Assembly (NCBI GenBank): GCA_030524285.1
Contig: JAUNGQ010000015.1
Location: 1 to 32,192 of the forward strand
From: Eubacteriales bacterium
GTDB taxonomy: Bacteria; Bacillota; Clostridia; Oscillospirales; Butyricicoccaceae
Direction of reading: 5' to 3'
Length of the DNA stretch: 32,192 bases
Shown: positions 1 to 32,192 of the stretch, one piece after another
Layout: each line of letters opens with the position of its first letter
How positions within the stretch are numbered: the first letter of the stretch is position 1
Position numbers and translations under genes: made by a program
Notes under the pieces: generated by a model
The model's database searches: none
The model's input: the letters and a program-made list of their open reading frames with translations, nothing else
What the model was told of the DNA's origin: nothing

Positions 1-10
1 GGCCAATGTA

Positions 11-87
11 TGGCGTCCCTGAGAGGATTCGAACCTCCGGCCTACCGCTTAGGAGGCGGTCGCTCTATCCAGCTGAGCTACAGAGAC
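11..87 (-). tRNA. tRNA-Arg (anticodon CCT)
   Basis: Read on the minus strand this folds as a complete 77-nt cloverleaf. The 7-bp acceptor stem is GTCTCTG/CAGGGAC, the D arm is GCTC/GAGC and the anticodon stem is ACCGC/GCGGT. The loop CTCCTAA gives anticodon CCT (plus-strand positions 51-53), which reads the arginine codon AGG. The T arm GGAGG/CCTCT carries TTCGAAT, and CCA is encoded at positions 13-11. A good promoter lies just upstream on the same strand. Confidence 0.97.
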
Positions 88-110
88 AAATGGGAATCAA
101 CAGCATTTAC

Positions 111-139
111 AGTATACCTGATTGGTATAAAAATTGCAA
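111..139 (-). promoter_or_regulatory. Promoter of the tRNA-Arg gene
   Basis: On the minus strand a -35 box TTGCAA (139-134) and a -10 box TATACT (116-111) are separated by 17 nt. This places transcription start shortly before the tRNA 5' end at 87. Confidence 0.65.
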
Positions 140-194
140 GCATCAGCTGGATCGAAAACCGGATTTTATCTGTAAGATAATTTGTAACAGTATC

Positions 195-223
195 TTGCAT
201 TGAGGGAGAAAAAGCTTTATTAT
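195..223 (+). promoter_or_regulatory. Promoter of the lipid kinase gene
   Basis: TTGCAT (195-200) and TATTAT (218-223) are separated by 17 nt, about 50 nt upstream of the ATG at 272. Confidence 0.55.
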
Positions 224-271
224 ATAAAGAATAGAAAAGACTTGAACTTGGTTATAAGGGAGGAAATTGCC

Positions 272-1255
272 ATGCTGACAGGACAAAAGCAGAAGCTGAT
301 GCTGGTAATTAACCCGACTGCTGGTAAAAACCGTGCGCGGGATAATCTGTTCATGCTGATAAACTATTTTTTTACGCATGATTATCATGTAACTGTTTTC
401 CCAACACAGGCGAAAGGGGATGCCTGTAATTTTGTTGCGGAATATGCAACGGCCTTTGACGCATTGGTATGTGTCGGCGGCGACGGTACGCTCAATGAGG
501 TTGTCACAGGGCTGATGATGTGTGAACCGGAGCGCCGTCCACGGCTCGGTTATATTCCCGGAGGCTCTACCAATGATTTTGCCAATACCCTCGGCATCAG
601 CAGTGAAATGGAAAAGGCGGCGCAGGAATTTTGTGCCGGAGAACCGTTCTGTTGTGATATCGGACGGTTTAATGGACGATATTTCACCTATGTTGCAGCA
701 TTTGGGCTTTTCACGGAGGTTTCCTACGAGACACCCCAGCCGTTGAAAAATACACTGGGACATGCTGCATATATTCTGGAGGGAGCGAAATCTCTGGCCT
801 CCATCAAGAGCTATCCGTTAAAAATTATCTGTGACGACGAAGAAACCGAGGGCAATTTTATTTATGGACAATTCTCCAATTCTACTTCGATCGGCGGTAT
901 TCTGAATATCGGACGAACTGGCGTACAATTGGATGACGGTTTATTTGAGGTTATTTTGATTCATATGCCGGAAAACCTGTTGGTATTGAATGAAATTATC
1001 GCTAAGTTGATGACACAGAATCTGGAAGGCAGCGATCATATTTTTTTCCGTCGGGCAAAAAAAGTAACAGTTGTTTCAGAAGACCTGCTTCCATGGACAT
1101 TAGATGGCGAGTCCGGCGGAAGCTTCCGCTATTCCCAAGCAGAAATTATGCCGGGAGCGGTTACCTTCAATCTGGTTTCGCAGGAGCGTTCTGTAAAGGC
1201 TTTGAAGGAGCAGGACAATCCTGCTGCACAGGAGCAGACGGAAACTGAAATATAA
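272..1255 (+). CDS. Diacylglycerol kinase family lipid kinase
   Basis: This 327-residue protein belongs to the DagK/YegS/LCB5 lipid kinase family, which phosphorylates diacylglycerol or related lipids with ATP at the membrane. Visible family motifs are NPTAGK (residues 14-19), the nucleotide-binding GGDGTLNE (69-76), PGGSTNDFANTLG (about 100) and WTLDGE near the C-terminus, which supplies the conserved DGE of the regulatory metal site. I chose the ATG at 272 because AGGGAGG precedes it by 8-9 nt. A TTG-initiated extension to 200 would start inside the promoter. The length is normal for bacterial DgkB-type enzymes. The exact substrate (diacylglycerol or another lipid) cannot be told from the sequence. 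The gene appears to be transcribed alone from its own promoter. Confidence 0.93.
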   Translation: MLTGQKQKLMLVINPTAGKNRARDNLFMLINYFFTHDYHVTVFPTQAKGDACNFVAEYATAFDALVCVGGDGTLNEVVTGLMMCEPERRPRLGYIPGGSTNDFANTLGISSEMEKAAQEFCAGEPFCCDIGRFNGRYFTYVAAFGLFTEVSYETPQPLKNTLGHAAYILEGAKSLASIKSYPLKIICDDEETEGNFIYGQFSNSTSIGGILNIGRTGVQLDDGLFEVILIHMPENLLVLNEIIAKLMTQNLEGSDHIFFRRAKKVTVVSEDLLPWTLDGESGGSFRYSQAEIMPGAVTFNLVSQERSVKALKEQDNPAAQEQTETEI

Positions 1256-1354
1256 ATCATATCTTTATATTTTGTAACATGTTTCTGGATTCGTATTGGC
1301 ATAAATTCACACAAAATAGTTTTATTTTTCTCGGATTTTTTTCTGTTTTTTGTT

Positions 1355-1383
1355 TTGACACACCGAAAAAAGCGTGATAAAAT
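1355..1383 (+). promoter_or_regulatory. Promoter of the structured leader and DUF2798 gene
   Basis: A consensus TTGACA (1355-1360) and TAAAAT (1378-1383) are spaced by exactly 17 nt. Predicted start is near 1390, leaving a leader of about 138 nt before the ATG at 1528. Confidence 0.75.
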
Positions 1384-1402
1384 GAATACAATTCAATAAG
1401 AA

Positions 1403-1502
1403 ACGCAAACGACACATGTTTTACCTTAGGGTATGTAAATCTGATCACGGAACGTAAAAGTCCCGTGATCTTTTTACCGTAAACATGTGTCTTTTTTTGC
1501 GT
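1403..1502 (+). ncRNA. Structured leader or small RNA with terminator-like end
   Basis: The transcript can fold into a long interrupted hairpin. The outer helix is ACGCAAA (1403-1409) with TTTGCGT (1496-1502). An 11-bp helix GACACATGTTT (1411-1421) pairs with AAACATGTGTC (1481-1491), followed directly by seven T residues (1492-1498). Inside are GGTA (1430-1433) with TACC (1475-1478) and a terminal helix GATCACGG (1443-1450) with CCGTGATC (1463-1470). GGTA can alternatively close a small TACC-TTAG-GGTA hairpin (1422-1433), so switching is possible. Helix plus T7 looks like an intrinsic terminator placed before the downstream gene, so this is either an attenuator/riboswitch-like leader or a separate RNA of about 110 nt. 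I do not recognise the class. Confidence 0.6.
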
Positions 1503-1527
1503 CAATGTAAAGGAGTATCATATTCAT

Positions 1528-2106
1528 ATGCCAAGAAATCAGTTTCAGCGAATGGTATTCGCATTCATCACCGTTTTGATTACAGTTCATGCGTATGTAT
1601 TCTTTAGCCTGTATGTTGTCAATGGCGGCACACTGTGCGAGGCTACCGGCGCGGCAAGCGTGTTGGAAGCAATTCGTCAGATGGGCGGCGTGTATATGTT
1701 TGGACGACATCTCCCAATTTGGACAGTGGTACTGGTTGAGTTTTGTTTTGCGTATGCGTTGGAGCTTGTAATGGGAAGCCCATGTTCCTTCCGCCTGGCA
1801 ATGAAGGTATTTGACCCGCGTGAAACTCATCCGGTTCTGTTTGAAAGTGCAATTATTTGCGCCACTGTTGGTCTTATGTGCCCAACGATGAGTTTCATTG
1901 CTGCATGGCTGTATTATCCATATTATGAAGGCTTCCACATCATCACATTGCTGGCAAACTGGCTCAAGCTGATGTGTTTTAATTTCCCATTCGCATATTT
2001 TACGCAGATGTTCTTTATTCAGCCGTTTGTGCGTACAGCATTCAAGCTGCTGTTCCATAAGGATTTGGCAAAGCGTGTCCAGCAGCCAGCTCCGGAAGCG
2101 GCATAA
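1528..2106 (+). CDS. DUF2798-like integral membrane protein
   Basis: This 192-residue protein is hydrophobic and looks like two DUF2798-type halves, each with two membrane-spanning segments (roughly residues 8-30, 67-88, 108-130 and 140-170). The opening RNQFQRMVFAFITVLITVHAY and the later FAYALELV fit the family as I know it; its function is not established. The start is fixed by AAAGGAG at 1509-1515, 12 nt upstream. It is a single-gene unit between its own promoter and a strong terminator at 2142-2185. Expression is probably governed by the folded leader at 1403-1502, which may be the best clue to its role, for example transport or sensing of a small molecule, but that is inference. Confidence 0.8.
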   Translation: MPRNQFQRMVFAFITVLITVHAYVFFSLYVVNGGTLCEATGAASVLEAIRQMGGVYMFGRHLPIWTVVLVEFCFAYALELVMGSPCSFRLAMKVFDPRETHPVLFESAIICATVGLMCPTMSFIAAWLYYPYYEGFHIITLLANWLKLMCFNFPFAYFTQMFFIQPFVRTAFKLLFHKDLAKRVQQPAPEAA

Positions 2107-2141
2107 AGTATAGTGGTTATACACGAATCCATCGGATTACG

Positions 2142-2185
2142 CAGGAGAACCCACAGAGGCAAGTGGGTTCTCCTGTGCTTTTTTT
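2142..2185 (+). terminator. Intrinsic terminator after the DUF2798 gene
   Basis: CAGGAGAACCCAC (2142-2154) pairs perfectly with GTGGGTTCTCCTG (2163-2175), and a T7 run at 2179-2185 follows. Confidence 0.9.
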
Positions 2186-2193
2186 AAATCATC

Positions 2194-2222
2194 TTGCGGC
2201 AATGCTCCGGCTATGCTATACT
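2194..2222 (+). promoter_or_regulatory. Promoter of lepA-hemW
   Basis: TTGCGG (2194-2199) and TATACT (2217-2222) are spaced by 17 nt, beginning just after the preceding terminator. Transcription would start near 2229, giving a leader of about 75 nt. Confidence 0.6.
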
Positions 2223-2303
2223 GATAAATACGATTAGGCATAGTTTGGCCTTATGTATTGTAAATGTCCGCCGCAGATACGGTTGCGGTGGAAAGGAGAA
2301 ATC

Positions 2304-4115
2304 ATGAAAGATCAATCCCTTATTCGAAATTTTTCCATTGTTGCACATATTGACCATGGTAAATCCACGCTGGCAGACCGTCTTTTGGAACGCTGCCGGG
2401 CTGTTACACAGCGAGAGATGGAAAGCCAGCTTTTGGACAATATGGATCTGGAACGTGAACGCGGTATTACCATCAAAGCGCGTGCCGTCCGTATGGATTA
2501 TGAAGCGCAGGATGGCAATACCTATCAGATGAACCTGATTGATACACCGGGTCATGTAGACTTCAACTATGAAGTATCTCGCTCACTGGCAGCCTGTGAA
2601 GGCGCGGTTTTGGTTGTCGATGCCACACAGGGCATTGAGGCGCAGACACTTGCCAATACCTATCTCGCTATTGAGAATAATCTGGAGGTTCTGCCAGTTG
2701 TCAATAAAATCGATCTGCCCTCGGCAGATCCGGCGCGTGCCAAGCATGAAATTGAAGATATCATCGGCATTCCGGCGGAGGATGCACCGGAAGTATCCGC
2801 AAAAATGGGCCTGAATATTGAAGCTGTGCTCGAACGGATTATCACGGATATTCCGGCGCCGGAGGGCGATCCGCAGGCGCCGCTTCGGGCGTTGATTTTT
2901 GACAGCCAGTATGATTCCTATCGCGGCGTTATTGTTTATGTCCGTGTTATGGAAGGCTCGATTCGGCCGGGGATGAAGGTGAAAATGATGGCAACCGGCG
3001 CACAATTCCAGGTTGTGGAAACCGGATATATGCGCCCGCTGACACTCGAGCCGTCCAGGGATGGACTCATCGCAGGTGAAGTCGGCTATTTTACCGCTTC
3101 CATTAAAAATGTATCGGATACCCGTGTCGGCGATACCGTTACCGGAGTGGAAAATCCGGCAGACGAAGCCCTTCCGGGCTATCGTAAGGTACAGCCGATG
3201 GTATTTTCCGGTGTTTATCCGGCAGATAGTGCACGCTATCCTGACTTGCGCGATGCATTGGAAAAGCTGCAGCTCAACGATGCGGCATTGACGTTTGAGC
3301 CGGAAAGTTCGGTTGCTCTTGGCTTTGGTTTCCGCTGTGGCTTCCTTGGGCTGCTGCATATGGAGATTATTCAGGAACGTCTGGAACGTGAATATGACCT
3401 CGATTTGATTACAACTGCACCGAGCGTTATTTATAAAATTAAGCGCACGGATGGCGAAGAGGAATATATCGACAATCCGCTGAATTACCCGGACCCGACG
3501 ACACTGGATTATGCGGAGGAGCCGTATGTCAAGGCGAGCATTATGACGCCGAGTGAATATGTCGGCAATATCATGGAGCTGTGCCAGGAACGCCGTGGTA
3601 TTTATCAGGATATGGAGTATATCGACGCGGACCGTGTGGAAATGCATTATGAGCTGCCATTGGGCGAAATTATTTATGATTTCTTTGATGCGCTCAAATC
3701 GCGTACCCGCGGCTATGCATCGCTGGACTATGAACTGATCGGTTACCGCCGTTCGGAGCTGGTTAAGCTGGATGTACTGCTCAATGGGGATTCCGTGGAT
3801 GCGCTGTCCTTTATTGTCCATCAGGAAAAGGCATATGGACGTGCGCGTAAAATTGTCGAAAAGCTGAAGGAAAACATTCCGCGTCAGCTGTTTGAGGTTC
3901 CGGTACAGGCGGCAATTGGAAATAAAATCATCGCCCGTGAAACCATCAAGGCAATGCGTAAGGATGTCCTTGCCAAGTGCTACGGCGGCGATATTACCCG
4001 AAAGAAAAAGCTGCTGGAAAAGCAGAAGGAAGGCAAAAAACGTATGCGTGCCCTTGGTTCCGTACAGGTTCCCCAGGAAGCGTTTATGGCTGTGCTCAAG
4101 CTGGATGAAGAATAA
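2304..4115 (+). CDS. lepA: Elongation factor 4 (LepA), ribosome-associated GTPase
   Basis: LepA/EF4 is a translational GTPase that acts on stalled or assembling ribosomes. The 603-residue product has the G1 motif AHIDHGKST (residues 14-22), the switch-I region with [10 protein letters not shown]3 DTPGHVDF, and G4 NKIDLP. The C-terminal LepA-specific region contains [14 protein letters not shown] and ends at the usual family length. I chose the ATG at 2304 because AAAGGAG sits 7 nt upstream. Longer in-frame reading back to 2253 has no ribosome site. The last 11 nt overlap hemW, so the two are translationally coupled. lepA-hemW is a conserved pair in Firmicutes, where it often precedes hrcA. 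Here hrcA lies about 22 kb away. Confidence 0.98.
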
Positions 4116-5229
4116 GCTCGGGCTTTATATCCATGTGCCGTTCTGTGCTGCCAAATGTGCCTATTGTGATTTTTATTCCCTTGGAGACAGGCTGGAGCAG
4201 CGGGATGCCTATGTCCATCGCTTGCTTGCGGATTTACAGCGGCAGGCGCTGCAATGCAGGCAATATGTTGTGGATACCATCTATTTTGGCGGTGGGACGC
4301 CCAGTCTGTTGGGCGGGAAACGCATTGCGCACATACTGGATGCGATCCGGTCACAGTATCCCATTGCACCGGATGTGGAAATCACCGTGGAAGCCAATCC
4401 GGATTCCATGACGGAGGAATTTCTCACAACATCGCATGCCGCCGGTGTCAATCGGTTATCCATGGGGATACAGTCCGCGCACGACGATGAGCTGAAAGCG
4501 ATCGGACGCATTCATACCTTTTCACAGGCACAGGCTGCGTTTGCAGCGGCACGAAAGGCCGGATTTGAAAATATCAGTGTGGATTTGATGTATGCCCTGC
4601 CGGGACAGACCATGGACAGGCTGGAGCAGTCCATCGATGCACTGCTTGCGTTGCAGCCGGAGCATTTGTCCTGCTATGGACTGACGCTGGAACAGCATAC
4701 ACCGCTGGGGCGAAAAAATCCGCGACTGCCGGATGAGGACACACAGGCGGATATGTATCTGATGTTGTGTCAAAGAATGGATGACGCCGGATTTCTGCAT
4801 TATGAAATTTCCAATTTCGCGAAGCAGGGCTTTCATAGCAGACACAACAGCCGGTATTGGGAGCAGTCATCCTATCTGGGTTTTGGCCCGGGCGCACATG
4901 GGGATTTTGCGGGAATCCGCTATGAAATTCCGCGGGATTTTACTGCATGGCTTGCGGGAATAGCAAAGCCGCAAGGGGAGGACAACGAAGCGATTGACCG
5001 CGCCGCGGAATATATCATGCTGTCCTTGCGTACAGCGCATGGCTTTGATGCACAGTATTTTGAACAGACCTTTTCACAAGATTCCAAACCGGTTGCGCAG
5101 GCGCTGGCTGCGCTGCCGGAGCAGTATATCCGGCAGACAGATAGCCGCTGGCATTTGACCGATGCGGGCTTTCTGATTTCCAATGCGATTATCGTTGCTG
5201 CATTGGATGCAATGGAAACAGCAAAATAA
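4105..5229 (+). CDS. hemW: HemW, radical SAM haem chaperone-like protein
   Basis: The 374-residue product is a HemW/HemN-like radical SAM protein; HemW proteins bind haem and deliver it to respiratory proteins. Cys14, Cys18 and Cys21 form the CxxxCxxC [4Fe-4S] site within [19 protein letters not shown] lies at 62-67. The HNSRYW motif is the HNxxYW signature separating HemW from true coproporphyrinogen dehydrogenase HemN. The ATG at 4105 overlaps the end of lepA by 11 nt and puts the iron-sulphur motif at the N-terminus, as in the family. Upstream in-frame codons are within lepA and were discarded. No good Shine-Dalgarno is visible, consistent with coupling to lepA translation. Confidence 0.95.
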
Positions 5230-5249
5230 AAATAACATGCGTTTATCCA

Positions 5250-5297
5250 ACCCCTCCAAGAGGGAGGGGGATCGCCGCGAAGCGGTGGTGGAAGGAG
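5250..5297 (+). repeat. Type B intergenic hairpin element
   Basis: Hairpin 1 is CCCCTCC-AAGA-GGGAGGGG (about 5251-5270), hairpin 2 is CGCCGC-GAA-GCGGTGG (about 5273-5288), and a GGAAGGAG tail follows. It has the same architecture as the type B modules at 20563, 20751, 16383 and 28682. It sits alone between hemW and the ACT-domain gene. Confidence 0.7.
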
Positions 5298-5325
5298 TAA
5301 AATCAACCTTTAGGAGGAAACATAC

Positions 5326-5598
5326 ATGCGTGCAATGTTAACTGTGGCGGGCAAGGACCGCACCGGCGTAATCGCCCGAATTTCCGGTACTTTAAGCAAT
5401 CACAATGTCAATATTATTGACGTGCGCCAGAATATCATGGGCGGCGATCTGTTTGCCATGATTATGCTGGTTGAGCTGGAGGGCTGTGATATCAGCTTCC
5501 CGGCACTCACGGCACAGCTGGAGGCTGACGGCGTTGAGCTGGGCATGAAGGTGCATCTGATGCATGAAGATATTTTTAACGCGATGCATCGTATTTAA
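5326..5598 (+). CDS. ACT domain-containing protein (UPF0237 type)
   Basis: This 90-residue single ACT-domain protein begins RAMLTVAGKDRTGVIARIS, with the conserved glycine/aspartate ligand-binding turn of ACT domains, and contains NVNIIDVRQNIM. ACT domains bind amino acids or small effectors and usually regulate partners. Strong AGGAGG at 5312-5317 sets the start. It is followed after 12 nt by the UPF0210 gene; this ACT plus UPF0210/PFL pairing is conserved in many Firmicutes, suggesting that the two work together, but no function is established. No separate promoter is evident, so it may be read through from lepA-hemW across the repeat. Confidence 0.92.
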   Translation: MRAMLTVAGKDRTGVIARISGTLSNHNVNIIDVRQNIMGGDLFAMIMLVELEGCDISFPALTAQLEADGVELGMKVHLMHEDIFNAMHRI

Positions 5599-5610
5599 GG
5601 AGATTCCGTG

Positions 5611-6972
5611 ATGTTAAACAGCTTTGATATTTTAGAAACCATCAAGATGATTGAGGATGAGCATCTGGATATCCGTACCATTACCATGGGTATCTCTCTG
5701 CTCGACTGTATTTCCGGCGACATCAATATGACTGCCGATAAGGTGTATGATAAAATCACCCGTAAGGCAGAGCATCTGGTAAAGACGGGGGAAAGCATTG
5801 AAGCGGAGCTGGGAATCCCGATTATTCATAAGCGTATTTCCGTCACACCGATTTCCATGATCGGCGCTGCAAGCGATGCCAACTCCTATGTACCACTGGC
5901 ACAGGCGTTAGACCGTGCCGCTGCAACCTGTGGTGTGAATTTTGTCGGCGGATTTTCTGCGCTTGTACAAAAGGGCTTTGCCAAGGGCGATGAGATATTG
6001 ATCCGTTCCATTCCGGAAGCGCTGGCAGAGACGGAATTGGTATGCTCCTCTGTCAATGTTGCGTCCACCAAGGCGGGCACCAATCTGGATGCTGTTCGCA
6101 TGATGGGCGAAGTGATTCGACAGACCGCAGAGCTGACGGCTGATCGCCAGTGCATTGGCGCAGGCAAGCTGGTTGTTTTTGCCAATGCCGTTGAGGATAA
6201 CCCGTTTATGGCTGGCGCTTTTCATGGCGTTGGGGAAGCGGATTGTGTGCTCAATGTCGGCGTATCCGGCCCGGGTGTTGTACATTCCGCCATCCAGCGT
6301 GCCGGTGAAGACTGCTCGATGAATGAAATTGCGGATATCATTAAGAAGACTGCGTTTAAGATTACTCGTATGGGCCAGTTGGTAGGCTCAATTGCTTCGG
6401 AGCGTCTGGGCGTTCCGTTTGGCATTGTGGACCTTTCGCTTGCACCGACTCCGGCTGTCGGTGACTCGGTAGCCCGTATTCTGGAAGAGGTTGGCCTGGA
6501 ATGCTGCGGTACGCACGGTACAACGGCGGTTCTGGCAATGCTGAATGATGCAGTGAAAAAGGGCGGTGTGATGGCATCTGCTGCTGTCGGCGGCCTGTCC
6601 GGTGCATTTATTCCGGTATCGGAGGACGAGGGTATGATCCATGCAGTAAACGAAGGCAGCCTGTATCTGGATAAGTTGGAGGCCATGACGGCGGTTTGCT
6701 CGGTTGGCCTGGATATGATTGCCATTCCGGGCGACACACCGGCAGAAACCATTTCTGCCATTATTGCGGATGAGGCTGCGATCGGCGTTGTAAACAACAA
6801 GACCACGGCGGTCCGTGTGATTCCGGCAATCGGTAAGAAGGTTGGCGATGAGCTGGAGTTTGGCGGCTTGCTCGGTTCAGCGCCGGTTATGGATGTCCAT
6901 CCGTTCTCTGCGGCGAAGTTTATCCGGCGCGGCGGACGCATTCCGGCTCCGATGCATTCTCTCAAAAACTGA
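5611..6972 (+). CDS. PFL family protein (UPF0210/DUF711)
   Basis: The 453-residue product matches the UPF0210 family throughout: an N-terminal segment with [14 protein letters not shown], then [13 protein letters not shown], later [19 protein letters not shown], and a C-terminal [13 protein letters not shown]. Members share the fold of glycyl-radical (PFL) enzymes, but the biochemical activity is not settled. The ATG at 5611 is preferred over the GTG at 5608 because AAGGAG (5597-5602) then lies 8 nt upstream. It is coupled to the upstream ACT-domain gene, a recurrent neighbour. The ORF is intact and of normal family length. Confidence 0.93.
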
Positions 6973-6982
6973 GGAAGCAGTT

Positions 6983-7078
6983 ATGCGGCGTACATGGAAG
7001 CTGTTCCGCGCCTGGTATGCATTTGGCCTGATCTGTATGATGGGGCTGCTGGGCGTGCTCGGGAGAAAAAAGAAGTGA
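6983..7078 (+). CDS. 31-residue single-span membrane peptide
   Basis: A short reading frame starts 10 nt after the UPF0210 stop, with GAGGAAG (6971-6977) as a well-placed ribosome site. The peptide has a basic N-terminus (MRRTWK), one hydrophobic segment (about residues 11-26, with GLICMMGLLGVLG) and a basic RKKK end, typical of small membrane proteins. It is followed by a hairpin that may end the transcript. No homologue is known to me. Small size means chance cannot be excluded, but spacing, ribosome site and composition all favour a real gene. Confidence 0.55.
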   Translation: MRRTWKLFRAWYAFGLICMMGLLGVLGRKKK

Positions 7079-7085
7079 AGACAAT

Positions 7086-7116
7086 GGCTGGGCATGTATA
7101 TATGTCCAGCCGTTTT
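7086..7116 (+). terminator. Probable terminator after the UPF0210 operon
   Basis: A nearly uninterrupted hairpin of GGCTGG...CCAGCC (7086-7111, with two G-T pairs) is followed by GTTTTG. The T run is short, so strength is uncertain. Confidence 0.5.
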
Positions 7117-7266
7117 GACCCTTTCCGGTTATTCCCAAAAAGCAAAGCGGGTTGTTCCATGGCTTTTCGGGCATGATAAGCTTAGCGCCTGCTGCGTCAG
7201 GCACGGGATTGGTATTCATGAGCTGATTTCATCGGGAAACTTTTGCTTTTTTGTATAGAAATCCAG

Positions 7267-7296
7267 TTGTCGGCATTCCGCAGGAGGTGCTATAAT
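7267..7296 (+). promoter_or_regulatory. Promoter of the sugar-binding lipoprotein gene
   Basis: TTGTCG (7267-7272) and a perfect TATAAT (7291-7296) are separated by 18 nt. Start is expected near 7303. Confidence 0.7.
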
Positions 7297-7334
7297 AAGC
7301 TAACATATGCTGACCGGAAGGGGGAGATATCCGC

Positions 7335-8366
7335 ATGAAAAGGCGTTGGCATATCATAGGATTGGCGGTATGCATGGTCATGCTTTGCTGTGCATGCGGA
7401 AAATCCAGCAATAAGCCTTCCAATCAGGCCGGAAGTGGTGCCGATCAAAACACTACGTCTGAGTCGGAAAATGTGGCTGATCTGCCATATGTTGGTATTG
7501 TTTTAAAATCCACGGATAATCCATATTTTGCTTTGATTAAGGCTGGTGCGGAGGATGAAGCGGATATCCTTGGCGTGCAGGTTATGGTAGTTTCACCGGA
7601 CACGGAATCCAATACACAGGAGCAGGCCGATCTGGTTTCTACAATGGCAAATATGGCAGTCGATGTGATTGCAGTTGCGCCAAGTGATGAGGAGAGCCTG
7701 ACAGATGCGCTGGAACAGGCAGTGGATCGTGGGAAAATTATCATGTCGGTTGATACATCACTGGACTTTGCGGATTGTTCCTGTTATATCGGAAGTGACC
7801 AGTATGCGGGCGGCTATCAGCAGGGAAAATATGCTGCGGAGCTGGTAGCGCAAAATGATAATGCGTATGCCGTCATTCTCCGTGGCGCGGAGACAGATAA
7901 AACCCATACCCTGCGGGAATATGGAATTACTGATGCGCTGGAGGATGGCAACGTATATGTTCTGGGAGCAGAGGACTGCGGCAGTGATGAAGAGCAGGCA
8001 GAGAAAGCCATGGCAGATCTGCTGGAAGAGCACCCGGAGCTGAATGTTGTATGCACAACCTCGGACAGTATGGCGGTTGGCGCCCAGCGTGCGATTGCAA
8101 ATGCAAAACGGAAGGATATTCATATTGTTTCGTTTGATGGTTTACAGGAGGCATTGGAGCTGGTCCGTATTGGCGAGCTGGATGCGACGTTCGCGCAGGA
8201 TCCATATGAAATGGGCAGAAAGTGCATTGAGTACGCAATGAGGCTGTACAACGGCGAAAAACTGGATGAATCGTACCATACGGAGGTCAAACGGATTACA
8301 TCGGGGAATGCAGAAGCGCAAGTGGATAAAATCAACCGCCAGCTGAATCACAAAGGCGGAAAATAA
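7335..8366 (+). CDS. Substrate-binding lipoprotein, periplasmic-binding-protein type 1 (sugar/RbsB-like)
   Basis: This 343-residue protein has a lipoprotein signal peptide: basic MKRRW, a hydrophobic stretch, then LCCACG with the likely lipid-anchored Cys at 19 or 21. A Ser/Asn-rich linker follows. The mature part looks like a type 1 sugar-binding fold: YVGIVLKSTDNPYF, AVAPSDEESL, GSDQYAGGYQQGKYAAEL and a C-terminal VSFDGL. Such proteins deliver sugars to ABC importers or chemosensors on the outer face of the membrane. No permease or ATPase gene lies beside it, so it is an orphan that must share a transporter or act as a sensor. GGAAGGGGGAG precedes the start. It is a single-gene unit with its own promoter and terminator. 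Confidence 0.9.
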   Translation: MKRRWHIIGLAVCMVMLCCACGKSSNKPSNQAGSGADQNTTSESENVADLPYVGIVLKSTDNPYFALIKAGAEDEADILGVQVMVVSPDTESNTQEQADLVSTMANMAVDVIAVAPSDEESLTDALEQAVDRGKIIMSVDTSLDFADCSCYIGSDQYAGGYQQGKYAAELVAQNDNAYAVILRGAETDKTHTLREYGITDALEDGNVYVLGAEDCGSDEEQAEKAMADLLEEHPELNVVCTTSDSMAVGAQRAIANAKRKDIHIVSFDGLQEALELVRIGELDATFAQDPYEMGRKCIEYAMRLYNGEKLDESYHTEVKRITSGNAEAQVDKINRQLNHKGGK

Positions 8367-8383
8367 CCTTTTGGGGACATAGC

Positions 8384-8422
8384 AAAACTCCATTCCAGAG
8401 CATTTCTGAAATGGAGTTTTTT
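8384..8422 (+). terminator. Bidirectional terminator
   Basis: AAAACTCCATT (8384-8394) pairs with AATGGAGTTTT (8410-8420), with an inner CAGA/TCTG, then T8417-8422. The A run on the left lets it also serve the converging minus-strand regulator unit. Confidence 0.88.
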
Positions 8423-8485
8423 GTTTCAAGCCATGGTAGGCCATCCTGCTACAGGGCATTCTCATCCGAGGGAGGCGTTTGGACA

Positions 8486-8725
8486 TTATAGTGTGATTTT
8501 CACCTGTGTTCCATCGCTGGCGGTTACTTCAACAAAGGTTAGACCGCGGTGCTGCCGGAAAATATCACAACACTGTTGGAGCAAAGAGGCGAGATGCTTT
8601 TGCTCCATCGAAATACCGTCCTTCTGCATGGCTTTTAGGATGATAAAGACGGAGAAACGGCTGCAAATAAGCCAATTTGGAATGTAAAAAACAAGTGGAA
8701 CATGTTTTTTCACAAAAATCCTCAT
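8486..8725 (-). CDS. Small protein related to the C-terminal domain of the upstream XRE regulator
   Basis: The 79-residue product starts at an ATG that overlaps the stop of the XRE gene (ATGA at 8725-8722), so it is translationally coupled. Its end, FVEVTASDGTQVKITL, closely parallels the VEVEAADGTCVEVVVE end of the XRE protein, and both carry a short helical segment before it. I read it as a second copy of the same SHOCT-like/YvlB-associated domain without a DNA-binding part. It could form a complex with or antagonise the regulator; that is inference. The converging terminator at 8384-8422 closes the unit. Confidence 0.7.
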   Translation of the reverse strand: MRIFVKKHVPLVFYIPNWLICSRFSVFIILKAMQKDGISMEQKHLASLLQQCCDIFRQHRGLTFVEVTASDGTQVKITL

Positions 8726-9207
8726 TCGACAACAACCTCGACGCAGGTGCCGTCGGCAGCTTCCACCTCAACCAGCTTGCCGATCATGCCGCTGTCGATC
8801 ATCAGAAGAATCTGTTCGATATCGATTTGACGGAGAATATCGGCATCCTGTCCCTGTGGGATAAATTTTGCAATTTCCAGACCAACCTTTACCAGTGCCA
8901 TCGGTAAGTTGACGCGCACCTTATCCCCCTGTGGGGAATCGACAATGACATGCAGCAGCATATCATCAATATTTTTTCGCTGTTCCTGTGGGACAAGCTG
9001 TACCGGCATATCACCGGCTAACAGGGCGTCGACGGTTACGCCCAGCTCAGCTGCCAGCTTGGGGAGCAGAGAAATGTCCGGGCAGGAAGTATCCGTTTCC
9101 CATTTGGAAACAGCTTGTGGGGAAACACCCAATGCCTCTGCCAATGCTTCCTGCGTCAAGCCGCGCTGTTTTCGCAGCGTTGCAATATGCTTTCCGAGTT
9201 GTTTCAT
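8722..9207 (-). CDS. XRE-family transcriptional regulator with C-terminal SHOCT-like domain
   Basis: This 161-residue protein has an N-terminal Cro/CI-type helix-turn-helix (residues about 5-60; LRKQRGLTQEALAEALGVS, then QAVSKWETD), a linker, then a C-terminal part with RVNLPMALVKVGLEIAKFIP and GKLVEVEAADGTCVEVVVE. That tail resembles the domain found in YvlB/DUF4097-linked regulators. The ATG at 9207 is chosen because GGAGG (9220-9216) lies 8 nt upstream; the longer frame to 9324 starts inside promoter DNA. It is coupled to the small gene downstream. The target genes are not in view; autoregulation is possible. Confidence 0.88.
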   Translation of the reverse strand: MKQLGKHIATLRKQRGLTQEALAEALGVSPQAVSKWETDTSCPDISLLPKLAAELGVTVDALLAGDMPVQLVPQEQRKNIDDMLLHVIVDSPQGDKVRVNLPMALVKVGLEIAKFIPQGQDADILRQIDIEQILLMIDSGMIGKLVEVEAADGTCVEVVVE

Positions 9208-9241
9208 ACGATAAACCTCCATTGCTGTTTGGGATGGTTCT

Positions 9242-9270
9242 ATTGTATCGTTCGCACAACCAGAGTACAA
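9242..9270 (-). promoter_or_regulatory. Promoter of the XRE regulator unit
   Basis: On the minus strand TTGTAC (9270-9265) and TACAAT (9247-9242) are 17 nt apart, about 35 nt upstream of the ATG. Confidence 0.6.
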
Positions 9271-9525
9271 GGGAACATTGGTTGGTTTGTTTGCAACCAT
9301 CTGGCGGAAAATCAACGGAAGCATTCAACCAGAGGTTGAGGAACCTGTTAATTGCAATACTATTAGTATAATAAAAATATAAATATACATTTTATTATAT
9401 AGCATAAGACCGTCCGTGACAGACCGGTTTGGCGCAAAGGTTCTGCGTTGACACAGATGTTGGAAAAATTCAGCAAAATTGTAGTAAATTCGTGATAAAA
9501 TCCCGTATCATCCTGTGTGCGGCTG

Positions 9526-9534
9526 TGGTATGAT
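9526..9534 (+). promoter_or_regulatory. Extended -10 promoter of the YgiQ-type gene
   Basis: TG-G-TATGAT is an extended -10 element lying 38 nt before the ATG at 9572. The -35 region is weak. Confidence 0.45.
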
Positions 9535-9571
9535 AAAGATGGAATAGAGGCATGATTGAAATGAGGGGCAT

Positions 9572-11590
9572 ATGGCGAGAAAACATGGCGGCTTTCTGCC
9601 GATTTCAAAAGAGGATATGCTGGAACGCGGCTGGTATTACTGTGATTTCCTGTTGGTAACGGGTGATGCATATGTTGATCATCCGTCCTTTGGCACGGCT
9701 GTTATTTCCCGTGTGCTGGAGGATGCAGGTTATCGAGTTGCGATTTTGTCCCAGCCGGATTTCCGCTCCGAGGCGGATTTTACAGCGATGGGGCGTCCAA
9801 GATATGCCGTGCTCATCAACAGTGGCAACATCGATTCGATGGTTGCACATTATACCGCGGCAAAAAAACGCCGTCATGACGATTCCTATTCACCCGGCGG
9901 TGTCGGTGGCAAACGCCCGGATCGTGCGGTAACCGTCTATGCCAGGCTGGCGCGCAAAGCATTTCCGGATGTGCCGATTTATCTGGGCGGGTTGGAAGCC
10001 AGCCTGCGCCGGTTTGCGCACTATGATTATTGGGCAGACCGTATTATGCCGTCTGTTTTACAGGATGCCGGCGCGGATGGACTCATGTTTGGCATGGGCG
10101 AAAAATCCGTGCTGGAAATCGCGGCGAACCTCAAAGCAGGCAAACGCGGCGCAGATGTTGTCAAAGATATCCGCGGCGTTGCTTATTTTACGAAGAATGA
10201 AGGAGATATTTCGTATCCGGCCGTGCGGTGTCCTTCGCTCGAAGACACGCTGGAGGACAAGCTTCAATATGCAGAGTCGGTCAAAATTCAATATCAACAG
10301 CAGGATCATGTGACCGGCAAGGCAGTCGTACAGAAGCATGGTCATCGTCTTCTGGTGCAAAATCCACCATCTATTCCACTGACAACACAGGAAATGGACT
10401 GGGTGTACGGCCTGCCATATGAAAGAACCTATCATCCGTCCTATGAAGCCGTCGGCGGTGTGCCGGCAATTGCTGAGGTACAATTTTCCATTATTCATAA
10501 CAGAGGCTGCTTTGGCGGTTGTAATTTCTGTTCGCTCGCCTTCCATCAGGGACGGTATATTTCCTCCCGTTCGCATGAATCCGTGGTGGCAGAAGCAAAA
10601 CGCATTGCACAGCACCCGGATTTCAAGGGCTATATCCATGATGTCGGCGGCCCGACAGCCAATTTTCGGTTTCCTGCCTGTGCAAAGCAGGAAAAGCATG
10701 GCTTATGTCAGAACAAACGCTGCCTGTTTCCGAAGGCATGCTCCAACCTGCGGGCAGATCATACCGATTATCTGACCTTATTGCGCAAACTGCGGGAAAT
10801 TCCGGGCGTGAAAAAGGTCTTTGTCCGTTCCGGCCTGCGGTATGACTATATGATGGCAGACGATAACGATGAATTTTTCCTTGAGCTGGTCAAGTACCAT
10901 ATCAGCGGTCAATTGAAGGTTGCGCCGGAGCATATGAGCGACAATGCGCTATACTATATGGGCAAGCCATCCTTTGATGTATACCGGCGGTTTAAAGAGC
11001 GTTATGAGCGCATCAATGCAAAATTAGGAAAAAAACAGTATCTTGTGCCGTATCTGATGTCATCGCATCCGGGCGCAGAACTGCGGGATGCCGTTAATTT
11101 GGCGGAATATTTGAATTCCGTCGGTTATATGCCGCAGCAGGTACAGGACTTTTATCCGACGCCGGGTACGTTGTCAACGGCAATGTATTATTCCGGTGTA
11201 GACCCAAGAACCATGAAACCGGTTTATGTTGCCAAAACGCCGGAGGAAAAGGAGATGCAGCGTGCGCTGCTGCAATGGAGAAGGCCGGATAAACGTGCGC
11301 TTGTCATCAAGGCGTTGTTACAGGCAGGGCGTGAGGATTTGATCGGTTATACCCGTGACTGCCTCATTCATCCAAAGCCGAATGAGCATTTTGCACATTT
11401 GCATGAGGCAAAGCCGAAGGGCAAACAGGCAAACAAGGGACGCAGTACCCGCAGCGGAAAACCGCAGGGAAAGCAGGACAGACGGAACAGCAGACCGGCC
11501 GCAAAAAGCAGCGCTGGCAGGACGGAACAAAAATCAGTACAGCGTCAGCCAAAGCGCAAGGCCGGCTGGGCAAAGCCGAAGAAGCGATAA
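9572..11590 (+). CDS. YgiQ family radical SAM protein (UPF0313)
   Basis: The 672-residue protein opens with the YgiQ-type segment FLPISKEDMLERGW and a B12-binding-like region (VTGDAYVDHPSFG, GYRVAILSQPD). It carries the radical SAM cluster site Cys313, Cys317 and Cys320 in NRGCFGGCNFCSLAF. Conserved DVGGPTANF, KVAPEHMSD and DFYPTPGT follow. The family's reaction is unknown. The last 60 residues or so are almost entirely Lys, Arg, Gln, Ser and Gly, a basic disordered tail suggesting RNA or ribosome contact. The ribosome site GAGGGG is only 3 nt before the ATG, a little close. Length is normal for YgiQ. Confidence 0.93.
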   Translation: MARKHGGFLPISKEDMLERGWYYCDFLLVTGDAYVDHPSFGTAVISRVLEDAGYRVAILSQPDFRSEADFTAMGRPRYAVLINSGNIDSMVAHYTAAKKRRHDDSYSPGGVGGKRPDRAVTVYARLARKAFPDVPIYLGGLEASLRRFAHYDYWADRIMPSVLQDAGADGLMFGMGEKSVLEIAANLKAGKRGADVVKDIRGVAYFTKNEGDISYPAVRCPSLEDTLEDKLQYAESVKIQYQQQDHVTGKAVVQKHGHRLLVQNPPSIPLTTQEMDWVYGLPYERTYHPSYEAVGGVPAIAEVQFSIIHNRGCFGGCNFCSLAFHQGRYISSRSHESVVAEAKRIAQHPDFKGYIHDVGGPTANFRFPACAKQEKHGLCQNKRCLFPKACSNLRADHTDYLTLLRKLREIPGVKKVFVRSGLRYDYMMADDNDEFFLELVKYHISGQLKVAPEHMSDNALYYMGKPSFDVYRRFKERYERINAKLGKKQYLVPYLMSSHPGAELRDAVNLAEYLNSVGYMPQQVQDFYPTPGTLSTAMYYSGVDPRTMKPVYVAKTPEEKEMQRALLQWRRPDKRALVIKALLQAGREDLIGYTRDCLIHPKPNEHFAHLHEAKPKGKQANKGRSTRSGKPQGKQDRRNSRPAAKSSAGRTEQKSVQRQPKRKAGWAKPKKR

Positions 11591-11607
11591 CAAGGCTCAA
11601 AAAGAAA

Positions 11608-11630
11608 GCATCCCTCGTCTGAGGGAGCCT
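11608..11630 (+). repeat. Hairpin-only copy of the intergenic element
   Basis: TCCCTCGTCTGAGGGA (11611-11626) is the head hairpin of the dispersed family, here without the second hairpin, between the radical SAM and methyltransferase genes. Confidence 0.6.
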
Positions 11631-11680
11631 TCGCACAGGGAATGATATCAAATCATAGAAACATAGTTGGAGAAAAACAT

Positions 11681-12550
11681 ATGTGGATTGCAGATAAATG
11701 GAAGGAATTTGAGGTGCTTGACTGCGGCAATGGTGAAAAAGTCGAGCGCTGGGGAAAGCAGGTTTTGGTAAGGCCGGACCCGCAGGCCATCTGGCCGAAG
11801 CAGAAGGGCGTATCTGCATGGAAAACTGCGGATGCAACCTATCATCGGTCATCCTCCGGCGGAGGAAAATGGAATATTAAGAAGCTGCCGCCGCAGTGGG
11901 ATATCCACTATCGGGAACTGACGTTCCATATCAAGCCAATGAGCTTTAAGCATACCGGATTGTTTCCGGAGCAGGCGGCAAACTGGGATTTCATCGATAC
12001 GCTTATCCGCCGCTCGGACAAGCCGGTACGTGTACTCAATTTGTTTGCGTATACCGGCGGCGCAACACTGGCGGCCGCCGCAGCTGGCGCCAGTGTATGC
12101 CATGTCGATGCCTCCAAGGGTATGACGCAGTGGGCAAAGGAAAATGCAGCGGCTTCCGGTTTGGCAGACCGTCCAATCCGCTGGATTGTAGATGACTGCA
12201 AGAAATTTGTCGAGCGCGAGATCCGTCGCGGACATCAATATGACGGTATTATTATGGACCCGCCGAGCTATGGCAGAGGTCCCACCGGGCAGGTTTGGAA
12301 GATTGAACAGGATATTGCGGATTTTATCAGCCTGACCACGCAGGTATTGTCAGATGACCCGTTGTTTATGCTGGTTAACAGCTATTCTACCGGACTTGCC
12401 CCGGCGGTCATGGGATATATCCTTGGTACGACGGTTGCACCGCGGTTCGGTGGGAAAATTGATTGTCAGGAGCTGGGACTGCCGGTCCAATCTACCGGCT
12501 ATGCACTGCCCTGTGGCAATACCGCACGCTGGGTCAACCCGAATCGATAA
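11681..12550 (+). CDS. Class I SAM-dependent methyltransferase, RlmI/RlmK-like core
   Basis: The 289-residue product resembles the catalytic part of 23S rRNA cytosine methyltransferases of the COG1092 type. The SAM-binding loop is NLFAYTGGATLAAAAAG, with an acidic ribose contact at VCHVDASKG. The catalytic or target-base motif is DPPSYGRG. It lacks an obvious N-terminal PUA domain, which explains why it is shorter than RlmI. The ATG at 11681 was chosen because GGAG lies 8 nt upstream; an in-frame ATA/ATG region from 11642 has no such site and runs into the repeat hairpin. The RNA target is not knowable from the sequence. No promoter is evident, so it may be cotranscribed with the preceding gene. 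Confidence 0.88.
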   Translation: MWIADKWKEFEVLDCGNGEKVERWGKQVLVRPDPQAIWPKQKGVSAWKTADATYHRSSSGGGKWNIKKLPPQWDIHYRELTFHIKPMSFKHTGLFPEQAANWDFIDTLIRRSDKPVRVLNLFAYTGGATLAAAAAGASVCHVDASKGMTQWAKENAAASGLADRPIRWIVDDCKKFVEREIRRGHQYDGIIMDPPSYGRGPTGQVWKIEQDIADFISLTTQVLSDDPLFMLVNSYSTGLAPAVMGYILGTTVAPRFGGKIDCQELGLPVQSTGYALPCGNTARWVNPNR

Positions 12551-12558
12551 AGCGGGGA

Positions 12559-12579
12559 GGCTCCCTCCAAGAGGAAGCC
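12559..12579 (+). repeat. Hairpin-only copy of the intergenic element
   Basis: GGCTCCCTC-CAA-GAGGAAGCC is an imperfect copy of the family head hairpin. It ends one base before the -35 box of the ecf promoter. Confidence 0.6.
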
Positions 12580-12609
12580 TTGAATATCGATTTTTCCATA
12601 CTCTATTAT
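12580..12609 (+). promoter_or_regulatory. Promoter of ecfA1-ecfA2-ecfT
   Basis: TTGAAT (12580-12585) and TATTAT (12604-12609) are 18 nt apart. They lie directly after a repeat hairpin. Confidence 0.5.
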
Positions 12610-12659
12610 AAAATAAAAGTACACTTTTTTTATAGTCCTCAATAGAAAGCAGCGATGTT

Positions 12660-13517
12660 ATGTCATTCATGATACAGGCAGATGATCTGACCTATCGTTA
12701 TACTGATTTTTCCCATGCCGCGCATCTGGCGCTGGATGAGGTAAATTTACACATTCCATACGGACAATTTGCAGCAATTCTCGGACGCAATGGTTCGGGG
12801 AAATCCACCTTTGCGCGGCACTGCAATGCCATTGCGCTGCCCTCTGGCGGAAAAGTATGGGTAGATGGCATGGATACCATGGATGCCGATAAGCTATGGG
12901 ATATCCGCAGCGCATGCAGCATGGTGTTTCAGAATCCGGACAACCAGATTGTAGCCACTGTTGTCGAAGAGGATGTTGCCTTCGGTTTGGAAAATATGGG
13001 TATTGCACCGCAGGAGATCCGGCGGCGTGTCGATGCGGCCTTGAAGCTGGTTGGTATGTATGAATACCGGATGCATGCACCGCATTTGCTGTCCGGCGGA
13101 CAGAAGCAGCGTGTTGCGATTGCCGGCGTACTGGCAATGGAGCCGAAATGCATTGTGCTGGACGAGCCGACGGCGATGCTTGACCCACAGGGCAGGGCAG
13201 ATGTCATGCGGGTGCTGCATACGCTGCACGAGGAAAAGCATATCACGATTGTGCTGATTACACATCATATGGATGAGGCGGTACAGGCGCAGCGTGTCGC
13301 CGTACTCGATGGCGGGCATTTGGTCATAGACGGAACGCCACGCGAGGTCTTTTCCCAGTCAAAACGGTTGCATTCACTTGGACTGGCGGCGCCGCAGAGT
13401 GTGCAGCTGTTGGAGACGCTGAATGCTGCTGCGCATACAGGTTTGCAAACCGATGCTTTGACGGTAGAAGAATGCGCAGACCGGTTGGAGGCATGGCTGA
13501 GAGGAGGAAACTGTTGA
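12660..13517 (+). CDS. ecfA1: ECF transporter ATPase A1
   Basis: This 285-residue ATPase energises energy-coupling-factor importers for vitamins and related micronutrients. It shows Walker A GRNGSGKST (42-50), Q-loop FQNPDNQIV (90-98) with the NPDNQ typical of EcfA1, the ABC signature LSGGQKQR (144-151), Walker B CIVLDEP (164-170) and the H-loop THH (201-203). The ribosome site before 12660 is weak (AAAGCAGCG); an alternative start at 12669 has none better. The stop overlaps the ATG of ecfA2 by one base, so the genes are coupled. It is first of the A1-A2-T module; no S-component is adjacent, implying a shared group II module with distant specificity subunits. Confidence 0.96.
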   Translation: MSFMIQADDLTYRYTDFSHAAHLALDEVNLHIPYGQFAAILGRNGSGKSTFARHCNAIALPSGGKVWVDGMDTMDADKLWDIRSACSMVFQNPDNQIVATVVEEDVAFGLENMGIAPQEIRRRVDAALKLVGMYEYRMHAPHLLSGGQKQRVAIAGVLAMEPKCIVLDEPTAMLDPQGRADVMRVLHTLHEEKHITIVLITHHMDEAVQAQRVAVLDGGHLVIDGTPREVFSQSKRLHSLGLAAPQSVQLLETLNAAAHTGLQTDALTVEECADRLEAWLRGGNC

Positions 13518-14407
13518 TGGATATGATATATGGAACTCCTGAACAGCCTATTCTTGAGGTGCGTGATCTGAGCCATGTATACAGTAAGGGTACGCCGTTT
13601 GAGCGGAAAGCGTTGGATCATGTCAATCTCAGTGTGAAAAAAGGTGAATTGATTGCAATCATCGGACACACCGGCTCTGGTAAATCCACGTTAATCCAGC
13701 ATTTCAATGGACTGTTGAAGCCTTCTGCGGGACAGGTTTTTTTTCATGGACAGGACATTTTTGCAAAATCCGCAGATTTACAAAAAATCCGGTTCCAAAT
13801 CGGATTGGTATTCCAGTATCCGGAATATCAGCTGTTTGAGGAAACAGTCGGACAGGATATCGCATATGGCCCGATGAATATGGGGCTGGAGCATGAGGAA
13901 GTGACCCGGCGGGTCAATGATGCGCTGGATGCTGTCGGCCTGCCGCAGGCAATCAGTGAGAAATCCCCCTTTGAGCTGTCCGGCGGACAGAAACGGCGTG
14001 TGGCGCTGGCAGGTGTCATTGCCATGCAGCCGGAAATACTGGTGCTGGATGAGCCGACTGCCGGACTGGACCCGGCGGGGCGGGAGGAAATGTTTGATTT
14101 GATCCGTGGCTTACATGAAAAACGTGGTACAACAATCCTGTTGGTGACGCATTCCATGGAGGATGCAGCCCGTATGGCCTCCCGGCTGGTTGTATTAAAA
14201 GAAGGCAGCATTTTCCTGACTGGAGCGCCGTCTGAGGTATTTACACAGGCAGAAGCACTGGAACGTTCCGGTCTGTCCGTGCCGCAGGTGACAAAGATTA
14301 TGCTGGAGCTGCGGCGACGTGGGATTCCGGTAAAAACCAATTGCTTTACCGTAGAACAGGCGCTGGATGAGCTGCTGCGTTGTAGAACAGGGGGCATAGG
14401 ATGCTGA
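13517..14407 (+). CDS. ecfA2: ECF transporter ATPase A2
   Basis: The 296-residue partner ATPase has Walker A GHTGSGKST (50-58), Q-loop FQYPEYQLF (99-107), which is typical of EcfA2, the signature LSGGQKRR (154-161) and Walker B ILVLDEP (174-180). EcfA1 and EcfA2 form the nucleotide-binding heterodimer below the membrane protein EcfT. The start at 13517 is fixed by GAGGAGG at 13501-13507 and by the overlap with the ecfA1 stop. The final 7 nt overlap ecfT. The longer frame reaching to 13472 lies within ecfA1. Confidence 0.96.
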   Translation: MDMIYGTPEQPILEVRDLSHVYSKGTPFERKALDHVNLSVKKGELIAIIGHTGSGKSTLIQHFNGLLKPSAGQVFFHGQDIFAKSADLQKIRFQIGLVFQYPEYQLFEETVGQDIAYGPMNMGLEHEEVTRRVNDALDAVGLPQAISEKSPFELSGGQKRRVALAGVIAMQPEILVLDEPTAGLDPAGREEMFDLIRGLHEKRGTTILLVTHSMEDAARMASRLVVLKEGSIFLTGAPSEVFTQAEALERSGLSVPQVTKIMLELRRRGIPVKTNCFTVEQALDELLRCRTGGIGC

Positions 14408-15207
14408 AGGACATTACACTGGGACAGTATTTTCCAGGAAACTCGCTGCTGCATCGTGCAGACCCGCGGACAAAAATCCTGCTGGTTATGGCAGTTATTG
14501 TTGCATTATTTGTATGCAGCACATGGATTCCGTTTGTTATTCTGACAGTTTTTATCGTCGGGATGGTATATGCTTCCAAGCTTAGACTGCGTATGGTTAT
14601 GCGCGGGCTCAAGCCGCTGATCTTTATTCTTGTGTTTACGGCGGTACTCAATCTGTTCATGACCTCCGGTGATACGGTTTTATGGCGTGCAGGCCCGCTG
14701 AGTATCACCTCAGCAGGTGTCAATAAATCGATATTGATTGTGGTGCGCCTGGTTCTGCTGGTTATCAGCGCATCGCTGCTGACCTATACTACCTCACCAA
14801 TTCAACTGACAGATGGGCTGGAGCGTCTGCTTTCGCCGCTGAAAAAGCTGCACGCACCAGTGCATGAGCTGGCGATGATGATGTCTCTGGCATTGCGCTT
14901 TATCCCAACGCTGGTGGAGGAAACCGATCGGATCATGTGTGCGCAGCGTGCACGCGGTGCGGATTTTGACAACGGAGGTCTGCTGCGCCGTGCAAAAGCA
15001 TTGATTCCGATTCTGGTACCGTTGTTTGTTTCCGCCTTCCGCCGAGCGGATGAGCTGGCAACGGCAATGGAATGCCGTTTGTATCGCGGTGATACCGGAC
15101 GTACACGCCTGCGCCAGTTGAAATTTGGCGGCGCAGATGCTGCTTGCGCAGCATTGACGATATGCTTTCTTGGCGCCGCAATTGCACTGCAATTGATAAT
15201 GGCCTGA
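14401..15207 (+). CDS. ecfT: ECF transporter transmembrane protein T
   Basis: The 268-residue membrane subunit links the two ATPases to the substrate-binding S-component. Several hydrophobic segments are visible (about residues 26-57, 71-88, 110-130, 243-266). The two coupling-helix motifs appear as ARGADF (184-189) and AMECRLYRG (222-230), followed by the typical GRTRL. It overlaps ecfA2 by 7 nt. The usual truA and rplM-rpsI neighbours in Firmicutes do not follow; a repeat hairpin and a HAD phosphatase gene come next, so the region has been rearranged relative to the common order. Confidence 0.95.
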   Translation: MLKDITLGQYFPGNSLLHRADPRTKILLVMAVIVALFVCSTWIPFVILTVFIVGMVYASKLRLRMVMRGLKPLIFILVFTAVLNLFMTSGDTVLWRAGPLSITSAGVNKSILIVVRLVLLVISASLLTYTTSPIQLTDGLERLLSPLKKLHAPVHELAMMMSLALRFIPTLVEETDRIMCAQRARGADFDNGGLLRRAKALIPILVPLFVSAFRRADELATAMECRLYRGDTGRTRLRQLKFGGADAACAALTICFLGAAIALQLIMA

Positions 15208-15222
15208 TTGGATGGGGATATA

Positions 15223-15244
15223 GGATCCCTCATCTAAGGGAGCC
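15223..15244 (+). repeat. Hairpin-only copy of the intergenic element
   Basis: GGATCCCTC-ATCT-AAGGGAGCC is a diverged head hairpin between ecfT and the HAD phosphatase gene. Confidence 0.55.
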
Positions 15245-15349
15245 TCATAGAAGAATATATCCTGCAATTTATGATTGACACAATAGGCAAGGATTCCTCT
15301 TGTATGAAGGAAATCAGTTTTTATTTTTATAAAAAGGAATGAGGAAAAG

Positions 15350-16150
15350 ATGTATCGTTTGATTGCACTGGATTTGGACGGCACGGTGCTGACCAGCCAG
15401 GTAGATATCCTGCCGTCAACGGTAGAGGCAGTGGCATATGCACGCAGCAAGGGCGTGAAGGTGATTGTCTGTACCGGACGTATTGTCGGAGAGGCAGCAG
15501 TATTTTCAAAGGAGATCGGTGCATCCTCCCTGCTGATTTCTGCCGGCGGCGCGGCGATTTCCGATGTACGCAATTCGCGCAATGTCAAGGAATGGGCTAT
15601 GCCATGGGACATCGGTGCACAGGTAGTGGAAGCCGTGCAGAACCGCCCGGTAACCGTTATGATTTATGTCGGAGATCGTTTATATCTGAATCCGTATTCA
15701 GATGAAATTTTGTCCAGCACCAAGCGGACAGAAGGCTTCTGGGCAAGCAAGGTTGTTTTACCGGATATCGCGGCAACCATACGGGAGCATCGTTTTCCGG
15801 TTTCCAAGGTATTTGCCCGCGGCGATGTCACGGTACTGGCGGAGGCGCTGGCGGAAATCAACCAGTTGCCGAGTATTCATATTACCCGTTCTGCGGAAAA
15901 TAATTTCGAGGTCATGCCAGCTGGCGTCAACAAAGGTCTTGCGCTCAAAGAGCTAGCCAATGTTATGGGCATTTCCATGAACCAGGTTATGGCAATCGGT
16001 GACAGTGACAATGATACGGATATGCTGAAAATCGCCGGTATGCCGGTTGTCATGGGAAATGGTGATGATGCCGTCAAGCAGCTCGCCAAATTCGTCACGG
16101 ATACCAATGACAACGATGGCGTGGCAAAGGCAATTTATCAGTTTATTTGA
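15350..16150 (+). CDS. Cof-type HAD-IIB family hydrolase
   Basis: The 266-residue protein is a haloacid dehalogenase superfamily phosphatase of the Cof subfamily. Motif I ALDLDGTVL (nucleophile Asp8 and general acid Asp10), motif II VCTGR, the Lys of motif III near VNKGLALK, and motif IV GDSDNDTDML are all present, with a large C2B cap between II and III. Such enzymes dephosphorylate sugar phosphates, flavin precursors or similar; the substrate cannot be told here. GAGGAAA lies 4-5 nt before the ATG. A TTGACA at 15275-15280 upstream has no convincing -10, so the promoter is uncertain. Confidence 0.93.
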   Translation: MYRLIALDLDGTVLTSQVDILPSTVEAVAYARSKGVKVIVCTGRIVGEAAVFSKEIGASSLLISAGGAAISDVRNSRNVKEWAMPWDIGAQVVEAVQNRPVTVMIYVGDRLYLNPYSDEILSSTKRTEGFWASKVVLPDIAATIREHRFPVSKVFARGDVTVLAEALAEINQLPSIHITRSAENNFEVMPAGVNKGLALKELANVMGISMNQVMAIGDSDNDTDMLKIAGMPVVMGNGDDAVKQLAKFVTDTNDNDGVAKAIYQFI

Positions 16151-16174
16151 GGTTATTTCAGTAGAAATAAAAAA

Positions 16175-16431
16175 GGCTCCCTCGGAGAAGGGAGCTGTCA
16201 GCGAAGCTGACTGAGGGGCGCGTGCTGCTGAATGCAGCCGAGCGCATGCGAGAGAGCGCCCCGGCCAATGTAACAAAACCACTTACAGGTTTACTCCTTA
16301 CAGGTATTCTGAAACCATGCCGAGCTTGCTTTATGGAAGCAAGCTTGCGGCATGATAATCTGTTTCAGAATACACTGCACCGAGGTCCGTCTTCGCCTGC
16401 GGCGAATCCACCTCCCTCAAAGAGGGAGGCT
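16175..16431. repeat. Composite A-core-B hairpin element with large central cruciform
   Basis: The left end is a type A module (16175-16218): GGCTCCCTC-GGAG-AAGGGAGC, then GTCAGC-GAA-GCTGAC, then TGAGGGG. The right end is a type B module on the minus strand (16383-16430), with TTCGCC-TGC-GGCGAA and CCTCCCTC-AAA-GAGGGAGG. Between them is a 164-nt core with a big inverted repeat at 16305-16372. There TATTCTGAAAC pairs with GTTTCAGAATA, CATGCCG with CGGCATG, and AGCTTGCTT with AAGCAAGCT around a 5-nt loop. The element lies between two convergent genes and may also stop transcription. No protein is encoded. Confidence 0.75.
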
Positions 16432-16438
16432 TTATTGT

Positions 16439-17242
16439 TTATGTTTCATTTGCATTTAGAAGTTCCGACAGCGGCATATAATCATAGGTATTCAACACTT
16501 CGGCGGAGCCTGTTCCGCTGATGGTAGTTCCGATCAGGCTTCCGTTTGTATTGTAGCTGTATTCCCAGATGGCATTGATTTGCGCTGCTGCATTGTATGC
16601 GGTCTGGCGGATGAGATTACCGTCGGCATCATAGTCATTTTCTGACCAGCCTTGCAGCATTTCCATGGCGGCGTCTTCATAGGTTGTTGTCTTGATGAGC
16701 AGGTTATCAGAATTGTAATCAGATACAATGACCATTTCCGGATTATCGGAATCATCCATCATGGTACGTTTGGTTTCATTGCCGTTTTTATCGTTTTCGA
16801 CGTCATACCAATAGGATGTCGTGTCATCGGTATAGGTTTCCTTTGTCAGGAATCCGTCTTCGTCATAGGTAAAGGTTTCCTGATACTGCTGTATATCTTC
16901 TGCATCATAACATGTCCGGCTGATCATATTACCGTTGTCGTATTCCATTGTGCTATGGGTCTGTACTGCGCCCTCGGGATCATAGGTGATTTCCTCGGTT
17001 TTCAGACCATTTTCATTATATGTATATTCTGTCCAGCCTAACAGCGTGCCAGTGGCGGAATAATTGGTGGCTTTGGTTTGACTACCATCAGTATTATAAT
17101 CATAGGTAATATAGCTGCCATCCGAGCTGGTTTGTTTGATACAAACCTCTTCGCTCTGATGATCGGGTCCATTGCCGCCACAGCCCGAAAGCAGGGTTAC
17201 AACAAGGATACCACTGAGAGCAGCGGAAAAAATGTGTTTCAT
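16439..17242 (-). CDS. Lipoprotein with YD-like repeats
   Basis: The 267-residue protein starts MKHIFS, has a hydrophobic signal and a lipobox LSGC with the lipidated Cys at 21. The mature part consists of short repeating units such as YDYNTDGS, YTYNENGL, MEYDNGNM, FTYDEDGF and NDYDADGN. These resemble the YD repeats of RHS-type surface proteins, so an extracellular beta-rich fold is likely. It is anchored to the outer face of the membrane; its function is unknown. I chose the ATG at 17242, with GAGG about 7 nt upstream, over the GTG at 17251. It has its own promoter. Confidence 0.8.
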   Translation of the reverse strand: MKHIFSAALSGILVVTLLSGCGGNGPDHQSEEVCIKQTSSDGSYITYDYNTDGSQTKATNYSATGTLLGWTEYTYNENGLKTEEITYDPEGAVQTHSTMEYDNGNMISRTCYDAEDIQQYQETFTYDEDGFLTKETYTDDTTSYWYDVENDKNGNETKRTMMDDSDNPEMVIVSDYNSDNLLIKTTTYEDAAMEMLQGWSENDYDADGNLIRQTAYNAAAQINAIWEYSYNTNGSLIGTTISGTGSAEVLNTYDYMPLSELLNANET

Positions 17243-17272
17243 AGGGGTCACCTCATCTTGTATTGTATATCC

Positions 17273-17301
17273 AGAATAGCATAAATGTTAGCGGAAAACA
17301 A
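17273..17301 (-). promoter_or_regulatory. Promoter of the YD-like lipoprotein gene
   Basis: On the minus strand TTGTTT (17301-17296) and TATTCT (17278-17273) are 17 nt apart, about 30 nt before the start codon. Confidence 0.5.
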
Positions 17302-17310
17302 CTGGAAACC

Positions 17311-17346
17311 AAAAATATCCCCGGTCAGTATAATACTGATCGGGGG
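17311..17346 (-). terminator. Terminator of the AraC regulator gene
   Basis: Reading the minus strand, a long hairpin (17346-17319; CCCCGATCAGTATT with its partner ATACTGACCGGGG) is followed by ATATTTTT (17318-17311), just after the araC-type stop at 17359. Confidence 0.8.
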
Positions 17347-17358
17347 AAATAGATAGGA

Positions 17359-18195
17359 TTAATTTTTACGGTTGCGCTTCTGCCATTCGCGCGGCGGGAT
17401 GCCGAATACCTTATGGAAGGCACGGGAGAAATGCAACTGGTTTGGATAGCCGACAGAACGTGCAATGGTTGCGATCGGTGCAGCGCCGCGCTCCAGATAG
17501 CTGCAAGCAACGCTCATACGCTGACGAATGAGGTATTCCTGCGTGGTAATGCCGGTAGCATCGCGGAACAGCTTGCCCAGATAGCTGCGGTTCAGGCCGC
17601 AGTACTGCGCAACATCCTCAACGGAAATATCCTGTTGATATCTTGCTTTGATATAACGGATGGACTTGTCGACATAATACTGCTGGAGATTGGAAACCTT
17701 CGGCTGGCACGGACGCGATGTCTCGCACAGCAGGCTGTCCAGCAGTTCCAAAGCGATTCCTGTGGCACGCAGCGGGCCATATTCCTGTTCCGGATCGGTG
17801 AGCCTTGTGAATGCAGCAACCGTTTCCGAAGTATCACCGGAGGTGGTGAGGCTCAGTACCGGCTTGTGCGGAGTCAGGCCTGCACGGGTCAGTGTTTCCG
17901 GAAGGGCGCTGCCGTCCAGCTCCAGCCACATAGCGGTAATCTGCTGTCCGTCCAAACCGGAGCAGTTGACACAAACGTTGGGGAAAAATACAACAATGGA
18001 ACCGGGTTCGATGGCATGCTGGGAAGAACCAAGCTTGATTGTTCCGGCCCCACTGGTTACATATGTGACAACGGTGCGCTCATTCAGAAAAGGTAGAAGC
18101 GGGGTATCTGTGCCGCCAAGGTATCGCCCATACTGAACCAGAGAAATATCCGCAAAGCCCGCGGAATCGCAGAAGTGAGTTAATATTTCGGTCAT
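17359..18195 (-). CDS. AraC family transcriptional regulator
   Basis: This 278-residue protein has an N-terminal cupin-like sensing domain (about residues 20-150, with SGAGTIKLGSSQHAIEPGS) and a C-terminal AraC/XylS double helix-turn-helix (about residues 180-275). The second has the diagnostic SVGYPNQLHFSRAFHKVFG followed by PPREW. Such proteins usually activate sugar-utilisation genes when the cupin binds a ligand. The ATG at 18195 follows AAAGGAGAG by about 6 nt; an upstream ATG at 18219 lacks such a site. No obvious target operon is adjacent, so the regulon is probably elsewhere. The gene is monocistronic. Confidence 0.93.
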   Translation of the reverse strand: MTEILTHFCDSAGFADISLVQYGRYLGGTDTPLLPFLNERTVVTYVTSGAGTIKLGSSQHAIEPGSIVVFFPNVCVNCSGLDGQQITAMWLELDGSALPETLTRAGLTPHKPVLSLTTSGDTSETVAAFTRLTDPEQEYGPLRATGIALELLDSLLCETSRPCQPKVSNLQQYYVDKSIRYIKARYQQDISVEDVAQYCGLNRSYLGKLFRDATGITTQEYLIRQRMSVACSYLERGAAPIATIARSVGYPNQLHFSRAFHKVFGIPPREWQKRNRKN

Positions 18196-18285
18196 AAGAA
18201 TCTCTCCTTTGTCATACATGGTTGCGCAAGGGGAAAAACGCAGCCATGATGCAGTTATTCGCTCTCAAATCTCTCAATAGTAATC

Positions 18286-18314
18286 ATTATACGGAAAAAA
18301 GCAACATATTTCAA
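18286..18314 (-). promoter_or_regulatory. Promoter of the AraC regulator gene
   Basis: On the minus strand TTGAAA (18314-18309) and a perfect TATAAT (18291-18286) are 17 nt apart. The leader to the ATG is about 85 nt. Confidence 0.7.
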
Positions 18315-18646
18315 GAAGAAAAACAAAATTTTCGTTAAAATGATGAAACTGCATTTAGAGATAAAAAAAGAATAAAAATCGATCAAATGCGACATTTTGC
18401 ATCAAACGGAAAATAGGGAGCAGAACAGACCTGCGAAAATATCACATAGGATAATAAGCCGGAAAAGTTAGAAAAAATGTGTACCAAATGCGAAAATTGC
18501 TGAAAAAAGAGCGGTGGAGATAAAAAGTAACATTGACGGGTTTTAAAATTTGCAATAGGTAATCTGCAAGCAGCAGGGAAAAACATATTATAGAAAATTC
18601 TGGGAAATCAGGATGTAATAAATTTTTATAAATTGTAGAGAAAGCC

Positions 18647-18675
18647 TTGTTTCGGAAATCCAGTTGTGATATCCT
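18647..18675 (+). promoter_or_regulatory. Promoter of the pantothenate operon
   Basis: TTGTTT (18647-18652) and TATCCT (18670-18675) are 17 nt apart. The predicted start near 18682 gives a leader of about 150 nt. Confidence 0.5.
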
Positions 18676-18697
18676 AGACAAGATGGGTGGTATTGTA

Positions 18698-18740
18698 GCC
18701 GGATGAAAAGCCGGCGCGAACTGCACCGGATGTTTTTTTT
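18698..18740 (+). promoter_or_regulatory. Alternative hairpins with T8 tract in the pan leader
   Basis: CCGG-C-GC (18711-18717) can pair with GC-A-CCGG (18723-18729), and a T8 tract at 18733-18740 follows, giving a weak terminator-like structure. The same CCGGC (18711-18715) can instead pair with GCCGG at 18698-18702. The two folds exclude each other. Whether this controls transcription is inference. Confidence 0.35.
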
Positions 18741-18750
18741 ACTTTTTTCG

Positions 18751-18789
18751 GCACACAGCTCATATTGCAAAAGCAAATGGGACTGATGC
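18751..18789 (+). ncRNA. Candidate pan RNA motif
   Basis: A single hairpin with two bulged adenosines lies in the 5' leader of the pantothenate genes. The loop AAAA (18769-18772) is closed by TTGC/GCAA. A18764 is bulged on the left, then CTCAT (18759-18763) pairs with ATGGG (18777-18781), A18782 is bulged on the right, and CAG pairs with CTG. After a small internal loop, GCA (18751-18753) pairs with TGC (18787-18789). The known pan motif is a hairpin with bulged As found upstream of pantothenate operons, so context and shape agree. I could not compare it with the family covariance model. Confidence 0.6.
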
Positions 18790-18832
18790 ACAGGGAATCG
18801 CCGCCGGACAGGTTTGTACGGAGGTGGTTCAT

Positions 18833-19675
18833 ATGAAAATTGGTTTTATTGGCGCGGGCAAGGTTGGAACATCGCTGGGCAAGCTGTTCCGACAGCACGA
18901 TGTTACGGTTACCGGCTACTATAGCCGTACCCGGGAACACGCCGAAGAGGCAGCAGCATTTACAAGGACGCAATGCTTTGATTCATTGAAGAATGCAGTT
19001 GATGCGAGCGATACCCTGTTTATAACGACACCGGATGGTGTGATTGCACGTGTGTGGAATGACATAGCGTCGCTGCCGATCAAAAGTAAATGTATTTGCC
19101 ATTGCAGCGGAGCGCTGCCCAGCTCGATCTTTGCGAATGCGGACGAGCATGGCGCACGTGTTAGTTCGGTTCATCCGCTGCTGGCAGTCAGCGACAGGTT
19201 CTCGTCCTGGCAGCAGCTGGAAGGTGCGTTTTTTACACTGGAAGGAAGCTGCGCTGCGGAAATGGAAGCGCTTATGCAGCACTGTGGTGCGCAGACAGCA
19301 ACCATCCATGCAGAGGATAAGGCACGCTACCATCTGGCGGCGTGTGTGGTGAGCAATCTGGCAGTCGGTTTGTCTGACTGGGGAATGAAGCTGCTGGAAC
19401 AATGCGGCTTTACGAAGCAGCAGGCGCTTACAGCCTTGTCGCCGCTTATTCTGGGCAATGCACAGGCAATCTGTGACAAAGGCCCGCAGGCGGCGCTCAC
19501 CGGCCCGGCAGAACGGGGGGATATGGGAACCATCCAATCGCATATGGCTTGCCTTGATCAGGAGGATCAGGCGCTTTATGCACTGCTGACACGCAAGCTG
19601 TGCGATCTGGCACAGGAGAAACATCCTGACAGAGATGATACTACCCTCAGAACATACTTGGAGGGATTGTCATGA
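18833..19675 (+). CDS. panG: Rossmann/DUF2520 protein, probable ketopantoate reductase (PanG-like)
   Basis: The 280-residue protein starts with an NAD(P)-binding Rossmann fold, [11 protein letters not shown] (GxGxxG at residues 7-12), and continues into the DUF2520 region with [35 protein letters not shown] and LTGPAERGD. It heads an operon with panB, panC and panD. No classical panE is in the window. PanG-type proteins of this architecture supply ketopantoate reductase activity in organisms lacking PanE, so this is the likely missing step (ketopantoate to pantoate). The ATG at 18833 has GGAGG (18820-18824) upstream; the GTG at 18824 overlaps that site. The stop overlaps the panB ATG (ATGA), showing coupling. 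Confidence 0.82.
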
Positions 19676-20499
19676 AAAACACAGTATTAACGTTCCGGCA
19701 GGCAAAACAAGAAGGAAAAAAACAGACCATGCTCACAGCATACGACTATTCGACTGCCAAGCTGATTGATGAGGCAGGCATCAACTCGATTCTTGTCGGT
19801 GACTCGCTGGGCATGGTCTGCCTTGGTTATGAGGATACCCTGTCTGTTACCATGGAGGATATGATCCATCATACGAGGGCCGTTACCCGCGGCGCAAAAA
19901 ATGCACTGGTTGTGGCAGATATGCCGTTCATGTCCTATCAGGCATCCATTTACGATGCTGTAATGAATGCAGGACGTTTGATTAAGGAAGGCCGTGCACA
20001 GGCAGTCAAGCTGGAAGGCGGCGCAACCGTATGCGAGCAGATCAAGGCAATTGTCGATGCTTCTATCCCGGTATGCGCCCATATCGGCATGACCCCGCAG
20101 TCCGTCAATGCTTTCGGCGGCTTTAAGGTACAGGGCAAGGGCGAAGCTGCTGCACAGAAGATTTTAGATGATGCGCGCCGCGTAGAAGAAGCTGGCGCAT
20201 TTGCGGTTGTTCTGGAATGCGTTCCGGCACCGCTGGCAGCAAAGATTACTGAAACACTGGAAATTCCGACAATCGGTATCGGCGCCGGTCCGGATTGTGA
20301 TGCACAGGTTCTGGTATATCAGGATATGATTGCCATGTTCTCTGATTTTACCCCGAAGTTTGCAAAGACCTTTGCCAATGCAGGCGCAGTGATGATGGAA
20401 GGCTTCAAGGCTTATGATAAGGAAGTCAAGGATGGCACCTTCCCGGCAAAGGAGCATACCTTCAAGATGGACGAGACCATTATTGATAAATTGTATTAA
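19672..20499 (+). CDS. panB: 3-methyl-2-oxobutanoate hydroxymethyltransferase
   Basis: PanB converts alpha-ketoisovalerate to ketopantoate using methylene-tetrahydrofolate, the first committed step of vitamin B5 synthesis. The 275-residue product carries the metal-binding VGDSLGMV (Asp44) and [10 protein letters not shown] (Asp83), then [20 protein letters not shown] and [15 protein letters not shown], all family hallmarks. It overlaps the panG-like gene by 4 nt. It is separated from panC by 469 bp of hairpin repeats, unusual for an operon that is normally tightly packed. Confidence 0.98.
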
Positions 20500-20968
20500 A
20501 TGAAATGGCTCCCTCGTCTGAGGGAGCCTAAGAACCGGAGTTTTCAATATGATGCACCAAAGCCTCCCTCTTTGAGGGAGGTGGCACGGCGCGAGCCGTG
20601 ACGGAGGGAGTTTGCAAAGTAACGCTTGTGATATCAACGAAAACAGCGGTGCAGAAGACACATGCGATGGAACTCCCTCAGTCAGCTTCGCTGACAGCTC
20701 CCTCGAAGAGGGAGCCTAAGAACCGGAGTTTTCAATATGATACACCAAAGCCTCCCTCTTTGAGGGAGGTGGCACGGCGCGAGCCGTGACGGAGGGAGTT
20801 TGCAAAGTAACGCTTGTGATATCAACGAAAACAGCGGTGCAGAAGACACATGCGATGGAACTCCCTCAGTCAGCTTCGCTGACAGCTCCCTCGTCTGAGG
20901 GAGCCTTATGGTGCGGCTCCATTACGTTAGCCGGAGGATTAAATTATAATATAAAGGAAGTATAAACT
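20500..20968. other. panB-panC intergenic gap
   Basis: The gap contains only the repeat array and, to the right, a TATAAT at 20945-20950 too close to the panC ribosome site to be a clear promoter. No gene is visible. Confidence 0.7.
20507..20905 (+). repeat. 188-bp tandem duplication of paired B-A hairpin elements
   Basis: Two units with a 188-bp period fill most of the panB-panC gap. Apart from one substitution (G20554 versus A20742) and a change in one hairpin loop, they look identical. Each unit holds a type B module on the plus strand (20563-20610 and 20751-20798), a 62-nt core, and a type A module on the minus strand (20673-20716 and 20861-20905). A head hairpin at 20507-20528 starts the array. 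GAGGGAGTT at each B tail is complementary to AACTCCCTC at each A tail. No reading frame with a credible start is present. The near identity implies a recent duplication. Confidence 0.85.
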
Positions 20969-21814
20969 ATGAAAATCGTTAAGACGATAGAAGAGGTACG
21001 CGAGCAGGTAAAGGCTTGGCGCAAAGAAGGTCTGTCTGTTGGTCTGGTGCCGACAATGGGCTATCTGCATGAAGGACATCAGAGCCTGATCGCCCGTTCC
21101 GTGGCAGAAAATGACCGCACGGTTGTATCCGACTTTGTCAATCCGATCCAGTTCGGGCCGACAGAAGACCTTGCAACGTATCCGCGTGATCTGGAGCGTG
21201 ACGCAGCTCTGTGTGAGGCAACCGGCGCAAACCTGATTTTCAACCCGGAAGCAGAAGAAATGTATGCGCCGGATTTCTGTACCTATGTTGATATGGATCA
21301 TCTGACCAAGGGGCTGTGCGGCGCATCCCGCCCAATCCACTTCCGCGGCGTATGCACGGTTGTCAGCAAGCTGTTCCATATTGTACAGCCGGATCGCGCA
21401 TATTTTGGACAAAAGGATGCGCAGCAGCTCGCTGTTATTCGCCGTATGGTACGTGATCTGAATATGCCGTTGGAGATTGTCGGGTGCCCGATTATCCGCG
21501 AGGAGGACGGCCTGGCAAAAAGCTCCCGTAATACATATCTCAGCGCAGAAGAGCGTCAGGCTGCCCTGTGCCTGTCCCGCGCACTGAACAAGGGCAAAGC
21601 TGCTATCGAAGCAGGCGAGACAGACGCTGCAAAGGTAAAGGCAATCATTACTGCTGAAATCAAGGCGGAGCCGCTGAGCAGAATTGATTATGTGGAAATC
21701 GTTGACTGGAATAATCTGGAGCCGGTTGCTTCCACAGAAGGCTCGATCCTGACTGCCATTGCTGTTTATATCGGTAAAACCCGTCTGATTGATAACTTTA
21801 TTATCGAACGCTAA
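20969..21814 (+). CDS. panC: Pantoate-beta-alanine ligase
   Basis: PanC joins pantoate and beta-alanine with ATP to give pantothenate. The 281-residue enzyme shows the adenylate-forming HxGH motif in PTMGYLHEGHQSL (His34, His37), FVNPIQFGP, HFRGVCTVV, YFGQKDAQQ (146-150 core) and the KMSKS-like KSSRN at 184-188. AAAGGAAG precedes the ATG by 8 nt. panD follows after 13 nt. Whether it depends on readthrough across the repeats from panB is not clear. Confidence 0.98.
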   Translation: MKIVKTIEEVREQVKAWRKEGLSVGLVPTMGYLHEGHQSLIARSVAENDRTVVSDFVNPIQFGPTEDLATYPRDLERDAALCEATGANLIFNPEAEEMYAPDFCTYVDMDHLTKGLCGASRPIHFRGVCTVVSKLFHIVQPDRAYFGQKDAQQLAVIRRMVRDLNMPLEIVGCPIIREEDGLAKSSRNTYLSAEERQAALCLSRALNKGKAAIEAGETDAAKVKAIITAEIKAEPLSRIDYVEIVDWNNLEPVASTEGSILTAIAVYIGKTRLIDNFIIER

Positions 21815-21827
21815 GGAGGATTAAGAC

Positions 21828-22232
21828 GTGACGATTTCCATGCTGAAAGGCAAGATTCATCGTGCTGTTGTCAAGCAGGCAGAGCTGAACTATGTTGGCT
21901 CCATTACAGTTGACAGTGAGCTGTTGAATACTGCTGGTATATTGGAGTATGAAAAAGTACAGATCGTAGATATTAACAACGGAAACCGTTTTGAAACCTA
22001 TACCATTGCCGGAGAAGCTGGCAGCGGTATGATCTGCCTGAACGGTGCAGCGGCACGCTGTGTGTCCGAGGGTGACCGCATTATTATCATGTCCTATGCG
22101 GATGTGACACCGGAGGAGGCCAAGACGCACAAGCCGAAGGTTGTCTTTGTGGATGATGACAACCATGTCTGCCGTGTGACACATTATGAGAAGTACGGCG
22201 CGCTGTATGATGATGAGTGTGATGAGAAGTAA
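21828..22232 (+). CDS. panD: Aspartate 1-decarboxylase precursor
   Basis: PanD makes beta-alanine from aspartate, feeding PanC. It is a pyruvoyl enzyme that cleaves itself at a Gly-Ser bond, seen here as YVGSITVD (Gly24-Ser25). The 134-residue product starts at a GTG with AAGGAGG 8 nt upstream. This start places the cleavage site and MLKGKIHR at the same positions as in the well-known E. coli enzyme, which supports GTG over the internal ATG at 21840. NGAAARC and the metal-free C-terminal barrel residues look intact. It completes the panG-like/B/C/D set. Confidence 0.97.
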
Positions 22233-22274
22233 GCCATTCATATTGATTTGCAGGCGAGCTTTGGTGGACAGGTA

Positions 22275-23342
22275 ATGAGAAACATCAGCATACATCGTTC
22301 GGCGTTGATGGGCTTTGCAGCTTTGTGGATTTATTATTTTCACATCGTACCGGTAGAATTGTTTTCGCGGGGACAGCAGCCTTCTGAGCTGGCGATCTAT
22401 TTCCATGGCGAGGGCTTTTGCGGTGTTGATATTTTCCTGTTGGTATCCAGTTTTGGTCTGGCATATGCGTTTCAAAAGGAACGCGTTACCGATGCCAGAA
22501 GCTACCGGAAGTATCTGGTTCGGCGGTTCTCACGGATTTATACCGTGCTGCTGCCGACAGCGCTGGTGATTGGTCTGGTAGACAATTGGAGCCTGCGGGA
22601 ATTTTTTGGACGGATTACAGGTCTGCGTCAGTTGTGGATTGATGTGTATGACTTTTTGTGGTTTGTCCCGTGTATCCTGCTGTTTTATCTGCTGGCGCCT
22701 TTCTATTATGCCCTGTTTTATCGGGCCAGGCGGAAAGGAACCTTTACACTGGTTGCCATTGTACTGATGCTGGCGATCAATTTTGCGCTGCGGAATGTGG
22801 CAAGATACGATCTGTATGGGATTCTGACCCGGATACCGGTGTTTCTGCTCGGTTTTTATTTTGGCCATTTGAGTATAGAGGACAAAAAACTCACAGCCTG
22901 CGGTACATTGGGCGCTGTTGTATGCCTCATGGCAGGGCTGTGGTATAGCTTTTGTCTCTCCCAGCAAAAGACTGTATGGTTGTTGCCGGCATATAATGCA
23001 CAGGTGAACCTGTTCATTGCTCCATCGATTGCACTGCTGCTGGCAAATCTGTGTCAGTTGGCAAAGGAAAGCAGCATACCTAAGATGGTAAAGCGGATTG
23101 GCAGGGGGATCTATGCGGTGTTTGGCTTTTTCGGCGCTATCAGCTTTGAGTTTTATGTTGTACAGGAATGGGTATGGCTCAAGGTATGCAATTCTTCCAC
23201 ACTTCAGGCGTTGCTGGGCAGTAGTATGGAGCGTATGCAGGCAGGCTGCTTTTTGCTGACACTGGTGGGTGCCGTAGGACTGCACTGGATAGCTGGAAGA
23301 CTTTCCCATCCTGCAATCAGCAGGAAAAAAAGAAAATGCTGA
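22275..23342 (+). CDS. Acyltransferase 3 family membrane protein
   Basis: The 355-residue protein looks like a multi-pass acyltransferase 3 (OafA/YrhL-type) protein that transfers acyl groups to surface polysaccharides or other cell-envelope molecules. The N-terminus has FAALWIYYFHI, with the family histidine, and GEGFCGVDIFLLVSSFGL, then RRFSRIYTVLLP. About ten hydrophobic segments follow, and the tail is basic (SRKKRKC). I chose the ATG at 22275 over a TTG at 22248; its ribosome site (GGTGGACAGG) is only fair. It lies 42 nt after panD and may be read with the pan operon without a functional link. The acyl donor and acceptor are unknown. Confidence 0.85.
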   Translation: MRNISIHRSALMGFAALWIYYFHIVPVELFSRGQQPSELAIYFHGEGFCGVDIFLLVSSFGLAYAFQKERVTDARSYRKYLVRRFSRIYTVLLPTALVIGLVDNWSLREFFGRITGLRQLWIDVYDFLWFVPCILLFYLLAPFYYALFYRARRKGTFTLVAIVLMLAINFALRNVARYDLYGILTRIPVFLLGFYFGHLSIEDKKLTACGTLGAVVCLMAGLWYSFCLSQQKTVWLLPAYNAQVNLFIAPSIALLLANLCQLAKESSIPKMVKRIGRGIYAVFGFFGAISFEFYVVQEWVWLKVCNSSTLQALLGSSMERMQAGCFLLTLVGAVGLHWIAGRLSHPAISRKKRKC

Positions 23343-23397
23343 AAAGACTGGGAAAAGGCAGCTTGAAGCACGAGAAAACGCAAATAATATGAAAGGA

Positions 23398-23420
23398 ACG
23401 GGCATTGCAATGCCCGTTTT
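23398..23420 (+). terminator. Terminator after the acyltransferase gene
   Basis: ACGGGCATT (23398-23406) pairs with AATGCCCGT (23409-23417), with TTTT to 23420. Confidence 0.85.
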
Positions 23421-23423
23421 GTC

Positions 23424-23452
23424 TTGTCCGCACAAAATCTTTCTGATATAAT
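23424..23452 (+). promoter_or_regulatory. Promoter of the GLUG/SLH protein gene
   Basis: TTGTCC (23424-23429) and a perfect TATAAT (23447-23452) are 17 nt apart, about 34 nt before the ATG. Confidence 0.75.
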
Positions 23453-23485
23453 AAAAGTAATATATTGTAACACGGGAGGGACATG

Positions 23486-25102
23486 ATGAAAAAAAGAATG
23501 ATGGCATTTGTCCTGGCGGTAACATGCATGTTTTCCGGTATGGTAACGGCACAGGCGGCTGGCAATGAAGTCTATAGCATTGATAGTGCGGCGGATCTTA
23601 TACAGCTTGCAGAAGATATCAATAGCGGCAAAACCTATGCAAAGGTTGAGCTGAATGCAGATATCACGCTCAATCGCGATGTCATTGCGGCGGATGGGAC
23701 GCTGAACAGCGGAACATTTCAGGAATGGATACCGATCGGCACAGAGAAAAATCCATTTACCAGTACCTTTGATGGACGTGGACATACGATTTCCGGTCTG
23801 TATGTAAAGAATAACAACACTTGTCAGGGTTTATTTGGTGTTTTGTCCAATGCAATTGTTTATAACGTCACTGTTCAAGACAGCTATATTGATGCAAACA
23901 GTCATGTTGGCGCAGTGGCAGGCTATGCGAAAAAGGATACAATCATCAGCAATTGCTATTCCCTGCATAACTATCTGTATACAACTGTAACACGGACCGG
24001 AGGCATCGTTGGCTGGACAGATCAATCGGATGTATACAACTGCACCAACAGCAGCTATTGCTACAGCAAACGTTGCTCCGGCGGCATTGTCGGTGACGTT
24101 TACAGCAACGGCGGGATCTATAACTGCATGAACAGCGGTAAAATAGAAGGCGGCGAGCTTGTTGGCGGTATGTCTGGCGGTACAACGAGCGCAGTCATTA
24201 CAAACTGCCTGAATATAGGCGAAGTCAGCGGCTATCTGATGGCGGGAGGCGCCGGAAGCCGGACACTGACCAATTGCTATTCTGTGAAAAATGACACGTT
24301 GAACAGCAATTGCTCGATGGGTACCAGCTCCAAAACGGCAGTTACCTTTACGGAACCTGCTGCTGTTTTAAGCAGCGCAGTGACAGTAGATGGCACATCC
24401 TATACAAACGCTGTCGATGCGCTCAATGCATGGGTTCATGCTCAAACGGACGGTATCGCATATGTTAGCTGGCAACAGGACGATTCCTATCCCTATTTGG
24501 AGAAAACCGTACTTCCTGCTGTGCGCAGCATGACGGAGAATACCTTTACCGACGTCAGTCTGCGGGACTGGTTCTATAATCCGGTTAAGAAAGCTTATGA
24601 TGAAAACCTGATGATGGGTACCAGCACGACAACCTTTGAACCGAAGATTGTTGTTACCCGCGGTATGGTAGCACAGATGCTGTATAACAAATCCGGCAGA
24701 CCCAATTATACACAGGGAATCGCATTCTCCGATGTAAAATCCAGTGCATGGTATTATGATGCTGTGCAGTGGGCAAGTGAGAATGGCTATGCGGCAGGCT
24801 ATGGCAATGGCAAGTTTGGACCACAGGATGAAGTAACCCGTGAACAGTTTGCACAGTTCCTGTACAGCTATTATTATGACGGTAATACACCGGCTTCCTA
24901 TACTGGCCCCATGAGCAAATTTACGGACGCTGAAAGGGTTTCCGGCTGGGCAAAAAATGCTGTTGCATGGGCTGTCAGCAATGGCATTATCAACGGCAGA
25001 ACGCAGAGCAATGGCAGTTTGGAGATTGCGCCGAAGGGTACGACAACCCGCGCGGAAGCAGCTGCCATGCTGTCGAGCTATACACAGCTTGCAGCACGCT
25101 GA
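23486..25102 (+). CDS. Secreted S-layer-homology protein with GLUG repeats
   Basis: The 538-residue protein has a signal peptide (KKRMM, hydrophobic stretch, AQAAG; cleavage near residue 24). The middle carries GLUG-type repeats (GGIVGWTD, GGIVGDVY, GGMSGGTT) alternating with YNCxNSG-like strands, suggesting a beta-helix or adhesin-like stalk. The C-terminal third (from about residue 354) has three S-layer homology domains starting FTDVSLRDWFY, FSDVKSSAWYYDAV and FTDAERVSGWAKNAV, each with a TR[EGA]-type motif, which anchor proteins to cell-wall polymers. GGAGG is 6 nt before this ATG (an ATG at 23483 is too close). Probably a cell-surface binding protein; the ligand is unknown. Confidence 0.9.
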   Translation: MKKRMMAFVLAVTCMFSGMVTAQAAGNEVYSIDSAADLIQLAEDINSGKTYAKVELNADITLNRDVIAADGTLNSGTFQEWIPIGTEKNPFTSTFDGRGHTISGLYVKNNNTCQGLFGVLSNAIVYNVTVQDSYIDANSHVGAVAGYAKKDTIISNCYSLHNYLYTTVTRTGGIVGWTDQSDVYNCTNSSYCYSKRCSGGIVGDVYSNGGIYNCMNSGKIEGGELVGGMSGGTTSAVITNCLNIGEVSGYLMAGGAGSRTLTNCYSVKNDTLNSNCSMGTSSKTAVTFTEPAAVLSSAVTVDGTSYTNAVDALNAWVHAQTDGIAYVSWQQDDSYPYLEKTVLPAVRSMTENTFTDVSLRDWFYNPVKKAYDENLMMGTSTTTFEPKIVVTRGMVAQMLYNKSGRPNYTQGIAFSDVKSSAWYYDAVQWASENGYAAGYGNGKFGPQDEVTREQFAQFLYSYYYDGNTPASYTGPMSKFTDAERVSGWAKNAVAWAVSNGIINGRTQSNGSLEIAPKGTTTRAEAAAMLSSYTQLAAR

Positions 25103-25124
25103 AAACAGAAATAACGGAAAAAGG

Positions 25125-25155
25125 ACGGGCGCAGCGAGGTAGCTGTGCCCGTTTT
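25125..25155. terminator. Terminator between the convergent SLH and HAD genes
   Basis: ACGGGCGCAGC (25125-25135) pairs with GCTGTGCCCGT (25142-25152) around GAGGTA, then TTT. A short A-rich flank on the left lets it act weakly in the other direction. Confidence 0.8.
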
Positions 25156-25182
25156 ATCTACCAGCTGGAACATTTGCCTGTT

Positions 25183-25866
25183 TTATCCAATCAGATATGC
25201 CAATGCCTGTCCGATATCAGGGAAGTTGACGTCCACTTTATCCTCCTGCGCCACATGCACACCGATGGCATAGCCTGCATAATCAAACATCGGATAATCA
25301 TTCACACCGTCGCCAACAGCAATGACGTTTTCTGGTGGGATGTCGAGCAGTTTTCCGAGGTAGGCCATACCGTTGTATTTATTCACGCCGCACGGTACAA
25401 TATCGAAGGAATCGGCATGGCGGTATACCCGGACATCTGTTACATGCGGCTTGTTCTTTTGCAGACAGTCTGCGATGATGTCAAATTCCGCCTGATTTTT
25501 TGGAAATGGCGTGAGCGCCACGAGATTCGGCTGATACCATATATGAGGCAGCAGAGTATTGATTTTTGTGCGTATGAAATCAATGCTCTGCTTTGCTTTT
25601 TGAGAATAGGGAAGGATATAGAAATCCCTTGGCGGAAGGTCAACACCGATTTGAATGACGGCACCGTTTTCTCCGACGAGGATAGGCCGAGTCAAGCCGA
25701 GCTGGCGTGCAAAGCCGCACAGATAATCCACCGGCTTGCCGGAAACAATCGCAATCCGATAGCCCGACGCCTCCAACAGCCGCAGCTGGTCAACGTGCTC
25801 TGGGAGAATCCTCTTGCCGATCTCTGCCAGTGTACCGTCCAAATCAAATGCAAGCAGCTGTTTCAT
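25183..25866 (-). CDS. HAD-IIB family phosphatase
   Basis: This 227-residue protein has the HAD motifs AFDLDGTLAE (Asp8, Asp10), IVSGK (motif II) and AVGDGVNDYPMF (motif IV), with a middle cap typical of the sugar-phosphatase-like IIB group. VGENGAVI after motif II is also characteristic. The substrate is probably a phosphosugar or related compound, but that is not determinable. Its ATG overlaps the stop of the SDR gene upstream (ATGA at 25866-25863), so the pair is translationally coupled. It is the second HAD-IIB gene of the window; the other is at 15350. Confidence 0.9.
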   Translation of the reverse strand: MKQLLAFDLDGTLAEIGKRILPEHVDQLRLLEASGYRIAIVSGKPVDYLCGFARQLGLTRPILVGENGAVIQIGVDLPPRDFYILPYSQKAKQSIDFIRTKINTLLPHIWYQPNLVALTPFPKNQAEFDIIADCLQKNKPHVTDVRVYRHADSFDIVPCGVNKYNGMAYLGKLLDIPPENVIAVGDGVNDYPMFDYAGYAIGVHVAQEDKVDVNFPDIGQALAYLIG

Positions 25867-26621
25867 TTGTTCTTTCCCGCCTGAATGCTATGGACAATGC
25901 GCAGCAGGGGCTTTTCCGGTACGAAACGGGAGAAGACAGCGCCCAGCTTAACCATGGTGCCCGGGATAATCAGCAGCTTTCCGGCAAGGGTCTGCTGGAT
26001 TGCGAGCCTTGCTACATAATGACTGGGATGCGCTTTGACAGAGAAGCCGCCAATACCGGCATGCTGATTAAATTCCGTATCCACCGGACCGGGGCACAGA
26101 CAGCTGATCGTAACCGAGCTTCCCATCGAACGGAGCTCTTCATAAATAGCCTCGCTCAGACGCACAACATAATTCTTGGTTGCATAATAGGTGGAAAGCA
26201 TCGGTCCTGCCATAAAACCGGCGGAGGATGCAACATTTAAAATATGTCCTTCATCGTTCTCGATAAAATCCTGCAAAAACAGCTTAGTTAGAATATGGAC
26301 TGCCTTGATGTTGACATCAATCATCTGCATTTCACGGTTCAGATCTGTATCAGTAAAATTACCGTATAAGCCGAAGCCGGCAGCGTTCACCAACAGGCTG
26401 ATATTCTGGCCTCTGGTGTGCTCGTACAGCCAGCGGCAGTTACTTTCTCTGGAAACGTCGCAGACATAGATGCGGCAGGGTGTACCCAACTCACGCGACA
26501 GCTTTTCCAGACGATCCCGGCGGCGGGCAACCAACAGCAGCCGCCAGCCACGGCGGCTTAGCTCGCGGGCAATGTCCCGTCCAATGCCGGAGGATGCTCC
26601 GGTAATCAATGCGGTTTTCAT
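25863..26621 (-). CDS. SDR family NAD(P)-dependent oxidoreductase
   Basis: This 252-residue protein is a classical short-chain dehydrogenase. It shows the nucleotide loop TGASSGIG (about residues 7-14), the NAAG-type NAAGFG, the catalytic Ser in NVASSAGF and the Tyr/Lys pair in YYATKNY, followed by PGPVDTEF. The arginine-rich stretch after beta-2 (VARRRDRLEKL) suggests NADPH preference. The ATG at 26621 has GGAGG (26635-26631) upstream; a longer frame from 26642 was rejected because it begins before that site. The physiological substrate is unknown. It is cotranscribed with the HAD gene, perhaps removing or reducing the same metabolite. Confidence 0.92.
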   Translation of the reverse strand: MKTALITGASSGIGRDIARELSRRGWRLLLVARRRDRLEKLSRELGTPCRIYVCDVSRESNCRWLYEHTRGQNISLLVNAAGFGLYGNFTDTDLNREMQMIDVNIKAVHILTKLFLQDFIENDEGHILNVASSAGFMAGPMLSTYYATKNYVVRLSEAIYEELRSMGSSVTISCLCPGPVDTEFNQHAGIGGFSVKAHPSHYVARLAIQQTLAGKLLIIPGTMVKLGAVFSRFVPEKPLLRIVHSIQAGKNK

Positions 26622-26664
26622 AGCATGGTACCTCCATATCAATGAATTTTTTTTCGTTGTATCT

Positions 26665-26670
26665 ATTATA
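26665..26670 (-). promoter_or_regulatory. Probable -10 box of the SDR-HAD unit
   Basis: TATAAT on the minus strand (26670-26665) lies 44 nt before the SDR start codon. No good -35 box is visible. Confidence 0.45.
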
Positions 26671-26840
26671 GCATGTGAGGGGAGCTTTGCCTATAGAAGC
26701 ATAAATATCAGGAAGCTGCGCAAGCTACTTGTACATGAAAATCTGCCAAAAAAAGCTGTGTATAACCATGTGCAAAACAGTAAATTTTCCATTTTTTCCG
26801 CAGCTTTACAAATTATTCACAGAAAATCCGGGTCTTTCGC

Positions 26841-26869
26841 TTGACAAGGCGGGAGTTGGGTGGTATCTT
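26841..26869 (+). promoter_or_regulatory. Heat-shock operon promoter
   Basis: TTGACA (26841-26846) and TATCTT (26864-26869) are 17 nt apart, immediately upstream of the CIRCE operator. Confidence 0.8.
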
Positions 26870-26873
26870 GTAT

Positions 26874-26900
26874 TTAGCACTCGGGAACCTTGAGTGCTAA
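26874..26900 (+). promoter_or_regulatory. CIRCE operator (HrcA binding site)
   Basis: TTAGCACTC (26874-26882), a 9-nt spacer, and GAGTGCTAA (26892-26900) match the CIRCE consensus perfectly. It overlaps the expected transcription start, so HrcA bound here would block transcription of hrcA-grpE-dnaK-dnaJ; release upon heat stress follows from the known system. Confidence 0.98.
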
Positions 26901-26954
26901 CACTCCGAAATAGACAGTGCCAAAGCATCCGGAATCCATCAGGAGGTGAGACCG

Positions 26955-28001
26955 GTGGAGCTGTCCGCACGAAAAAAACTGATTTTAAAAACGGTCATCA
27001 GTGACTACATCCGTACAGCAGAGCCGGTAGGCTCGAAAGCGCTGGCAAGCCGTCCGGAGCTGCGGTTTTCTTCGGCAACCATCCGAAATGAAATGAGCGA
27101 GCTGGAGGAAATGGGATTTTTGGAAAAGCCGCACACCTCGGCAGGACGAATTCCATCCCCGGCGGGTTACCGCCTGTACGTCGATGAGCTGATGGGTATG
27201 GCGGATCTGAGCGCGGCAGATATTGACCGTATCAATTCGGTTACCAAGCTGAAGGTGAAAGAGCTTGACCGCATGGTTTCCGAAGCCGGAAAACTGATTT
27301 CCAATCTGACCGATTATACAACACTGGCTGTGACGCCGTATATGCAGCGCGTCACCATACGTAAATTCCAGATTATTTGTGTCAGTCCTTTGGACTTTGT
27401 TATCGTCGTTGTCACAGATAGCGGCGTGGTCAAAAATAAGATGCTGCGTACCGCAACGCCGGTTACGTCAGACGAAGCAGAGCTGCTGACCTATGTACTC
27501 AATCAGACGTTAACCGATATTCCGATTGATGCCATTACACAGGAGCGGTTTGATATCGTCCGTCGGGCGGCAGGCGCGACGGCATTGCTGTCGCTGATCG
27601 CAGAGTTCCTTGATGAATTTATTGAGGAAATGAGCGAACAGAAGGTATTTTTGCAGGGCGCCTCCAAGCTGCTGGCCTATCCGGAATACCGCGATGTGCA
27701 TAAGGCGCAGGAGCTGCTGGATTTTATCTCGGACGAAAGCAATGTCCCGGCGCTGCGTACCTTTACGCGGGATATCGACGGTGTACGTATTACCATTGGC
27801 CCGGAAAACGGCAGAGGCCCGCTGCAAAGCGCCAGCATGGTATATGCCACCTATAATATCGGCAATATGGGACGCGGCCTGATCGGCATTGTCGGCCCGA
27901 CACGTATGGATTATGCCAAGCTTTCTGCAAGGCTTGCATTGTTCTCGAAGGGCCTGAACCGCTTGATTGCAGAAACATTCTTTGATGAAGACGACAAGTA
28001 A
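26955..28001 (+). CDS. hrcA: Heat-inducible transcription repressor HrcA
   Basis: HrcA represses class I heat-shock genes by binding CIRCE and needs chaperonin for activity. The 348-residue product begins with a winged-helix N-terminus (ARKKLILKTVISDYI, then EPVGSKALAS, SSATIRNEMSELEE) and continues into the HrcA-specific region with HTSAGRIPSPAGYRLYVD and GPENG. GTG at 26955 is the start because AGGAGG (26941-26946) lies 8 nt upstream; the GTG at 26946 overlaps this site. It is the first gene of the operon and regulates it through the CIRCE directly upstream. Confidence 0.97.
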   Translation: MELSARKKLILKTVISDYIRTAEPVGSKALASRPELRFSSATIRNEMSELEEMGFLEKPHTSAGRIPSPAGYRLYVDELMGMADLSAADIDRINSVTKLKVKELDRMVSEAGKLISNLTDYTTLAVTPYMQRVTIRKFQIICVSPLDFVIVVVTDSGVVKNKMLRTATPVTSDEAELLTYVLNQTLTDIPIDAITQERFDIVRRAAGATALLSLIAEFLDEFIEEMSEQKVFLQGASKLLAYPEYRDVHKAQELLDFISDESNVPALRTFTRDIDGVRITIGPENGRGPLQSASMVYATYNIGNMGRGLIGIVGPTRMDYAKLSARLALFSKGLNRLIAETFFDEDDK

Positions 28002-28069
28002 GCATATTGCTTGCATAGCATACTATGAACCGCGCCGCAGGGATATCGCGGTGATGGAGGAGGAACACC

Positions 28070-28615
28070 ATGGAAACCAAAGACAGCGTAGAGCAGGAAA
28101 CTGTTCAGCAGGACGTTGAGACTGCTGCTGCCGAAGAAGCAAAAGCAGAAGAAGTGGCAGAACAGCCGCAGGAAACAGCAGAGGAAAAGCTGCAAAAGCA
28201 GCTGGATGAGCTGAATGACCGCTATATGCGCATGGCAGCTGAGTATGATAACTACCGTAAACGCGCCGTCAAGGAGCGTGATCTGATCCGTTCCGAGGCA
28301 ACCGGCAAGGCATTGACTGCCCTGCTTCCGATATATGATAATCTGGAGCGTGCACTGGCACAGGAAACAGCTGATACCGAATATAAAAAGGGTGTTGAGA
28401 TGACAGCGCGTCAGTTTGATTCCGCATTGGAATCGCTGGGCGTAGAGATCATTACAGCAGAACCCGGCAGTGCATTTGATCCGACTGTCCACAATGCAGT
28501 GATGCATATCGAGGACGAGGAACTGGGCGAAAGCTGTATTGCGGAATGCTTCCAGAAGGGCTTCCGCCACGGTGACAAGATCATCCGTACCGCGATGGTC
28601 AAGGTTGCAAACTAA
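28070..28615 (+). CDS. grpE: Nucleotide exchange factor GrpE
   Basis: GrpE releases ADP from DnaK to reset the chaperone cycle. The 181-residue protein has an acidic, flexible N-terminus (Glu/Gln/Ala-rich to about residue 38), a long helical dimerisation segment through EYDNYRKRAVKERD, and a C-terminal beta region with EIITAEPGSAFDPTVHNAVMH. That region ends in the expected FQKGF and IIRTAMVKVAN. GGAGGAGG lies 5-8 nt before the ATG. A repeat element lies between it and dnaK. Confidence 0.97.
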   Translation: METKDSVEQETVQQDVETAAAEEAKAEEVAEQPQETAEEKLQKQLDELNDRYMRMAAEYDNYRKRAVKERDLIRSEATGKALTALLPIYDNLERALAQETADTEYKKGVEMTARQFDSALESLGVEIITAEPGSAFDPTVHNAVMHIEDEELGESCIAECFQKGFRHGDKIIRTAMVKVAN

Positions 28616-28626
28616 GGCCTTTATTT

Positions 28627-28735
28627 GGCTCCCTCAGAGGAGGGAGCAGTCAGCACCAGCAGCGCTGGCTGAGGGAGTATGGACTCCTTCCGGCTCCGCT
28701 GGTTCGGCAGAGCCACCTTTCTCGAAGAGAAAGGC
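28627..28735. repeat. Compact A-B composite hairpin element between grpE and dnaK
   Basis: A plus-strand type A module (28627-28677: GGCTCCCTC-AGAG-GAGGGAGC, then CAGC...GCTG, then GAGGGAG) is followed after 4 nt by a minus-strand type B module (28682-28735). The B head hairpin has CCTTTCTC (28716-28723) and GAGAAAGG (28727-28734). Both strands of its stem differ from the usual CCTCCCTC/GAGGGAGG while pairing is retained, which suggests that structure is conserved. Confidence 0.75.
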
Positions 28736-28770
28736 TTCTCAAAGTGTAAAAACATTATCTTTTCTTATAG

Positions 28771-30642
<1,872 letters not shown>

Positions 30643-30665
30643 GTGAAAACGATAAAGTGTACGGT

Positions 30666-30696
30666 AGGCAGATCGTTTTTGGAACGATCTGCCTTT
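30666..30696 (+). terminator. Hairpin between dnaK and dnaJ, probable partial terminator
   Basis: AGGCAGATCGTT (30666-30677) pairs perfectly with AACGATCTGCCT (30683-30694), with only T2 to T3 after it. It may attenuate or stabilise the transcript rather than end it fully. Confidence 0.6.
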
Positions 30697-30735
30697 CCGG
30701 CGCATATTCCCCTGTACATAGGAGGGTCATAGCAT

Positions 30736-31896
30736 ATGGCTGATAAGAGAGATTATTACGAGGTGCTTGGCGTCAGCAAGGGTGCAACAGACGATGAAAT
30801 CAAAAAGTCGTACCGCAAGCTGGCAAGAAAGTACCACCCTGATTTAAATAAAGACAATGCGGAGGCAGCGGAAAAATTCAAGGAAATTGGCGAGGCATAT
30901 GAAGTTCTGTCCGATAAGGAGAAGCGTGCACGCTATGACCAGTTCGGCTTTGCCGGTGTTGACCCGAATTACGGCGCAGGGCAGGGCGGCGGCTTTGGCG
31001 GTGGCTTCGGCTTTGAGGACGTTGACCTTGGCGATATTTTCGGCAGCTTTTTTGGCGGCGGCTTCGGCGGCGGTGCACGTACCAACCGTGCCAATGCGCC
31101 GCGGCAGGGTGAGTCCATCCGCCGCACCGTGATGCTGAGCTTTGAGGAAGCTGCATTCGGCTGTGAAAAGGAAATTGAAGTTGACCGTGTAGAGAAGTGC
31201 ACGGAATGCGACGGCACCGGCGCAGAAAAGGGTTATACCCCGGAAACCTGTTCCAATTGTCATGGCACCGGTACGGTGCAGCAGACCCAGCGCACCCCGT
31301 TTGGCGCATTTTCTTCTACCGGTCCGTGCCCGAATTGTCGTGGCACCGGCAAGATCATCAGAAAGCCGTGTAAGAAATGCCGCGGCACCGGTCAGGAACG
31401 CCGCACACGCAAGCTGAGCGTCAAGATTCCGGCAGGCATTGATGATGGTCAGAGCGTAGCACTGCGCGGACAGGGCGGCGCAGGCGTCAATGGCGGCCCG
31501 GCAGGCGATGTTATCGTCACAGTATCCATCCGTCCACATCCGCTGTTCCAGCGTGATGGTTATGACGTATGGTGCGAGGTACCGATTTCCTATGCACAGG
31601 CGTGCCTGGGCGATAAGCTGATTGTCCCGACAATCGACGGTAAGGTGGAATATACCATGCCGGCAGGTACGCAGCCAGGAACCGTATTCCGTATGCGCGG
31701 TAAGGGCATTCAGGTTGTCAATGGCCGTGGACGCGGTGACCAGTTCGTGAAGGTTATGCTGGAGGTTCCGCAGAACCTGTCAGACGATCAGAAGGAACTG
31801 CTGCGTAAGCTGGAGGACAGCGATATGCCGCAGAACCATACACAACGCAAATCCTTCCGGGATAAGATGAAAAATCTGTTCGGTAAGAAGGATTGA
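30736..31896 (+). CDS. dnaJ: Chaperone DnaJ (Hsp40)
   Basis: The 386-residue type I DnaJ has a J domain with HPD at 34-36, a Gly/Phe-rich linker ([10 protein letters not shown] and following), and four zinc motifs of CxxCxGxG type ([32 protein letters not shown]), then a C-terminal substrate domain. It delivers unfolded clients to DnaK and stimulates its ATPase. GGAGGG lies 8 nt or so before the start at 30736. It is the last gene of the CIRCE operon and is followed by a repeat hairpin and a strong terminator. Confidence 0.98.
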
Positions 31897-31915
31897 TAAA
31901 GAAACAAGCTAATAA

Positions 31916-31938
31916 GGCTCCCTCAGAAGAGGGAGGCT
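31916..31938 (+). repeat. Hairpin-only copy of the intergenic element
   Basis: GGCTCCCTC-AGAA-GAGGGAGGCT lies 20 nt after dnaJ; no second hairpin is present. Confidence 0.65.
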
Positions 31939-31960
31939 ATTGTACATTTCCCGATAAACG

Positions 31961-31996
31961 AAAAGCGTGCCGTACATGATCGCGGCACGCTTTTTT
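31961..31996 (+). terminator. Terminator of the heat-shock operon
   Basis: AAAAGCGTGCCG (31961-31972) pairs with CGGCACGC (31983-31990) and the T6 run that follows (31991-31996). Confidence 0.9.
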
Positions 31997-32036
31997 ACGT
32001 CGATTTGATTTTATATCATCAACTGCTCAAAAAAAT

Positions 32037-32065
32037 TTGCAATTCAATGTCAGATTATGTATAAT
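32037..32065 (+). promoter_or_regulatory. Promoter of the truncated last gene
   Basis: TTGCAA (32037-32042) and a perfect TATAAT (32060-32065) are 17 nt apart, just ahead of the ribosome site GAGGAAA. Confidence 0.7.
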
Positions 32066-32083
32066 AAACATGAGGAAACAAAA

Positions 32084-32192
32084 ATGCGGCAGCTGAGGGA
32101 AGGAGCAAGCTTCCTTCAGCCTGCGCAGGTGAAACAGGCACCATACACAGCGGATGATCCGCACCGCATACTTATTATAGGCTATTTTTCCG
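32084..32192 (+). CDS. Unidentified protein, 5' end only
   Basis: The first 36 codons are open and run off the window. GAGGAAA (32072-32078) sets the ATG and a consensus promoter lies upstream, so a real gene is likely. The visible part begins MRQLREGASF and later reads PHRILIIGYFS, a hydrophobic stretch. Too little is present to name it. An inverted repeat, CTGAGGGAAG/GCTTCCTTCAG, lies within the first codons, reminiscent of the repeat family; it may be coincidental or mean that the N-terminus was altered by an element. Confidence 0.5.
   Translation, partial: MRQLREGASFLQPAQVKQAPYTADDPHRILIIGYFS

What the first reader, a model, noticed from the sequence alone, without database searches (positions are those of the whole stretch)
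16175..28735. Modular A-core-B miniature element with outward-facing hairpins and interchangeable cores
Type A modules (head hairpin GGCTCCCTC/GAGGGAGC, second hairpin around GTCAGC, GAGGGAG tail) and type B modules (head CCTCCCTC/GAGGGAGG, a different second hairpin, GGAGGGAG tail) occur as opposite-strand pairs with tails facing inward. This is seen at 16175-16431 (core 164 nt), twice at 20563-20905 (core 62 nt) and at 28627-28735 (core 4 nt). The same ends flanking different cores is what a cassette-like or MITE-like element would show. The pairing is read directly from sequence; mobility is inference. I recall similar CTCCC/GAGGG hairpins in gut Oscillospirales genomes but know no named family.
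Basis: partly seen in the sequence, partly recalled or inferred. Interest (0 to 1): 0.75.

Follow-up and report, generated by a model that had tools for sequence, protein, structure and literature searches.

The report
Paired repeats with triple-helix-like ends
Short paired DNA repeats in a gut bacterium look like stripped-down copies of a tiny element whose two ends are written so that one DNA strand could fold into a triple helix, and the single gene inside the full-length version, a small DNA-cutting enzyme, may be what spreads them.

Summary
A and B modules are abundant (127 head palindromes, reversed control 0) and pair tails-inward: all 11 strict inward pairs in this genome are A+B, gap 60-62 nt. 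Two things go beyond the finding. (1) Each module is Y arm-loop-R arm-linker hairpin-tail, and the tail mirrors the purine arm, following the code of an antiparallel purine triplex. Tails fit their own heads better than other heads (0 of 100,000 permutations reach it; direct register 3,642). This is a hairpin-linked version of the published bacterial intrastrand triplex repeats. (2) In relatives, paired modules enclose one small gene, DUF559 (EDxHD/Vsr-like nuclease), B upstream and A downstream. Triplex motifs flank DUF559 in 68 of 79 loci fetched from species genomes and 20 of 26 loci from plasmid/phage records, against 7 of 142 and 2 of 52 shifted windows. Two of the three window sites are element-free in most congeners. 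Best reading: non-autonomous derivatives of a DUF559 element with triplex ends. That DUF559 moves them is inferred; several repeat-rich genomes lack a DUF559 hit. No structure model could be run.

The parts
20507..20529 (-). lone A-type head hairpin (no linker or tail), left border of the tandem array
20563..20610 (+). B module 1: Y arm, loop, R arm, linker hairpin, third-strand tail GGAGGGAG
20611..20672 (+). 62-nt core 1
20673..20715 (-). A module 1: tail TGAGGGAG facing the core
20716..20750 (.). spacer between tandem units
20751..20798 (+). B module 2
20799..20860 (+). 62-nt core 2
20861..20904 (-). A module 2
28628..28677 (+). A module in the grpE-dnaK gap
28684..28734 (-). variant B module (CCTTTCTC/GAGAAAGG, tail GGAAGGAG), 7 of 8 triads
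16175..16219 (+). damaged A module (tail TGAGGGGC)
16298..16385 (.). hairpin insert splitting the B tail; same insert in five loci of this genome
16386..16430 (-). B module without intact tail

Best explanation
The A-core-B units are non-autonomous (MITE-like) members of a family whose full form is [B module]-DUF559 gene-[A module]. Each module reads 5'-Y arm, loop, R arm, linker hairpin, third strand-3'; as single-stranded DNA it could form a hairpin whose major groove is filled by the tail as an antiparallel purine-motif triplex. Shown by computation: module architecture, mirror/triplex code, inward pairing, A/B polarity around DUF559, DUF559-triplex association in several phyla, element-free orthologous sites. 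Inferred: that the fold forms in the cell; that the DUF559 nuclease recognises the folded ends or the hairpin-triplex junction and nicks or cuts there; that copies then spread and duplicate in tandem through repair or replication. The B tail sits where the gene's Shine-Dalgarno should be, which would explain why the two ends differ.
For: Mirror code: own tails 6.46 of 8 against 5.15 for other heads, 0 of 100,000 permutations; direct register 3,642 of 100,000; again for hairpins near DUF559 in other phyla, 0 of 20,000. Motif at the DUF559 gene: 68 of 79 against 7 of 142 shifted windows; 20 of 26 against 2 of 52; 19 of 23 against 0 of 41. DUF559 and repeats occur together: 13 of 14 strong DUF559 genomes have repeats, 6 of the other 46 do, p 6.5e-8. 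Core lengths of 138 distinct inward pairs cluster near 60 and near 351 nt. Of 66 loci with a clear ATG, 33 have an inward motif ending within 20 nt before it, third strand starting with G in 33 of 33; inward 3' motifs start with T in 34 of 39. Empty orthologous sites: panB-panC 8 of 9, grpE-dnaK 9 of 10 congeners. Nuclease relatives 3hrl 5.8e-24 and mobile-intron protein 3r3p 5.4e-4.
Against: No movement was observed and no fixed target duplication found. Repeat-rich genomes without a DUF559 hit: G005 27, G008 43, G023 13 heads. In G017 and G039 the heads counted do not match the ends seen at their DUF559 genes. The core is not shown to derive from DUF559. Five copies keep a B tail split by an insert. 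One family, GGGGAAGG, keeps an A over G. In other phyla motifs face outward about as often as inward (13 against 11). Published in vivo footprinting saw no triplex at the E. coli motif. Permutations are not corrected for shared ancestry.
Confidence: 0.6

Rival explanations
1. The triplex-type repeats spread by other means (host replication and repair, or an unseen transposase) and DUF559 is a passenger or a gene that tends to lie beside them.
For: Repeats without a DUF559 hit in G004, G005, G008, G018, G019, G023; core not derived from DUF559; a DUF559 protein has a host role proposed in Caulobacter (passages).
Against: DUF559 lies between the paired ends with constant spacing and polarity and with the motifs in several phyla; no other gene recurred there in the loci I looked at, and the genome has no Y1 transposase hit.
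Confidence: 0.27
2. The modules work in RNA: bidirectional terminators or a switch in which the tail competes with the R arm for the Y arm.
For: Strong hairpins; at 16175 the element stands where several congeners have a terminator-like hairpin (by reading).
Against: Competition needs a tail equal to the R arm (direct repeat); variants follow the mirror. Side effects on transcription remain possible.
Confidence: 0.07
3. The mirror relation reflects purine-rich composition or shared ancestry of a few families rather than a fold.
For: Most arms share GGGAG; about 20 head groups come from related genomes; no tree-based correction was made.
Against: Permutations keep composition and still never reach the observed fit; changes in opposite orders (GAGGAAGG/GGAAGGAG, GGGAGAGA/AGAGAGGG, AAAGAGGG/GGGTGTTT) each keep the code; the same in other phyla.
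Confidence: 0.06

Closest known systems
Intrastrand triplex repeats: TMECO/ITxF (Holder et al. 2015, PMC4666352; abstract, parts of sections 10, 15, 18, 20 and passages read) and the PIT elements of Maher and colleagues (as cited there)
   Same: Y-loop-R-loop-R' layout with class II purine triads; intergenic; in E. coli two types, and five close inverted pairs always of type A with type B
   Different: Here the second loop is a 14-30 nt hairpin, beyond their 1-6 nt search; paired ends frame a DUF559 gene, whereas they report no transposase or integrase remnants
REP/REPIN-RAYT and BIMEs (recalled; also named)
   Same: Inverted hairpin pairs, tandem arrays, one small DNA-acting gene as possible driver
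   Different: No Y1 transposase hit in this genome; mirror-coded tail; nuclease of another fold
MITEs (recalled)
   Same: Short, non-coding, inverted ends, many copies, longer gene-bearing relative
   Different: No transposase and no fixed target duplication found
EDxHD homing endonucleases such as I-Bth0305I; Vsr-like DUF559 proteins
   Same: Same nuclease superfamily; gene linked to mobility in the intron case
   Different: Not in an intron or intein; framed by triplex-type ends; many non-coding copies

Membership tests
Intrastrand triplex repeat (TM/PIT) | R' compatible with R as antiparallel purine third strand | tested here: met
Intrastrand triplex repeat (TM/PIT) | short second loop (1-6 or 0-10 nt in the published searches) | tested here: not met
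   linkers are hairpins of 16-24 nt in the window; short loops are seen in other phyla
Intrastrand triplex repeat (TM/PIT) | stable triplex in vitro | not testable with these tools
   no assay; published for TMECO only
MITE | paired inverted ends around a short non-coding core, many copies | tested here: met
MITE | target site duplication | tested here: not met
   no consistent repeat
MITE | longer autonomous relative with the same ends | tested here: inconclusive
   DUF559-bearing form has such ends; autonomy not shown
REPIN/RAYT | Y1 (RAYT) transposase in the genome | tested here: not met
   this 73% complete genome only; relatives not searched
EDxHD / Vsr-like nuclease (for DUF559) | sequence similarity to solved members | tested here: met
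   (3hrl strong, 3r3p weak); fold prediction never ran, machine busy
Homing endonuclease element | cuts an empty site and is copied into it | not testable with these tools
   no assay

The most novel reading that the evidence does not exclude
A cross-phylum class of minimal mobile elements exists whose ends act as intrastrand DNA triplexes and whose only gene is a DUF559 nuclease; the intrastrand triplex repeats of E. coli, Neisseria, cyanobacteria and others are its non-autonomous remnants, the two published motif types being its two ends.
Probability: 0.5. Interest if true: 0.93.

Novelty: new variant of a known kind. Interest (0 to 1): 0.83.

Why it matters
Intrastrand triplex repeats have been counted in thousands of genomes without an explanation for their spread; the 2015 survey says that no remnants of transposases or integrases were found beside the E. 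coli motif. A small nuclease gene lying between paired motifs in several phyla gives a concrete candidate and makes the question testable. The head-tail mirror covariation is also evidence, independent of biophysics, that selection may act on a triple-helical DNA fold.

Tried and rejected
Y1 transposase: no hit in this genome. Long A-A spans in G013 as a transposon: ordinary genes such as selA/selB lie between. Core as a deletion derivative of DUF559: not significant. Target duplication: none consistent. Rfam: only tRNA and the pan motif in the window. E. coli ycjD as a strain-level empty site: 3363 of 5426 genomes have a place covering at least 80% of the query, but in the three other strains opened, efflux and TetR-family genes lie beside fabI, so it is not a simple empty site. 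The first module finder mis-set the register and was replaced. PADLOC gave weak partial matches only. Weak PDB hits to toxin B chains were taken as chance and not followed.

Selections. The 23 relatives' loci are the strong ones of 29 matches; six weak ones were left out. The 26 other loci are 25 of 38 plasmid and 1 of 3 phage hits, picked by organism before I saw their flanks; L261 was left out of the 17 and is in the 26; L116 and L261 are long proteins. The fixed-register table has the 42 distinct head/tail pairs left of 292 modules after asking for a clear linker end and merging identical pairs. Arms had to be purine over 7 nt; tails were not selected. The code also allowed G on T. One search counts both strands of each palindromic head. 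One search uses overlapping loci fetched for matches to the element or DUF559, and its finder asks for 7 of 8 triads; the less biased pairing count is. The loci are scored with a finder that asks for the triplex code, hence the shifted-window control.
Full report
What is there. The window is contig C22 of a 1.56 Mb, 73% complete draft genome. The intact copies at 20563-20904 read, on each module's own strand: pyrimidine arm, 3-4 nt loop, purine arm (head hairpin); a linker hairpin; an unpaired purine tail. The head palindrome occurs 127 times in the assembly and 0 times with the pattern reversed; the fuller module pattern 68 against 0. The 156-nt B-core-A unit gives 119 matches, 29 of them nearly full length, many in tandem at 183-189 nt. 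In the strict genome-wide list, 26 neighbours lie within 300 nt: 11 face inward, 9 outward, 6 the same way; all 11 inward ones are A with B, gaps 60-62 nt. The copies at 16175 and 28628 are damaged or variant.

The tail as a third strand. Heads and tails pair off as GAGGGAGC with TGAGGGAG (A), GAGGGAGG with GGAGGGAG (B), GAGGAAGG with GGAAGGAG, AAGGGAGG with GGAGGGAT, AAGGGGGC with TGGGGGAT, GGGAGAGA with AGAGAGGG, GAGGAGGG with GGGAGGAG, AAAGAGGG with GGGTGTTT. The tail mirrors the purine arm, with A answered by A or T and C by T. Triads GGC, AAT and TAT are those of the published purine-motif search; T over C is recalled. Over 27 purine-arm groups the own fit is 6.46 of 8, other heads 5.15, and 0 of 100,000 permutations reach it; in the direct register, which a competing-hairpin model needs, 3,642 do. 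In a fixed register A is answered by A or T in 83 of 96 cells, G by G in 175 of 221, C by T in 14 of 19. Shared ancestry is not corrected for. One family, GGGGAAGG, keeps an A over G. The linker hairpin changes sequence while staying paired.

A gene between the ends. A G013 locus held a 126-aa DUF559 gene between A and B. Of 60 relatives, own genome included, 14 have a strong DUF559 hit (E below 1e-20, my cut) and 13 of these also have repeat matches; of the other 46, 6 do (p 6.5e-8). A scan of the species-genome collection gave 79 DUF559 loci. A triplex motif lies at the gene in 68 of 79, against 7 of 142 windows shifted by 900 nt; in the relatives' loci 19 of 23 against 0 of 41; on both sides in 37 of 79 and 7 of 23. 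The 138 distinct inward pairs have cores clustering near 60 and near 351 nt, the latter the gene; 92 are A with B, 14 A-A, 9 B-B, 23 others. Of 66 loci with a clear ATG, 33 have an inward motif ending 3-17 nt before it (31 of them 3-7 nt); its third strand starts with G in 33 of 33 and holds GGAGG or GAGGG in 32. Of 39 inward 3' motifs, 34 start with T. So B and A look like the upstream and downstream ends of a gene-bearing element. In 33 of the 66 no such 5' motif was found.

Beyond Clostridia. Of 26 DUF559 loci from plasmid and phage records (Deinococcus, alphaproteobacteria, cyanobacteria, E. coli and others), 20 have a triplex motif at the gene against 2 of 52 shifted windows; on both sides in 8. 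The misses are L247, L248, L260, L263, L302, L303; L247 and L263 have motifs further out or below the threshold. Nearby head hairpins taken without any tail criterion again fit their own tails (0 of 20,000 permutations; direct register 2,642). Linkers there are mostly 2-4 nt, sometimes hairpins. Where annotated, DUF559 sits between sufB and sufC, between transhydrogenase genes, between paaD and paaZ, and at different places in the hpa operon of three Deinococcus species, one species' occupied junction being a 4-nt gene overlap in another. Motifs face outward 13 times and inward 11 times in 17 of these loci, while in the 79 they face inward 96 to 23; I cannot explain the difference.

Mobility. 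At panB-panC, 8 of 9 congeners with both genes adjacent have 20-68 nt and no module at the threshold (G004's gap holds a short GC hairpin); the ninth, G006, has an element of another family. At grpE-dnaK, 9 of 10 have 40-48 nt and none; G008 has a B module alone. At the 16150 site the finder reports nothing in 9 congeners, but it also misses the window's own damaged copy; by reading, none of the nine printed stretches has an A-B pair, G006 has a short similar hairpin, and the neighbouring gene differs in several. These are species-level comparisons, so borders are not exact, and no consistent target duplication was found. Counts of two head types partly follow the ends of the resident DUF559 element: G000 126 GAGGGAG and 0 AAGGGAG, G013 67 and 0, G001 0 and 20, G043 29 and 30; G015 0 and 3, two of the three being that element's own ends. 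G017 (11 and 1) and G039 (29 and 1) do not follow, and G005, G008, G023 and G004 (27, 43, 13 and 9 heads of either type) have no DUF559 hit.

Mechanism. The DUF559 profile matches 3hrl strongly and the mobile-intron protein 3r3p weakly. One paper calls a DUF559 gene a member of the EDxHD homing-endonuclease family (passage); another shows a DNA damage response that depends on a DUF559-domain protein in Caulobacter mutants (passages). I infer that the nuclease recognises the folded ends or hairpin-triplex junctions, and that cutting followed by repair or replication spreads and duplicates the element. No step of this was observed.

Known or not. Holder et al. (abstract, sections 10, 15, 18, first part of 20, passages) describe intrastrand triplex motifs in 5246 genomes and plasmids; 23 copies in E. 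coli MG1655 of two types, five inverted pairs always type A with type B; a stable triplex in vitro, none seen by in vivo footprinting; and no remnants of transposases or integrases nearby. DUF559, endonuclease and Clostridi do not occur in the main text. The library holds 14 papers with DUF559 (listing); none also holds 'inverted repeat', none holds both ycjD and triplex, and none of the 14 is among the 14 listed for intrastrand triplex and coli. Within those searches the link of DUF559 with triplex ends was not found in print; most subscription papers are not in the library.

Noticed in passing
window 16298-16385; L095, L096, L104, L106: An ~85-nt inverted-repeat insert (TACAGGTATTCTGAAACC...) sits inside the B tail in five loci of this genome, with two different cores; it may be a second repeat family or a sub-family marker.
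   Followed up: partly
window 18684-18789: pan motif RF01749 upstream of the pantothenate genes.
   Followed up: no
L024, L028, L033, L036 flanks: Some A-B units are enclosed by an outer inverted repeat (AGCTTGTCGAAA ... TTTATCGACAGACTG), perhaps another repeat into which they inserted.
   Followed up: no
L152, L154, L156, L157, L158, L206, L221: A ~130-nt sequence beside the A end is conserved between loci whose other flanks differ, as if it travels with the element.
   Followed up: no
L086-L089 (G010): A third module type (GGGAGAGA / AGAGAGGG) lies back to back with A heads, so an element may have more than two end types.
   Followed up: partly
E. coli sapF-fabI junction (L264, L265, L267): Strains differ: K-12 type has ycjD (DUF559) there, while three others have efflux and TetR-family genes next to fabI.
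   Followed up: partly
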